Shown: one piece after another, positions 1 through 64,000 of the stretch
Numbering within the stretch: position 1 is the first letter of the stretch
Layout: each line of letters starts with the position of its first letter
Source: Longibaculum muris
GTDB taxonomy: Bacteria; Bacillota_I; Bacilli_A; Erysipelotrichales; Coprobacillaceae
Reading direction: 5' to 3'
DNA length: 64,000 bases
NCBI RefSeq assembly: GCF_004343035.1
Contig: NZ_SMCQ01000001.1
Span: 62,001-126,000, forward strand
Notes under the pieces: model-generated
What the model saw: only the letters and a program-made list of their open reading frames with translations
Databases searched by the model: none
What the model was told of the DNA's origin: nothing
Translations under genes and position numbers: made by a program

Positions 1-3000
1 ATAAGAAACCGTACATATCAATATGGTGTAGAAGTATTTGATATGTCAATTCAAGCGATGCGTGCTGGCTTGAAGTTTGGTAGTGGTTGGGGATTTGAAG
101 ATAGTATGCATATTCAATCCAATGATGTTGTTAATGATTATAAAGATCAATATGGTCCAGCTGCCAAGACAGAAGAAGGTCGTCATTATCAAGTCCATAC
201 ACCAACCGGTGATGTGAAAATTGATAATAATGTTAAAATCTGGGGATTTTGGAATGAGCTTGGAGAGGAAATGGCCGCCCAAAATAAAGCGGCTGGTTAT
301 GAAGATGGAACATTGAATAATGTCAAGGCAAGTGATGAACAATTACGCCCTTGGTATTATACTTGGTCAATGTTGTGTCGTTATTTCCCAGAAGGTTCAA
401 AAGTTATTGCGGCATCGGATAGTGATATTTCAAGATTACGTACAACGGCTGCAATTATCCCACATGGAGACAAGCAAAATGATTTAAGTATTGCTGCTGT
501 TAACAGTTCTAATGAGGAAAGAACTGTGACTTTGAATGTACCTAATGTTATTGAAAAAGCTTCTTTAAATCAATATCTTTATTATGATGGAAAAATTGAT
601 GGACAAACACGTCCACAAAATGCTAAAGGACAGCTTTTACCTTATCAAACTTTAAAAGATGCTGATTTGTCAAAAGGTGTTATAATCACTTTACCAGCTA
701 ATTCTTGTACGATTTTAACAACTTTAGGATATGAGGGTGAAAGTCATCCAATTGATTTTACAACTGGAAGATTACCTGAAGTTGAAAAATTAAAAATTGA
801 TACAAGTAATGGTAATAAGACGATCATGTTAAATAAAGAAGTTCAAATGATTGCGAAAGGATATCCATCTGAAAGTCAATATGAAGTTGAATGGAAAGTG
901 ACTGATTATTTTGGGAATCCTACCACTAAAGCCAAAATCAGCGCTGATGGAAAAGTCAAAGCATTAGAATATGGTATCTTTAAAGTCGTAGCAAATATAA
1001 AAGGAAAACCAGAAATAACAAGTGAAGTCTTATTAGAAAGTACAAGTGGTGGAACAATTATTGATAATTTAGCTTCAATTGGTAGTGATGGGGTAGCTAA
1101 AGAATATAATAGTATGATTGTTGATGGTAATCCTGGTAATTTTGATGGAAATAAAACAATCAAACGTGCAACATATGATTACACAACACCATGTACTGTT
1201 GTTTATCAAGTTCCACAATTAAATAATTACGAATTTATGATGTATTCTTTACATGATGAAGTGAAAGAATCAGGCAACTTTGTCATTGAAGTATCTACTG
1301 ATGGTAAAAATTATGAAGCTGTTGAAAGTGATTTTGCATATATTAGAAAACTCAAATCTAATTGGCGAGAATTTAAAGTGACACCAACAGCACCATTAAA
1401 AGAAGATACATATCAGTATTTAAGAATTGTCATGAAAAGTATTGGTTTTGAAGATTATGATCCACAATATGCTGGTGGTAAAATCATGTATGGAACAAGC
1501 GAAGATAATGAAATATCTAGCGTAAAAGTCAATACAACCAAAGATATTATTGGGATTGATGAAACATTGGCATTCCAAGCCAAAGTATTACCAAGCACAA
1601 ATGCACAAGATGTTATTTGGCAAGTTAAAGATATAGATGGGAAATTAAGTGACAAGGCTCAAATAGATGAAAATGGTATTTTAACATCTAAAAAAGCTGG
1701 TCATGTTATTGTTGAAGCGACAGCAAAAAATACAAAAGTATCAGGATATGCTAAGCTTACGATAAAAGATGGATATTTTGTAGATGAAATTGAGAATTTT
1801 GATAAAATGTATCAACATGGAGATTTTACTTTCGATGATAAGGCTTCTTCTAACTTCACTGATACAAGTAGAATTAAAAGATTATCTGATAGTCAACAAA
1901 GTATTGTTTATGCTTTAAGTCATATTGAAAAGGCTGTATTTGATGTTTATAAAAATGGACAATTAAGTGATGACTCTGTCGATATTTATACATCTACAGA
2001 TGGTTTGGTATACCAAAAAGTCACAAAGACAATTTCAGATGCAGGTGTGGCTGCATCAGGTTCAACTTTCCATTGTTTTAAAGTAGCAACGAAAGATTTA
2101 GGAAAAAATATTAATTTTGTGAAACTGGAAATTAAAAATGATGATTCTATTTTCTGTCCAATGATTGGTAAAGCTCAAATTGACTATCAAGCAGATGAAA
2201 CTTTAAAAGTCATTGATTTGTCTATTGATCAAAAAGAAGTTTCTTTAAATGTAGGAAGAACAGTTCAATTAAATGCTAAGTTTGCACCATTATATGCAAA
2301 AGAACAAATCAAATGGGTAAGCAACAATAAAGACATTGTTACTGTTGATGAAGCTGGCTTATTAAGTGGACATGCAGTTGGTAGTACAAGTGTTTATGCT
2401 AAGTATAATGATGAAATCTATGCAAGTTGTGTTGTGAATGTTCTTGGGGAAAACAAGGCATTCAAGAAAGAAACAACTGCTTCTAGTGATACAAATCAAT
2501 GGACTAGTGATTCAACAAAAGCACTTGCTATGGATGGTGATTATGAAACACGTTGGGTTTCACATGATGGAGAAAATATTAAAGAAGAATATATCACTGT
2601 TGATTTAGGAGAAATTACAGATATTAATAATGTTAAAATTTATTGGGAAGCTGCTAGAGCTAAGAATTATAATATCGAAGTTTCTAATGATGGTCAGACT
2701 TTTAAGACAATTAAAGAAATGAAAGATATGAGTCATACTCAATTGATGGATGATGTGACATTTGATTTAATACAAGCACGTTATGTTAAGATTCATTGTT
2801 TAATACCAGAAACAATTTATGGATATTCAATTTATGAATTAGAAGTGTATGATAATTCACAATTGAAAGATGCAACAAAGATAGAATTTAATGATGTATT
2901 GAATGAATTATATTTAGGTGAAACAGCTGCTTTAAAAGTCAAAGTCACTCCTGAAGATGCAACTTATCAAGAAGCTATGTTTACTTCTGATAATGAAAAT

Positions 3001-3759
3001 GTCATTGTATGTAAAAATAATCAAATGATTGCAGTTGGAATAGGAACAACAACTATTACAGCACATGTTAATGGACAAAAAGTGACTCAAGAAGTTACAG
3101 TTGTTAAAGATAATATACGTAAGATTATCAATGAATTAACTTCTTTAACTATTGAAAATGGTCAAGTCAAATTACCTGAATTTGAAGGTTATGAATTAAG
3201 TATCTTTAGTACTGATAATGAAAAGATTATTTCTAAGAATGGTCAAGTTCATCAACCAGTAGAAGATGTAGATGTTTATCTTGTTATTACAGTAAGCAAA
3301 AATGATGAAACAGCCAATACTAAAGAAATAAAAGTAACAGTAAACGGTGATAAGGGACAATATCAAGCACTGATGAAACGTCTCAACGAAGTAGAAGCCA
3401 CAGATTGGTCATTATATAAAGAAGCTTCAGTTCATCAGTTTAAATTAGAATTAACAAAGGTTAAAGAGCTTCTATCAAGTGATTATCTATTAGTAAGTGA
3501 GGTTGAAAAAGCATCACAACAATTAGAAAAAGCTTATCAATTACTGGAGAAGAAAGAAACGAAACCAGTTCATCCAGATGATAAGCCTGATATTGATGTA
3601 AAGCCTAATCCAGATAATCAACAAAAACCAAATCCTGGTGAAGTTGAACAAAAACCTCAAACAGGTGACCAAAATGCTTTAGAATTGTTTGCTTTAATGA
3701 GTTTGATAAGTTTGGGAGGATGTATCAACTTATTGAGAAAACGTAAAGAAGATAAATGA
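1..3759 (+). CDS. Large cell-wall-anchored glycoside hydrolase, 5' end outside window
   Basis: The frame is open to the left edge, so the N-terminus lies outside the window. The first ~240 residues (to about base 720) resemble the end of the catalytic barrel and following beta-sandwich of the enzyme at 4945-8559 (shared WGFWN motif and a Y-T-W-S stretch). After that come alternating Ig-like Big_2 domains (about 760-1050, 1510-1770, 2210-2455, 2860-3110) and carbohydrate-binding-type sandwiches. The one at about 2456-2860 is a clear F5/8 type C (discoidin) domain. A helical FIVAR-like segment (3360-3550) and a Pro/Asp-rich spacer lead to KPQTGD, a hydrophobic span and KRKEDK, a sorting signal with K in place of the usual L. 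It is probably a wall-attached enzyme acting on host or plant glycans. The substrate cannot be told because the active site is missing. Confidence 0.85.
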   Translation: MRNRTYQYGVEVFDMSIQAMRAGLKFGSGWGFEDSMHIQSNDVVNDYKDQYGPAAKTEEGRHYQVHTPTGDVKIDNNVKIWGFWNELGEEMAAQNKAAGYEDGTLNNVKASDEQLRPWYYTWSMLCRYFPEGSKVIAASDSDISRLRTTAAIIPHGDKQNDLSIAAVNSSNEERTVTLNVPNVIEKASLNQYLYYDGKIDGQTRPQNAKGQLLPYQTLKDADLSKGVIITLPANSCTILTTLGYEGESHPIDFTTGRLPEVEKLKIDTSNGNKTIMLNKEVQMIAKGYPSESQYEVEWKVTDYFGNPTTKAKISADGKVKALEYGIFKVVANIKGKPEITSEVLLESTSGGTIIDNLASIGSDGVAKEYNSMIVDGNPGNFDGNKTIKRATYDYTTPCTVVYQVPQLNNYEFMMYSLHDEVKESGNFVIEVSTDGKNYEAVESDFAYIRKLKSNWREFKVTPTAPLKEDTYQYLRIVMKSIGFEDYDPQYAGGKIMYGTSEDNEISSVKVNTTKDIIGIDETLAFQAKVLPSTNAQDVIWQVKDIDGKLSDKAQIDENGILTSKKAGHVIVEATAKNTKVSGYAKLTIKDGYFVDEIENFDKMYQHGDFTFDDKASSNFTDTSRIKRLSDSQQSIVYALSHIEKAVFDVYKNGQLSDDSVDIYTSTDGLVYQKVTKTISDAGVAASGSTFHCFKVATKDLGKNINFVKLEIKNDDSIFCPMIGKAQIDYQADETLKVIDLSIDQKEVSLNVGRTVQLNAKFAPLYAKEQIKWVSNNKDIVTVDEAGLLSGHAVGSTSVYAKYNDEIYASCVVNVLGENKAFKKETTASSDTNQWTSDSTKALAMDGDYETRWVSHDGENIKEEYITVDLGEITDINNVKIYWEAARAKNYNIEVSNDGQTFKTIKEMKDMSHTQLMDDVTFDLIQARYVKIHCLIPETIYGYSIYELEVYDNSQLKDATKIEFNDVLNELYLGETAALKVKVTPEDATYQEAMFTSDNENVIVCKNNQMIAVGIGTTTITAHVNGQKVTQEVTVVKDNIRKIINELTSLTIENGQVKLPEFEGYELSIFSTDNEKIISKNGQVHQPVEDVDVYLVITVSKNDETANTKEIKVTVNGDKGQYQALMKRLNEVEATDWSLYKEASVHQFKLELTKVKELLSSDYLLVSEVEKASQQLEKAYQLLEKKETKPVHPDDKPDIDVKPNPDNQQKPNPGEVEQKPQTGDQNALELFALMSLISLGGCINLLRKRKEDK

Positions 3760-3771
3760 GGAATCTTCGAT

Positions 3772-3802
3772 AAAAGGTAAGTGATGAGCTTACCTTTTTC
3801 TT
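3772..3802 (+). terminator. Rho-independent terminator
   Basis: A 10-bp perfect stem (AAAAGGTAAG / CTTACCTTTT) with a 7-base loop is followed by a T-rich run, just after the hydrolase stop codon at 3757-3759. Confidence 0.85.
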
Positions 3803-3867
3803 TTTGGTCGTCTTATTATTACATTTTCTTTTAACCTTTTTTGCTATGCTTTTATTGAGGTGGGACA

Positions 3868-4806
3868 ATGAATATATCAGGGGCTTTAGGAATTTTAGGC
3901 GGATTGGCTTTATTTTTATATGGGATGGAATTAATGAGTGAAGGACTTCAAGAAAGTGCAGGGAATAAATTAGAATATGTTATTAAAAAGTTAACTGATC
4001 ATAAAATAAAAGCTGTTTTTGTAGGAATGTTGATGACATGTTTGATTCAAAGTTCATCAGCTTTAACGGTTATGTTAATTGGCTTTTTAAATGCTAAGAT
4101 CATTGATTTAAAAAGAGCAATTTGGGTTGTCATGGGTGCCAATATTGGAACGACGATTACGGGTCAAATGATTGCCTTAAATATTGGAATGATTGCGCCT
4201 ATTTTAGCGATTATAGGGGTGATTATGATTGTTTTTTTATCATCACGTTTTTTTGTTCATTTAGGAAAAATTATTGGAGGAATAGGGATTTTATTTATGG
4301 GCTTAGAATTTATGGCAGTTTCTTTATCACCATTACAAAATTCTGCCACTTTTTTAAATTTTATGACGTCATTATCACAACCTTACTTAGCAATCCTTGC
4401 TGGAGCAATTTTCACAGCCATTATTCAAAGTTCCTCAGCTGCTCTTGGAATCTTACAAACCCTAGCTAAGCAAGGTTTATTACATTTTGAAATAGGAGCT
4501 TATATGATTTTTGGACTCAATATAGGAACTTGCATCACCGCAGTTTTAGCTTCTTTATTGGGCTGTCAAAATGCTAAGAAGTTAACTCTATTCCATATTC
4601 TTTTTAATATCGCTGGAACTGTTATTTTTGTAGCTATTTGTCAAATGACACCTTTTTTATCATTGATAGCTTCTTTAACTCCTCATGCTTACATGAATCA
4701 ATTAGCGAATCTTCATACTTTATTTAATGTCATCACAGTTCTTATTGTCTTATGTGTAGATCAATATTTTATTGATTTTATAGATAAGATATTTTCTAAA
4801 AAGTAA
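3868..4806 (+). CDS. Na/Pi cotransporter family protein (short form)
   Basis: Integral membrane protein of 312 residues with about eight hydrophobic segments. It has the inverted-repeat signature of the Na+/phosphate cotransporter II family: QSSSA appears twice (about residues 60 and 190), with GANIGTT and GLNIGTC after the respective copies. Family members move phosphate with sodium, but some are suspected to act on other anions. The usual C-terminal PhoU-like domain of ~550-residue bacterial members is absent, so this is the membrane core only. A GAGGTGGG ribosome site precedes the ATG. It sits alone between two unrelated large hydrolases, each with its own signals. Confidence 0.8.
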   Translation: MNISGALGILGGLALFLYGMELMSEGLQESAGNKLEYVIKKLTDHKIKAVFVGMLMTCLIQSSSALTVMLIGFLNAKIIDLKRAIWVVMGANIGTTITGQMIALNIGMIAPILAIIGVIMIVFLSSRFFVHLGKIIGGIGILFMGLEFMAVSLSPLQNSATFLNFMTSLSQPYLAILAGAIFTAIIQSSSAALGILQTLAKQGLLHFEIGAYMIFGLNIGTCITAVLASLLGCQNAKKLTLFHILFNIAGTVIFVAICQMTPFLSLIASLTPHAYMNQLANLHTLFNVITVLIVLCVDQYFIDFIDKIFSKK

Positions 4807-4869
4807 ATTTTCTGATGAAAAGTATTTTTATTTTTTTAAAGGAAAATGAAAGAAAATATGAAATCAAAT

Positions 4870-4883
4870 TGTAAACCCTTTCA
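4870..4883. promoter_or_regulatory. cre-like (CcpA) site upstream of the secreted hydrolase
   Basis: TGTAAACCCTTTCA matches the catabolite-responsive element pattern except at the central CG (here CC). It lies directly upstream of a TTGACT -35-like hexamer at 4885-4890, about 60 bases before the hydrolase start. The position fits carbon-source control; binding is inferred. Confidence 0.35.
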
Positions 4884-4944
4884 ATTGACTTGTGAGGCTA
4901 AAAAATGCATGTTAGAATTTTGGAGGAAAAGGAGGAAATGAAAA

Positions 4945-7900
4945 ATGAAAAAGTTATTCGCATTGGTATTGAGCTTTTGTCTATGTTTAACAATGTGTCC
5001 TAAAGTTTTTGCTGATGAAAATGAAAATATCATTAAAAATGGTAATTTTATCAATGGAACTGAACCATGGTATATCAATAAAAAAGATAATACAAATGGA
5101 GTCGTAGAAGTAACAAATGAAGGTGCACAATTTAAAGTTACACAAACAAATGGGAATCCATGGGAGTTAGGATTACATCAAGGTCAATTGGTTTTAGAAG
5201 ATGGCTCAAAATATATTCTATCTTTTGAAGCAAAAGTAGATAGTGATATTGAAAAACCATTAAGAGTTGTCGTTGAAAATCAAGATCCCAATTGGGAAAA
5301 GAACTTAGAAGAATATGTCAATTTATCCAATGAATTTCAAAAATTCACTTTTGAATTCACTAAGAAAGTCGGTTCTAAAAATCAATTGGCTTTTTCAACA
5401 GGATTTGATGAAAATCTTCATCATACATTTACTTTTAAAAATGTTTCTTTAATTCCTGCACCAGTTCAAAAGATTGGTCATTATTTGTTGGATGAACAAA
5501 ATGGTACAGCTGGTGTTTTAACTGGAACTGAAGAAAATGTAAAAGTAGAAGTAGCAAAGACAAATCAACAATTTTGGGATTTATCTTTAAAGAAAAGAAA
5601 TATTCAATTAGAAAAGAAGAAACGTTATGATTTAAGTTTTTGTATTGATTCTAGTCAAGCTGGAAAAATCAGTTTTGATTTAGAAAGTATGCAAGATTAT
5701 AATAACAAAACAATTAAACGTCAGATGTTAAATTTAAAAGCAGGAGAAAATCATTTTTCATTTGAATTTTTGCAAGCAAATGATGATTTACAGAACTTAG
5801 TATTCTTCCTTAGTTATGGTGATGGGAATACTGATATGACAAATGCCAAATTAGCCTTTCATCAAATAACATTTAAAGAAGTTGAGGATTTAAGAAATAC
5901 ATATGTTGTGAATGGTGGATTTGATGATGATATAGCTGGATGGAAAATTTCTAATAATAATGGAACTGATTTAAAAGCTGAAGTGAAAGATGGAAAAGCT
6001 GTATTATCTATTTCAAATCAAGGAAATGATTTTTGGGATAGTAAGTTTATTCAAGATAGGATTGCTGTAAATAATGGAAAATATAAAGTGTCATTTGATA
6101 TCGGTTCAAATGTTGAAGATGTTACACAAGTTTATTTTAGTGTAGAAAGTACGGATGTTATAAATGGGAGTGCTAAAAAATATTTGTGTGATGAAAATGA
6201 TCAGCCCATTGCTATTTCATTAAATAAAACAAAAGATATGAAAACATATAGTTTTGAATTTGATGTATTGATTGAAGAACTTATTAAATCTACAGAAGAT
6301 TTAACAATTCGTTTTGATTTGGGAAAACCTTATGAAGGAAGTTTAGAAGGGAAAGAACTTTATTTAGATAATATTAAACTTGAAAGAGTGGGAGATTTAC
6401 AACAAAAAAATATTGCACATACAAATGTAGAATTTGATGTTAATCATGTGATTACAGAAGATTTTAAGGGGTTAGGGGTTCAATGGGATCCTTATCAAGT
6501 TCATCCACTAACAGATAGGGAATGGAAGATGGTCACTGATAGAGTGGACTACCTCAATCCTCAGTTTGTAAGATGTATGATTTATGCAACAACATATTGC
6601 AAAGGTGTTGATAAAAATGGTAAACCAATCTTTGATTTTGAAAACAAAGAAATGAAGCCATTGATTCAACAGTTAGATTATTTACAAGACCGTCAAATTG
6701 AAACTGTCTTTGGTGAATGGGAAGCACCTGGTAAAGTTGGTGGAGCTTTTGAAGGAATTACATGTGATAATCCAGTTTGGGCAGAAATGATTGCTGGTTT
6801 AATGGATTATTTGATTAATGAAAAAGGCTATACTTGTATTAAATATTATAATATGGTGAATGAAGCTAATTCTGATTGGTCATATTGTGGTGATTATGAT
6901 TTATGGCAAAAAGGAATTAAAAATTTACATAAAGAATTTAAAAAGATTGGAATTGAAGATAAGGTTAAAATTACTGGCCCTGATACAGTTTGGGATAGGA
7001 ATCATCAATGGCTTAAAAATATTGAAAATGACCCAGACATGAAAGAAAAGATTGGTCTTTTTGATGTTCATATGTATCCAACTTATGATGAGATTACTTC
7101 TGGTTATATTGAAAAGTTTGTAACTGAACAAAGACAGACAGTTACAGGGCAAGATTTCTATATGACAGAGATTGGTATGGTTACTGGAAAAGTTGATGGT
7201 GATACACAAAAATATGCTAAAGAATTTTGTTATGGAGCTATTATGGCAGATGCTGCTGCGCAGGTTTTACGTGGTGGATTGTCAGGTGTTGCGATTTGGG
7301 ACTTAGATGATGCTATGCATAATCAAGGAAACGGTTATCCTGATAGTGATATTCGTTCATTAAAACAATGGGGATTTTGGAATTCTATTGCGGGGAGAGT
7401 TTATCAACAGCCAGAACAAGAAAAGATTCGTCCACATTTCTATACATGGTCATTAATGACACATCTGTTTCCACGTCATTGTCAAATTATTCAATCAACA
7501 GCTGAAAATAATTTAAATGGTTTAAGAACTGTGGGTATGAAATTACCAAATGGTGATATAACATATATGATTGTTAATAATTCAAACGTTGCTAAAAAAG
7601 TAACAGTGAAAGATAATAGTCAAATCACTTCAAGAAAAGTTTTACAATATAATTATTTTGATAATGATAGAATTGTTAATGAACAAGGTTATCCAGTTGT
7701 TAAAGAAGTTAAGGAAAATGTTAATTTTGTTAATGGTGTAGATGTAGAATTACCTAGTGGTGGGGTTGTCTTTTTAACGACATTAGATACAAATGATTAT
7801 GTTCAAGAAACAAAAGTTGAATTTCATAATATAGATGCTGATACAAATGAAGCAATTATTGGTTCAAAATTTGAATTAAGAGATCAAACCGGTCATGTTG

Positions 7901-8559
7901 TTGATCAATGGACAACTCAAGAAAAAGCTCATCAAATCAATGGATTAAAAACAAATGGTCAATATGTATTGGTACAAACAGATTCAGTTAAAGGATTTGT
8001 TAAATCAGAAGATATAAATATTACAATCCAAGATACAGTTCAATTACAAACATGGACAATTAAAAATAAACATATGAAGGGACAAGTGAATATTATTGTC
8101 AAAGATAAAGATTCTCATGCATTATTATCAGATGCTGAATATTTATTAAAAGACGAACAGGGAAATATCTTAGAAGTTTTAAAGACTGATGAACAAGGAA
8201 AAGCAATAAGTCAATTGTATGAAATTGCACAATTTAAAAATGGTTCTATCCAAAAGAATTTCATCTATTCTTTACAAGCTAAAGGAAACTTATCAGGATA
8301 TCAACAAGATACTCAAAAATATATGATTGAGTTTGACTCATTTGATACAGATATCACACAAAAAACAATCACAATTGAACTCATGAAAAAAGCCCAAGTC
8401 GATATCAAACCTGATGATCAAAAAGATGAACCAAATCAGGATATTCCTCAAGACATTGTTCATACAAGTGATAGTTCACAAATAACTTTATTATGTTTAT
8501 CAATGCTGATAACTATCTTATTCTTTAATTTGATTTATCCAAAGAAAAAAGATAATTAA
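4945..8559 (+). CDS. Secreted multidomain glycoside hydrolase (clan GH-A type) with SpaA/Cna-B tail
   Basis: 1204 residues. A signal peptide (residues 1-24, cut after VFA) is followed by three carbohydrate-binding-like sandwiches (about 30-175, 180-310, 320-480). A TIM-barrel catalytic domain spans about 493-860. Candidate acid/base is E640 in an N-E pair after strand 4, and candidate nucleophile is E742 in MTEIGM, the clan GH-A layout. A beta-sandwich and two Cna-B/SpaA-type domains (about 953-1040 and 1045-1150) follow. The C-terminus has IVHTSD, a hydrophobic stretch and KKKDN, which looks like a degenerate sorting signal. The catalytic domain is paralogous to the gene at the left edge. 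The exact GH family and substrate cannot be assigned by eye. A GGAGG ribosome site and a cre-like element precede it. Confidence 0.82.
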   Translation: MKKLFALVLSFCLCLTMCPKVFADENENIIKNGNFINGTEPWYINKKDNTNGVVEVTNEGAQFKVTQTNGNPWELGLHQGQLVLEDGSKYILSFEAKVDSDIEKPLRVVVENQDPNWEKNLEEYVNLSNEFQKFTFEFTKKVGSKNQLAFSTGFDENLHHTFTFKNVSLIPAPVQKIGHYLLDEQNGTAGVLTGTEENVKVEVAKTNQQFWDLSLKKRNIQLEKKKRYDLSFCIDSSQAGKISFDLESMQDYNNKTIKRQMLNLKAGENHFSFEFLQANDDLQNLVFFLSYGDGNTDMTNAKLAFHQITFKEVEDLRNTYVVNGGFDDDIAGWKISNNNGTDLKAEVKDGKAVLSISNQGNDFWDSKFIQDRIAVNNGKYKVSFDIGSNVEDVTQVYFSVESTDVINGSAKKYLCDENDQPIAISLNKTKDMKTYSFEFDVLIEELIKSTEDLTIRFDLGKPYEGSLEGKELYLDNIKLERVGDLQQKNIAHTNVEFDVNHVITEDFKGLGVQWDPYQVHPLTDREWKMVTDRVDYLNPQFVRCMIYATTYCKGVDKNGKPIFDFENKEMKPLIQQLDYLQDRQIETVFGEWEAPGKVGGAFEGITCDNPVWAEMIAGLMDYLINEKGYTCIKYYNMVNEANSDWSYCGDYDLWQKGIKNLHKEFKKIGIEDKVKITGPDTVWDRNHQWLKNIENDPDMKEKIGLFDVHMYPTYDEITSGYIEKFVTEQRQTVTGQDFYMTEIGMVTGKVDGDTQKYAKEFCYGAIMADAAAQVLRGGLSGVAIWDLDDAMHNQGNGYPDSDIRSLKQWGFWNSIAGRVYQQPEQEKIRPHFYTWSLMTHLFPRHCQIIQSTAENNLNGLRTVGMKLPNGDITYMIVNNSNVAKKVTVKDNSQITSRKVLQYNYFDNDRIVNEQGYPVVKEVKENVNFVNGVDVELPSGGVVFLTTLDTNDYVQETKVEFHNIDADTNEAIIGSKFELRDQTGHVVDQWTTQEKAHQINGLKTNGQYVLVQTDSVKGFVKSEDINITIQDTVQLQTWTIKNKHMKGQVNIIVKDKDSHALLSDAEYLLKDEQGNILEVLKTDEQGKAISQLYEIAQFKNGSIQKNFIYSLQAKGNLSGYQQDTQKYMIEFDSFDTDITQKTITIELMKKAQVDIKPDDQKDEPNQDIPQDIVHTSDSSQITLLCLSMLITILFFNLIYPKKKDN

Positions 8560-8563
8560 TCAA

Positions 8564-8598
8564 AAAAATTACGTGGTAGAAATACGACGTAATTTTTA
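8564..8598. terminator. Bidirectional terminator between convergent genes
   Basis: The stem AAAAATTACGT / ACGTAATTTTT has an A-run on one side and a T-run on the other, in the gap between the hydrolase and the convergent regulator. Confidence 0.8.
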
Positions 8599-9453
8599 TT
8601 TTCTTTCACGATGATCAATGAGTTTATCAGCTTCAACTTTCGTTTTCAATGCTTCATCAAAATGTTTAGAGAACAATCCAGCATAAAGAATATCAAAAAT
8701 AAGATGAATAGAAATTGTTGAACCAATAGTAGAAATCTTATTATAAATCTGTTCACGACTATCAAGATGAAGGACATATTGACAATAAGCAGATAATTTA
8801 TTATCACCTAGTGATGTAATCGCAATCATAGGAATCTTTTTACGTTTAAGAATCTGTGCAGCTTTAATCACTTCTTCTGTTTCACCAGAATAAGAAACTA
8901 AGATAGCACAGTGGTCTTTTTGACACCTTGCAGCTTGAAAGAGCTGTTCATTTACCATTGGAGCAATCTGAACATCTTTCCCAATTCTAAACATTTTATA
9001 TTGAAAATCACTCGCCATTCTTAAGGGACCAGAAACTCCATAAATATCAATCACTTGAGCTTTATCTAATAAGATAAGACTTTGACGTAAATCTTCTTGA
9101 TTCAATAATTGCATTGTTTCATCAATACTCTCTTTAAAGAGTTTAGCAATATTATTAACAATATGGGTAATATTGGTATTCTTATCAAATGGAAAGTTAG
9201 CATTAATACTATCTTGATGAGAAAGAACATATTGAATATTTGCTGATAATGAAATTTTGAAATCATTATAACCTTTAAAATCAAGCTTTTGACATAAACG
9301 TGTAATAGTTGCCGGGGATGTATATGTTTTTTTAGCAAGCTCTATAGTTGATAGATTTAAAACTTCTTCACTGTTTTGTAAAATATATTGTGCAATAGAT
9401 TTTTCCGATTCAGAAAAATTTTCAGCAATTTCAAGTTTTTTTAATAGACTCAT
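8596..9453 (-). CDS. MurR/RpiR family transcriptional regulator
   Basis: 285 residues. The N-terminal RpiR-type helix-turn-helix (about 1-80) includes the S-P-A-T-I-T-R recognition helix region. A C-terminal SIS domain (about 120-260) has the GVSGP and SYSGETEE sugar-phosphate-binding loops. Such proteins sense phosphorylated sugars and control sugar or amino-sugar genes. The start chosen here has a GGGAGG site 7 bases upstream; an ATG 15 bases further upstream overlaps that site and is unlikely. It is convergent with the secreted hydrolase and divergent from the alaS leader. Its target is not evident. Confidence 0.88.
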   Translation of the reverse strand: MSLLKKLEIAENFSESEKSIAQYILQNSEEVLNLSTIELAKKTYTSPATITRLCQKLDFKGYNDFKISLSANIQYVLSHQDSINANFPFDKNTNITHIVNNIAKLFKESIDETMQLLNQEDLRQSLILLDKAQVIDIYGVSGPLRMASDFQYKMFRIGKDVQIAPMVNEQLFQAARCQKDHCAILVSYSGETEEVIKAAQILKRKKIPMIAITSLGDNKLSAYCQYVLHLDSREQIYNKISTIGSTISIHLIFDILYAGLFSKHFDEALKTKVEADKLIDHRERK

Positions 9454-9584
9454 AACATAACCTCCCAATCTGAATATAGTATAACATTTATTGAGAAAAA
9501 CGAGAAGTCATATATAGTCTTTTTTGAGGTAATATGAATGATTGAAAGGTTATCGTAATAATTTGTTGATAATGTTTATTTTAG

Positions 9585-9613
9585 TTGATTTTATGAAATA
9601 AATTAGTTATAAT
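9585..9613 (+). promoter_or_regulatory. Sigma-A promoter of the alaS leader
   Basis: TTGATT and TATAAT hexamers are separated by exactly 17 bases. Transcription would start near 9620, just before the T-box. Confidence 0.75.
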
Positions 9614-9619
9614 ACTAAA

Positions 9620-9838
9620 GTCAAATCGTTGAAAAAGAAAAGTATTTATACTTTCCTTTCTAGAGAGGAAATGGTTGGTGAAAATTTCCAGGGAAATATA
9701 AAGAAAGCTACTTTTGAGAGTGATGTAAACATCAACGCATGGTCAGCGTTATCGACTTAGAGAGCATAGTCATATGATTATGAATAAGGATGGTACCGCG
9801 ATATCAGTCGTTCCTTTTAAAGGAATGACTTTTTTTAT
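9620..9838 (+). promoter_or_regulatory. T-box riboswitch, alanine type
   Basis: Stem I shows the AGTA / GAA internal-loop pair and the GGTTGGTG distal element. The specifier is best read as GCT (9707-9709, alanine), followed by A. The antiterminator carries GGATGGTACCGCG (9788-9800), whose TGGT pairs with an ACCA tRNA end; this suits tRNA-Ala (discriminator A) and argues against the overlapping serine reading AGC. The terminator hairpin (9806-9830) with a T-run ends the leader. Uncharged tRNA would stabilise the antiterminator and switch alaS on. Confidence 0.93.
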
Positions 9839-9857
9839 TAATAAGAAGGAGGATATT

Positions 9858-12467
9858 ATGAAACAATTAACTGGAAATCAAGTGCGACAAATGTTCTTAG
9901 ATTATTTTAAATCAAAAGGACATATGATTGAACCTGGGGCATCATTGATTCCCCAAAATGATCCAACATTATTATGGATTAATGCTGGTGTTGCAGCATT
10001 AAAAAAATACTTTGATGGAAGTGAAACCCCAGCATGCAATAGAATTGCCAATGCTCAAAAATCAATTCGTACAAATGATATTGAAAATGTTGGGAAAACT
10101 GCAAGACATCATACATTCTTTGAAATGTTAGGGAACTTCTCAATTGGGGATTACTTTAAAGAAGAAGCAATTCCTTTTGCTTGGGAATTTTTAACAAGTG
10201 AAGAATGGATTGGTTTTGATAAAGATAAATTATATGTCACTGTTTATACTGATGATGATGAAGCTTATCGTATTTGGACAGAAGTATGCCATGTTGATGA
10301 AAGCCATATTTTAAAAACTGATGGAAACTTCTGGGAAATTGGAGAAGGTCCTGGTGGTCCTGACTCAGAAATTTTCTATGATCGTGGAGAAAAATATGAT
10401 CCAGAAGGATTAGGAGAAAAATTATTTTTTGAAGAATTAGAAAATGATCGTTATATTGAAGTTTGGAATGTTGTTTTCTCTCAATATGATTGTAATCCTG
10501 CTATTGATAGAAAAGATTATAAAGAATTACCACAAAAGAATATTGATACAGGTATGGGATTAGAAAGACTTGTCAGCATTATTCAAGGTGGAGAAACAAA
10601 CTTTGATACAGATTTCTTCTTACCAATTATTCATGCGACTGAAGCTATGACTAATGTGAAATATGAAGATAATAAAATGGCTTATCGTGTGATTGCTGAT
10701 CATATTCGTACAGTAACTTTCGCTTTAAGCGATGGAGCTTTATTTGATAATGCTGGACGTGGATATGTTTTAAGACGTATTTTAAGACGTGCTGTTCGTT
10801 ATGGTAAAAAGATCGGGATTGATCATTCATTTATGTATGAATTGGTTTATGTTGTTGCTGATATTATGAAAGATTTTTATGATTATTTACCAGCAAAAGC
10901 TGATTATGTCAGTGGACTTGTGAAAAAAGAAGAAGAAGCTTTCCATAAAACATTATCAAATGGTGAAAAGTTATTAACACAAATGTTAAGTAAAGCTCAA
11001 GATCATCAATTAAATGGAAAAGATGCTTTTAAATTATATGATACATATGGTTTCCCATTAGAATTAACAGTAGAAATTGCTGAAGAATCAGGTTTCACAG
11101 TTGATGAAGAAGGATTTAAAGCTGAAATGAAAGCTCAACAAGAACGTGCGAGAAATGCCCGTGGGGATGTAGAATCAATGTCATCACAAAAACCAGATTT
11201 AATGGCATTTGATACACCTTCAGTATTTACTTATGATCCAACACCAATAACAGCTAAAGTAATTGCAACTTTTATTGATGGGGTTAAATGTGATGAAATC
11301 ACAGACAAAGGAGAAATTATCTTAGATCAAACAACATTCTATGCTGAAATGGGTGGACAATGTGCTGATAGTGGAACTATGTCTTTTAAGACAACGAAAG
11401 TTCAAGTGAATCATGTCACAAAAGCGCCACATCAACAGCATTTACATATGATTGTTGTAGAAAGTGGAAGTGTTAAAGTTGGTGATGAATTGACATTATA
11501 TGTTGACACACAAAAACGTGCCTTGATTCAAAATAACCATACAGCAACTCACTTATTACAAAAAGCTTTAAAGAACGTTTTAGGTGATCATGTTTCTCAA
11601 GCAGGTTCTTATGTTGATGAAGAAAGATTACGTTTTGACTTTACTCATCCACAAAAAATGAGTGATGAAGAAATAAGAAAAGTTGAAGATGAAGTTAATG
11701 CTCAAATCTTTAAGGGCATTGCTGTAGATATTAAGCTTATGAGTAAAGAAGAAGCTATGCAATCTGGAGCAATGGCATTGTTTAATGAAAAATATGGTGA
11801 TGAAGTACGTGTTGTCAGTGTTGGAGATTATTCTAAAGAATTATGTGGTGGATGCCATGTTTCTAACAGTTCACAAATTGGTTTATTTAAAATCATGAGT
11901 GAAGAAAGTGTTGGTTCTGGAGTGAGACGTATTGAAGCTGTAACATCTTTTAGTGCTTATCTTGCTTTAAAGAAGAATGAGGAGACATTACAAACAATTG
12001 GTGATTTATTGAAATTAAAAAATCGTAATGAAATTGTTGAGAAAGTAACTCATTATATTGATGAAGCTAATGCTGTTAAAAAAGAAAGAGATCAATATTT
12101 AGATAAGTTAAATAGTTTAGAAGCAAAAGAAAAATCTAAGAATATTGAAGAAATTAATGGGGTACAATTCTTATACATCACTGAAAATAAAGATGCTCAA
12201 ACAGCAAAAGCTATGACTTTTGAATTAAGAAATCAATTACAAAATGGATTGGTTTTAATGGTAAGTGAATATGAAGGAAAAGTTTCATATTTTGTTGGCT
12301 TAACTGCTTCAATGGTACAAAATGGATTTAAGGCTGGAAACTTTGTGAAAATGATTAATGAAGTGACTGGTGGTAGAGGCGGAGGTAAACCTGACTTTGC
12401 TCAAGGTGGATGCGCTTCTATCGAAGGAATTGAACAAGCAATTGCCCAAATAAAAGCACAATTCTAA
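9858..12467 (+). CDS. alaS: Alanyl-tRNA synthetase
   Basis: 869 residues, the usual length. It has an N-terminal class II catalytic domain, a tRNA-recognition domain, an editing domain with zinc-binding HTATH (H561, H565) and CGGCH (C663-H667), a coiled coil near 730-760, and a C-terminal DHHA1 domain ending in the GGRGGGKPDFAQGG signature. It charges tRNA-Ala and edits Ser/Gly-tRNA-Ala. The start is set by AGAAGGAGG seven bases upstream. An in-frame ATG 84 bases earlier would lie before the T-box terminator and is rejected. The following genes keep the Bacillus order. Confidence 0.98.
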   Translation: MKQLTGNQVRQMFLDYFKSKGHMIEPGASLIPQNDPTLLWINAGVAALKKYFDGSETPACNRIANAQKSIRTNDIENVGKTARHHTFFEMLGNFSIGDYFKEEAIPFAWEFLTSEEWIGFDKDKLYVTVYTDDDEAYRIWTEVCHVDESHILKTDGNFWEIGEGPGGPDSEIFYDRGEKYDPEGLGEKLFFEELENDRYIEVWNVVFSQYDCNPAIDRKDYKELPQKNIDTGMGLERLVSIIQGGETNFDTDFFLPIIHATEAMTNVKYEDNKMAYRVIADHIRTVTFALSDGALFDNAGRGYVLRRILRRAVRYGKKIGIDHSFMYELVYVVADIMKDFYDYLPAKADYVSGLVKKEEEAFHKTLSNGEKLLTQMLSKAQDHQLNGKDAFKLYDTYGFPLELTVEIAEESGFTVDEEGFKAEMKAQQERARNARGDVESMSSQKPDLMAFDTPSVFTYDPTPITAKVIATFIDGVKCDEITDKGEIILDQTTFYAEMGGQCADSGTMSFKTTKVQVNHVTKAPHQQHLHMIVVESGSVKVGDELTLYVDTQKRALIQNNHTATHLLQKALKNVLGDHVSQAGSYVDEERLRFDFTHPQKMSDEEIRKVEDEVNAQIFKGIAVDIKLMSKEEAMQSGAMALFNEKYGDEVRVVSVGDYSKELCGGCHVSNSSQIGLFKIMSEESVGSGVRRIEAVTSFSAYLALKKNEETLQTIGDLLKLKNRNEIVEKVTHYIDEANAVKKERDQYLDKLNSLEAKEKSKNIEEINGVQFLYITENKDAQTAKAMTFELRNQLQNGLVLMVSEYEGKVSYFVGLTASMVQNGFKAGNFVKMINEVTGGRGGGKPDFAQGGCASIEGIEQAIAQIKAQF

Positions 12468-12486
12468 ACACTTTTGCTAGCAATTT

Positions 12487-12515
12487 TTAACAATATGGTG
12501 TAAGATGGATTATAT
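12487..12515 (+). promoter_or_regulatory. Probable promoter for ireB-ruvX
   Basis: TTAACA and TTATAT are separated by 17 bases in the 66-base gap after alaS, so this downstream group may be transcribed independently of the T-box. The hexamers are imperfect. Confidence 0.45.
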
Positions 12516-12533
12516 AGACAGGAGGTATGTGCT

Positions 12534-12791
12534 ATGGCAAAAGATTTTACTCAAACACGTCTATTTAATTCAGAAGAAATTAAAAGAGAAGTTATTCATT
12601 CTAATTTAATGACAGTTTCTCAAGCGTTAGATGAAAGAGGATATAATGCAGTTCATCAAATTGCAGGATATTTAATTTCAAATGACCCAGCTTATATTTC
12701 TAGCCATAAAGGTGCTCGTTCAATTATTCAACAAATTGATCGTGATGAAATTATTGAGGAATTAGTTAAATTTTATTTGGAGTCTAAATAG
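12534..12791 (+). CDS. ireB: IreB family regulatory phosphoprotein (DUF965)
   Basis: 85 residues, the family length, with conserved QALDERGYNAVHQIAGYL and an I-S-S-H-K-GAR segment. In Enterococcus, IreB is a substrate of the Ser/Thr kinase IreK and tunes cephalosporin resistance; the B. subtilis relative is YrzL. It is a small all-helical cytoplasmic dimer. GAGG sits just upstream, and the stop TAG shares one base with the GTG start of ruvX, so the two are translationally coupled. Its place between alaS and ruvX is strongly conserved in Firmicutes. Confidence 0.95.
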   Translation: MAKDFTQTRLFNSEEIKREVIHSNLMTVSQALDERGYNAVHQIAGYLISNDPAYISSHKGARSIIQQIDRDEIIEELVKFYLESK

Positions 12792-13213
12792 TGGAAAAAA
12801 TATTAGGGTTAGATTTAGGTTCAAGAACGTGTGGGATTGCTATGAGTGATGCTTTAGGGCTTATTGCTCATGGAGTAGAAACATATCACTTTAAAGAGAA
12901 TCATTATAAAAGTGCAGCGTATCATATTAAGGGTATCGTTGAAGAAAATCAAATCCATACAATAGTTCTAGGTCTTCCTAAGCATATGAATGGAGATTTG
13001 GGCGAAAGAGCACAAATCTCTATTGATTTTAAGGAAAGACTTGAAAAAATGATGGATGTTGAAGTTGTTTTAGTAGATGAAAGATTGACGACAGTGGTTG
13101 CAGAAAATCAATTAATTTTTGCTGATGTATCGAGAAAAAAGAGAAAACAAGTCATTGATAAAATGGCTGCTGTACAGATTTTACAAGGTTATTTAGATGG
13201 TCAAAGGAGATAG
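12791..13213 (+). CDS. ruvX: Holliday junction resolvase-like / pre-16S rRNA nuclease RuvX (YqgF)
   Basis: 140 residues with an RNase H-like fold. LGLDLGSRTCGIA at the N-terminus carries the first catalytic Asp, VLGLPKHMNG is in the middle, and VDERLTT and a later D near DKMAA supply the other acidic positions. YqgF family proteins process the 5' end of 16S rRNA; the resolvase role is older and less sure. It starts at GTG overlapping the ireB stop and is followed 2 bases later by the DUF1292 gene. Confidence 0.95.
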   Translation: MEKILGLDLGSRTCGIAMSDALGLIAHGVETYHFKENHYKSAAYHIKGIVEENQIHTIVLGLPKHMNGDLGERAQISIDFKERLEKMMDVEVVLVDERLTTVVAENQLIFADVSRKKRKQVIDKMAAVQILQGYLDGQRR

Positions 13214-13215
13214 AC

Positions 13216-13587
13216 ATGGACGTAAATAAAATACAAGTTATTGATGATGATGGAAATGAATTAGAATTTGAAGTTCTATTCACTTTTGAAAGTGATGAAA
13301 CTGGAAAGAAATATGTTTTATATTATGATGCTAATGATGAAGCACCTCAAGTTTATTCATCAATTTATGATGATGAAGGAAGCTTATATCCAGTGGAAAC
13401 ACCTGATGAATGGGAAATGATTGAAGAAGTTTTCAATAGCTTTATTTCTCAAGACGATGAAGAAGAAACAAATGAAGATTGCTGTTGTCAAAAAGCAGAT
13501 CATGAGTGCTGTCAGGGGCATGATGAAGAAGATTGTTGCTGTCAAGGTGATGATCATGAATGTTGTCATGGAGAAAGTCACGAATAA
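13216..13587 (+). CDS. DUF1292 (YrzB-like) protein with Cys/His-rich tail
   Basis: 123 residues. Residues 1-75 are the DUF1292 domain (ILE-rich sheet, YYDANDEAP, final DEWEMIEEVFN), of unknown function, normally found after ruvX. Residues 76-123 are an acidic extension containing two copies of an EDCCCQ-x2-DHECC-x-G unit (87-101 and 105-119), giving ten cysteines and several histidines in 33 residues. This looks like a metal-binding or metal-sensing tail, but no function is proven. AGGAG precedes the ATG and a terminator follows at once. Confidence 0.9.
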   Translation: MDVNKIQVIDDDGNELEFEVLFTFESDETGKKYVLYYDANDEAPQVYSSIYDDEGSLYPVETPDEWEMIEEVFNSFISQDDEEETNEDCCCQKADHECCQGHDEEDCCCQGDDHECCHGESHE

Positions 13588-13612
13588 GGTAACGAAAGTT
13601 ACCTTTTCTTTG
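13586..13612 (+). terminator. Rho-independent terminator
   Basis: AAGGTAAC-GAAA-GTTACCTT followed by TTCTTTG. It closes the ireB-ruvX-DUF1292 unit. Confidence 0.88.
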
Positions 13613-13667
13613 TTTATCAAAAATTCATAAACATATGGCATAATAGAAGCATTAAGGAGGATTTATT

Positions 13668-14741
13668 ATGGGATTGTTTTTTAATAAAAGAAATGTTAAA
13701 CCAGTTTTTGTCGGAAGCTATGGAAATGATTTAACAAGAGGTATGTATGTTTTTCATTTAGATGTAGATAATGGTGAGTTTTTAAAGAAAAAGTATTATA
13801 AATCTTTAGCCAATCCAACAGCTATGTTTAAACGTGAACGTTTTATTTATGTGTGCTATAAAAATAATACTGGACGTAAGACTGATGGTGGTCTTTGGCA
13901 ATATGCATCTATGGAATTACAATTTGGTTTAGCTGGTAAAGCAACTGATGGTGGAAAGACATATATGGATTGTTTTGTTAATGAAAATAGAAGTAATGCT
14001 TATGCTGTTGATTATTATAATGGTGAAGTTGTGAGAATCCCTATTTTAAAACAAAAGATTGTTACTGTTGCACAAAGAATTAAACATGAGGGGAGTAGTG
14101 TTGATCCAAAACGTCAAACAGAGGCACATCCTCATTTTATCGATGAAACACCAGATCATAAAAAAATATTTGTATGTGATTTAGGAACAGATGAAGTTGT
14201 TATTTATAATTTGGATGATAAAGGTGCATTAGAAAGAGATGAAGAAAATACATTTAAGGTAAAACCTGGTAGTGGACCTAAGAAAATGGTTTTTGCTCCG
14301 AATGGAAAATATTCTTATGTATTAAATGAATTATCAAATACAATTTGTGTTTATCAATATCAAGATGGTCATTTTACTTTTATTCAAGAAGTTGATACAT
14401 ATCCAAAAGATGAATTTGCTAAAGAAAATTTAGCTGGGGATATTGTTATAAGTGAAAAAGGTGATTATTTATTTGTAACTAATCGTGGACATGATTCTAT
14501 TGTAGCTTTTGAAGTTAAAGAAGATGGTCAATTGGAATATATTGAATATTTAGATACTGATGAAAATCCATGTGCAATGATTTTAGTTAATGATCGTTGG
14601 TTGGTTGTTGCTTCGCAAAAAGGTGGAACAATTGAATCATTTGAATTAAAACGTGGTGAATCAAAAGGTGTATTGTTTGAATCACACTTTAGTTATATGG
14701 TTGGAGAACCAGTATGCCTTATTGAAGGTAGAGGTATTTAG
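13668..14741 (+). CDS. Lactonase-type seven-bladed beta-propeller (6-phosphogluconolactonase family)
   Basis: 357 residues without signal peptide. The blade repeats and motifs of the YkgB/Pgl lactonase family (PF10282) are present: AHPHFIDETPD, VCDLGTDEV, PGSGPKKMVFAPNGKYSYV, FVTNRGHDSIVAF. Members hydrolyse 6-phosphogluconolactone or related lactones in the cytoplasm. No other pentose-phosphate gene is nearby, so the physiological lactone is not certain. AAGGAGG lies before the ATG and a terminator follows. It interrupts the otherwise conserved ruvX-mltG order. Confidence 0.85.
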   Translation: MGLFFNKRNVKPVFVGSYGNDLTRGMYVFHLDVDNGEFLKKKYYKSLANPTAMFKRERFIYVCYKNNTGRKTDGGLWQYASMELQFGLAGKATDGGKTYMDCFVNENRSNAYAVDYYNGEVVRIPILKQKIVTVAQRIKHEGSSVDPKRQTEAHPHFIDETPDHKKIFVCDLGTDEVVIYNLDDKGALERDEENTFKVKPGSGPKKMVFAPNGKYSYVLNELSNTICVYQYQDGHFTFIQEVDTYPKDEFAKENLAGDIVISEKGDYLFVTNRGHDSIVAFEVKEDGQLEYIEYLDTDENPCAMILVNDRWLVVASQKGGTIESFELKRGESKGVLFESHFSYMVGEPVCLIEGRGI

Positions 14742-14751
14742 TTATATTGAG

Positions 14752-14785
14752 GTTGAATTGCTTATTCAAGTGATTCAACTTTTTG
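14752..14785. terminator. Terminator between convergent lactonase and nagZ
   Basis: A 12-bp stem with two G-T pairs (GTTGAATTGCTT / AAGTGATTCAAC) and loop ATTC, followed by TTTTTG on the + strand. Confidence 0.75.
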
Positions 14786-14811
14786 TTTACAAAAAAAGGA
14801 TATATAATCCT

Positions 14812-15999
14812 TTAGATGAGCTTATATTTTGCTTTTAAACGTAATATTTTTAAAACACTATGATTTAAACGGGTTTCACTGATTTCTTTGTTTTGCACTG
14901 CTTCCTTGATTCCTTTGAAAGCTTCTTTATAATCTTGAGGCATCAATAAAATATCATTGCCAGCTTCAAAAGCTTGAACTGCAGCTTGAGAAGACGAATA
15001 TTGATTGGTTATTGCCTGCATGGCTAAAGAATCAGTAATAATAATACCATCATAACCTAACTCATTTTTAAGTCTCTCACTGATCATTTCATAAGATAAA
15101 GAAGAAGGGAGATGATCATTTGTTACTTGTAATGCAGTAATATGAGAAACCATAATCATATCTGTATGACTTTCGATGCCTTTAAGAAAAGGAATCAATT
15201 CACAATTTTGCATATCCTGCCAAGTTTTTGATGTTGTCGCATAACCAAGATGCGTATCGGTTTTGGTGTCTCCATGACCTGGGAAATGTTTGATACAAGT
15301 CATCATATTTTCACTATGAAAACCTTTGATTTCTTCACTGACCATTTGTCCAACCAATGTGGCATCACGGCCAAAAGAGCGGACTCCAATCACTGGGTTA
15401 TCTGGATTTGTATTGACATCTGCAACTGGAGCAAAATCAAGGTTAAATGAATATTCTTTGAGGTAATGCCCGATTGTTTGTCCCACTTGATAGGCTTGAT
15501 TTTGATCATTAGTCTGACCAATTGCTGCCATGTTTTGATACTGAGTGACATGAAAATTTTTGTTGTTGGCGATTCGACTAACACTTCCACCTTCTTCATC
15601 AATTCCCATTAATAAATGAATTGAAGATGCTTTTTGTAGATCATGCGTAAAAGTTTTTATTTGATCAGGATTTAAAATGTTTTTAGAAAACATACAAATA
15701 CCACCAACAGGATAGTTTTGTAAAGTATCTATCATAGATTGAGATAATGCTGTAACGCCATATCGACTAGGATCATGAACTTGACTATTCGTTAATGATG
15801 AATCTAAAGATTCAGGTCTGATGATAAATAATTGTCCAATTTTTTCTTCTAAAGTCATTTGTTCTAAAAGTTCTTCGGCACTATCATATTTTTTTTCATC
15901 TGTTAAAACTGAGACTGTTGGCTTTTCTTGTTTTTGACAAGCAGTTATTAAACATAAAGAAGTTATTAAAAAAATTTGTAAAAGTTGTTTTGTTTTCAT
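14812..15999 (-). CDS. nagZ: Beta-N-acetylhexosaminidase, GH3, lipoprotein (NagZ type)
   Basis: 395 residues. A lipoprotein signal (LITAC, Cys at 21) places it on the outer face of the membrane. The single GH3 barrel shows GIDEEGGSVSRI, the KHFPGHGDTKTDTH loop with the Asp-His acid/base pair typical of NagZ, and GIIITDSLAMQAI with the nucleophile Asp. It would release GlcNAc from muropeptides during wall turnover. AAGGAG precedes the ATG. It is divergent from mltG, another wall enzyme. It lacks the second GH3 domain of beta-glucosidases, supporting the assignment. Confidence 0.9.
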   Translation of the reverse strand: MKTKQLLQIFLITSLCLITACQKQEKPTVSVLTDEKKYDSAEELLEQMTLEEKIGQLFIIRPESLDSSLTNSQVHDPSRYGVTALSQSMIDTLQNYPVGGICMFSKNILNPDQIKTFTHDLQKASSIHLLMGIDEEGGSVSRIANNKNFHVTQYQNMAAIGQTNDQNQAYQVGQTIGHYLKEYSFNLDFAPVADVNTNPDNPVIGVRSFGRDATLVGQMVSEEIKGFHSENMMTCIKHFPGHGDTKTDTHLGYATTSKTWQDMQNCELIPFLKGIESHTDMIMVSHITALQVTNDHLPSSLSYEMISERLKNELGYDGIIITDSLAMQAITNQYSSSQAAVQAFEAGNDILLMPQDYKEAFKGIKEAVQNKEISETRLNHSVLKILRLKAKYKLI

Positions 16000-16086
16000 A
16001 TCTTTTATCTCCTTAATTATATTGTATATGAAATGATAGGAATGCGCAAAAAGAAATGATTGAAGGTCGTAAAAAGAGATGTTTTA

Positions 16087-16115
16087 TTGATAATTGTTGT
16101 AAAATAACCTATAAT
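16087..16115 (+). promoter_or_regulatory. Promoter of the mltG-trmR-trhP-udk operon
   Basis: TTGATA and TATAAT with a 17-base spacer. It lies downstream of an in-frame ATG at 16056, which excludes that longer start for mltG. Confidence 0.8.
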
Positions 16116-16136
16116 AATAAAGATGGAGGATGTTTT

Positions 16137-17216
16137 ATGAAAAATAAAAAAACCATTTTAATAATTATTGGTGCAGTTATTGTGATTGGAATTATTGGTT
16201 CAATTTTTTTCTATAATCATGGTATTTCAGCTGTATCATCAAAAGATGAAGAAGTCATTGTGAAAATAGAAGCAGGCTCAAATGCTTCACAAATGTTAGA
16301 GGCTTTAGATCAAGCAGGACTTGTGAATAGTAAGCTTGCAGGTAAACTATTTTTAAAATTCAATCATTATGATCATTTAGAAGCCAATACATATATCTTT
16401 AATAAGAATATGTCTTTATCAAAGATTTTTTCAATTATTGAAGATCCTGATATTGAATATATTTTACAATCAAAATTAACTATTAAAGAAGGAAATACAA
16501 TTCCTGAAGTGGCACAAGCCTTTGCTGATATTTTAAAAACTTCAAAGGAAGATGTTATCAAACAATGGCGACAAGAAGATTATTTGAAATCTTTGATTAA
16601 GGAGTATTGGTTTATTGATAAGAGTATTTTAAATAAAGACATTATGTTCCCATTAGAAGGATATCTTTATCCAGAAACTTATTTTATTACAAGTGAGGAA
16701 CCTAATTTAAAAGATATGACAAAGTTAGCTTTGGATATGATGGATAAAAAACTAACACCTTTTAAAGAAACTATTAAAAAGATGAATTGGACACCACATC
16801 AATTTTTAGCATTTGCTTCAGTTGTTGAAAGAGAATCAGGAACTGATGAAACAGATCGTCCAATGATTGCTGGAGTCTTTATGAATCGTATTAATACTGG
16901 CATGAAACTTCAAAGTGATATTACAGTTAACTATGCTTGGCAACGTACAGGTGTTACAGTATCAACTGCACAAACACAAATTGATTCTCAATATAATACA
17001 TATCGTTATGCAGGATTGCCAATTGGACCAATTAGCACAGTTCCTGAATCGACATTAAAAGCTTGTGCAAACTATACCCATCATGATTATTTATACTTTT
17101 TTGCAATGAAGGATCCTAACAATCCTAAAAAAGCAAAAGTTGTCTATACAAAGAATTATGATGATCATTTAAAAGAAGTGAAAAAAGCGAAGGATGCAGG
17201 TTTATGGTTAGAGTAA
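16137..17216 (+). CDS. mltG: Endolytic murein transglycosylase MltG (YceG-like)
   Basis: 359 residues. It has a short cytoplasmic KNKK start, one membrane helix (about 6-26), a LysM-like region and the YceG catalytic domain. The VVERESG motif at 229-235 holds the catalytic Glu. LQSDITVNYAW and the GLPIGPIS.P..S region are also typical. It cleaves nascent glycan strands to set their length. The start is chosen from GATGGAGG plus the promoter at 16087-16115. It overlaps the methyltransferase gene by 13 bases and leads the operon. Confidence 0.95.
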   Translation: MKNKKTILIIIGAVIVIGIIGSIFFYNHGISAVSSKDEEVIVKIEAGSNASQMLEALDQAGLVNSKLAGKLFLKFNHYDHLEANTYIFNKNMSLSKIFSIIEDPDIEYILQSKLTIKEGNTIPEVAQAFADILKTSKEDVIKQWRQEDYLKSLIKEYWFIDKSILNKDIMFPLEGYLYPETYFITSEEPNLKDMTKLALDMMDKKLTPFKETIKKMNWTPHQFLAFASVVERESGTDETDRPMIAGVFMNRINTGMKLQSDITVNYAWQRTGVTVSTAQTQIDSQYNTYRYAGLPIGPISTVPESTLKACANYTHHDYLYFFAMKDPNNPKKAKVVYTKNYDDHLKEVKKAKDAGLWLE

Positions 17217-17812
17217 TGGATTTAGAAGAATTAGAACAAGATGCACTTAAAAGAAATATTCCTGTGATGCAAAAAGAGGGAATCCTCTTTTTGATTTCAC
17301 AGCTTCAAGACATGAAGGCAACGTCTTGCTTAGAAATTGGCTCAGCCATTGGTTATTCAGCAATGATGATGGTTACACATGTTGAAGGATTGCAGGTTGA
17401 AACAATTGAATTAAATGATGAACGATATCAAGAAGCAGTTAAAAATATAACGGAAAGAAACTTACAAGATAAAATCACTATTCATCATGATGATGCGTTA
17501 AGTTTTGATGTTTCACAATTACAACATGCACCATATGATTGTCTTTTTATTGATGCTGCAAAGGCTCAGTATCAAAAGTTTTTTGAGAAGTATGTTCCTT
17601 TTGTTTTAGAAAAAGGAATCATAATTGTTGATAATTTAGATTTTCATGGTATGATTTTTGATATTGACCATATTAAGAATAGAAATACAAAACAATTGGT
17701 TAAGAAAATTAAAAGATTTAAAGATTGGATTTTTAATCATGAAGATTATGATGTTGAATATTATCAAATTGGTGATGGTATTTGTGTGATTAAAAGAAAG
17801 GAAAAAGAATGA
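17204..17812 (+). CDS. trmR: tRNA 5-hydroxyuridine methyltransferase (YrrM/TrmR type)
   Basis: 202 residues, class I SAM-dependent O-methyltransferase: LEIGSAIGYSA glycine loop, acidic residue at the end of strand 2, and FIDAAKAQY with the metal-binding Asp region. In B. subtilis, YrrM methylates ho5U34 of tRNA to mo5U. The identity here rests on family plus the immediately following trhP1-trhP2 pair that makes ho5U. It overlaps mltG; an internal ATG at 17216, coupled to the mltG stop (TAATG), is a possible alternative start. Confidence 0.88.
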   Translation: MVRVMDLEELEQDALKRNIPVMQKEGILFLISQLQDMKATSCLEIGSAIGYSAMMMVTHVEGLQVETIELNDERYQEAVKNITERNLQDKITIHHDDALSFDVSQLQHAPYDCLFIDAAKAQYQKFFEKYVPFVLEKGIIIVDNLDFHGMIFDIDHIKNRNTKQLVKKIKRFKDWIFNHEDYDVEYYQIGDGICVIKRKEKE

Positions 17813-18741
17813 AAATAGTATTATCATTGAATGATCAAAAAAGATTATATGACTATATTGATATGGGTATTGATACCTTTGTATTAGGGGGAAAATACTC
17901 TTTTCATTGTCCATATGTATTTTCATTAGATGAAATAGCATCATTAACTCAAAAATATCCACAATGTATATTTTATGTTGCTGTGAATGCTTTATATGAT
18001 CAACATGATATCAAAGATGTTGAAGATTATATCAAGGCGCTGAGTCAAATGAATATTCATGGACTCTTATTTCAAGATTATGGGGTTTTACAAATTGTTA
18101 AAGATTATCAATATCATTTTGATATGATGTATTCACCAGAGACATTAAATACCAATGCTTGCACATTAAATGTTTTAAAGTCTCAAGGTGTTACAAGTGC
18201 ATTTTTATCACGTGTTATCCCTTTGCAAGAACAATTAGCCATCTGTCATGATGTGAAAATGCCATTGATGTTACAGGCACATGGGGTTGAATATATTGCT
18301 GCTAGTAAGCGTGAATTGTTATCAAATTATCAAGCAGCATCAGGCTTATCTTTTCAAAATAATGGAATCGATCATTTAACTTTAAAAGCCAAAAATTCTG
18401 ATTATTTATTACGTATTTTTGAAGATGAAAAAGGAACACATATTTTTTCTGATGCAAGATTATATACTTTGGATTTATTGAATCAAATTCATGAATTTGA
18501 TTATTTATATATTGAAACGTTAATGATGAATAATGAAGAAGCTATTGAGATTGCTTCATTGTACAGTGATGCTTTAAAGAGTTATAAACAAGGCACATAT
18601 GATAGAGATATTAAGGAATATATGGATCTTTTATATCGCTTAAAGACACCATTAGATAGAGGATTCTTATTTGATCAAACAGTTTATAAATTAGAAGATA
18701 TGAGGAAGATGGACAATGAGAAACGTGAGTCAAATCGTTAA
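17809..18741 (+). CDS. trhP1: tRNA hydroxylation protein TrhP1 (peptidase U32 family, YrrN type)
   Basis: 310 residues, U32-type barrel shorter and more divergent than its partner. Visible features include FVLGGKYSF near the start, the MYSPETLNTN segment and a degenerate ending. In B. subtilis, the YrrN/YrrO pair performs prephenate-dependent hydroxylation of tRNA U34. It overlaps trmR by 4 bases (ATGA) and trhP2 by 26 bases, so the three are tightly coupled. An older label would be collagenase-like protease; proteolysis is not expected. Confidence 0.88.
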   Translation: MKIVLSLNDQKRLYDYIDMGIDTFVLGGKYSFHCPYVFSLDEIASLTQKYPQCIFYVAVNALYDQHDIKDVEDYIKALSQMNIHGLLFQDYGVLQIVKDYQYHFDMMYSPETLNTNACTLNVLKSQGVTSAFLSRVIPLQEQLAICHDVKMPLMLQAHGVEYIAASKRELLSNYQAASGLSFQNNGIDHLTLKAKNSDYLLRIFEDEKGTHIFSDARLYTLDLLNQIHEFDYLYIETLMMNNEEAIEIASLYSDALKSYKQGTYDRDIKEYMDLLYRLKTPLDRGFLFDQTVYKLEDMRKMDNEKRESNR

Positions 18742-19963
18742 TGGAAAAAGAAAGATTATCAAAAAACCAGAGTTATTAGCACCAGCCGGTAATTTAGAAA
18801 AATTAAAGACAGCAATTATGTATGGGGCTGATGCTGTTTTTGTGGGTGGTAAAGAGTTTTCTTTACGTTCACAAGCGTCTAATTTCTCTATCGAAGATAT
18901 CAAAGAAGGCGTTATTTTTGCCAAAAAATATGGTGCTCATATCCATGTTACATGTAATATTATTTTACATCAGGACAATCTAAAAGGAATTGAAGAATAT
19001 TTACAGACTTTAGATGATATTGGAGTCACTGCTATTATTGTGGCGGATCCTTATATTATGAAGATTGCTAAGGATATGGATTTAAATTTAGAAGTGCATG
19101 TTTCTACACAACTATCAACTTTAAACTTAAAAGCGATTGAATTTTATCAAAAGATGGGAATGGATAGGGTTGTTTTAGGACGTGAAGTGACTTATGAAGA
19201 TTTAAAGACAATTATGGAATATGCGCCAGTTGATGTTGAATATTTTATTCATGGCGCAATGTGTATTCATTATTCAGGAAGATGTATGTTATCAAATTAT
19301 TTAAGTCGACGTGATGCAAATCGTGGTGGATGTTCACAATCTTGTCGTTGGTATTATGATTTATATGATGATGGTAATTTAGTGAATCAAGAAGATGATA
19401 TGCCTTTTAGTATGTCTAGTAAAGATATGTCATTGATTGATCATATTGGTGAATTGATTGAACTTGGGGTTGATTCGTTTAAGATAGAAGGGCGTATGAA
19501 ATCATTGCATTATATTGCGACAGTTGTTTCTACATATCGTAAATTGATTGATACTTATTGTGAGGATCCTGATCATTTTATACAAGATGAAAGTTATCGT
19601 CAGGAATTATTAAAAGCGGCTAATCGTGCTTTGTGTCATGGTTTTTTCTATGAACATCCAGGTGTTGAGGAACAATTGTTCAATATGCGTGATGAACATC
19701 CGACTCAGGAATTTGTGATGCGCATTTTAGATTATGATCAAGAAAAGCATCTTGCTAAAATTGAACAACGAAATTACTTTAAAGTGGGAGATCAAATAGA
19801 AATTTTTTCACCACATCATCCTAACCTTTTCTTTACTGTCGAAAAACTTTATAATGAAGATAAAGAAGCAGTAGAAGTAGCTAATCATCCAATGGAAATT
19901 CTTTATGTTGAAATTAATGAAAATGTTTTAGCTAATGATATGGGAAGGAAGGTTATACGATGA
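18716..19963 (+). CDS. trhP2: tRNA hydroxylation protein TrhP2 (peptidase U32 family, YrrO type)
   Basis: 415 residues with the full U32 pattern: [27 protein letters not shown], the [19 protein letters not shown] signature, a [11 protein letters not shown] cysteine cluster (likely Fe-S ligands), [10 protein letters not shown] and [10 protein letters not shown]. It also has the C-terminal beta-barrel domain. It works with TrhP1 to make 5-hydroxyuridine at tRNA position 34. GAGGAAG lies before the ATG, inside the end of trhP1, and the udk start overlaps its stop. Confidence 0.93.
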
Positions 19964-20583
19964 AAGAAGCAATTATTATTGGTATTGCTGGTGGAAGTGC
20001 ATCGGGAAAGACTTCAATCGCAATGCAGTTATATGATTATTTTAAAGGAAATCATAAAGTTAAGATTATTAAACAGGATGATTATTATAAAGATCAAAGT
20101 CATTTAACTTTTGAAGAAAGAGTTAAGACGAATTATGATCATCCTTTAGCTTTTGATACCGATTTATTAGTTGATCATTTAAAGAAGTTAAAAAACAAAG
20201 AAACGATTGAAAAACCAACATATGATTATACCCTTCATACAAGAAGTGATATTACAGAAACGGTAGAGGGTAGGGATGTCATTATCTTGGAAGGAATCTT
20301 TGTATTGGCGGAAGAAAAAGTCAGAGCATTGTGTGATATATTGGTTTATGTTGATACAGCAAGTGATATTCGTTTTATAAGACGTTTAAAGCGAGATATT
20401 GAAGAACGTGGACGTAGTGTTGACTCTGTTTGTAATCAATATTTAAATACAGTTAGACCAATGCATGAGCAATTTATAGAACCTTCTAAGAAATATGCTC
20501 ATATTATTATTCCTGAGGGTGGAAGTAATCATGTAGCAGTAGATTTATTAATTACAAAAATAAAAAGTATTGTTGATGAGTAA
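19960..20583 (+). CDS. udk: Uridine kinase
   Basis: 207 residues, the standard length. The Walker A motif GGSASGKTS is near the N-terminus, followed by the DDYYKD substrate loop, [18 protein letters not shown] and [11 protein letters not shown] (lid). It phosphorylates uridine and cytidine in pyrimidine salvage. ATGA overlap with trhP2 marks it as the last gene of the mltG operon, as in Bacillus. Confidence 0.97.
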
Positions 20584-20661
20584 TTCACAATAAAAATCAT
20601 TGATTAATGCTAGTAATTTTATTTCATTTATGTTATAGTATAGTTCGCGAGGTGGATAATT

Positions 20662-21147
20662 ATGGATCATGATGCAGTATTATTAACCCAAAGTGGGGTT
20701 GAAAAGTTAAAACAAGAAAAAGAACAATTAATTAACGTTGAAAGACCTAAGGTTATTGAAGAATTGCAATTAGCACGTTCTCAAGGTGACTTGTCTGAAA
20801 ACGCCGATTATGATGCTGCTAGAGATAAACAAGCTCATATCGAAGCAAGAATTAAAGAAATTGATCAAATGTTATTGCATGTGCAAATCATTGATGAATC
20901 TCAATTAGATAATACAATTGCTAAACCAGGAGCAACTGTGACAATCTTAGACTTATCAGAAGAAGGTGCTGAACCTGAAGCATATACAATCGTTGGTACT
21001 TTTGAAACTGATCCTTTAAATGGGAAAATTTCAAATGAATCACCATTAGCTAAAGCTATCTTAGATCATGGAGTTAATGAAATTGTATCTGTAGGGGTTG
21101 CTGAACCTTATGAAGTTAAGATTTTAAAGATTGAATATATTTCTTAA
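20662..21147 (+). CDS. greA: Transcription elongation factor GreA
   Basis: 161 residues. The N-terminal coiled coil (about 10-75) has LSENADYDAARDKQAH with the tip acidic residues, and the C-terminal FKBP-like domain has ISNESPLAKAI. It rescues backtracked RNA polymerase by stimulating transcript cleavage. GCGAGGTGG precedes the ATG and the gene has its own terminator. A TATAGT -10-like hexamer at 20634-20639 may mark its own promoter, though no good -35 is visible. Confidence 0.97.
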   Translation: MDHDAVLLTQSGVEKLKQEKEQLINVERPKVIEELQLARSQGDLSENADYDAARDKQAHIEARIKEIDQMLLHVQIIDESQLDNTIAKPGATVTILDLSEEGAEPEAYTIVGTFETDPLNGKISNESPLAKAILDHGVNEIVSVGVAEPYEVKILKIEYIS

Positions 21148-21175
21148 GATGATGGCAACATCATCTTTTTATATT
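21146..21175 (+). terminator. Rho-independent terminator of greA
   Basis: AGATGATG-GCAA-CATCATCT followed by TTTTATATTTTT. The stem starts at the stop codon. Confidence 0.88.
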
Positions 21176-21192
21176 TTTAGGGGGATAAAAAT

Positions 21193-21858
21193 ATGGATAA
21201 GAAAAAACAAATGTCTGATACAATGCGTTTAGGGGTGTTATTAGCAATTGCTGGTGGCTTTTTGGATGCTTATACTTATTTATGCCGAGGTGGGGTTTTT
21301 GCTAATGCTCAAACAGGTAATATGGTTTTATTTGGGATTCAGCTCGTTAGTGGAGAATTTATAAAAGCTTTGTATTATTTTTTGCCTATTCTATCATTCT
21401 TTGTAGGAATTATTGTAGCTGAAGCTATTAAACATCATTTTTGTGATCATCCAAAATTTCATTGGCGACAAATTGTTTTATTGATAGAAGTTTTTGCTTT
21501 AGTCATTGTTGCTTTTATACCACAAGGACAATTGGATATGTTATGTAATATCATGATATCATTTGTTTGTTCTTTACAAGTGGAAAGTTTTAGAAAATTT
21601 CATGGAATGCCTTATGCATCAACTATGTGTACAGGAAATTTAAGAAGTGCAACTGAACATCTTTATAATTATCGTATGACTAAAGATAAAAAGACTCTCA
21701 CAAAGAGCCTTCAATACTATATCATTATTGCTTTCTTTATTGGTGGTGGAGCATTAGGGGTTCTTTTCACCCATAGTATTTCGATACAAGCTATCTTATT
21801 ACCAGCACTTCTTTTATTTATTTGTTTTATATTTATGTTTATTGAACAAGCTGGATAG
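21193..21858 (+). CDS. DUF1275 (YoaK-like) membrane protein
   Basis: 221 residues with about six membrane helices. It carries the DUF1275 pattern: AIAGGFLDAYTYLCRGGVFANAQTGN at the start and MCTGNLRSATEH in the second half. The function of the family is not established. AGGGGG precedes the ATG and the gene stands alone between two terminators. Confidence 0.9.
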   Translation: MDKKKQMSDTMRLGVLLAIAGGFLDAYTYLCRGGVFANAQTGNMVLFGIQLVSGEFIKALYYFLPILSFFVGIIVAEAIKHHFCDHPKFHWRQIVLLIEVFALVIVAFIPQGQLDMLCNIMISFVCSLQVESFRKFHGMPYASTMCTGNLRSATEHLYNYRMTKDKKTLTKSLQYYIIIAFFIGGGALGVLFTHSISIQAILLPALLLFICFIFMFIEQAG

Positions 21859-21876
21859 CTTGTTTTTATTTTCTTG
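21845..21876. terminator. Bidirectional terminator
   Basis: AACAAGCT-GGAT-AGCTTGTT followed by TTTATTTTC. It overlaps the end of the DUF1275 gene and faces the convergent small membrane gene. Confidence 0.75.
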
Positions 21877-22213
21877 TTTTTAATTCTTTAAATAAACCAA
21901 TAGCCATAAATAATAATGATTTTAAGAAAAGATGTAAATAATTAATATTTCCTAAATGCATCAATAAACTTAAAAGAAAATAAATTAAGGTAAAACATAA
22001 ACAATGAGATAATCTTTTTTGTGTAATAGATGAGGTAAAATAAAGTGCTGCAAGGATTAATAAAGCATAAGAAATGATTTGAATAGTCACATTCATAACA
22101 AGTGAATTTGTTTGCATAAAATAAGAGAGTATGGCAAGAATAAAAGAAATCACAACAAAGGGAATAAGAAATAATAATATAGTATTAATATAAGTACGTA
22201 TTGTTTTTTTCAT
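21866..22213 (-). CDS. Small four-helix membrane protein, unknown function
   Basis: 115 residues starting MKKTIRTYIN, with four hydrophobic segments (about 10-32, 41-61, 69-88, 90-108) and a basic ending KELKTRK. The length and layout recall the TIGR04086/YrzE family of Firmicute membrane proteins, but no diagnostic motif is visible. AAGGAGG seven bases upstream fixes this start over longer upstream possibilities that would run into the divergent gene. It is divergent from the DUF421 gene. Confidence 0.7.
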   Translation of the reverse strand: MKKTIRTYINTILLFLIPFVVISFILAILSYFMQTNSLVMNVTIQIISYALLILAALYFTSSITQKRLSHCLCFTLIYFLLSLLMHLGNINYLHLFLKSLLFMAIGLFKELKTRK

Positions 22214-22253
22214 AGGTTCCTCCTTGTATATTATATGAAAAGGAGTTTGTTTT

Positions 22254-22886
22254 ATGAAATATGTAGAAATATTTATTGAATGTGTTGCCACATATTTTTA
22301 TTTGGTTTTTTTATTAAGATATCTTGGTAAAAAAGAAATGGGTAAATTAAGTGTATCAGACTTAATTGTTTTTTTATTAATTAGTGAATTAATGACAATA
22401 TCTATTGGTGATGATAATGTTAATTTCTTTCATGGAGCCTTAGCAGCGCTTGTCATAATTATTTTAGATAAATTGTGTTCATATGCTGCCTTGAAATTTA
22501 AACCAGTGAAAAAGGTTTTAGAAGGGCATCCTACATTTATTGTTAATAAGGGGAAATTAGATCAAAAGAAGATGGAAGCATTGAATTACTCAGTTGATGA
22601 TTTATGTCATCATTTAAGATCACAGGGAATTGGTTCTTTATCAGAAGTGGAATTTGCTATTCTTGAAACTGATGGACAATTATCGGTTATTGAAAGTCAA
22701 AAGAATCAAGTGGAAATGCCTGAATCATTGATTATTGATGGAGAAATCAATAGTGAAATCTTAAAGATGATGGGAAAGAATGAAGATTGGTTAAAAAAGA
22801 AATTACGTCAACATGGAGTCGATGACTATCATGATGTCTTTTATTGTATTTTAGAAAAAGAAAGATTATTTTTTATAAAAAAATAG
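22254..22886 (+). CDS. DUF421 (YetF/YcaP-like) membrane protein
   Basis: 210 residues. Three N-terminal membrane helices hold the conserved LRYLGKKEMGKLSVSDLIVFLLISE, then a cytoplasmic alpha/beta domain has LEGHPTFIVNKGKL, LRSQGI and EVEFAILETDGQLSV. In Bacillus, YetF-type proteins sit in spore or cell membranes; the biochemical role is unknown. AAAAGGAG precedes the ATG. The stop codon is built into a terminator palindrome shared with the convergent ABC operon. Confidence 0.92.
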   Translation: MKYVEIFIECVATYFYLVFLLRYLGKKEMGKLSVSDLIVFLLISELMTISIGDDNVNFFHGALAALVIIILDKLCSYAALKFKPVKKVLEGHPTFIVNKGKLDQKKMEALNYSVDDLCHHLRSQGIGSLSEVEFAILETDGQLSVIESQKNQVEMPESLIIDGEINSEILKMMGKNEDWLKKKLRQHGVDDYHDVFYCILEKERLFFIKK

Positions 22887-22903
22887 GCTAGATATCTAGC
22901 CTA
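22884..22903. terminator. Perfect 20-bp palindrome terminator shared by convergent genes
   Basis: TAGGCTAGATATCTAGCCTA contains both stop codons. On the minus strand it is followed by seven Ts, giving a clear terminator for the ABC operon. Confidence 0.8.
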
Positions 22904-23690
22904 ATAACATTCTATCATTAACAAATTCTTCACCTGTGGCTTCTTCAAATTTCTTTAATAAATCAGCAACAGTTAATTTCTTCTTTTCTTCACCTTTGAC
23001 ATCATAGATGATATGACCATCATACATCATAATTAAACGATTTCCAATATCAATCGCATCTTTCATATTATGTGTGACCATCATCGCTGTTAGATTTTGT
23101 TTTGCAACAATTTCATTGGTTAAGTTTAAAACTTTAGCACTGGTTGCGGGATCTAAAGCAGCTGTATGTTCATCTAATAACAGTAATTTTGGTTTTTGTA
23201 AGGTTGCCATTAAAAGAGTTAAAGCTTGTCTTTGACCACCAGAAAGAAGTCCGACTTTACTTGTTAAACGATCTTCTAAGTTTAATCCTAAAGTTTTGAC
23301 TAACTCATAATATTCTTTCTTTTCTTCTTTGCTGACACCCCAAGCTAAGCCACGATGTTTTCCACGTCTTTTTGCAAGGGCAAGATTTTCTAAGATTTGC
23401 ATATTGGCAGCAGTACCTAACATTGGATCTTGGAATAGTCGACCTATTTTTTTAGCTCTTTGATATTCTGGCTGTAAAGAGATATCTTCACCATCTAAAG
23501 TTATAATTCCACAATCAAGAGGATAAATCCCAGAAATCATATTCAATAAAGTTGATTTTCCAGCTCCATTTCCACCAATGATAGTCACAAAATCTCCTTC
23601 TGCTAATTCTAAATCAATTTCATGGAGAACTTTCTTTTCATTGACAGTTCCTAAATTAAAAGTTTTACTCACTTTTTCTAATTTAAGCAT
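22896..23690 (-). CDS. ABC transporter ATP-binding protein (TrpXYZ-type importer)
   Basis: 264 residues with Walker A GGNGAGKST, Q-loop, LLSGGQRQALTLLMA signature, LLLDEHTAALDP Walker B and switch His in VTHN. It energises import of the ligand caught by the lipoprotein encoded at 24627-25613. The start lies inside the end of the permease gene (8-base overlap). The operon is under T-box control. It belongs to the family known as TrpZ or YtxX-like, used for aromatic amino acids or unknown ligands. Confidence 0.93.
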   Translation of the reverse strand: MLKLEKVSKTFNLGTVNEKKVLHEIDLELAEGDFVTIIGGNGAGKSTLLNMISGIYPLDCGIITLDGEDISLQPEYQRAKKIGRLFQDPMLGTAANMQILENLALAKRRGKHRGLAWGVSKEEKKEYYELVKTLGLNLEDRLTSKVGLLSGGQRQALTLLMATLQKPKLLLLDEHTAALDPATSAKVLNLTNEIVAKQNLTAMMVTHNMKDAIDIGNRLIMMYDGHIIYDVKGEEKKKLTVADLLKKFEEATGEEFVNDRMLLG

Positions 23691-24615
23691 CTTTAGAAAT
23701 CTCCTTTCCCGTTAATTTTTTATACATCGCCACTTGTCTTTGTTTACTCATCATCATTGGAATAGTTAAAGCAATACCAACCAAAATAGCAGTTAAAACT
23801 TTTAAATCATCAGTATTTAGTCCCATCTGTAAAACCACAGCTACTATAATACGATAAATAATAGAACCAACTATAATAGAAGCAAGTCGTAAAGCAAAAC
23901 CACCTTTTTTACCAGAAAAAATAACTTCTCCAATAACAATAGAGGCGAGGGCAATAACGATTGCTCCAGTTCCAATACGTACATCAGTTGCTTGACCATA
24001 TAAAGCATAAAGTCCACCAGATAAACCAACAAGTCCATTACTAATCATTAAACCTAACAATTTCATTGTGTCAGTATTGATACCTAAAGATCTTGCCATT
24101 TGTTCATTATTTCCAGTTGCGCGAATAGATGATCCCATTTCTGTTCCAAAGAACCAATAAAGCAAAGCAATAAAAACAATAACAAATAATAAAGAAATAA
24201 TAAGGGCAATATAATATTTATTAATATCTAAAGCCATTGATAAATCAGTAAATAAAGTATTAGCTGTCGTTAAAGGTAAATTGGCACGACCACCCATAAT
24301 TCTTAAGTTAATTGAATATAAACCAATTTGAGTCAAGATTCCAGCTAAGATAGCTGGGATTTTGCATTTTGTATGCAATAATCCAGTAATCGCTCCAGCA
24401 ACAAAACCAGAAAGAATAGCAGCAATAATAGCCAGCAAAGGATGAATGCCATTTAAAACACAAACTGCACAAACTGCTCCACCAGTTGCAAAGCTACCAT
24501 CAACTGTTAAATCTGCAATATCTAATAAACGAAATGTAATATAGACCCCTAATGCTAGAAAGCCCCAAATTAAACCTAAATCAATAGCTCCTAGATACGT
24601 ATAAAATAAACCCAT
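23683..24615 (-). CDS. ABC transporter permease (TrpXYZ-type, BPD_transp_2)
   Basis: 310 residues with about nine membrane helices, of the LivH-like permease superfamily. DLTVDGSFATGGAV near residue 37 and IRATGNNEQMARSLGIN in the cytoplasmic coupling loop are conserved. AGGAG precedes the ATG. It lies between the binding protein (11-base gap) and the ATPase (overlap), so the three form one importer. Confidence 0.92.
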   Translation of the reverse strand: MGLFYTYLGAIDLGLIWGFLALGVYITFRLLDIADLTVDGSFATGGAVCAVCVLNGIHPLLAIIAAILSGFVAGAITGLLHTKCKIPAILAGILTQIGLYSINLRIMGGRANLPLTTANTLFTDLSMALDINKYYIALIISLLFVIVFIALLYWFFGTEMGSSIRATGNNEQMARSLGINTDTMKLLGLMISNGLVGLSGGLYALYGQATDVRIGTGAIVIALASIVIGEVIFSGKKGGFALRLASIIVGSIIYRIIVAVVLQMGLNTDDLKVLTAILVGIALTIPMMMSKQRQVAMYKKLTGKEISKDA

Positions 24616-24626
24616 TTTTCATTCTC

Positions 24627-25613
24627 CTATTCTATGAAAGTTGCTTTTGGGTGATCTTCTTTATTGATTGTAATACCACATTTTTTAGCAACTTTTAAAT
24701 TAATAACCATTGTACAATCTTCTGCTTTTAATTGAACGATAGGTGAGTCAGCTGCAGTCTTTTCTCCTTTTAAAATAGCAACAGCCTGATCCCCAGCTAA
24801 TTTCCCTAAATTTGTATAATTAATACCATATGTTGCAAATCCACCAGCTTTACACATTCCTTCTTCACCAACAATACAAGGAATTTTAGCTTGTGATGTA
24901 ATAGCTTCCACACTACTCATATAAGTTGCTAGTAAGTTATCTGTAGGAATATAAACAACATCAACCCCATCATTTACCACTTGTGAAGTGACTGCTTGAA
25001 TATCATTAGAATCAGAAACTTTATAAACTTTTGCTTCAAGTCCTTTATCTTTTGCAGCCTTTTGAGCAAGATTACCTTGGAAAATAGAATTATCTTCACT
25101 ACCATTATACATAATTGCGACTTTTTTAGCCTTTGGTAATAATTGTTTCATTAAATCAAATTGTTCTTGAATTGGAGTTAAGTCACTTGCTCCTGTCACA
25201 TTTCCACCAGGCTTTTCATTACTTTTCACTAAACCAGCACTTGCATAATCCGTAATGGCACATCCAATAATAGGAATATCTTTACTAGCTGCATAAGCTG
25301 CTTGTGCAGCAGGTGTTGCAATTGCATAGATTAAATCATTGCCATCATTGACTAATTTATCAGCAACTGTTGCACAGTTTGCCTGATCCCCAGCAACTTG
25401 ATAATCAATATTATCTTCTTTCACTCCAGCTTTAAGCAAAGCATCTTTAAAACCTTTATAAGAAGCATCTAATGCTTCGTGTTGCATTAATTGAATAACC
25501 CCAACCTTAGCTTTTGATAAATCCTTTGCTGTTTTTTCACTTGAAGAATTCCCCGTTCCACATCCTGTTAACATTAAACCTAATGCTAATAAACCAATTG
25601 TTAATTTTTTCAT
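24627..25613 (-). CDS. ABC transporter substrate-binding lipoprotein (PF04392 type)
   Basis: 328 residues. The signal peptide has lipobox LMLTGC, so it is anchored outside the membrane. A two-lobed periplasmic-binding fold follows, with VGVIQLMQHEALDASYKGF at the start of lobe 1 and GVDVVYIPTDNLLATYMSS in the middle. TrpX-like relatives bind tryptophan, but the leader here reads as tyrosine, so tyrosine is the better guess. The start MKKLT is chosen from GGGAGG upstream rather than an ATG 24 bases earlier. It is the first gene of the operon. Confidence 0.9.
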   Translation of the reverse strand: MKKLTIGLLALGLMLTGCGTGNSSSEKTAKDLSKAKVGVIQLMQHEALDASYKGFKDALLKAGVKEDNIDYQVAGDQANCATVADKLVNDGNDLIYAIATPAAQAAYAASKDIPIIGCAITDYASAGLVKSNEKPGGNVTGASDLTPIQEQFDLMKQLLPKAKKVAIMYNGSEDNSIFQGNLAQKAAKDKGLEAKVYKVSDSNDIQAVTSQVVNDGVDVVYIPTDNLLATYMSSVEAITSQAKIPCIVGEEGMCKAGGFATYGINYTNLGKLAGDQAVAILKGEKTAADSPIVQLKAEDCTMVINLKVAKKCGITINKEDHPKATFIE

Positions 25614-25642
25614 ATTTTTTTCCTCCCCATTCATCATAAAAA

Positions 25643-25893
25643 CAAAAAAACTCGCTCATAAGAGGGCGAGTTGACGCGGTACCACCTCAGTTTATTATAA
25701 CTTCACAGTTATAACCTTCATAAGTTAGAAACTTTCATAAATAACGTTATGACCCCGGTTATCCCTTATCAAGATAACAACTCCGTGGTGTATTCAAAAT
25801 TCCCCAGCGTATGATTTGCACCAACCATCATATCTCTTATGTCGCAAGAATTTTTACTCTGTCACATCTTAGCTTTTGTTTTTATTGAAGTAT
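25643..25893 (-). promoter_or_regulatory. T-box riboswitch, probably tyrosine specific
   Basis: Read on the minus strand, stem I has AGTA facing GAA and the GGTTGGTG element (about 25821-25830). The codon directly after GAA is TAC followed by A (25790-25792), i.e. tyrosine. The antiterminator T-box GAGGTGGTACCGCG is at 25675-25688. Its TGGT pairs with an ACCA end, which fits tRNA-Tyr (A73) and not bacterial tRNA-Trp (G73). The terminator AACTCGC / GCGAGTT with seven Ts is at 25643-25672. Confidence 0.9.
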
Positions 25894-25901
25894 ATGCCTT
25901 A

Positions 25902-25930
25902 ATCATAAAGGAATGCATTTTGTTTGTCAA
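25902..25930 (-). promoter_or_regulatory. Promoter of the T-box/ABC operon
   Basis: TTGACA and TATGAT on the minus strand with a 17-base spacer, immediately upstream of the T-box. The rest of the gap to 26019 is A+T-rich with nothing recognisable. Confidence 0.82.
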
Positions 25931-26018
25931 TAAAAAGATACAGAATAATTTTATTTTTTATATACAAATATCTAAATAAAACAAAAATAAATACAATAAT
26001 TTAACAAATTCATAAAAA

Positions 26019-26807
26019 TTAAGATAGCATAATATCCAATAACATCATGACTAAAAATCCAGCCATACAAGAAATGGCTCCAATATCAATTTGATTTTTA
26101 CATGATGCTTCAGGAATCATATCTTCAACACATACAAATAACATCGCTCCAGCTGCAAAACTTAATGCAAAAGGAAGAATATTATTAATCGCGGTGGCAA
26201 AGATATAACCAATAATCGCAGATGGAATTTCAATAATGCCAGAAAATTGACCATACATCATAGCTACAAATTTACTCTTACCATATTGATGCATCGGTAA
26301 AGAAATAGCCGTTCCTTCGGGAAAGTTTTGAATACCTATTCCAATTGATAAGATAAGAGCAGGAATGATATTGTGTTGGGCACAAGCAAAAGCAACTCCC
26401 ACAGCAAGACCTTCAGGGATATTGTGTAATGTCATTGCTAACATCAACAATTGATTTTGTGATAACTTCGATTGAACTCCTTCAATTTCATGAGACATCA
26501 TATGCTCATGCGGCAAGAAATGATCACAGAGGGTTAAAAATAAAACCCCACAGAAAAAACCAAAAGGAATAATCAATAAATACCATTTACTTAAACCATC
26601 TAATAAATCCATTGCTGGTAGAATCAAAGAAAAGAATGAGGCAGCAATCATAATTCCTGCACTACTTCCTAAAGCAATTGATATAAGATGCTGATTTTCT
26701 TTATTGGTAAAATAGACTAAAGCTGCTCCTAAAAAAGTTGAAAGCCAGTTAAAGATAATTGCTCCAACAAATATTAAAATAGGCATCTTTTCAAGTAAAG
26801 ATAACAT
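26019..26807 (-). CDS. ZIP family divalent metal transporter
   Basis: 262 residues with eight predicted membrane helices. The metal-site helices are clear: HNIPEGLAVGVAFA in helix 4 and NFPEGTAISLPM in helix 5. A His-containing loop (HFLPHEHMMSHE) lies between helices 3 and 4. It would import zinc or another divalent metal. AAAGAGGTG precedes the ATG. The gene is monocistronic and follows the TPR gene in the same direction after a terminator. Confidence 0.9.
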   Translation of the reverse strand: MLSLLEKMPILIFVGAIIFNWLSTFLGAALVYFTNKENQHLISIALGSSAGIMIAASFFSLILPAMDLLDGLSKWYLLIIPFGFFCGVLFLTLCDHFLPHEHMMSHEIEGVQSKLSQNQLLMLAMTLHNIPEGLAVGVAFACAQHNIIPALILSIGIGIQNFPEGTAISLPMHQYGKSKFVAMMYGQFSGIIEIPSAIIGYIFATAINNILPFALSFAAGAMLFVCVEDMIPEASCKNQIDIGAISCMAGFLVMMLLDIMLS

Positions 26808-26852
26808 ATTTTCACCTCTTTATAAGCTATGCTTAAATCAATGAGAAGTGAT

Positions 26853-26877
26853 AAAAAAAGCTGTGAAATCACAGCTT
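26853..26877 (-). terminator. Rho-independent terminator of the TPR gene
   Basis: On the minus strand, AAGCTGTGA / TCACAGCTT is followed by seven Ts. The stem overlaps the stop codon. Confidence 0.85.
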
Positions 26878-28123
26878 AATAGTTAATATCTTCATATAAA
26901 GTTTTTAATAAAATAGCTTTTGTTGTAGGACGTTGTTTTTTAGCATCAAAAGTTTTCATAACGCTATATTCTACAACATCTCTTTTTTCTACAACTTCAT
27001 CATAGATATAATCAGCTTGTCTAAAGAATAGATTATCATCATCATCTTGATAAATACTTCCAAATTCTTTATCCTTGTTGTAATAAACAACTTTACCTTC
27101 ATATCTTTCAATATAAGCATCTAAATTTTCCATTAATTGATTATAGAAACGATCATATAATGTACTACTATTCATATCCTTATATTCATCACTAATACTA
27201 GCTCCAGTTAAATCTTTACCCGTTTCTTCTTTAACCTTATAAACAAATGCATCAGCCATAGCAGCAACTTCACTGTTTTTACCTGCATGAGTCATTTCTA
27301 AGATTTTTTCATATAATGACAAATGTTGAACATTATATCCAGAAGTAAAGAACTTATAAACAAGATTTGTATAAGCTTCTTTTTCTTTACCAGTATTCAT
27401 ATAAAGATCATATAAAACTTCAAATGAATCAACATTAGGAATTCTATTTCCTAAAGATAAAAATTCATTTTCAGCTTCTTCATATCTCTTTAATTGAACT
27501 AAAGAAGAAGCACGATAATATTTAACCCAGTTTAAATTGTTATAATGCCATTTAATAGGTTGAGCAAAAGCATTGTTTGCATATTCAACACATTTTGCAT
27601 AATCACCTAATTCATATGAACATCTTACTTTTAAACGATACCATTTTTCTTTTTTAGATTCATATTCTTTACCTGCATTATTGATAAATGGATCAACACT
27701 TAAAGTTTGAACATCTAATTTATCTAATAAATCAGAAATTTTTTTGTAATCAACAGGTTTTTTATTCATAATATATTTCATTGCTTTGTTGATTGTTGCT
27801 TCTAAAGGAGAATATTTCTCTTGTTTACATAAAGCCGCAATTTCATCAACGATAGAAAAGAATAAATCTTCTTTTTCACTGATTTGGTTTTCATCAATAT
27901 TAATGAATTTATTATAAAGGGCATAACCATAATGATTAATAAAACCAGTTAATCCTTCACCAACTTGTAAGAAAGTTCTTCCAACTTCAATTGCCTCATC
28001 GTTGCGTCCTTGATTTTTTAATTCTCTTACATAATCCATAGCTTGAAAATCATTAAACGAGCTAGGATCTTCTTCAAAACGTTTATCATAATTTGTTAAA
28101 TCTTTTGGTTCACGTTTTTCCAC
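26876..28123 (-). CDS. TPR-repeat protein with C-terminal cold-shock-like domain
   Basis: 415 residues, GTG start behind AGGTG. Residues about 30-320 are helical with TPR-like pairs (EEAENEFLSLG, YAKCVEYANNAF). The last ~65 residues (about 345-412) read GKVVYYNKDKEFGSIY...DNLFFRQADY...KRDVVEYSVM...KAILLK. This follows the cold-shock/OB pattern strand by strand, with aromatic residues where RNA-binding ones sit. It suggests a cytoplasmic protein joining protein-protein and RNA contacts. I do not recognise a named family. A cre-like site lies upstream. Confidence 0.75.
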   Translation of the reverse strand: MEKREPKDLTNYDKRFEEDPSSFNDFQAMDYVRELKNQGRNDEAIEVGRTFLQVGEGLTGFINHYGYALYNKFINIDENQISEKEDLFFSIVDEIAALCKQEKYSPLEATINKAMKYIMNKKPVDYKKISDLLDKLDVQTLSVDPFINNAGKEYESKKEKWYRLKVRCSYELGDYAKCVEYANNAFAQPIKWHYNNLNWVKYYRASSLVQLKRYEEAENEFLSLGNRIPNVDSFEVLYDLYMNTGKEKEAYTNLVYKFFTSGYNVQHLSLYEKILEMTHAGKNSEVAAMADAFVYKVKEETGKDLTGASISDEYKDMNSSTLYDRFYNQLMENLDAYIERYEGKVVYYNKDKEFGSIYQDDDDNLFFRQADYIYDEVVEKRDVVEYSVMKTFDAKKQRPTTKAILLKTLYEDINY

Positions 28124-28188
28124 GATTCATCACCTCGACTATTATTATATCAATTCTAAGACTCCTTGTGAAGAAAAAATAAAAGTTT

Positions 28189-28202
28189 TGAAAACGCTAT
28201 CC
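28189..28202. promoter_or_regulatory. cre-like (CcpA) site
   Basis: TGAAAACGCTATCC fits the cre pattern TGWAARCGYTWNCW except for the last base. It lies between the RpiR gene end and the TPR gene start, about 65 bases upstream of the latter. Confidence 0.4.
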
Positions 28203-28227
28203 CGATTTCTTTGATTTATTTTCACTT

Positions 28228-29025
28228 TTATAACGATAATGCATACAAAGCATGATATCGACGAATTAAATATTCAACCCCAAAAATCATCGCATAAGGG
28301 CCACATTCCAAACTGTTTTCTTGAGAAAAGGTAATAACTTTATCAAATAAGGGAATTGCTGGAATAGATTTGTTTTGAGTTAATAAAACAAGTTTTGTGT
28401 GTTTTTGTTCAAGCATTTGAATTAATTGTTGATTTTGAGCAATAAAATTCCCATAAACACTTATCACAATAACAAGATCTTGGCTGGTTATTGTTTCAAT
28501 TGTTTTTTCTTGAATTTCATAAGTATCTGGGCAAATACAAAGTTTACCTAAATGTAAGAAGTTATCTTGCATTGTTAAAGCTAAATTTTTTCCAAAAGAA
28601 TAACCATAAAGATAAATTTTTTTATGCTGATGAATATCTTCAAGAAGTTGATCAATAGCTTGAATATCTATATATTTTGCACTTTGACAAATGACTTTAG
28701 AAATTTGTTGACTATAGTTTTCAAGATATTTTTGGGGATTTTCTTTTAATAAATATTGTTCAGTTTTATACATATGAAAGAGAATTTGGGTAGATTGCTG
28801 AGTCATCATTTGAAATTCATTTTTCATAGAACTATAATTTTTAAACCCAAAAGTTTGTAAAAAACGCGTCATTGTCGAAGGGGAAACATAACATAGTTCA
28901 GCAAGTTTTTCGATTTTTAAAGTATCTATTTTATAAAGATTTTCAAAGAGTGTCACAATAATCCTATGATATGTATCATTTAATGTTGTTTTGTTAAGAT
29001 AATTTAATAATTTTTCTGTATCCAT
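28228..29025 (-). CDS. MurR/RpiR family transcriptional regulator
   Basis: 265 residues. The N-terminal RpiR helix-turn-helix (CYVSPSTMTRFLQTFGFKNY) is followed by a SIS domain with YGYSFGKN and VISVYGN. The expected S-G-E-T-like loop is altered, so ligand binding may be unusual. AGGTG six bases before MDTEKL decides the start; a GTG three codons upstream is less likely. It is divergent from the GH35 gene 165 bases away and probably controls it in response to a sugar phosphate. Confidence 0.88.
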   Translation of the reverse strand: MDTEKLLNYLNKTTLNDTYHRIIVTLFENLYKIDTLKIEKLAELCYVSPSTMTRFLQTFGFKNYSSMKNEFQMMTQQSTQILFHMYKTEQYLLKENPQKYLENYSQQISKVICQSAKYIDIQAIDQLLEDIHQHKKIYLYGYSFGKNLALTMQDNFLHLGKLCICPDTYEIQEKTIETITSQDLVIVISVYGNFIAQNQQLIQMLEQKHTKLVLLTQNKSIPAIPLFDKVITFSQENSLECGPYAMIFGVEYLIRRYHALYALSL

Positions 29026-29189
29026 TTTTATCACCTACTGTGATTCATTATAACTGATTTTCTAGCTTTTTAAATCTTTTTTCATGATTATGAAAAAAAC
29101 AGATAAAAATGAAAAAGCTGTTATAAACATAAAAAGAACATCTCATATGTTTTGTTATAATTGAAGTAGAATAAGGAGGAGAAAAGATA

Positions 29190-30719
29190 ATGAGTATACC
29201 ACATATTGAAGATTATTATCATACAAAAGTATTAATGGTTGATGACCAACCATTTCTGGCTTATGCTGGAGAAATTCATAATTCTAATTGTTCTCAGGTT
29301 GATTATTTTCGTGAGCATGTTTTACCTAAGATTAATCATTTAGGGTTAAATACAGTTATTTTACCAGTTTATTGGGAACAAATTGAAAAGGAAGAAGGAC
29401 AATTTGATTTTCATGTTTTTGATGAAGTCATTGATTTATTACGTAAAGAAAATTTAAAAGCTGTTGTTTTATGGTTTGGATTATGGAAAAATGCAAAATC
29501 TTCTTATATTCCTGCTTGGATGAAAGAAAATCGAAAGACATATCCTTTTATAAAAAAAGAAGATCAAACACCAATTTATACAATTACCCCTTTATGTCAA
29601 GAGGCTATAGAAAAAGATGGTTATGCTTTTTTTAAATTAATGGAACATATAAAAGAAAAAGATCAAGGGCATCAAACTGTAATCATGGTTCAAGTTGAAA
29701 ATGAAATTGGTTGTTTATCAACAAATAGAGATTATAGTGAAGAAGCGAATGCTATGTTTGCTCAAGAAATACCTTCTGATATGCAAACATTGATGTCAAA
29801 AAAAGGAACGTGGGAAGAATGTTTTCAAGCAGATAGTCATGAAATGTTTATGGCTTATCATTTTGCAAAAGCTATTGAATATATTGCACAATGTGGTAAA
29901 AGGATATATCCTTTACCATTGATTGTTAATGTTTGGTTGAAAAAACCACATGAAAAAGCAGGACAATATCCGAGTGGTGGACCTATTCAAGATAAAATTG
30001 ATTTATATCATTATTTGGCTCCATCGATTGATCTTGTTTGTCCAGATATCTATGTGACAAACTTCCGTGAAATCTGTGATGTTTATGCGAGTCAAGGAGC
30101 GTTATTCATTCCTGAGACACGTCAAGATATTCATTATATAAGTCATGCTATATATGCTTATACACAATATCCATGTCTAGGTTATTCACCATTTGGAATA
30201 GAAGATTTTGCAAATGAAGATAGTCAGGAAACAAATAATCATCATATTATGAAACTATTAGGAATTGTTAAAGAAGCATTTCATCCAGAAGGAACACAAT
30301 ATTATTTAAAAAAGATCTATCAACAACTTTCTTCTTTTGAAAAGATTTTGTTAAAGAAAAGAGGAACAGATGATTTATGGTCATTTTTAAATGATAATGA
30401 AGAAAAATGCATTGAAAGAACAATGAATGATTTAAAAATAAATGTTCAATTCCTTGATAATCAAGATTGTTTACCAATAGGAGTAGGTTGTATCCTCAAA
30501 GAAGATAAGTATTTGTATATTTATGGAATGCGATTTTTTGCAAGTTTATTTTCATTGAAAACAAATGAATATATTGGCATTTTGGAATTAGAAGAAGGAC
30601 ATTTCGAAAACGGACAGTGGATTGTTGAGAGAGTACTTAATGGAGATGAACAATATTTTATTGCCGTTGGTAATAATCCTCGATTTTTAAGAGTCCATTA
30701 TCATCAGTATAGTGAGTAA
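29190..30719 (+). CDS. GH35-type beta-galactosidase, cytoplasmic
   Basis: 509 residues without signal peptide. The GH35 barrel has AGEIHNSN at the start (strand 1), LPVYWEQIEKEEGQFDF, QVENEIG with candidate acid/base E172, and FIPETR with candidate nucleophile E309. After about residue 350 the chain continues into a DUF5597-like C-terminal region. It should remove terminal beta-galactosyl (or a related) residue from an imported oligosaccharide. AAGGAGGAG precedes the ATG and a TATAAT hexamer lies at 29156-29161. The divergent RpiR gene is its likely regulator. Confidence 0.87.
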   Translation: MSIPHIEDYYHTKVLMVDDQPFLAYAGEIHNSNCSQVDYFREHVLPKINHLGLNTVILPVYWEQIEKEEGQFDFHVFDEVIDLLRKENLKAVVLWFGLWKNAKSSYIPAWMKENRKTYPFIKKEDQTPIYTITPLCQEAIEKDGYAFFKLMEHIKEKDQGHQTVIMVQVENEIGCLSTNRDYSEEANAMFAQEIPSDMQTLMSKKGTWEECFQADSHEMFMAYHFAKAIEYIAQCGKRIYPLPLIVNVWLKKPHEKAGQYPSGGPIQDKIDLYHYLAPSIDLVCPDIYVTNFREICDVYASQGALFIPETRQDIHYISHAIYAYTQYPCLGYSPFGIEDFANEDSQETNNHHIMKLLGIVKEAFHPEGTQYYLKKIYQQLSSFEKILLKKRGTDDLWSFLNDNEEKCIERTMNDLKINVQFLDNQDCLPIGVGCILKEDKYLYIYGMRFFASLFSLKTNEYIGILELEEGHFENGQWIVERVLNGDEQYFIAVGNNPRFLRVHYHQYSE

Positions 30720-30720
30720 T

Positions 30721-30760
30721 AAAAACGAGTGGATATTAAATATCTGCTCGTTTATTCATT
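30721..30760 (+). terminator. Rho-independent terminator of the GH35 gene
   Basis: AAACGAG...CTCGTTT outer stem and GATAT-TAA-ATATC inner stem, followed by TTTATTCATTTTT. Confidence 0.75.
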
Positions 30761-30767
30761 TTTATAC

Positions 30768-30790
30768 TGTTCAAATTGAAAATTTGAACA
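30768..30790. repeat. Perfect inverted repeat, 10-bp arms
   Basis: TGTTCAAATT and AATTTGAACA are separated by GAA. A second inverted repeat, ACACAT-GAA-ATGTGT, lies at 30811-30825. Both are just outside the IS200-type left end; their role is unknown. Confidence 0.6.
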
Positions 30791-30879
30791 AATAGACTTT
30801 AGTCAGTTGAACACATGAAATGTGTGAAACAAAAAACCACCTGCTATGCGGGTGGAGAAATAAAAAGTTATACAGTAGT

Positions 30880-30938
30880 ATCACCTTTCCGGTATAATGA
30901 AGTTGTTCAAGCTATCATTAAAAGAAAGGAAAGGTGAT
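30880..30938 (+). promoter_or_regulatory. Hairpin masking the transposase ribosome site
   Basis: ATCACCTTTCC (30880-30890) is perfectly complementary to GGAAAGGTGAT (30928-30938), which contains the AGGTG ribosome site of tnpA. A TATAAT hexamer at 30893-30898 lies inside the loop. A transcript begun from it would lack the left arm, while read-through from outside would carry both arms. Confidence 0.75.
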
Positions 30939-30944
30939 TTGACT

Positions 30945-31445
30945 ATGGCTAAAAAAGCGAATTCTTTAGCACACACAAAATGGATGTGTAAATACCATAT
31001 TGTGTTCACACCTAAGTATAGACGAAAAGCGATATATAATCAATATCGAGAAGACTTGGGAGAAATATTGAGAAGATTATGCAGATATAGAGGAGTAGAA
31101 ATAATAGAGGAACACTTGATGATAGATCATGTTCATATGCTGGTGATGATACCACCAAAAGAAAGCATATCATCATTTATGGGATATCTCAAAGGGAAGT
31201 CAGCAATGATGATGTTTGATAGGCATGCCAATTTAAAATATCAATATGGGAATAGACATTTTTGGGCAGAAGGATATTATGTAAGTACAGTAGGACTAAA
31301 TGATCAAACAGTCGCAAAATATATAAGGGAGCAAGAAGCATATGATATAGCGATGGATAAACTGAGTGTGAAAGAATACAAGGATCCATTTGAAGAAAAG
31401 GAAATCAAGAAAGAGAAGAAGAAAAAAGGGAAGAAAGAAAAATAG
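30945..31445 (+). CDS. tnpA: IS200/IS605 family transposase TnpA (Y1 HUH)
   Basis: 166 residues. KYHIVFTPKYRRK starts the fold, the HUH motif appears as IDHVHMLVMI (H-V-H), and the Tyr nucleophile is expected in REQEAYDIAMDKL. It carries out single-strand peel-and-paste transposition. The C-terminal tail is very lysine-rich (KKEKKKKGKKEK). The start MAKKANS is chosen because AGGTG lies eight bases upstream; an in-frame ATG at 30897 precedes that site. The gene appears intact. Confidence 0.95.
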   Translation: MAKKANSLAHTKWMCKYHIVFTPKYRRKAIYNQYREDLGEILRRLCRYRGVEIIEEHLMIDHVHMLVMIPPKESISSFMGYLKGKSAMMMFDRHANLKYQYGNRHFWAEGYYVSTVGLNDQTVAKYIREQEAYDIAMDKLSVKEYKDPFEEKEIKKEKKKKGKKEK

Positions 31446-31446
31446 C

Positions 31447-31467
31447 AAAAAAATCCCTTTGAGGGAT
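31447..31467 (-). terminator. Minus-strand terminator within the IS
   Basis: On the minus strand ATCCCT-CAA-AGGGAT is followed by seven Ts. It would stop AraC-gene transcripts entering the transposase antisense. Confidence 0.65.
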
Positions 31468-31565
31468 AGCGAGAGTCAAGAGCGGTAGCTTGAACGAAGT
31501 GAAAGCAGCGCCTTGAGACGCGAGCAAGTAACAAAGGCTTATAGCCGCAGAGAAAAGCACGCCTT

Positions 31566-32561
31566 TTAGACGTGGTTTTTATTTTGGTTACGATAATCTT
31601 GAGGGGTATAGCCTGTGTATTCTTGAAATCTTTTATAAAAAGATGTTAAATTATGGATTCCGACTTCACTAGCAATTTCATAAATAGGTAATTGTTTGTT
31701 TTGTAAAAGGATAATGGCTTTTTTCATCCGTTCTTCATTGACCAGTTGTTTAAATGTTTTCCCCGAGAATTGTTTAATTAACTTGCTGGTATAAGAAGGG
31801 TCATAACCAAAATGCATACACATATTTTTAAGATTGCCATCTTGATAATGATGATGGATATATTCTAAAATATCATCCATGAGTTTTTGATTCTTAAATA
31901 AACTTACCGAAAGATTTGTATTGTATTGACCTTTTCTTGCAAGATGAGTGATTAAGATCATAATATAGTTATCAATAATTTCATCTGAAGATGTCATAGG
32001 ATCAAAATATTCGCAAAGAATATTTTGAATACAATTATGAATGAGTTGATCTTGTTTGGTATAAAACAATAAATAATGATTATGGGTATTTTGATGATTC
32101 ATCAGTTCAATCATAAATTGAGTAATCAATTGATCATGTGGTAAATGATTAATAAAACGATGGGCAAAATAATTGTCATTTAAAATAATATTAATTCCTA
32201 AATCATTTTCACCTGTGGCTGCTACACTATGAGGAACATGCTTATCTAAAATAATAATATCACCTTGATGAAGGGTAATAGTTTCATCCTCAACCCGCAT
32301 AATAAGAGTTCCCGAATACACGTAAGTCATGACAATATAGTGAAAAATATGCATTGGTACACAACCACTTTTTCGTTGGTGTAAATTAATAATATGATTG
32401 TGATTTTGAAATTCTCTTTCATGATGGAAAATAAACATGATATCATTTTGATAAGGCACAACAGTAAATTTTTGTTTAAAATGATCTAAGAGTTCTTCAT
32501 CACTTGTATTGCTATAACTGATAGGACTTTGTAAGACATTTTCTAATTCTTGATAGTTCAT
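31566..32561 (-). CDS. AraC family regulator with N-terminal cupin
   Basis: 331 residues. A cupin sugar-sensing domain (about 60-140; VEDETITLHQGDIIILDKHVPH) precedes two helix-turn-helix units at the C-terminus (about 225-325) ending YKRFQEYTGYTPQDYR. The AAGGTG site supports the start MNYQELENV. The last codons and stop lie inside the right hairpin of the IS200-type element, so insertion probably rewrote the extreme C-terminus. It is divergent from the EIIC-GH78 operon and is its likely activator. Confidence 0.9.
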   Translation of the reverse strand: MNYQELENVLQSPISYSNTSDEELLDHFKQKFTVVPYQNDIMFIFHHEREFQNHNHIINLHQRKSGCVPMHIFHYIVMTYVYSGTLIMRVEDETITLHQGDIIILDKHVPHSVAATGENDLGINIILNDNYFAHRFINHLPHDQLITQFMIELMNHQNTHNHYLLFYTKQDQLIHNCIQNILCEYFDPMTSSDEIIDNYIMILITHLARKGQYNTNLSVSLFKNQKLMDDILEYIHHHYQDGNLKNMCMHFGYDPSYTSKLIKQFSGKTFKQLVNEERMKKAIILLQNKQLPIYEIASEVGIHNLTSFYKRFQEYTGYTPQDYRNQNKNHV

Positions 32562-32630
32562 AATCATCACCTTTATTTCATTTTATCATGATAAGTCGAA
32601 TTTTGATAGTCTTAAAATCTTATAATGACA

Positions 32631-32659
32631 TTGTGAAAGTAAAAAATAACTCTTATAAT
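32631..32659 (+). promoter_or_regulatory. Promoter of the EIIC-GH78 operon
   Basis: TTGTGA and TATAAT with a 17-base spacer, about 80 bases before the EIIC start and between divergent genes. Confidence 0.7.
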
Positions 32660-32741
32660 AGGGGTGTAATTTGTGATGAGGCCAAATCAATTACATTATA
32701 TTGTGTAAAAAGTAAAAATATCGAAAGGGGAAACACTTTTT

Positions 32742-34064
32742 ATGGAAAAGAAAAATTCGTTTTTTGATACTCTCCAAGAAGTACTTGGAAAAGTTTCAGT
32801 AAAATTAAGTGGAAATATTTATATTAATGCAATTAAAGATGGAATGTTGGCATATATGCCATTCGCCTTTATTGCCTCTATTTTCTTAATTATCGCTTTC
32901 TTCCCAGTTCCAGCTTTTACCGATTTTGTGAGCAATATCACAGGATTAGAAGCAGGAATATGGCAAGGTAAATTAGCTTTAGTTAATGATGCCAGTTTAG
33001 GTATTGGTGGTTTACTTGTTTTACTTGCAATCTCTAGATCATTAGCTGATAAATTAAATATTAATGGGATGCAAGTGACTTTAACTTCGGTTGTTGCTTT
33101 TGTGTTGTTGGTGCCATTTGGTTCTGATAAGAGTGGAAGTTTTATTGCTACAACATATTTAGGTGCTCAAACGATTTTCTTATCAATTATTATTTCTATT
33201 GTAACTGCGAAAGTTTATCAATTTATTGATAGAAAAGGAATTAAAATCAAGATGCCAGCTGCGGTACCTCCTGCTGTCTCAGCACCATTTGAATCAATTA
33301 TTCCTTCATTAGTGGTTATTACATTATTTTGGATTTTAAGATTAGTGATTGATGCATTCAATGGTGGTAGTGCTTTAGCTATTTTCAATACTGTATTAGG
33401 AATGCCTTTACAAGCTGTTGGTGGATCACTTCCTGGTATTATCATTGTGAAGATCTTCTCACAATTATTATGGTTCTTTGGGATTCATGGTGATTCTATT
33501 GTCAATGGTGTTATGACACCAATCTTCCAAGTTTTACAAGATGCAAATAAAACAATTTCGATGGCTGGGGGAACTCCGACAAATATTATTTGTCAAAGTT
33601 TCTGGGATAGCTTTGGAGGAATCGGAATTGTTGGTTCTATTATTGCGATTATTCTTATTGCCAAGAGTAAACGTTATAAAGAAATGAAGAAAATTGCTGG
33701 GGTTCCATATATCTTCAACGTTGGTGAACCTACATTATTTGGTATTCCATTAATGATGAATGTTGTTTATTTCATTCCATTTATCTTAAGTAATGTTGTC
33801 TCTATTTTAATTGCCTATGCTGCCTTTGCTTTAAAACTTGTTCCTGTATGTACTGGTATAGCCCAAGTCCCTTGGACAACACCTTTAATTGTTAGTGGAT
33901 ATTTAACAACTGGAAGTGTTGCTGGTTCAATTTTACAAATCGTTTGTTTAGTAGCTGTTGTGTTATTATGGCTTCCATTTGTTAAAGTAGCTGATAATCA
34001 AATCTTACAAGAAGAAAAACAATTAGAAAGTCAAATGAAAGAAGAAACTCATAAAGAAGCATAA
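32742..34064 (+). CDS. PTS EIIC component, cellobiose/lichenan family (copy 1)
   Basis: 440 residues with about ten membrane helices. Family marks are INAIKDGMLAYMPF at the start, IKMPAAVPPAVSAPFESIIP in the middle, WFFGIHGDSIVNGVM, and FNVGEPTLFGIP with the conserved Glu used in sugar binding. It imports and, with EIIA/EIIB, phosphorylates a beta-glucoside-type sugar. Neither EIIA nor EIIB is encoded nearby, so it must share them. It heads an operon with a rhamnosidase and an apiosidase-like enzyme, suggesting a decorated glucoside. Confidence 0.92.
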   Translation: MEKKNSFFDTLQEVLGKVSVKLSGNIYINAIKDGMLAYMPFAFIASIFLIIAFFPVPAFTDFVSNITGLEAGIWQGKLALVNDASLGIGGLLVLLAISRSLADKLNINGMQVTLTSVVAFVLLVPFGSDKSGSFIATTYLGAQTIFLSIIISIVTAKVYQFIDRKGIKIKMPAAVPPAVSAPFESIIPSLVVITLFWILRLVIDAFNGGSALAIFNTVLGMPLQAVGGSLPGIIIVKIFSQLLWFFGIHGDSIVNGVMTPIFQVLQDANKTISMAGGTPTNIICQSFWDSFGGIGIVGSIIAIILIAKSKRYKEMKKIAGVPYIFNVGEPTLFGIPLMMNVVYFIPFILSNVVSILIAYAAFALKLVPVCTGIAQVPWTTPLIVSGYLTTGSVAGSILQIVCLVAVVLLWLPFVKVADNQILQEEKQLESQMKEETHKEA

Positions 34065-34076
34065 TGCTTCTTTATG
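34050..34076 (+). other. Intercistronic hairpin with the stop codon in its loop
   Basis: CATAAAGAAGCA / TGCTTCTTTATG is a perfect 12-bp stem whose 3-base loop is the TAA stop of the EIIC gene. No T-run follows, so it is more likely an mRNA-processing or stabilising element than a terminator. Confidence 0.7.
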
Positions 34077-34101
34077 GAGTTTAGAAAAAGAGATGATATT
34101 T

Positions 34102-36348
34102 ATGAATAAAAATTATCAATTTCAGGGTTGTTGGATGAAAGGTAATGATATTGATTATGGAGTAGAAGATAGTGGGTATTATCAAGATCATCGTAATGTT
34201 GTCTTGGTTAAAGACTTTTATCTTGATGATATCCAAGAAACATATCTTTATATAGCGACTCTTGGATATTCAATCATCTATATCAATAATCAAAGAATAA
34301 CACAAGATGAATTGAATCTCGTTTGGACACAATTTCAAAAATGTGTTTATTATGATCAATATGATGTCACTCCTTATTTAATGAAGGGGCAAAATCAAAT
34401 GAAGATTGAATTAGGAAATGGAATGTATAATCCCTCACCATTACGTTTGTTTGGTAAATACAATTTAAGAGAAAGATTAAGTGAAGTTGGAGAACCAAAA
34501 GTTCTTTGTGATCTTGTGTCTTGCAATCAAGTTATTATATCAAGTGATGCTTCTTGGATGCAAGGAGAAGGACATTTCTTATTTAATAATCTTTATTTAG
34601 GAGAACGTGTTGATTTACGTCTTGAAATGTCATCATTAAAACTAGTTGAAACAAAAGAAAATACGTATCATTTAGAAGCTAATTTTATTCCGCATGTAAG
34701 AAGATTTCAAAATATCCAACCAGCAAGTCTTATAGAAACAAAAGAAGGAATGATTGTTGATTTTGGTGAAATGATTTCAGGTTTTATAAATCTATCTTTT
34801 TATGCTCAAAGTGGACAATATGTAAAGCTTCAATATAGTGAAAGATATATTGATAATCAGATGGATTATAAAACATGTTTAGCTGGAAGTGTTGGTGAAG
34901 GTATTCATGATTTTGTAATTTCAGGAGGATTAGGAGCACCAAAAAAAGCCATTCAAACAGATGAAATCATATCAAAAGAAGGAATAAATCATTTTAGCAA
35001 CACATTTACTTATCATTCTTTTAGATATGTCCTCATCCAAGGATTGTCAAAAGCAGATATTCATGATGTTTATGCAACGTATGTGCATACTGATTTAAAA
35101 CAAATTGGAAATATCCAAACAGATCATTCATTTTATAATGAATTATTTGATGCAGCAATGCGTACAAAACTGAATAATGTTCATGGAACATTTGAAGATT
35201 GCGCAAGAGAAAGACTAGGTTATGGTGGCGATATGGTTGCTTTAGCAACTTCTAATCTTTATACGTTTGATTTAGAAGCATTTTATAAAAAGATTATTAA
35301 AGATTTTCGCTATGAACAAACAACAAATGGCGGAATACCTGAAACTGCTCCTTATATGGGCATTCAATCCAATGGGACTGGTCAAGGTGAAGGACCATTA
35401 TTATGGCAATTGGTCTATCCATATTTGACTTATAAGCATTATCAATATTATGGTGATATTTCTTTACTAGAGGAAGAATATCCATATTTAAATAAACAAT
35501 TGAATTATTTATTGAGTTATGATTTAGATGAAATTGCTGAACACTGTTTAGGAGATCATGGCAGTATTTTGATTGCTGGTGAGTTTAGAAAACCAACACC
35601 GGATAAGTTGTTATTAGGTTATTGTACAATGTTATTATTCCTTGAATATAATATTGCACTGAGACATATTCTTCATAAAGATACAACGTTGTATCAACAA
35701 AGATATGATGAAATTAAAGAGACGACAATTCAAAAGTTTAAAAATGAAGATGGCTCATTTGGTGAAGGAACACAAACAGGTTATGCTTTTGCGATTCGTT
35801 TAGGCTTAGATGATGAAAAGATATTATGTCAAAAGTTTGTTGAAAAGATTCAAGCGGATCAAGGTATTTTCAATAGTGGAATTTTTGGTATGGCTTTAAC
35901 ATATGAAATATTAGCTAAATATGGATATCATGAAATAATTGAAAATTGGTTATTACAAGAAAGTGATATTGGCTTTAAAGCTATGTTATCAAATGGAAAT
36001 AAAGCTTTAGCTGAATTATTTGTAGGTGAACAGTTATCTTTGAATCATGCTATGTTTGCAAGCTATCAACAATGGTATTATCAAGGTTTAGCTGGTATTT
36101 GTATTGAAAATAATGCTGTTGCTTTTGATAAAATTAAATTAAAACCATATTTTTCTAAACAAGTGAATCATGTTGAATGTCATGTACAGACAAAACATGG
36201 AATGATTCAATCCAATTGGCAAAGAAAGAACAATGAGATTGAATGGATAATCTCTATACCAGAAAATATCCAATATGAGATATGTTTAGATCAGGAATAT
36301 CAAAAAGAAATCATTGATCAGCAAATGATTATTCATACATTAGGATAG
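34102..36348 (+). CDS. Alpha-L-rhamnosidase, GH78
   Basis: 748 residues, no signal peptide. N-terminal beta-sandwich domains (about 1-300) are followed by the (alpha/alpha)6 catalytic barrel. The family motif DCARERLGYGGD carries acidic residues at the usual catalytic positions, and ETAPYMGIQSNGTGQGEG is also typical. A C-terminal beta domain closes the chain. It removes terminal alpha-L-rhamnose in the cytoplasm. An ATG nine bases upstream (34093) is possible; AGAGA spacing favours 34102. It sits between EIIC and an apiosidase-like gene, with hairpins on both sides. Confidence 0.88.
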   Translation: MNKNYQFQGCWMKGNDIDYGVEDSGYYQDHRNVVLVKDFYLDDIQETYLYIATLGYSIIYINNQRITQDELNLVWTQFQKCVYYDQYDVTPYLMKGQNQMKIELGNGMYNPSPLRLFGKYNLRERLSEVGEPKVLCDLVSCNQVIISSDASWMQGEGHFLFNNLYLGERVDLRLEMSSLKLVETKENTYHLEANFIPHVRRFQNIQPASLIETKEGMIVDFGEMISGFINLSFYAQSGQYVKLQYSERYIDNQMDYKTCLAGSVGEGIHDFVISGGLGAPKKAIQTDEIISKEGINHFSNTFTYHSFRYVLIQGLSKADIHDVYATYVHTDLKQIGNIQTDHSFYNELFDAAMRTKLNNVHGTFEDCARERLGYGGDMVALATSNLYTFDLEAFYKKIIKDFRYEQTTNGGIPETAPYMGIQSNGTGQGEGPLLWQLVYPYLTYKHYQYYGDISLLEEEYPYLNKQLNYLLSYDLDEIAEHCLGDHGSILIAGEFRKPTPDKLLLGYCTMLLFLEYNIALRHILHKDTTLYQQRYDEIKETTIQKFKNEDGSFGEGTQTGYAFAIRLGLDDEKILCQKFVEKIQADQGIFNSGIFGMALTYEILAKYGYHEIIENWLLQESDIGFKAMLSNGNKALAELFVGEQLSLNHAMFASYQQWYYQGLAGICIENNAVAFDKIKLKPYFSKQVNHVECHVQTKHGMIQSNWQRKNNEIEWIISIPENIQYEICLDQEYQKEIIDQQMIIHTLG

Positions 36349-36366
36349 CTTGGCTATCCTTTTGTT
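36342..36366 (+). terminator. Weak terminator/attenuator hairpin
   Basis: AGGATAGC-TTG-GCTATCCT followed by TTTGTTATT, overlapping the stop of the rhamnosidase gene. Because the operon continues, it probably reduces rather than stops downstream transcription. Confidence 0.55.
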
Positions 36367-36384
36367 ATTAAAAAGGAGAAACTT

Positions 36385-37659
36385 ATGGAAGTTAAAGATC
36401 AATATTTAATGAAAAATGGAGAAGTTTTTTTCTATTTAGCAGATACATGTTGGAGTGCTTTTACGAATATTGAATTAGATGAATGGGAAAGCTATTGTCA
36501 ATTCAGACAAAAACAAGGGTACAATGTGATTCAAATCAATGTTTTAAGACAATGGGATGCCAGTCATATATCAATTCGTAGAGATCCTTTTGAGGTGACA
36601 TTATTAGATGATGGGCATTATATATATGATTATCAAAATATTCATGAAGATTATTTTGATCGTGCTGAAAAAATGTTAGAGATTATGAGAAAATACCATT
36701 TAACACCTGCTTTGGTTTTATTGTGGGCTAATTATGTACCAGATACATGGACGAATCCAATGATTATGAATAATCTTTTTAATAAAGCTTATTTAATAAA
36801 TTATGTTAAATATGTTGTCAAACGTTTTCAAAAATATGAACCGATTTATTTTGTTAGTGGAGATACTGATTTTCCTACACTTCAAACAATAGAATACTAT
36901 CAGATTGTTTTAGATACATTAAAAAAATATGACAAAGAGTCTTTGGTTTCTTTCCATATAAAAGGACGATTGGATGAAATTCCAGAACAATTTTTAAAAT
37001 GTATTGATTTCTTCTCTTATCAATCAGGTCATAATAAAAATTACCAAAACACAGCTTTTACGATTCCTCAAAAATTACGCCAAAAAGGTATAAAAATGCC
37101 TATTATCAATACAGAACCATGTTATGAACAAATTAGCTATAGTCATAGTTGCCATGAATTTGGACGTTTTAGTCGCGAAGATATACGAAAAATAGCTTGG
37201 CAAAGTATCCTTTCAGGAGCAAATGCGGGAATCACGTATGGAGCTCATGGAATTTGGAGTTGGCATCATAAAGGAGAAAATTTTGGTGTTCATACTGGGG
37301 AAGGCTTTGATGTTCCTTTTGATGTGATAACTGCTTTAACATTTCAAGGAGCATATGATTATGCATTTTTAAAACAGCTTGTTTTAAAATATCAAATTTA
37401 TCTAAGTCACCCGGTTAATATAGAACTCATGCATACACCACTAATAAGAATATCTCAAAAAGACAATGATTATTTTATCTATTTACCTTGCAATACAGAA
37501 TTAGATGTTTCTTGCTTAAATCTTAATTTATCACAATATACAATCACTGCCATTGATTTAGAAAAACGAACAAGTGAAACTTTAAAACATCACAATCAAG
37601 TGATTGAAATGCATTCTGGTCAAAAAGATGCTTTATATATTCTTTCTTTGAAAAAGTAA
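36385..37659 (+). CDS. Apiosidase-like glycoside hydrolase (DUF4038, GH140-like)
   Basis: 424 residues, cytoplasmic. The DUF4038 barrel is clear: FFYLADTCWSAF at strand 1, QGYNVIQINVLRQWD, VSGDTDFP, FFSYQSGH, PIINTEPCYE with the likely nucleophile Glu, and ANAGITYGAHGIW. A small C-terminal beta domain follows. Characterised relatives release apiose from rhamnogalacturonan II; others act on different pentosides. AAAAGGAG precedes the ATG. Its pairing with a rhamnosidase and a PTS permease suggests apiose- or rhamnose-bearing plant glycosides. The sugar actually removed is inference. Confidence 0.85.
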   Translation: MEVKDQYLMKNGEVFFYLADTCWSAFTNIELDEWESYCQFRQKQGYNVIQINVLRQWDASHISIRRDPFEVTLLDDGHYIYDYQNIHEDYFDRAEKMLEIMRKYHLTPALVLLWANYVPDTWTNPMIMNNLFNKAYLINYVKYVVKRFQKYEPIYFVSGDTDFPTLQTIEYYQIVLDTLKKYDKESLVSFHIKGRLDEIPEQFLKCIDFFSYQSGHNKNYQNTAFTIPQKLRQKGIKMPIINTEPCYEQISYSHSCHEFGRFSREDIRKIAWQSILSGANAGITYGAHGIWSWHHKGENFGVHTGEGFDVPFDVITALTFQGAYDYAFLKQLVLKYQIYLSHPVNIELMHTPLIRISQKDNDYFIYLPCNTELDVSCLNLNLSQYTITAIDLEKRTSETLKHHNQVIEMHSGQKDALYILSLKK

Positions 37660-37716
37660 GACTTGCTATGGAATGAGAAGATAGCGTAGAATAGAAGAAG
37701 GAAGGATGTGCATAGT

Positions 37717-38217
37717 ATGACTTTATATGATCTTTATTTGGATAATGATGTAGAAGGATATATTGTCTTTAAAACATTATCAAGAAAAAGGATTATGGAA
37801 ATCATCAATCATTATTATGATGAAAAGCTCATCATAACATCAGAAAGTTTTCAAAAAAGAGGAGAATGTCTTACTTTATCAATAGATCGTTATTTTTATG
37901 ACTATTTAGAGCTTTACTTTCAAATTGTCAAGAATAAAAAGGAAACAACTATTCATAATGATTTGTTTCATCTTTCAATGACTTCTCCATTAGAACAAAT
38001 GGTGCATAACCAAGTCCCAACAATTCTATTTGGAACAACAAAACTTTTTCAATCTTTTATAATGATTTCAAATATAAGACATAATCAGATTGTTTTAGAT
38101 ATCCATTTTCAAAATGGACAGTCATATTATTATGTAGAAAATAAAGTTTATAAATTAAAAGAAAAAAATCAATTTTCTAAATTATATAAGAAATTTAATT
38201 TAGATAAAGAAGGATAG
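37717..38217 (+). CDS. Protein of unknown function in the rhamnosidase operon
   Basis: 166 residues, soluble, no signal peptide or membrane helix. It has aromatic-rich alternating strands (YDYLELYFQIV, NGQSYYYVENKVYKLK) suggesting a mostly beta fold. I do not recognise a family. GAAGGAAGG about ten bases before this ATG supports the start; an upstream GTG (37708) lies too near that site. It is 58 bases after the apiosidase-like gene and 2 bases before an AraC gene, so it is probably co-transcribed. A role as an accessory sensor or binding protein is only a guess. Confidence 0.7.
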   Translation: MTLYDLYLDNDVEGYIVFKTLSRKRIMEIINHYYDEKLIITSESFQKRGECLTLSIDRYFYDYLELYFQIVKNKKETTIHNDLFHLSMTSPLEQMVHNQVPTILFGTTKLFQSFIMISNIRHNQIVLDIHFQNGQSYYYVENKVYKLKEKNQFSKLYKKFNLDKEG

Positions 38218-38219
38218 AA

Positions 38220-39200
38220 ATGATACCACAATATATATTAGAAAAATTAGTATGTTTTAGTGAAGAAGAAATCAATAATCTTAATGGACAAAATGATATT
38301 GATCGAAGTATCTTTATTAATCAAAAATCAAATACAATTGATTATCATCATTTATTAGAAGATAATCAATTGTTTTCAGTCAGAAAACATACACGTTTTT
38401 GTCAATATCCAGCGCATAAACATAATTATATTGAATTGATGTATGTTTATGGAGGCAGTATGACACATACAATTGAATCAAAAAATATCACGATTCATCA
38501 AGGTGAATTGTTATTGTTGAATCAAAATATTGAACATGCAATTGATTATTGTGATGAAAATGATATTATTTTTAATTTTATTATTCGTCCTGAATTTTTA
38601 TCATTTTTATCTACGATGTTAGATGATGATAATGATGTCTCACGTTTTATTTTTGATACTTTATATTCTTATGATAATGATGGTGAATATTTGGTTTTTA
38701 AAGTTCAAGATAATGATAAAGTGAAAGAATATATTGAATCAATTATTATTCATTTATATGAGCCACGTTTACATAATGATTTAGAATTAAAGTTATTGGT
38801 TGGTTTGTTATTAACAGAATTAATGAATCACCCGGAAAGTATAGAATCTTACAGTGGCGATAGTTATGAAAAAGTGTTAGGAAGTATGATTTTAAAGTAT
38901 ATTCATTTAAATTATAAAGAGGGTTCATTGGCTGAATTATCAGCGCTTATTCATCAACCTAACTATAAAATATGTAAACTAATAAAAAAACAGACACATC
39001 AGACATTTACTCAATTGTTACAAGAGGAAAAGTTAAAAGTGGCTACACATTTGTTAGTGACTACCAATATGTCAATGAATGATTTGATTATAGAAGTTGG
39101 TTATGAAAATATTTCTTATTTTTATCGTATTTTTAAAAAGAAATATCAAATGACACCACAAGATTATCGTAGACAATTTCAAAGTGGTGATATTTTATGA
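38220..39200 (+). CDS. AraC family regulator with cupin domain (paralogue A)
   Basis: 326 residues. N-terminal cupin (KHNYIELMYVYGGSM, IHQGELLLLNQNIEH) and C-terminal AraC helix-turn-helix ending in FYRIFKKKYQMTPQDYR. It is closely similar to the protein at 41238-42203 along its whole length, including both termini, pointing to a recent duplication. It is the last large gene of the EIIC-GH78 operon. Its TGA stop overlaps the ATG of the small membrane-protein gene (ATGA), so translation is coupled. Confidence 0.92.
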   Translation: MIPQYILEKLVCFSEEEINNLNGQNDIDRSIFINQKSNTIDYHHLLEDNQLFSVRKHTRFCQYPAHKHNYIELMYVYGGSMTHTIESKNITIHQGELLLLNQNIEHAIDYCDENDIIFNFIIRPEFLSFLSTMLDDDNDVSRFIFDTLYSYDNDGEYLVFKVQDNDKVKEYIESIIIHLYEPRLHNDLELKLLVGLLLTELMNHPESIESYSGDSYEKVLGSMILKYIHLNYKEGSLAELSALIHQPNYKICKLIKKQTHQTFTQLLQEEKLKVATHLLVTTNMSMNDLIIEVGYENISYFYRIFKKKYQMTPQDYRRQFQSGDIL

Positions 39201-39464
39201 TTTTTTGTTATTGTGTGGAAGCAATATTAATATTATGGATTCTCATAAATCTTTATCGTATGAAAACATGTAAAGATTTAGCAAAAATCAATATATTATT
39301 AATGATTATATCGCTGTTGGTTTTATCTTATATTTTTGGGGGGTGATCAAAAAGGCATTGTTGATTGGATAGAGAGTCATTATGATTTTTTGGGAATCTA
39401 TTTGTTTACACAACTCATTTTCTTGATGACGCATTATATTGCTGATAGAAAAGTAAAACCATAG
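39197..39464 (+). pseudogene. Small three-helix membrane protein split by a G6-tract frameshift
   Basis: Starting at the ATG overlapping the AraC stop, the frame encodes 49 residues with two membrane helices and ends at TGA 39344-39346, right after six Gs (39338-39343). One base fewer in that tract lets the chain continue for about 40 residues, with a third helix and the ending ADRKVKP, to TAG 39462-39464. The continuity of membrane-protein character across the break supports a single ~89-residue gene that is decayed, phase-variable or misread in sequencing. Confidence 0.65.
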
Positions 39465-39480
39465 CATTTTGCTATGGTTT
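39456..39480. terminator. Bidirectional terminator
   Basis: AAACCATAGC-ATTTT-GCTATGGTTT between the end of the EIIC-GH78 operon and the convergent phosphatase gene. Confidence 0.75.
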
Positions 39481-40045
39481 AAATATGAACTTTGAGTATT
39501 TCAATAAATTGAAACTTTTTATCTTCATATCCAAAATGAAGAATTGAACAATTTGGGAAACCACCATTTTTTCTGATGATGTTGGCATCTTCCCAAGCTG
39601 ATAAAAAGTTGAGACAAGCTCCTGCATGAGAAACAGCAAGAACCGTATGATGATCTTCTTTTTCCATGATTTCCGTTAAAGTTTTTACCATTCTATCTCT
39701 AACTTCATAACTGTATTCTCCACCAAACAAGGGAAAGATATTATCAAATTGAGTAATATCAGCATTTAAATCTTCACTCTCACCTTCAAAGACTGAGAAA
39801 TATCTTTCTTTTAATCCCTTTAAACGAATATAGGGTTTATCTGTCATTAATTCTAAAGTATCACTTGCTCTTTCAGCCGTTGAACAATAATAATGGTCAA
39901 ATGAAATATCTTTTAACAATTCTTTTGCTGATTGGGCTTGTTGGATTCCCAATTCTGTCAGTGGAGAATCACACCAGCCTTGAATTTTTCTTCTCACATT
40001 AAACAATGTTTGTCCATGTCTCATTAAATACAAATCTTTTTTCAT
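39479..40045 (-). CDS. Histidine phosphatase family protein
   Basis: 188 residues, phosphoglycerate-mutase-like fold. LMRHGQTLFN near the N-terminus carries the catalytic His, the S-T-A-E-R-A-S-D-T segment follows, and VSHAGAC carries the second His. Such proteins dephosphorylate small metabolites or sugar phosphates. AAGGAGG lies before the ATG. It is convergent with the sugar operon and lies downstream of an AraC gene on the same strand, so a link to sugar-phosphate handling is plausible but unproven. Confidence 0.9.
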   Translation of the reverse strand: MKKDLYLMRHGQTLFNVRRKIQGWCDSPLTELGIQQAQSAKELLKDISFDHYYCSTAERASDTLELMTDKPYIRLKGLKERYFSVFEGESEDLNADITQFDNIFPLFGGEYSYEVRDRMVKTLTEIMEKEDHHTVLAVSHAGACLNFLSAWEDANIIRKNGGFPNCSILHFGYEDKKFQFIEILKVHI

Positions 40046-40107
40046 AGTATCCTCCTTGGATACTATTTTAACATTTTTAAGATAAAAATAGACTCATTTT
40101 CTTATTT

Positions 40108-41097
40108 TTAAAATAAAACACTATTCTTTTGTTTATATTCTTTAGGTGAACAATGATAGATTTCTTTGAACTTTTTATAAAAGAAAGTTAAATTTTGATA
40201 ACCACTTTTTCTAGCAATATTATCAATAGAATCTTGATTGCTTAATATCAATTTAGCAGCATAGTCCATTCGTAATTGGATTATTAATTCTTTATATGAT
40301 TGATGAATGTATTTTTTAAGAAGGGTTGTCAAATAACAAGGATTTATACCAACATGTTTGGCCGTTGTTTCAAGTGAACAATTTAAAAAATTCTTTTCCA
40401 TATAACTTAAGGCATTGATAATAATTGTATTAGATTCAGTAATAGATTCATAATTGACACTTGTACTTAAAGAATTAATCATCTCTAAAATAATTAAGAC
40501 AAACAAACTATTCATAATTTCTCTAGCATTCAGTGAAGGAAAATAATATTCATAAAGAAATTCATAAATAAACATTTGTAGACGTTCATTATTTTCAGTA
40601 TTAAAAATCATATAATTTGATGAAGCATTTTCTTCATTGATAGTATTAATAAAAAAAGAAGTGATGAGATTTTTATTGTTTAATTGAGACAAAAAGTGAT
40701 TTATAAGATATTCTTTTTTTATCAGAAAATTAATCATAATATCATCCTCATCTGTCATCCCAATCGCATGGGGTGTTTTTGTATCAATGAAAGTCATTTG
40801 TCCTTTGTGAATAAGATGCTTTTTTCCATCAATATATTCTTCACATTGACCAGAGTACATATAATTGATTTCAATATAATCATGGATATGATTAGGAACT
40901 TCAGCAAATCTCTCATTTCTTGTTAACATAATTGAATCATTTCTTAGTAATTGAGAAAAGGTGAAATGGTATATCTCTTGATTTTTTTCATCTAAAGAGA
41001 TTGTAAGATTATTATATTGATGCATTGAACCTTGTAAATGTCTTTCTTCAGAATCAGTATGTTGTCTTAATATGTTATCAAGTCTTTCATAATTCAT
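40108..41097 (-). CDS. AraC family regulator with cupin domain
   Basis: 329 residues. Cupin region (PNHIHDYIEINYMYSG, HLIHKGQMTFIDTKTPH) and AraC DNA-binding domain ending KKFKEIYHCSPKEYKQK. It is more distant from the two neighbouring AraC paralogues than they are from each other. GAGGTG six bases before MNYERLDN supports the start over a GTG three codons upstream. It is divergent from the second AraC-EIIC operon and may cross-regulate it. Confidence 0.9.
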   Translation of the reverse strand: MNYERLDNILRQHTDSEERHLQGSMHQYNNLTISLDEKNQEIYHFTFSQLLRNDSIMLTRNERFAEVPNHIHDYIEINYMYSGQCEEYIDGKKHLIHKGQMTFIDTKTPHAIGMTDEDDIMINFLIKKEYLINHFLSQLNNKNLITSFFINTINEENASSNYMIFNTENNERLQMFIYEFLYEYYFPSLNAREIMNSLFVLIILEMINSLSTSVNYESITESNTIIINALSYMEKNFLNCSLETTAKHVGINPCYLTTLLKKYIHQSYKELIIQLRMDYAAKLILSNQDSIDNIARKSGYQNLTFFYKKFKEIYHCSPKEYKQKNSVLF

Positions 41098-41237
41098 GAT
41101 GCTCACCTCGCTTTATCTATTTTATCATACAATCTAAAGTTTGGTTAGTTTTTATTTCAAATAACGATATATTTATTTATTAAATAACATGCTAAAATAC
41201 AAATAAGGATATGATAACTCTTACAAGGAGGAATAAA

Positions 41238-42203
41238 ATGTTACGTTTAGATATTTTAGAAAAACTTGTTTATTTCACTGAAGAAGAAATTCATCATTTA
41301 AATGGTGAACATGTTGTTGATAAAAGTATATATCTTAATGAAGAAAGTCAAATTATTGATTGTCATAAGATTTTAGATGATACACAACAATTAGCAGTTA
41401 GAAAACATGCACGTTTTATGGCCTATCCAAAACATAAGCACAATTATATTGAATTGATGTATGTTTATGGTGGTTCTATGACGCATATTATTGATGATCA
41501 AAGGATTACGATTCATCAAGGTGAACTATTGTTATTGAATCAAAATGTTGAACATTCTATAGAATATTGTGATGAAAATGATATTATTTTTAATTTTATT
41601 ATGAAAGCGGAGTTTTTGGAATTTCTATCTTATATGATTGAAAAAGAAAATGATGTCTCACATTTTATTTTTGATGCTTTATATTCTTATGATAATAATA
41701 GCGAATATCTTATATTTAAAGTTCGAGATAATCAAATCATTAGAGATTATATAGAGTCTATCATTACTCAAATATATGAGCCCGAATTAAATAGTCATTT
41801 AGAACTAAAGCTATTAGTTGGCTTATTATTGGCTGAATTAATGAATCATCCAGAATGTATTGAAACCTATCAATCTAATAGTTACGAAAAATTATTGAGT
41901 AGTACAATCTTAAAATATATAGCTACTTCTTATCAAGAAGGCTCATTGTCAACATTATCTAAACAACTTCATCAACCAGATTATAAGATATGTAAAATTA
42001 TTAAAAGACAAACTGGTCAAACTTTTAAACAATTGATTCAAGAAGAAAGATTAAAAGCAACTTGTCAACTTTTAAAAACAACACAAATGGCAGTAACTGA
42101 TATTATGGTAGAGGTCGGTTATGAAAATGTTACTTATTTTTATAAAATATTTAAAGATAAATATCATATGACACCACATGATTATCGTCAACAATTTATT
42201 TAG
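41238..42203 (+). CDS. AraC family regulator with cupin domain (paralogue B)
   Basis: 321 residues starting MLRLDILEKLVYF behind AAGGAGG; an ATG 27 bases upstream precedes that site. It closely resembles the protein at 38220-39200: shared NYIELMYVYGGSMTH, HQGELLLLNQN, YCDENDIIFNFI and SYEK segments. It stands directly upstream of the second EIIC operon and probably activates it in response to the imported sugar. Confidence 0.92.
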   Translation: MLRLDILEKLVYFTEEEIHHLNGEHVVDKSIYLNEESQIIDCHKILDDTQQLAVRKHARFMAYPKHKHNYIELMYVYGGSMTHIIDDQRITIHQGELLLLNQNVEHSIEYCDENDIIFNFIMKAEFLEFLSYMIEKENDVSHFIFDALYSYDNNSEYLIFKVRDNQIIRDYIESIITQIYEPELNSHLELKLLVGLLLAELMNHPECIETYQSNSYEKLLSSTILKYIATSYQEGSLSTLSKQLHQPDYKICKIIKRQTGQTFKQLIQEERLKATCQLLKTTQMAVTDIMVEVGYENVTYFYKIFKDKYHMTPHDYRQQFI

Positions 42204-42303
42204 GTGCAAAAAAGGATAATAGGCAAAACAAATATAGATATATTTTGTAATGTATAACTTTGTTAGGATATAGGTGTCAATAAAAGAGGGAGGAAAATAA
42301 ATT

Positions 42304-43572
42304 ATGGACAAAATAGAAAAGGTATTAGCACCATTTGCTAATGCATTAAACAACAACAAAATTATTCAAACAATTTCAAAAGCATTAATGTCATTAATGC
42401 CAGCTCTTATGATTGGAGCAATTGGATCATTATTACAACAAATTCCAATTCCAGCATATCAAAACTTTATTCAATCAACCGGAATTTATGCATTTACTCA
42501 AGTTTTAGTGAATGTTACAACAAACATGTTAGCTTTATATGCTGCTTTTGCAATTAGTTATGTATTTGTTAAAAATGAAGGACATGATGGTTTTACAGGG
42601 GGAATTTTATCATTAATTGCCTTTATGATTGTGACACCAATGGAAACAGTTGGTGAAGGATGGGCTGCTGTGACAAATTTACCACTTAGTTGGTTAGGTG
42701 CTAAAGGTTTATTTACTGCTATGTTTGTTGCATTACTAACAGGTTATATTTACAGTTTCTTAATGCGTAAGAATATAACTATCAAAATGCCAGATAGTGT
42801 ACCACCATTTGTTTCTAAATCATTCTCTGGAATTATACCAGGAGCTGCTATTGCATTGATTTTTGGAATTATTTCAATCTTAATTCAAATGACACCATTT
42901 GGTGATGTTCATCAGGCTATTTATGGATTGATTGGTGCACCATTATCATCTATAGGAGGTTCTATTTGGGCGGCTTTACTTATTTATGTGTTAAGTGGTT
43001 TTTGTTGGTTCTTTGGAATTCATGGAATTGCTGTTATGAGTGCAGTTATGCCGATTTGGATGGCAGCTGATATGGCGAATGTATCTGCAATTTCAGCTGG
43101 TGGAGCTGCCAGTAATATTGTGACTTACAATTGGGTTAATGCAATTGGAAATATTGGTGGAGCTGGATGTACTTTAGGCTTAATTCTGCTATGTGCATTT
43201 GCTGCTAAAAGTAAACGTTATAGAGAAATGGGAAAATTAGCTATTGTTCCATCTTGCTTTGGAATCAATGAGCCTGTTGTCTTTGGATTACCTTGTATGT
43301 TAAACGCAACATTGATGATACCATTTGTCTTTTTACCAGTCATTTTAATTGGAATTTCATATATTTTAACAATTACAGGAATTTTACCAATAGGTAATGG
43401 GATTGCTGCAGGGGCTTGTATACCAGTCTTTTCAGGATTATTAATTGGTGGATGGCGCGTTGCTTTATGGAATATTATTGAAATTCTGATTACTGTTCTT
43501 GCTTATTTACCATTCTTTAAAATCTTAGATAAACAAGCTTACTTAGAAGAAAATCCATCTACAGAAAATTAG
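42304..43572 (+). CDS. PTS EIIC component, cellobiose/lichenan family (copy 2)
   Basis: 422 residues with about ten membrane helices and the same landmarks as copy 1: IKMPDSVPPFVSKSFSGIIPG, WFFGIHGIAVMSAVM, and FGINEPVVFGLP with the conserved Glu. It is clearly diverged from copy 1, so a different glucoside is likely. No EIIA or EIIB is present. It leads an operon with a GH106-like enzyme and a 6-phospho-beta-glucosidase, which fits uptake and phosphorylation of a rhamnosyl-glucoside. Confidence 0.92.
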   Translation: MDKIEKVLAPFANALNNNKIIQTISKALMSLMPALMIGAIGSLLQQIPIPAYQNFIQSTGIYAFTQVLVNVTTNMLALYAAFAISYVFVKNEGHDGFTGGILSLIAFMIVTPMETVGEGWAAVTNLPLSWLGAKGLFTAMFVALLTGYIYSFLMRKNITIKMPDSVPPFVSKSFSGIIPGAAIALIFGIISILIQMTPFGDVHQAIYGLIGAPLSSIGGSIWAALLIYVLSGFCWFFGIHGIAVMSAVMPIWMAADMANVSAISAGGAASNIVTYNWVNAIGNIGGAGCTLGLILLCAFAAKSKRYREMGKLAIVPSCFGINEPVVFGLPCMLNATLMIPFVFLPVILIGISYILTITGILPIGNGIAAGACIPVFSGLLIGGWRVALWNIIEILITVLAYLPFFKILDKQAYLEENPSTEN

Positions 43573-43600
43573 GAAATTGTCGTCATGACAATTCCTTTTA
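43571..43600 (+). terminator. Intercistronic hairpin after EIIC copy 2
   Basis: GGAAATTGTC / GACAATTCC (one bulged A) followed by TTTTATATT, between EIIC and the GH106-like gene. It is probably an attenuator within the operon, matching the hairpin after EIIC copy 1. Confidence 0.55.
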
Positions 43601-43622
43601 TATTCTAACAAGGAGATAAACT

Positions 43623-47589
<3,967 letters not shown>

Positions 47590-47725
47590 GTCTTTTAAAT
47601 CTTTAGATATGATAGGAAAAGCTGTATAATAATTGTAAAGAAGCTGATAAAAATGCAGAAGTTATTTTGGTGGAATTTAAATGAAGGTGAAAAATATCAG
47701 CGATTAAAACATATGGTTTGGTTAT

Positions 47726-47842
47726 ATGTTACTACAAGCATTATATTATTTTATAAATGCGATTGCTTTATGTCTATCAATGCTTCTTGTTGTTTCTTAT
47801 ATCATAGAATTAAAAAGATTAAAAGGCAAAATAGGACAATAG
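47726..47842 (+). CDS. Very small single-helix membrane ORF, possibly a frameshift remnant
   Basis: 38 residues, MLLQALYYFINAIALCLSML then a basic helix end (ELKRLKGKIGQ) and TAG just before a terminator. No ribosome site is obvious. The +1-shifted frame upstream (from 47653) gives a plausible soluble N-terminal part (FWWNLNEGEKYQRLKHMVWLYV), so the two may be one gene of ~65 residues broken by a frameshift. The rest of the 47590-47915 gap holds only a terminator and a palindrome. Confidence 0.35.
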   Translation: MLLQALYYFINAIALCLSMLLVVSYIIELKRLKGKIGQ

Positions 47843-47844
47843 GA

Positions 47845-47882
47845 AAAACAACCTAGGACATTAAAATCTAGGTTGTTTTTTT
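47845..47882 (+). terminator. Rho-independent terminator before rhaB
   Basis: ACAACCTAG / CTAGGTTGT stem with an A+T-rich loop followed by a run of Ts. It separates the GH1 operon from the rhamnose operon. Confidence 0.85.
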
Positions 47883-47886
47883 GTAT

Positions 47887-47898
47887 GATGATATCATC
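47887..47898. promoter_or_regulatory. 12-bp perfect palindrome upstream of rhaB
   Basis: GATGATATCATC lies 17 bases before the rhaB start, between the terminator and the ribosome site. It may be an operator; no known motif is recognised. Confidence 0.3.
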
Positions 47899-47915
47899 AA
47901 AAGTGAGGTGGAAAG

Positions 47916-49307
47916 ATGAAATATTTTTTAGCCATTGATATTGGAGCATCAAGTGGGAGACATATTCTTTGCTTTATTGAAGAAGGAAAAATGAAGTTGG
48001 AAGAAGTTTATCGTTTTGAAAACAATGTTCAAATGAAAAATCAACATTATTATTGGAATATAGATTATTTGTTTGGTGAAGTTGTTGCTGGAATAAAGGC
48101 ATGTGTTAAATGTGGAAAAGTTCCAACCACATTAGGTATTGATACTTGGGCAGTAGATTATGCTTTATTAGACAATAGGGGACAAAGAATTGATGAGATT
48201 TATGCTTATCGAGATAATCGTGTTGATAAGCTGATTCATGAAAAAGTGAATCAAAAAGTCTTTGAAGATATTTATCAAAAAACAGGTATTCAGTTTCAAA
48301 AGTTTAACACACTTTATCAGTTAGCAAGTGACAATGACATAAGAAAAACAAGAACAGTTGATTTCTTGATGGTACCAGATTATCTCAATTATTTATTAAC
48401 TGGAAAAAAGGTTAATGAATATACCAATATGTCAACAACACAACTTTTAGATATTGAGACTCATCAATTATCAAAGGAACTGATAGATTTTTGTGAAGTT
48501 GATGAAAAGATTTTTCAAAAGATGGTTATGCCAGGAACATCTTTAGGAAGTTTATCAGAAGATATGCAAAAAGTGATTGGAACGAATATAGAAGTTGTTG
48601 TTCCAGCAACTCATGATACAGGAAGTGCTTATATGGCAGCTATTGAAGATAACAGTGTGATTTTGAGTTCAGGGACATGGTCTTTATTAGGAATTGAAAC
48701 AAAAACACCTTATGTTAGTGAAAAAGCAAGAGTTGCTAATTTTACAAATGAAGGTGGATATGATTATCGTTATCGTTTTTTAAAAAATATTATGGGATTA
48801 TGGATTATTCAAGAGGTTTCTCGTAATTTAGGTCATCAATATAGTTTTGCAAAGTTAGTTGAAGAAGCCAGACGAGCTCCGTTTGATGGTATCTTTGATG
48901 TGAATGATGATAGGTTTTTAAAACCAGAAAGTATGATTTTAGAAATTAAAAGTTATTTTGAAGAAAGACATCAAATGGCTCCTCAAAGTGTTGGTGAGAT
49001 TGCTTATTGTGTTTATCATTCATTAGCACATTGTTATAAAGAAGCTATTGAAGAATTAGAAGATATTACAGGAAAACATTTTGATACGATTAATATTATT
49101 GGTGGTGGTTGCCAAAATGAATTGTTGAATGAAATGATTGCTAAGGTATGTAAGCGTAAAGTTGTGGCTGGTCCAATTGAAGCCACTGCTTTAGGGAATA
49201 TTTTAGCTCAATTGATTCAACAAGGAGTTGTGAATGATTTGAGTGAAGGAAGGCAATTGATTAAAGCTTCATTTGAAGTGAAAGAATATAAAGGAGGACA
49301 ATTATGA
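47916..49307 (+). CDS. rhaB: Rhamnulokinase
   Basis: 463 residues, FGGY sugar kinase. [11 protein letters not shown] is the phosphate-binding start, [12 protein letters not shown] is typical of rhamnulokinases, HDTGSAYMA and [11 protein letters not shown] form the second lobe ATP site, and [12 protein letters not shown] follows. It phosphorylates L-rhamnulose to rhamnulose 1-phosphate. GAGGTGG precedes the ATG, and its last four bases overlap the start of rhaA. It follows the rhamnosidase operons, matching supply of free rhamnose. Confidence 0.96.
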
Positions 49308-50551
49308 GTCAAAGATTTTTAGAAGCAAAAGAAATTTATCAAAACATGGGTATTGATGTAGAACAAGCTATCAGTCAATTACAAAACTTCCCTGTTTCTA
49401 TGCATTGTTGGCAAGGTGATGATGTTGTTGGATTTGATGGAGCAGGATCTTTGTCAGGAGGAATTCAAACAACTGGAAATTATCCAGGTAAAGCCCGTAA
49501 TCCTAAAGAATTAATGGATGATATTGATATGGCTTTAAAACTGATTCCTGGGAAAAAACGGATTAATCTTCATGCATCGTATGCTATTTTTGAAGATGGT
49601 GAAAAAGTTGACCGTGATGCTATTGAATCTAAGCATTTTCAAAAATGGGTAGAGTTTGCAAAAGAAAGGGGATTAGGTTTAGATTTCAATCCAACTATTT
49701 TCTCTCATCCTAAAGCTGAAGGATTAACGCTTTCTTCAGCCGATAAGGATATTAGAGATTTTTGGATTAGACATTGTCAAGCATGTATTCGTATTAGTGA
49801 ATATTTTGCAAGTGAACTTGGAACACCTTGCCTGATGAATATCTGGATTCCTGATGGATTGAAAGATATTCCAGGTGATCGTTTAACACCAAGAAAAAGA
49901 TTTAAAGAATCATTAGATGAAATTTTATCTATGGATTATGATAAAGAAAAAGTTCTTGTTTGTTTAGAATCAAAGGTTTTTGGAATAGGAATGGAATCTT
50001 ATACAGTTGGCTCAAGTGAATTTACTATTAATTATGCCAAAACAAGGGACATTCTGCCATTGATGGATAATGGACACTATCATCCAACAGAAGTTGTTTC
50101 TGATAAATTATCAGCTATGTTGTTGTTCCATGATAAAGTTGCTTTACATGTGACAAGACCAGTACGTTGGGATAGTGATCATGTTGTATTATTTGATGAT
50201 GAAACAAAAGAGATTGCTAAGGAAATTGTAAGAAATGATGCTATGGAGAGAGTCTTATTAGGATTAGATTTCTTTGATGCAAGCATTAATCGTATTGCAG
50301 CTTGGGTTGTTGGTATGCGTAATATGCAAAAAGCAATGTTGTTTGCCTTACTGCAACCTTATGATGAATTAAGAACATTACAAGATGCTGGTGATTTTAC
50401 AAAAATCATGATGATTCAAGAAGAATTGAAAACTTATCCATTCTCAGATATTTGGGATGAATATTGTCAAAGAAATCAAGTGCCAGTTAGAGAAAAATGG
50501 TATCAAGATGTTAAAAAATATGAAACAGATGTTTTAGCAAAGAGGGGTTAA
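49304..50551 (+). CDS. rhaA: L-rhamnose isomerase
   Basis: 415 residues, standard for RhaA (about 420). [27 protein letters not shown], the [15 protein letters not shown] segment, and [20 protein letters not shown] with metal-binding residues are all typical. It converts L-rhamnose to L-rhamnulose with Mn2+. AAAGGAGG precedes the ATG, and the gene overlaps rhaB by 4 bases and ends 2 bases before rhaD. Confidence 0.98.
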
Positions 50552-50553
50552 TC

Positions 50554-51381
50554 ATGAATATATTAGATTTAGAATTTATTAAAGGATTTATCAGAATGTG
50601 CAGTGATGGTTTTGCTCAAGGATGGCATGAACGTAATGGAGGAAACCTTACTTATCGTATGAAAGATGAAGAAGTCAAACAAGTCGCTTGTTATTTTACC
50701 AATGAAAGAGAATGGGATGAAATTGGAACTGAAGTTCCTCACTTGGCTGGAGAATATTTCTTAACGACAGGTTCTGGAAAATTCTTTAGGAATGTTGAAC
50801 TTGCTCCTCAAGAAAATATTGGTATTGTTGAAATTGATGAAACAGGAACAAAATATCGTGTTGTTTGGGGACTAATTAATGGGGCAGTGCCAACAAGTGA
50901 ATTGCCATCTCATTTGATGAATCATGAAGTCAAAAAACTAGCTAGCAATGGTAAACATCGTGTGATTTATCACTGTCATGCAACAAATGTCATTGCCTTA
51001 ACATTTGTTTTACCATTAAAAGATGAAATCTTTACTAGAGAACTCTGGGAAATGGCAACAGAATGTCCAGTTGTTTTTCCTAGCGGTGTTGGAGTTGTTC
51101 CTTGGATGGTACCAGGTGGTAAGGATATAGCTGTAGCGACAAGTGAATTAATGAAAAAATATGATGTTGCTATTTGGGCACATCACGGAATCTTCTGCTC
51201 AGGTGAAAACTTTGATATCACGTTTGGACTAGCACATACTGTAGAAAAATCAGCAGAGATTTTAGTGAAAATGTTATCAATGTCACCAACAAAGTTACAA
51301 ACAATTCAGCCTGATGAATTTCGTTCATTAGCAAAGGCTTTTCAAGTGACATTACCAGAAGAATTTTTATATCAAAAATAA
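50554..51381 (+). CDS. rhaD: Rhamnulose-1-phosphate aldolase
   Basis: 275 residues, class II zinc aldolase. WHERNGGNLTYR near the N-terminus, TGSGKFFRN phosphate loop, YHCHATNVIALTF with zinc-binding histidines, and WAHHGIFCSGE with the third His. It cleaves rhamnulose 1-phosphate to DHAP and L-lactaldehyde. GAGGGG precedes the ATG. It is the last gene of the rha operon, before a terminator. No lactaldehyde reductase gene is present here. Confidence 0.97.
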   Translation: MNILDLEFIKGFIRMCSDGFAQGWHERNGGNLTYRMKDEEVKQVACYFTNEREWDEIGTEVPHLAGEYFLTTGSGKFFRNVELAPQENIGIVEIDETGTKYRVVWGLINGAVPTSELPSHLMNHEVKKLASNGKHRVIYHCHATNVIALTFVLPLKDEIFTRELWEMATECPVVFPSGVGVVPWMVPGGKDIAVATSELMKKYDVAIWAHHGIFCSGENFDITFGLAHTVEKSAEILVKMLSMSPTKLQTIQPDEFRSLAKAFQVTLPEEFLYQK

Positions 51382-51431
51382 AAAAGTGTTTATTCTTTTC
51401 CTCCCAAAAAAGAAAATACTTATCATATATG

Positions 51432-51464
51432 AAAAAGATATCTCCATTGAAAGATATCTTTTTA
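51432..51464 (+). terminator. Rho-independent terminator of the rha operon
   Basis: AAAGATATCT / AGATATCTTT with a 7-8-base loop and following Ts, 50 bases after rhaD. Confidence 0.8.
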
Positions 51465-51469
51465 TGTTC

Positions 51470-51640
51470 CTAATACTTTTCAATAACTTTATAAAATTTC
51501 TTATAAGTTAAGTTATGGGATAATATCTCTTTGATGACTCTCATCATCCTTCATCCATTCTAAGTCATTCTTTAGATAATATTTTAAAACATACTGAAAT
51601 AAATGTTTTTCGTTTTCTTCCCATCGTTTTAGCTAATATT
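51470..51640 (-). pseudogene. Decayed 3' remnant of an Rpn-type nuclease gene
   Basis: On the minus strand, the segment RWEENEKHLFQYVLKYYLK continues with NDLEW and ends early at a TAA. A shifted frame then gives NLTYKKFYKVIEKY and a TAG. Both parts align with the end of the intact neighbour (YPKNDLNWID..., LSYEQFYESIQKY). It is a second, broken copy of the family with at least one frameshift and no 5' part. Confidence 0.65.
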
Positions 51641-51648
51641 GATAAAGT

Positions 51649-52545
51649 CTATGCAATATATTTTTGTATACTTTCATAAAATTGTTCATAAGATAAATCT
51701 TGAAATAAGAGTTCTTTTATCATTTGGCATTGGATTTCATTGCAATCATCAATCCAATTTAAATCATTTTTAGGATATTTAAAAGCAACGCAATCTTTTA
51801 AAGCTTTTCTTTCACCTTCTTTTTCTCGTTCTTTCTTTTCTTCTTCATCACATGCTAAGGCAATTTCTCTTTCCATCGCACGTTTTAGTGATTCATTATC
51901 CATTTGGAGTTTTAACATTCTTCTTTCCATCATTTGAACTATCTTCCTTTCTTTGTATTTTTTCACTTTTTCATTTATACCATTTTGTAAAATATAAATC
52001 ATCATTTCAAAATCACTTAATTGACCAACACCTTTTTCCTTTGCGATGACATCAATATAAGGTAGATAGATATAATAGCGAATCAATAAAATATCCTCGT
52101 CATGGTCAGTTTTGATTTCTCTTTGTCCTAGAGGTGTCCTTGCTTCAAAGGCTTCAATCAGACTGTGATGTTCTTCATGAATATCATCAATGAGAATAAT
52201 CTGCACGTTATGTTTTAGGTTTGCATAATGTTCACCAACATTCAAACTTTGGTAAATGAGAGTGGCCCCATAGAAGCCAAAACGTTTGGCCTGTGTTTTT
52301 GAAAAATGAGACCGCTGCATCTCGATATCAATCTGATTGCCCTGTTGATCCTGAATCAAAATATCATAACGTATTGTTTTGTCAGTTGCATCCAGTTTAA
52401 GAATTTCAGGATTGGTAATGATATAACGCTTTAAAGGGAAATGTGTTGTTTGTTCAACAAGCAGTTTTAAAAGATATGTACTATCACTATCACATTGATT
52501 AGTGAAAATGTACTTAAAACAAAAATCTAATTTTAAATCAATCAT
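51649..52545 (-). CDS. Rpn family recombination-promoting nuclease / putative transposase
   Basis: 298 residues. LDFCFKYIFTNQ at the N-terminus, then RYDILIQDQQGNQIDIEMQ with the Asp and Glu-x-Gln of the PD-(D/E)XK core, and FYGATLIYQSLNVGEHYANL are all family marks (PF12784). A charged coiled-coil region (about 205-245) precedes the C-terminal tail. Rpn proteins of E. coli are DNA nucleases that promote RecA-independent recombination. TAGGAGG precedes the ATG. A decayed copy lies immediately downstream, suggesting local duplication. Confidence 0.87.
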   Translation of the reverse strand: MIDLKLDFCFKYIFTNQCDSDSTYLLKLLVEQTTHFPLKRYIITNPEILKLDATDKTIRYDILIQDQQGNQIDIEMQRSHFSKTQAKRFGFYGATLIYQSLNVGEHYANLKHNVQIILIDDIHEEHHSLIEAFEARTPLGQREIKTDHDEDILLIRYYIYLPYIDVIAKEKGVGQLSDFEMMIYILQNGINEKVKKYKERKIVQMMERRMLKLQMDNESLKRAMEREIALACDEEEKKEREKEGERKALKDCVAFKYPKNDLNWIDDCNEIQCQMIKELLFQDLSYEQFYESIQKYIA

Positions 52546-52620
52546 ATAAAATACCTCCTACTACTATATACTGATTTTAAATCGATTTTTCTTTTTTTAT
52601 TGGAAACTTTTTTAAATATT

Positions 52621-52675
52621 TTACATAATGGGTCCTCCTTAGCTTTAATTTTATCATAAAATATGCTAAAAGCAA
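52621..52675 (-). promoter_or_regulatory. Promoter and start-stop leader upstream of the Rpn gene
   Basis: On the minus strand, TTGCTT-16-TAAAAT is followed by a perfect AAGGAGG (52634-52640), a 7-base spacer and ATG directly followed by TAA (52621-52626). The real ribosome site of the nuclease gene is about 60 bases further on. It is either a regulatory start-stop or the debris of a lost gene. Confidence 0.45.
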
Positions 52676-52686
52676 ATAAATACAAA

Positions 52687-52736
52687 AAAGAGAGGCTGAG
52701 ATTATTGAATTATTATCAATAAAATCAATTCCTCTA
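52687..52736 (-). terminator. Minus-strand terminator of the SUFU gene
   Basis: An interrupted stem (AGAGG / CCTCT outside, GATT / AATC and ATTG / CAAT inside) is followed by TTTTTTGTATTT. Confidence 0.55.
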
Positions 52737-52778
52737 TTTATACTTCAAAATACAAAAGAATAATTAGAAATTTATTTT

Positions 52779-53456
52779 CTATTTAATAAGCGAATCCCTA
52801 TAATAATTTGTTACATCTGTTCCCATTTTTTCATACAATTCTTTAACAGTTAATTCTTGATTCTTTAATGCGATTAATTCATTGTTGGTTGCACCAATAA
52901 ATTCTACAAATTCAACATATCCATTTGGTGTTGAAATAGGCGCTACATCTGTATCAGGAATTGTTATAAAACCAGTAATATTTGATAACATCTTGATATC
53001 AATTCCTTGTGTTTGACCAGTATAAATATATTCATATGGTCTAAAGATTTCTCCATTGACAAAAGTTAATTTAGCAATTGTTTGTAAAATATTACAAATC
53101 CCTTTAAGTTCTGCTTCTTCATCTTCATAATGATCTTTTTTAAGTTTGAAAGTAAACTCCATACCATAACCACTTATTTCTTTATTTTCGGATTCTTTTT
53201 CATAAAGTTCTGATAAACCATAAGTTACAAAATGCCAATAATCTTCACCTTCATAGATACTGATTCCTTGTAATGGCGAATCTCCGCCTAAACGCCAACT
53301 GATTAAAGTTCCATAATGTTTAGGATCCTTTTGAGTAGGATAAACTTTTTCAAAAGCTTCTGTAATTGCATCCCAACCATCAGCCCGTATTTCTTCCTTT
53401 GTTATTTCTTGTTTATTAGATTGTCTATCTTTTTTTAATTTGTCAAATAATCCCAT
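52779..53456 (-). CDS. Suppressor-of-fused (SUFU) domain protein
   Basis: 225 residues, cytoplasmic. A lysine-rich N-terminal segment (MGLFDKLKKDRQSNK) precedes the SUFU domain: SWRLGGDSPLQGISIYEG, YWHFVTYGLSELYEKE, SGYGMEFTFKL, GFITIPDTDV and EFIGATNNE. In bacteria, SUFU-like proteins are often immunity proteins of polymorphic toxins, but many are orphans. No toxin is seen next to it. The start is set by GGGAG eight bases before the ATG; upstream in-frame codons precede that site. Confidence 0.85.
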   Translation of the reverse strand: MGLFDKLKKDRQSNKQEITKEEIRADGWDAITEAFEKVYPTQKDPKHYGTLISWRLGGDSPLQGISIYEGEDYWHFVTYGLSELYEKESENKEISGYGMEFTFKLKKDHYEDEEAELKGICNILQTIAKLTFVNGEIFRPYEYIYTGQTQGIDIKMLSNITGFITIPDTDVAPISTPNGYVEFVEFIGATNNELIALKNQELTVKELYEKMGTDVTNYYRDSLIK

Positions 53457-53638
53457 GTTTTTTCTCCCTTCATTATTAAAAATTATATCTTGATTTAGAA
53501 TTAGATACAATAAAAATAGATATATTTCAAAATGTTGAATTTTGTCGTATTAAAAATATTTTTTAGATATTTTCATTTTTTGGAAAAGTTGGAAATAGGA
53601 AATGAAAAGAGGTAATATAGTTAAGAGGTGATGTTGAG

Positions 53639-54382
53639 ATGTATATTATTGATAAATTACAAAAATTATATGAAATAGAAGGAATTTCACAAATAGATGG
53701 GGAATTAGCATATTATTTATTAACTCATTTAAAAGAAATGAAATCTATGACATTACAAAAATGTATTCAAGATACAGGTATTTCTAAAGCCTCAATTCAT
53801 CGCTTTTATAGTAAAGCAAAATTTCCTAGCTTTAAAGATTTAACAAAAGAAATTTATCGAGAATATCATCTCTTAGAAAATAAAAACTTTGAAATGTTGC
53901 CTACAAATCTTCCTTTTGAAAATACTTTAGATGTTTCTCATATTCAATCTTTAGCAAAGCACATGATCAATGCATCTAAGATTTTATTTTATGGAAATCA
54001 AGAAGAAATGAATATCTTATCAAATACTTTTGATGCTTTAAGAAAACATAATAAAATGTTCAAATCATTGATGAATTGGAATTATTCTATAATGATGGAT
54101 GAAATAGAAAGTTTAAAAGAAAACGATTTACTTGTGATTATCGATACTTCAATGAAAATACATATGTTTAATGAAGCAACTCTTAATCAGGCTGATATGA
54201 TTAAATTAAGCCATTTAAAAGACTTTCCTTTTCATAAATATTATATTGGGGATGGTATGAATAATGAATATGGTTTTGAAACTATACAATTATTATTGAC
54301 TCATAAGCAAATGAAAAATATTGCTTTAGCTTTGTTTGATATTCAGCTTAGTTATGACATTGATCAAGGAGGAATGTTATGA
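53639..54382 (+). CDS. RpiR-like regulator with degenerate SIS domain
   Basis: 247 residues. The helix-turn-helix has CIQDTGISKASIHRFYSKAKFPSFKDL, matching the RpiR N-terminal domain. The C-terminal half keeps the SIS outline (ILFYGNQEEMNIL, NDLLVIIDTS) but lacks the normal Ser/Gly-Glu-Thr sugar-phosphate loops, so it may not bind a sugar phosphate. GAGGTGATG precedes the ATG. It overlaps a second RpiR gene by 4 bases. Confidence 0.8.
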   Translation: MYIIDKLQKLYEIEGISQIDGELAYYLLTHLKEMKSMTLQKCIQDTGISKASIHRFYSKAKFPSFKDLTKEIYREYHLLENKNFEMLPTNLPFENTLDVSHIQSLAKHMINASKILFYGNQEEMNILSNTFDALRKHNKMFKSLMNWNYSIMMDEIESLKENDLLVIIDTSMKIHMFNEATLNQADMIKLSHLKDFPFHKYYIGDGMNNEYGFETIQLLLTHKQMKNIALALFDIQLSYDIDQGGML

Positions 54383-55152
54383 ATACCGTATTATCATTAA
54401 TTATTATGATTAGTCAAAATACAATTAGAAAAGATAATATGAATTTTATTGCTAGTTATATTATTGATCATTTGTATGAAATAGATGCAATGAGTATTAA
54501 GACATTAGCTGAAAATTGTTATACATCAACAACTTCAATTATTAAATTCTGTCAATTAATTGGTTTTGATACTTATGCTGAATTTAAAAAGTATCTTTAC
54601 TCTAGTTTAGAAACAAGAAAAGAACAGTTGACTAAGAAATGTCAAAATCTTCAGATTGAGGATTTATTTAATAAAATTGAACTCTTTTCACAAGACTCTT
54701 TAGATAAACAAGATTTATATCAAAGTGTTCAAAAAATTGTTAACATGATTATTCAAAAACGTAGTATTCATTTTTATGGTGCTGTTTTTCCTCTAGCATT
54801 AGTGGAATCTTTTAGTGAGGATATGGCAATTATGAAAGTCCCTGTTCATGTCCATCAAACTCCTTTTGATCAAATTGATTTACAAAGCAATGAAGCAGTG
54901 AATATCATTGTTACTTTGACAGGTCGTTTTATTGAGTTAAATAAAGAAGGTTTTCAACAATTATGTCAGCTTCATCAAGATATCGTATTAATTTCACAAG
55001 AAGTATCTGATTTAAAGGAAATTGCTTTGCAGTTAACTTTACCTCATACAATGAATAGTGATTATGATGATATTCTTTACATATTGTTGTTGGATTTAAT
55101 AAAATTAAGTTATTATCAGTTTTATCATGAACATTTTGAACAAAGATTCTAA
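54379..55152 (+). CDS. MurR/RpiR family regulator, partner of the upstream gene
   Basis: 257 residues. RpiR helix-turn-helix (LAENCYTSTTSIIKFCQLIGF) and SIS-like half (IHFYGAVFPLALVESFSEDM, VTLTGRF). The sugar-phosphate loop is again atypical. AAGGAGG lies just upstream, within the end of the first gene, and ATGA overlap gives tight coupling. The two could form a heteromer. Downstream is only a ruined surface-protein gene, which may once have been the target. Confidence 0.82.
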   Translation: MNTVLSLIIMISQNTIRKDNMNFIASYIIDHLYEIDAMSIKTLAENCYTSTTSIIKFCQLIGFDTYAEFKKYLYSSLETRKEQLTKKCQNLQIEDLFNKIELFSQDSLDKQDLYQSVQKIVNMIIQKRSIHFYGAVFPLALVESFSEDMAIMKVPVHVHQTPFDQIDLQSNEAVNIIVTLTGRFIELNKEGFQQLCQLHQDIVLISQEVSDLKEIALQLTLPHTMNSDYDDILYILLLDLIKLSYYQFYHEHFEQRF

Positions 55153-55161
55153 GTAGAACAT

Positions 55162-55470
55162 GTGTTGAAAGTCAAGTTGATCTCATAACAGAAGCAATTG
55201 AATGCTATTAAACAATTAGAAGTTCGTAAAGAAAATAAACCTGATATTGATTTTGAATCAGATGATTGAATTGAATCATCAATACCAGATTATCAAAGTG
55301 AAAATGGAGATACAAATAACCCAGATAATAGTAATACGACTGAAATAGAGACAAATAATCAAAAAGAGGATACAACAAATACTGGAGATACAACACTTAT
55401 CACAACATTTGTTGGATTAGGATTGATGTCTTTAGCTGGATTATTATTTATAAGAAGAAAAGAAGATTAA
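55162..55470 (+). pseudogene. Remnant of a wall-anchored surface protein
   Basis: Pieces of one reading line can be followed across breaks: VESQVDLITEAIE in one frame, LNAIKQLEVRKENKPDID in another (a FIVAR-like end), an in-frame TGA at 55267-55269, then a Thr/Asn-rich spacer. The ending is TTNTGD, a hydrophobic span and FIRRKED with TAA at 55468-55470. The 5' part and any start are missing. It is the C-terminal sorting end of a lost surface protein. Confidence 0.75.
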
Positions 55471-55481
55471 TATGAATGAAA

Positions 55482-55518
55482 AAAGGCTGTTAAAAAAAGA
55501 ATTTAGCAGTCTTTTGTT
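55482..55518 (+). terminator. Rho-independent terminator
   Basis: A 13-bp stem with two G-T pairs (AAAGGCTGTTAAA / TTTAGCAGTCTTT) followed by TGTTTTG, still in place behind the ruined surface-protein gene. Confidence 0.8.
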
Positions 55519-55572
55519 TTGATATGAAAAAGATTTAATAAATGATAAAATAAGTGATAGGAGGTAAATGAA

Positions 55573-56139
55573 ATGGAACCAAGAAAATTATTAGATATTT
55601 TAGATATTGGGGAAAGGTTAAAAGATGCGACAAGACATTGTTATACATCACAAGGAAGGCATGAAAGTGTAGCAGAGCATAGTTGGCGTTGTGCATTAAT
55701 GGCTTATTTTCTTAAAGATGAATTTCCTCAAGCAGATATGAATAAAGTCATAACGATGTGTATTATTCATGATTTAGGTGAATCTTTTACTGGGGACATT
55801 CCAACGTTTGATAAAACGCAGGAGGATGAAAAAAGAGAAGATTATTTATTAAAAGAGTGGCTTAAATTATTACCACAAGATTATTCTTTGGAAATGTTGG
55901 CATTGTTTGATGAAATGGCAAAACGTGAAACGATTGAAGCAAAACTTTTCAAAGCGATAGATAGTTTAGAAGCTTTAATACAACATAATGAATCTGATTT
56001 AAAAACTTGGAGTGAAAATGAGTATGAATTAAATAAAGTCTATGCTGATGATAAAGTTGCGTTTTCTAAATATTTGACTGAATTGAGAGAAGAAGTTAGA
56101 AAAGATACAATTGAAAAATTAAAAAATGTAACACCATAA
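55573..56139 (+). CDS. HD-domain hydrolase (YfbR-like 5'-nucleotidase family)
   Basis: 188 residues. The HD metal site is complete: ESVAEHSWR (first His), IIHDLGE (His-Asp) and a later Asp near IDSLEALIQ. GESFTGDIPTFDK is typical of the HD_3/YfbR group, which dephosphorylates deoxynucleoside monophosphates. AGGAGGT precedes the ATG. The gene is monocistronic and convergent with glmS. Confidence 0.88.
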   Translation: MEPRKLLDILDIGERLKDATRHCYTSQGRHESVAEHSWRCALMAYFLKDEFPQADMNKVITMCIIHDLGESFTGDIPTFDKTQEDEKREDYLLKEWLKLLPQDYSLEMLALFDEMAKRETIEAKLFKAIDSLEALIQHNESDLKTWSENEYELNKVYADDKVAFSKYLTELREEVRKDTIEKLKNVTP

Positions 56140-56160
56140 TGATATGATGTTACATTTTTT
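56122..56160. terminator. Bidirectional terminator between HD gene and glmS
   Basis: AAATGTAACA / TGTTACATTT with A- and T-runs on either side. It spans the end of the HD gene and abuts the glmS stop. Confidence 0.8.
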
Positions 56161-57962
56161 TATTCTACAGTTACTGATTTTGCAAGGTTACGAGGTTTAT
56201 CAACATCGCATCCTTTGATACATGCTGTATAATAGGCAATGAGTTGTAATGGAATAGCAACCAAAATAGCTTGTAAAGTAGGAACAACATCAGGTAAATA
56301 ATAAGTGTTTTCAACATTCTTAACTTCTTCACCATGCGTTGTAAGTAAAATAACTCTTGCTCCTCTAGCCATTGTTTCTTGAATATTACTGATTGTTTTT
56401 GCCGCAATATGAGGTTGTGTAGCCACTGCAATCACAACTGAACCATCTTCAATTAAGGCAATTGGACCATGTTTTAATTCTCCTGCCACATAAGCATCAG
56501 CATGGACATAGGAAACTTCTTTTAGTTTTAAAGCCCCTTCTAAAACACTTGCATAATCCAAGCTTCTACCAATGAAATAAGCATCATGTAAATTTTCTAA
56601 CATTTTCGCATAATTTTCAAAAATACTATGATCCTTTAAAATATTTTCAACATACTGTGGAATTGTATTTAACTGTTGAATCAATTCATGATCAATTTCT
56701 TTTCCTAATTCTTGAGCGATATAATAAGCAAGTAAAATCAATAAGACAAGTTGAGTTGTATAGGCTTTGGTTGAAGCCACAGCAATTTCAGGGCCAGCAC
56801 ATGTATATAAAACATAATTGGCATCACGAGAAATAGTACTTCCCAAAACATTTGCAATAGCAATTGTTGTGGCTCCTTTTTCTTTAGCTAAACGTAGTGC
56901 TGCAAGTGTATCAGCGGTTTCTCCAGATTGTGAAACAAAGATAGCTAAAGTTTGTTCATCAACAAGTGGATCGTTGTATCTAAATTCGCTTGCCACTGTT
57001 GCAATCACAGGAAGCTTGGTTGCTCTTTCTAAAACTTGTGAACCACAAAGTGAAGCATGATATGCTGTTCCACAAGCAACAAAATATACTTTATTAAATT
57101 GATGAAAGTCAATATCATTAAGTTCATCAAGAACAATCTTTTGATTAACAATTCTACCTCTCAATGTTTCAGCAATGACATGTGGTTGTTCATAGATTTC
57201 TTTTAACATAAATGTATCATAACCATCTTTTTTCGCTGCTTCTAGGTCATAAGGAACATTGACAAGTTCTTTTACAATAGGTTCTCCTTCATGAGTAAAG
57301 AAGTCAATATGATTTTCTTGTAAAATTGCCATTTCATAATCAGCTAAGAAATAAACATCTTTTGTATATTCCAATAAAGCTGGAATATCACTCGCTGCAA
57401 CATAAGCTCCATCAGCTTTTCCAATGATTAAAGGACTATCTTTTTTAGCAACAATGACTTTATTAGGTTCTAAAGTAGAAACAATGCATAATGCATAACT
57501 TCCTTCAATCCTTTTGAGAACTTTTTTAACTGCTTCAAATAAGTCTCCATCATAATAATCATCTAAAAGATGAACAACAACTTCACTATCTGTTTCAGAT
57601 TGAAAATGATAACCTTTTTGAATAAGTTCTTCTTTTAATTCACGATAATTTTCAATAATGCCATTATGCACTAAAGAAATTGTTTCATCATCATTTGTAT
57701 GAGGATGAGAATTCAAGTTAGATGGAATCCCATGAGTAGCCCATCTTGTATGACCAATACCTACATGTCCTTCCATTTTAAAATCTTGTAATTTTTCTTC
57801 AAGATTTTTTAATCTCCCTTTACATTTGACAGTTTTTAAACCATCTTTTTCAAGTGTTGTTACACCTGCACTATCATACCCTCGATATTCAAGTTTAGAT
57901 AAACCTTGCATTAAAAAGGGTAAAGCAAAACCATTACCGCAATAAGCTGTAATTCCACACAT
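56160..57962 (-). CDS. glmS: Glutamine-fructose-6-phosphate aminotransferase
   Basis: 600 residues. The N-terminal glutaminase starts MCGI (nucleophile Cys2) with GIGHTRWATHG and HNGIIENY. Two SIS domains follow with VACGTAYHA, FVSQSGETADTL, STKAYTTQL and the C-terminal KSVTVE. It makes glucosamine 6-phosphate for peptidoglycan. GGAGG precedes the ATG. Its 5' leader carries a self-cleaving glmS ribozyme, giving feedback control by glucosamine 6-phosphate. Confidence 0.98.
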   Translation of the reverse strand: MCGITAYCGNGFALPFLMQGLSKLEYRGYDSAGVTTLEKDGLKTVKCKGRLKNLEEKLQDFKMEGHVGIGHTRWATHGIPSNLNSHPHTNDDETISLVHNGIIENYRELKEELIQKGYHFQSETDSEVVVHLLDDYYDGDLFEAVKKVLKRIEGSYALCIVSTLEPNKVIVAKKDSPLIIGKADGAYVAASDIPALLEYTKDVYFLADYEMAILQENHIDFFTHEGEPIVKELVNVPYDLEAAKKDGYDTFMLKEIYEQPHVIAETLRGRIVNQKIVLDELNDIDFHQFNKVYFVACGTAYHASLCGSQVLERATKLPVIATVASEFRYNDPLVDEQTLAIFVSQSGETADTLAALRLAKEKGATTIAIANVLGSTISRDANYVLYTCAGPEIAVASTKAYTTQLVLLILLAYYIAQELGKEIDHELIQQLNTIPQYVENILKDHSIFENYAKMLENLHDAYFIGRSLDYASVLEGALKLKEVSYVHADAYVAGELKHGPIALIEDGSVVIAVATQPHIAAKTISNIQETMARGARVILLTTHGEEVKNVENTYYLPDVVPTLQAILVAIPLQLIAYYTACIKGCDVDKPRNLAKSVTVE

Positions 57963-57999
57963 AAAAACATACCTCCATTAAATTATTTATTATTGAATG

Positions 58000-58136
58000 A
58001 AGTTATGCCTGATGATATTTGTTTAATGATTACTCATTATTTTTGCTCATCGTTTAGGTAGCATCATACCTCCAGATCATCCGCCGAATCTTTCGATAAA
58101 TCTGGTCCTCGTCAACTCTAATAGAGTCCTGGCGCT
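58000..58136 (-). ncRNA. glmS ribozyme/riboswitch
   Basis: On the minus strand, the core is clear: AGCGCCAGGAC at the 5' end (58126-58136), GTTGACGAGGACCAG, TTTATCGAAAGATTCGG and CGGATGATCTGG, followed by P3/P4 hairpins. Cleavage is expected just before AGCGCC. Glucosamine 6-phosphate acts as the cofactor that triggers it. A TATAAT -10 box lies at 58170-58175 (minus strand). The remaining 58180-58430 is A+T-rich with no feature I can support. The 3' boundary is approximate. Confidence 0.93.
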
Positions 58137-58435
58137 TCTTTTTTAATTCCTTCATCAATAACGTGTTTCATTATACATGAAATGAATATCAATAGTTTTC
58201 AAAATTTAAAAATATTCAACACTTTATTTTATGCAACAAAGAAAATGATGTGATAAGGATAGAAAATAGCTTTATTTAAAAAAGAAAATTTAAAAAATAT
58301 TTTTGTAAATTATGTTGATGAATTCAATGAAATTTCTATTTTAGATAATAAATTTATAAAAAATGTTAAAAAAAGTTGCTTTAAAAAAAAGAAAAATGAG
58401 AAAAAAGTGGGTATATATATAATAGGAGGGTTATT

Positions 58436-58966
58436 ATGAGTGTGCAAAGTAATTTAATGGAAATGAATGAATCATTAAAGAAGTTAGAACAGTCTGGTAT
58501 CTATGATGTAGAGAAATATAGTTATGCATTATTACATCAGACCAATCAATTAGAGTATTTTTATTGTCATCTTGTAAAAGATGGAGATTGTGATGATACT
58601 TATTATCACGTACATAAACGTCCACATGTGCATGAGTTAGCTTATTTCAATATTGGACGTGGATTTCCCAAAGAATTGATGGATGGCCATTGGTGCTATG
58701 TTTTAAAGGATATGGGATATAAAATGCTTGTGATCCCTTGTACTTCAATAAAAAAAGACTCAACACCAGCCAATCCGCTTTTCGAAAAGGATATTAAAAT
58801 AAAAACTGATACACATATAACGCAGTGTCGAATTCAATTAAGTGATATTCGATCGGTAGATATTCAAAGATTAGATTTAAGAAAATCATTTTATGAAGTT
58901 TTAACACCAAAAGAAGAAATTATAGAGTTTGTTGAGAAAAATTTATTTGATATGTCATCTGACTAA
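58436..58966 (+). CDS. PemK/MazF-like protein without a visible antitoxin
   Basis: 176 residues. The N-terminal third is helical. From about residue 70 the chain resembles the PemK/MazF barrel: LAYFNIGRGFPKEL (usually W-V-x-L-G), a long strand ending MLVIPCTSI, and the late IRSVDIQRLDLR segment followed by an acidic helix. Canonical MazF is ~110 residues, so this has an N-terminal extension. No antitoxin gene is adjacent. It might be an RNase of regulatory or defence type; catalytic competence cannot be judged. AGGAGGG precedes the ATG and a terminator follows. Confidence 0.6.
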   Translation: MSVQSNLMEMNESLKKLEQSGIYDVEKYSYALLHQTNQLEYFYCHLVKDGDCDDTYYHVHKRPHVHELAYFNIGRGFPKELMDGHWCYVLKDMGYKMLVIPCTSIKKDSTPANPLFEKDIKIKTDTHITQCRIQLSDIRSVDIQRLDLRKSFYEVLTPKEEIIEFVEKNLFDMSSD

Positions 58967-59003
58967 TTGAATTTGTGTATCAGATAGAGTCTTAATCAAT
59001 AGA

Positions 59004-59029
59004 GAATCAGAGCAATCTGGTTCTTTTTT
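59004..59029 (+). terminator. Rho-independent terminator
   Basis: GAATCAGA-GCAA-TCTGGTTC (one G-T pair) followed by six Ts, after the PemK/MazF-like gene. Confidence 0.8.
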
Positions 59030-59117
59030 GATATGAAAAGGAGGAAATTATGTATTGGAGTGGGTTTACTTAGAAGGATTTAAGTTAGGTAAAAAAATAA
59101 ATGTGAGGAGAAAGAGT

Positions 59118-60566
59118 ATGAAAAAAGTAGAAAAGATTTTACGAGTTGTGCTTTGTTTTTTGATGTTATTATCAACAGTATCATTAAATGTAACAAATGT
59201 TAATGCGACTAATTATTCCCTTAGTAATGATGGGAATTTTTTTATTCGTTTTAAATCAAGTAATCCTAATGCGAATTGGAATACATCATCAGGAATATGG
59301 ACACTTGGAGGTGAAAAAGTTTTTTGTCTCGAATATGATATTGCGACTGAAGTAGGAAATTCATATGTTCCAACTGATGAGTATACAACATATAGTGCGA
59401 GTAAGAAGAAATATGTGAATTATATAGCCTATTTTGGATATGGTTATAAAGGCGATAAGTCTTATGAGAGATATGCTGCAACGCAATTTGCATTATGGAG
59501 CTATGTCAGTAATTATGAGTATTCTTTTGCGGCTTATGATGGAACGATGCCTAATAAATCAGCATCTACGGGAAAAGCTAATCATCGTTTGAATTATGAT
59601 GAATTTATTAAGGATTATAATGAAATCAGAAAATTAGCAAAAGAACATTTTGAAATGAAAAAACCTTCTTTTCATAATCAAACCATTGTTTTAAATGGAA
59701 TTGGAAAAGAAAATGCGACAGTTATTAAAGACAATAATGCAGTGCTTAGTGATTATGATTTATTGAAGGATAGTGGTTTACATATTGAAAAAAGTGGTCA
59801 GTCATTAAAGATATGGACAGATAGTTTGTTTGATCAAAGTCGTTCTTGTCAGTTGATATTAGGGGATGAAAAGCGCCAAGATGAAATGGGGAAACCACTT
59901 GTCTATAGTAGTGGAAAAGCTCAAAAATTATTACGAGCAGGTTTTGGTGATGCAGATTATGCAAATTTTCAAGTCATAATGGGAACCGGAAGTTTGAAGC
60001 TTGCTAAAAAAGATAACAAAGGTCAATATGTACCCCATGTTGAATTTAAAATTTCTTATAACAGTGATATGTCCTCACCACTAGGGACATATACAACTTC
60101 ATCAGATGGAACAGTGACAATTAATGATTTATATACAGGAGCAATTTATATCCAAGAAACAAAAGTTCCAAGTCATTTGATTTTGGATCCAACGATTCAT
60201 AAAATTGAAATAGAGACAGATAAGACAACAACCTTTACCCAAATGAATCAATGGAAACAAGGTTATATTCAAGTTACAAAGTATGATAAGAAAACTAATC
60301 AAGTGGTTCAGCAAGCAGGAGTGGAATTTGATATCTTAAAGGATAATCAATGGATTGAAACAATTTCAACAAATAACAATGGAATTGCTAAAAGTGGTTT
60401 GCTTGATTATGGAACTTATACAATAAGAGAAAAGAAAGCTCCACAAAATTACGTCATCGCAACTTTAACAGAAAGTCAGTTTGTTGAAGAAAATGGAAAG
60501 ATTTATGAGATTGCTATTTATAATGAAGCAGTTGTTGGTGAAATTGAATTGATTAAAGAAGATTGA
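59118..60566 (+). CDS. Thioester-domain SpaA-type adhesin, N-terminal portion ending at an in-frame TGA
   Basis: 482 residues before the TGA at 60564-60566. A signal peptide (1-31, ending VNA) precedes a TQXA thioester domain: C70 in VFCLEYD and Q123 in AATQFALWS are the pair expected to form the Cys-Gln bond used for covalent host attachment. Three or so Cna-B/SpaA domains follow (e.g. VTKYDKKTNQVVQQAGVEFD and YIQETKVPSHL). AGGAG eight bases upstream fixes the start. The frame continues unbroken after the TGA, so the full gene is 59118-62843. Confidence 0.85.
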   Translation: MKKVEKILRVVLCFLMLLSTVSLNVTNVNATNYSLSNDGNFFIRFKSSNPNANWNTSSGIWTLGGEKVFCLEYDIATEVGNSYVPTDEYTTYSASKKKYVNYIAYFGYGYKGDKSYERYAATQFALWSYVSNYEYSFAAYDGTMPNKSASTGKANHRLNYDEFIKDYNEIRKLAKEHFEMKKPSFHNQTIVLNGIGKENATVIKDNNAVLSDYDLLKDSGLHIEKSGQSLKIWTDSLFDQSRSCQLILGDEKRQDEMGKPLVYSSGKAQKLLRAGFGDADYANFQVIMGTGSLKLAKKDNKGQYVPHVEFKISYNSDMSSPLGTYTTSSDGTVTINDLYTGAIYIQETKVPSHLILDPTIHKIEIETDKTTTFTQMNQWKQGYIQVTKYDKKTNQVVQQAGVEFDILKDNQWIETISTNNNGIAKSGLLDYGTYTIREKKAPQNYVIATLTESQFVEENGKIYEIAIYNEAVVGEIELIKED

Positions 60567-60776
60567 GAGGTTGGTCATGCGCAAGGGGATGGAGCTTTAG
60601 AAAAGGCTCAATATGTTTTAAAAGCAGATGAAGCTATTTTAAATCCAAGTGATGGAAGTGTTTTATATGCAAAAGATGAAATCATTTCAATCAAAACAAT
60701 TGGAAATAGTACATGGGGAGATGTAGGACAACAAAATACAGATAAAGAAGCACATATTCACTGGTCAAATTTACCA

Positions 60777-62843
60777 ATGGGTATTTATAGAATTGAAGAA
60801 ATAAAGGCAAGTCATGGATATCTTAAAGACAATAATCATATTGTTCATCTATCGTCTCATAATTCAACTCAAAAAGTTGTTTTAGAAAAGGTGATATCTA
60901 AGGAACAAGTGATAAAAGGAAAACTAGAAGTTGCCAAAAGCGGAAATGATGGTCAAAGTGGTGTTGTTCATGGCTTACAAGGTGTTGAATTTACGATGAA
61001 GCTTTATAGTGAAGTCAAAAGTGTAGGGTGGCAGAAAGCAAAAACTTATGCGATTATCAAAACTGATGAACAAGGACGAGGGAAAAGTGAAGATATTCCT
61101 TTTGGAATGTATTTAGTTAAAGAAACAAAGACTCCAGATAATTATATGGCTGGTGGTGATTTCTTTGTTGATATTGATAAGGATCAAGAAATAGAATATC
61201 GAATGGTGAATAATGCCCCATTTAAGGCATGGTTAAGACTTATCAAAGAAGATGAAAAAGGTCAAAAGATGACTTTATCCCATGCAACTTTTAAGCTGAA
61301 AGATAAGGATGGTCATTTTATTAAACAAAAAGTTGGTCTTAATGAAAAAGAGCAATGGGAAACAAATGAACAAGGAATAGCTGTTTTAGATAATATGTTA
61401 GTACAAGGTGAATATACGATTTGTGAAATAAAGTCACCACAAGGATTTTTATTAGGAGATGAAATCAAGGTTCATATTTCATCTCATCATAGTGATATGA
61501 CTTTTGATGAAGATAATGAACCAATGATTACAGTTAAGATTGTTAATACAAAACCAACTGGTAAATTGATTTTACATAAGAAATTTGAAGGGAAAAAAGA
61601 ACTTATTAAAGGAGCATCATTTAAGTTAATTGCTAATAGTGATGTTATTGATCCAGCTAGTGGAAAAGTGATTTATCATCAAGGAGAACTTGTTCATTTA
61701 ACCGGTGGAAAAGATGGAATATATCAAGTCAATGAAAAGGGAATGCTAGAAATAAAGGGGATTCCATTAGGTACAGGTAAAGTCACTTATAAGTTAGAAG
61801 AAGTGTCTACTTTAGAGGGTTATCATTTATTAGAAGAACCGATTCTTTTTGATTTTGAAATGAAAGATATGACAACTCAGGAATATGTTATTGAAAAAAC
61901 AGTTGAAAATAAATTGACAGAAATAGAATTTTCTAAAACTGATATTTTAGGACATGAATTGTCTGGAGCATATATGCGCTTAATAGATGTTCAAGGAAAA
62001 GTTATTGATGAATGGATTTCAACAGAACAATCACATCTTGTTAAAGGATTAATTTATAATCAAGTGTATACACTGATTGAAGATCAAGCACCATTAGGTT
62101 ATGCAATAGCTTCTTCTATAACATTTACTTATTCAAAAGATATGGAAAAAGTTATTATGGAAGATAAGGTCGTTGAGGTTAAAAAGATAGATAAAGATGG
62201 ACAGATGCTCAAAGGTGCAAAGTTACAAGTTGTTGATACGAAAACGAAAAATATTGTTGATCAATGGATTAGTGATGAGACAAAGCATCGTATCAATGGA
62301 CTTATTGTTGGTCATCAATATCGTTTAGAAGAACTTGAAGCACCTTATGGTTATCATACTTCACAATCTATTGAATTTGTTGTTGATGGTAAGGATAATC
62401 AAAATATTGAAATGATTGATGAACAAATTCTTACAGATATATCTGTTATGAAAATTGATGCTCAAAGTAAAAAGCCAATTCAATCATTAGATTTTGAATT
62501 TGGTTTATATGTGGATGAAGCTTGTACAAAACTTATGGAGGTCATGCGTGCTAATCAGAATATCGGAAATGTTATATTTGAGAATTTACCTTATGGGACA
62601 TATTATATCAAGGAAACAAAGGCTCCTCAGGGATATCAATTGAGTCATGAAGTTAAAAAAATAGTGATTGATGACCAATTAGAAGGCGTAGGAAAAGAAA
62701 TTTGTATTTTGTATGAAAATGAACGTATTCCCAAGGTTGTTGTTAAAACCGAAGATCAAACATCTTTATTTGTTTTATCAACACTTATGATTTTATCAAG
62801 TATTTCAATACTGTTATCTTTAAGAAGAAAAAAGCGTTATTGA
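60777..62843 (+). CDS. C-terminal portion of the SpaA-type adhesin (same frame after the TGA)
   Basis: The open frame runs from 60567, directly after the TGA. The first ATG (60777) has no ribosome site and falls in the middle of a SpaA domain, so this is not an independent gene. The chain holds about seven Cna-B/SpaA repeats with the usual KTD/KxDxG starts and EIKAS, KETKTP, EDQAP, KETKAP ends. It finishes with VVVKTED, a hydrophobic segment and RRKKRY, a degenerate sorting signal. Without readthrough or repair, the adhesin lacks its wall anchor. Confidence 0.8.
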   Translation: MGIYRIEEIKASHGYLKDNNHIVHLSSHNSTQKVVLEKVISKEQVIKGKLEVAKSGNDGQSGVVHGLQGVEFTMKLYSEVKSVGWQKAKTYAIIKTDEQGRGKSEDIPFGMYLVKETKTPDNYMAGGDFFVDIDKDQEIEYRMVNNAPFKAWLRLIKEDEKGQKMTLSHATFKLKDKDGHFIKQKVGLNEKEQWETNEQGIAVLDNMLVQGEYTICEIKSPQGFLLGDEIKVHISSHHSDMTFDEDNEPMITVKIVNTKPTGKLILHKKFEGKKELIKGASFKLIANSDVIDPASGKVIYHQGELVHLTGGKDGIYQVNEKGMLEIKGIPLGTGKVTYKLEEVSTLEGYHLLEEPILFDFEMKDMTTQEYVIEKTVENKLTEIEFSKTDILGHELSGAYMRLIDVQGKVIDEWISTEQSHLVKGLIYNQVYTLIEDQAPLGYAIASSITFTYSKDMEKVIMEDKVVEVKKIDKDGQMLKGAKLQVVDTKTKNIVDQWISDETKHRINGLIVGHQYRLEELEAPYGYHTSQSIEFVVDGKDNQNIEMIDEQILTDISVMKIDAQSKKPIQSLDFEFGLYVDEACTKLMEVMRANQNIGNVIFENLPYGTYYIKETKAPQGYQLSHEVKKIVIDDQLEGVGKEICILYENERIPKVVVKTEDQTSLFVLSTLMILSSISILLSLRRKKRY

Positions 62844-62851
62844 TATATAAA

Positions 62852-62879
62852 ATGAGGTAGGTCATTTGACCTACCTCAT
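62852..62879. terminator. Hairpin terminator between adhesin and ackA
   Basis: A perfect 13-bp stem, ATGAGGTAGGTCA / TGACCTACCTCAT. On the minus strand it is followed by TTTTAT, serving ackA best. Confidence 0.75.
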
Positions 62880-62892
62880 ACATAGCTTTTGA

Positions 62893-64000
62893 TTATAAGT
62901 TTAATAAACGTTTTGTATCTCTTGCAATGACTAATTCTTCATTTGTTGGGATAACATAAACTTTGATTTTTGATTCTGGTTTTGTGATTAAACGTTCACC
63001 ATCACCATTTTCGTTAGCATCATCATCAATGACAATACCTAAAGCTTCACTAACTAATGAAAGAATTTCTTTTCTTGCATAAGCAGAATTTTCACCAATA
63101 CCAGCTGTAAAGGCAATTGCATCACATCCACCTAAAGCAATAAAATATCTACCAATATAAGCAATAACACGTCTAAAGAAAATATCAATAGCAAGTTTTG
63201 CTCTTTCATTTCCTTCATCAGCTGCAGCTAAGACATCTCTAAAGTCACTAGATACACCTGAAACACCTAATAAACCAGATTCTTTATTTAACATACGGAT
63301 AACATCTTTCATATCCATACCAACTTGTTCAATTAAATAATCGATGATTGATGGATCTAAGTCACCACTACGAGTTCCCATCATGATACCAGCTAATGGC
63401 GTGAATCCCATTGAAGTATTGATAGATTTTCCATCTTTAATAGCAGTTAAAGAACCACCTGCTCCTAAATGAGCAACGATAATTTTAGAATGTTCTGGAT
63501 TTCCTAATTTTTCAATAACTCTTTGAGAAACATAGTAATGTGAAGTTCCATGAGCACCATATTTTCTTACTTTATAATCAGTATAGAATTTATATGGAAT
63601 AGGATAAATATAACATTTTGGTTCTAATGTTTGATGGAAAGCAGTATCAAATACAGCAACAGCACCAGCATTAGGAATCGCTTCTTTAAAAGCATAATAA
63701 CCAGTTAAGTGAGCTGGATTATGTAAAGGAGCTAAAGATTTTAATTCATCAATTTTATTAACAACATCTTCATCAATAATTGCTGATTCTTTAAAATAAG
63801 AACCACCTTGAACAACTCTGTGTCCAACACCTTTAATTTCATCTAATGAAGTTACAATATTCTTCTCCATTAATGTATCTAATAATAAATGAACAGCTTC
63901 TTTATGAGTTGGAATAGCTAAAGTACGAACATCTTTTTCACCGTTATATTTGATTGTGAAAATAGAATCTTCCATACCAATTCTTTCAATCACTCCAGAA
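62893..64000 (-). CDS. ackA: Acetate kinase, N-terminus outside window
   Basis: 369 residues visible; the frame is open at the right edge and the usual ~30 N-terminal residues (with the first phosphate-binding loop) are missing. GVGHRVVQGG, VFDTAFHQTL, YGAHGTSHYYVSQR, VAHLGAGGSLTAI, PLAGIMMGTRSGDLDP and FTAGIGENSAYAR are the standard AckA marks. It makes ATP from acetyl phosphate in fermentation. The end matches the family (NEELVIARDT near the C-terminus). Confidence 0.97.
   Translation of the reverse strand, partial: SGVIERIGMEDSIFTIKYNGEKDVRTLAIPTHKEAVHLLLDTLMEKNIVTSLDEIKGVGHRVVQGGSYFKESAIIDEDVVNKIDELKSLAPLHNPAHLTGYYAFKEAIPNAGAVAVFDTAFHQTLEPKCYIYPIPYKFYTDYKVRKYGAHGTSHYYVSQRVIEKLGNPEHSKIIVAHLGAGGSLTAIKDGKSINTSMGFTPLAGIMMGTRSGDLDPSIIDYLIEQVGMDMKDVIRMLNKESGLLGVSGVSSDFRDVLAAADEGNERAKLAIDIFFRRVIAYIGRYFIALGGCDAIAFTAGIGENSAYARKEILSLVSEALGIVIDDDANENGDGERLITKPESKIKVYVIPTNEELVIARDTKRLLNL

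Follow-up and report, generated by a model that had tools for sequence, protein, structure and literature searches.

A single in-frame TGA in a predicted sortase-anchored thioester/SpaA adhesin gene of Longibaculum muris, probably a recent nonsense allele

Introduction

Among described adhesin genes interrupted by single nonsense codons, the inlA gene of Listeria monocytogenes is the closest to the locus reported here. Premature stops in inlA were found in 27% of 849 isolates (PMC10299213), and the truncated product is secreted rather than wall-anchored (PMC6558679). As at the present locus, the PMSC alleles of inlA affect a sortase-anchored adhesin and consist of single nonsense codons whose positions differ by lineage. 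In inlA, however, the breakage is a within-species polymorphism with a measured phenotype, whereas here one allele occurs in each of two species and secretion is predicted; the host is also unlike that of inlA, being related to the gut genus Massilimicrobiota. In their architecture, the streptococcal proteins SfbI and FbaB are comparable, since they are likewise wall-anchored and carry an N-terminal thioester domain with its Cys and Gln residues (PMC4450167); the gene described here differs from them in having a stalk of SpaA repeats and an interrupted frame.

Single in-frame stops in conserved prokaryotic genes have been surveyed and appear to be short-lived, persisting about as long as population polymorphisms do (PMC7918605). 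In that framework an argument for readthrough needs stops shared at one position across species, while the stop reported here is unshared. A 2026 study of tRNA-Trp(CCA) genes with a 4-bp anticodon stem, in which the top stem pair is open, showed that overexpression of such a tRNA in E. coli raised UGA readthrough about 2.5-fold, and the authors caution that the effect at native levels has yet to be assessed; approximately 6.5% of standard-code genomes have a tRNA-Trp of this form alone (PMC13092985). The tRNA-Trp of the genome studied here also has an open top pair and a 4-bp stem, but its mismatch is U.U and UGA remains a stop.

The interrupted reading frame

The window is a stretch of 64,000 nucleotides of the L. 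muris contig NZ_SMCQ01000001.1. On its plus strand, positions 59118-62843 form a frame of 1,241 codons before a terminal TGA (62841-62843), and translation confirmed the observation of a first-pass annotation that one in-frame TGA, at codon 483, is the sole internal stop (Table 1). That annotation had further described the 3.7 kb as free of any other defect, and translation of 59118-62843 indeed revealed no further stop or frame break. Its reading that the two sides belong to the same frame and the same SpaA domain is borne out by codon usage, Pfam matches and alignments of relatives alike. Codon usage favours the adhesin frame in all 100-codon windows on both sides of the TGA, and the chance of meeting 758 open codons in random sequence of the same composition is about 1e-32.

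Table 1. Features of the adhesin locus and its flanks (positions in the window)
Feature	Position	Strand	Remarks
glmS, conserved upstream flank	56160..57962	-	synteny in relatives
Upstream neighbour, 176 aa	58436..58966	+	no match in NCBIfam or Pfam; identity of 77-88% in syntenic relatives
Likely ribosome-binding site GAGGAGA	59105-59111	+	upstream of adhesin ATG; by eye
5' open frame, ATG to internal TGA	59118..60566	+	482 codons; signal peptide (by eye), thioester domain, two SpaA domains
Thioester domain (Pfam TED, PF08341)	59319..59630	+	Cys70 (FCLEYD), Gln123 (QFALW); residues assigned by eye
SpaA domains 1 and 2	59988-60248, 60264-60527 (59988..60527)	+	profile search
Internal in-frame TGA	60564-60566	+	codon 483, near start of third SpaA domain; translation, alignments
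3' continuation, same frame	60567..62843	+	758 codons; seven SpaA matches, sorting signal, terminal TGA
SpaA domain 3	60594..60887	+	recognised on reading the short region across the stop
SpaA domains 4 to 9	60972-61214, 61233-61517, 61563-61895, 61920-62159, 62172-62420, 62436-62678 (60972..62678)	+	profile search
C-terminal sorting signal	62739..62840	+	VVKTED motif (62739-62756), then a hydrophobic stretch and a basic tail
Acetate kinase ackA, partial in window, conserved downstream flank	62893..63993	-	identity of 88-95% in five relatives

The largest contig of the assembly, which is 433 kb long and includes the window, contains 27 pairs of consecutive frames of at least 100 codons each that lie in the same frame. 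In 26 of the 27 a start codon occurs within about 20 codons 3' of the stop, as in neighbouring genes; the adhesin pair alone has no start codon within 60 codons of its stop, and it has the top coding score of all 27 on both sides. An equivalent scan of 410 kb of the genome of L077, a Massilimicrobiota MAG with a broken orthologue (see below), yielded splits less cleanly separable from ordinary neighbours. Restart of translation just 3' of the stop was rejected, as the 60 codons that follow contain no in-frame ATG, GTG or TTG. An in-frame start is first reached with the ATG at 60777, the product of which would be devoid of a signal peptide.

Predicted domain architecture and anchoring

Domains were assigned by profile search against Pfam. 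The first 482 codons matched the thioester profile TED (2.4e-10; 41.2 bits against a cut-off of 22) and SpaA in two stretches (1.5e-27), and the 758 codons 3' of the stop matched SpaA in seven stretches (2.1e-81), giving nine SpaA matches above the cut-off along the whole gene. By eye, Cys70 and Gln123 occupy the places expected for the putative thioester-forming Cys and Gln. The gene is thus predicted to encode a sortase-anchored adhesin in which about nine SpaA domains form a stalk for an N-terminal thioester domain. Four sortase matches were found in this genome, and the sorting signal is missing from the 482-codon short product.

The sorting motif differs among orthologues, occurring as VKTGD, VQTDD and VVKTED. 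That of the window gene, VVKTED, aligns with the VKTGD of most orthologues and with the VQTDD of one intact orthologue. Loss of the usual glycine at the sortase site (VVKTED in the window gene, VVQTDD in L077) was considered as a possible second lesion and ruled out, since the intact orthologue L114 has VQTDD. The acidic residue standing for glycine in an intact gene suggests that the specificity of the sortase is perhaps relaxed.

TGA as a stop codon in this genome

TGA functions as a normal stop in this genome. On the 433-kb contig it is the rarest stop (14%), terminating 36 of the 249 long frames, and in the window it ends 6 of the 48 genes. The gene for release factor RF2, prfB, is present with a match over the cut-off, and a UCA anticodon is absent from all 51 tRNAs read in the draft genome (56 contigs). 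The TGA-ended frames, RF2 and the lack of a UCA-anticodon tRNA together rule out reassignment of UGA to tryptophan. The first-pass annotation had reached the same conclusion from the terminal TGA of the adhesin gene; that codon is present and the conclusion holds, although a terminal TGA alone is weak evidence in comparison with these three lines.

Conservation of the locus and a second broken copy

Both halves have their counterparts within a single open frame in more than ten related genes. The order glmS, small open reading frame, adhesin and ackA was found again in six relatives. It occurs in Massilimicrobiota timonensis An13 (L075), the Massilimicrobiota MAGs L076 and L077, Massilimicrobiota sp. 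An134 (L084) and genome G014 (L086); in G040, a single-contig genome, the comparison covered the side of the same 176-aa frame, which the adhesin (L114) adjoins. The 176-aa neighbour is far better conserved in relatives than the adhesin itself.

The adhesin is intact in five of the seven copies at the locus, those of An13, L076, An134, G040 and G014. The orthologue of L077 is split by a TAA at residue 732, about 200 codons past codon 483 (L077:5074-5076, equal to L110:5074-5076 of G042:C2), and 556 open in-frame codons directly follow it. None of the orthologues aligned has a stop in the column of codon 483, where their frame is continuous. In the alignment, the window gene has a sense residue at the stop column of L077, and L077 has one at the column of codon 483; the two nonsense events are thus independent. 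The window case having prompted the search, the fair count of recurrence is one broken copy in six further ones, and that one comes from a MAG. Two broken copies out of seven are therefore suggestive of repeated breakage at this locus but not significant.

A search with the 3' half of genome contigs that include a single genome of this genus retrieved no sister strain; viral contigs gave no match, and plasmid matches were below 60% identity. A frame break in a paralogue (L063 of G007:C8) was dismissed as a split gene, as it coincides with a run of N and hence with an assembly gap. In another thioester-domain gene (L111, G040:C1:2380800-2390000) the frame breaks after about 285 codons and continues in another frame, followed by a reading frame that looks to be of the HNH/group II intron type; this may be a decayed adhesin that has received an insertion. 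At least one more thioester-domain gene of the family, L111, thus looks broken, which would fit an easy loss of such genes.

Age of the interruption

Between about 4.5 and 6% of random substitutions in the adhesin gene would create a stop, and the absence of a second stop in 1,241 codons limits neutral divergence since inactivation to about 1.8% or less (5% level). In its 3' part the window gene is 40.8% identical to the most distant orthologue, against 38.1-40.3% for the other orthologues, with no acceleration. The divergence bound and the unaccelerated 3' part both fit a recent event. When dN/dS was estimated around the stops, the synonymous sites of the window gene were near saturation and neither stop could be dated beyond "recent"; the 3' part of the L077 gene resembles that of intact pairs. 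Since the inactivation is recent, lack of decay does not separate a dead gene from one used through readthrough.

Interpretation of the interrupted frame

Of the options listed in the first-pass annotation, a very recent nonsense mutation is the best supported, on the grounds that no other lesion is present, that syntenic orthologues are intact, and that an independent nonsense codon has arisen in L077. We consider it probable that the TGA is a recent, ordinary nonsense mutation in a dispensable and repeatedly lost adhesin locus, leaving a secreted and unanchored stub. Translation would stop at codon 483, giving a secreted product of 482 residues with a working thioester domain and two of the nine SpaA domains. 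This stub would have no sorting signal, and the adhesin would consequently be gone from the surface, its anchored form absent; the 3' part would be unmade or made in traces only. By analogy with inlA, on and off alleles may segregate between strains. A conserved Erysipelotrichales adhesin locus thus appears to have been lost more than once by simple nonsense, as inlA has in Listeria, which suggests that an annotated adhesin gene does not imply a protein on the surface.

That the TGA is an error of sequencing or assembly standing in place of a sense codon is quite improbable. A single-base change in an otherwise intact gene has just the appearance that an error would be expected to have; yet no comparable split occurs elsewhere in the 433-kb contig, which indicates that the assembly is not rich in errors, and the region within ten bases of the stop contains neither a tandem repeat nor a homopolymer run longer than three bases. 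The orthologue of L077 is, moreover, likewise broken by a point nonsense codon. The absence of a repeat at the TGA also speaks against slippage as a switching mechanism. Rapid switching is generally plausible in surface proteins, but for a donor-cassette gene conversion the genome offers no second copy of the region, the other SpaA genes being far too different to serve as donors (25-28% identity), and for selenocysteine insertion neither SelB nor tRNA-Sec gave a match over the cut-off in the draft genome of 56 contigs; the matches below the cut-off were judged to be other translation GTPases and long-arm tRNAs. In any of these forms, programmed recoding or rapid switching is exceedingly improbable.

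Readthrough, which the first-pass annotation had listed among its options as a source of a secreted short form and a wall-anchored long form, fared differently in its two versions. A dedicated readthrough site is disfavoured, given that the stop appears private to this genome and that L077 is broken by a TAA elsewhere; no Sec machinery was matched over the cut-off, and the RNA 3' of the TGA is unremarkable (fold z = -1.58), with no Rfam family at or above its gathering score. The version that keeps some probability, though we regard it as unlikely, is a leaky readthrough of UGA by tRNA-Trp(CCA), which would produce a little full-length anchored adhesin beside a major secreted short form. The sole tRNA-Trp found (L180:426-499; G000:C2:89925-89998) has a 4-bp anticodon stem with a U27.U43 mismatch at the top pair, on which ARAGORN and the Rfam alignment agree, together with a 7-nt loop, a retained G24 and no A9C. 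It thus resembles the tRNA that raised readthrough in E. coli, and the rarity of UGA among the stops of the contig points the same way. The 4-bp-stem form is, however, present in 26 of 30 tRNA-Trp genes of the family, a lineage trait unlinked to the adhesin, which is therefore not singled out by it; at the 27.43 pair, these 30 genes (L192-L221 included) have U.U in 18, C.U in eight, G.U in three and A-U in one, that of G014. The TGA is, besides, conserved in no orthologue, the stop of L077 is a TAA, which tRNA-Trp should not read, and UGA still ends 36 long frames. A further elaboration, in which the UGA allele would act as a rheostat, yielding mostly the secreted thioester stub with a small full-length anchored share, so that one gene would supply the cell with a soluble form as well as a surface form, is quite improbable. 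The lineage trait may increase leakiness at all UGA codons of these bacteria, and the family, in which most tRNA-Trp genes are of the 4-bp-stem form, would lend itself naturally to tests of UGA leakiness at native tRNA levels.

An adhesin-sortase frame elsewhere in the genome

On another contig of the same genome (G000:C20), an adhesin and a sortase are joined in one frame of 1,659 codons (L071:1917-6896, minus strand; the same gene in L118). This frame runs from a thioester domain through SpaA repeats to a complete sorting signal (VPQTGD with a hydrophobic stretch and a basic tail), followed with no intervening stop by a second transmembrane stretch and a full sortase domain with the motif TLSTC. 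Either the fusion is real or a stop that once separated two neighbouring genes has been lost; the sortase is perhaps the adhesin's own.
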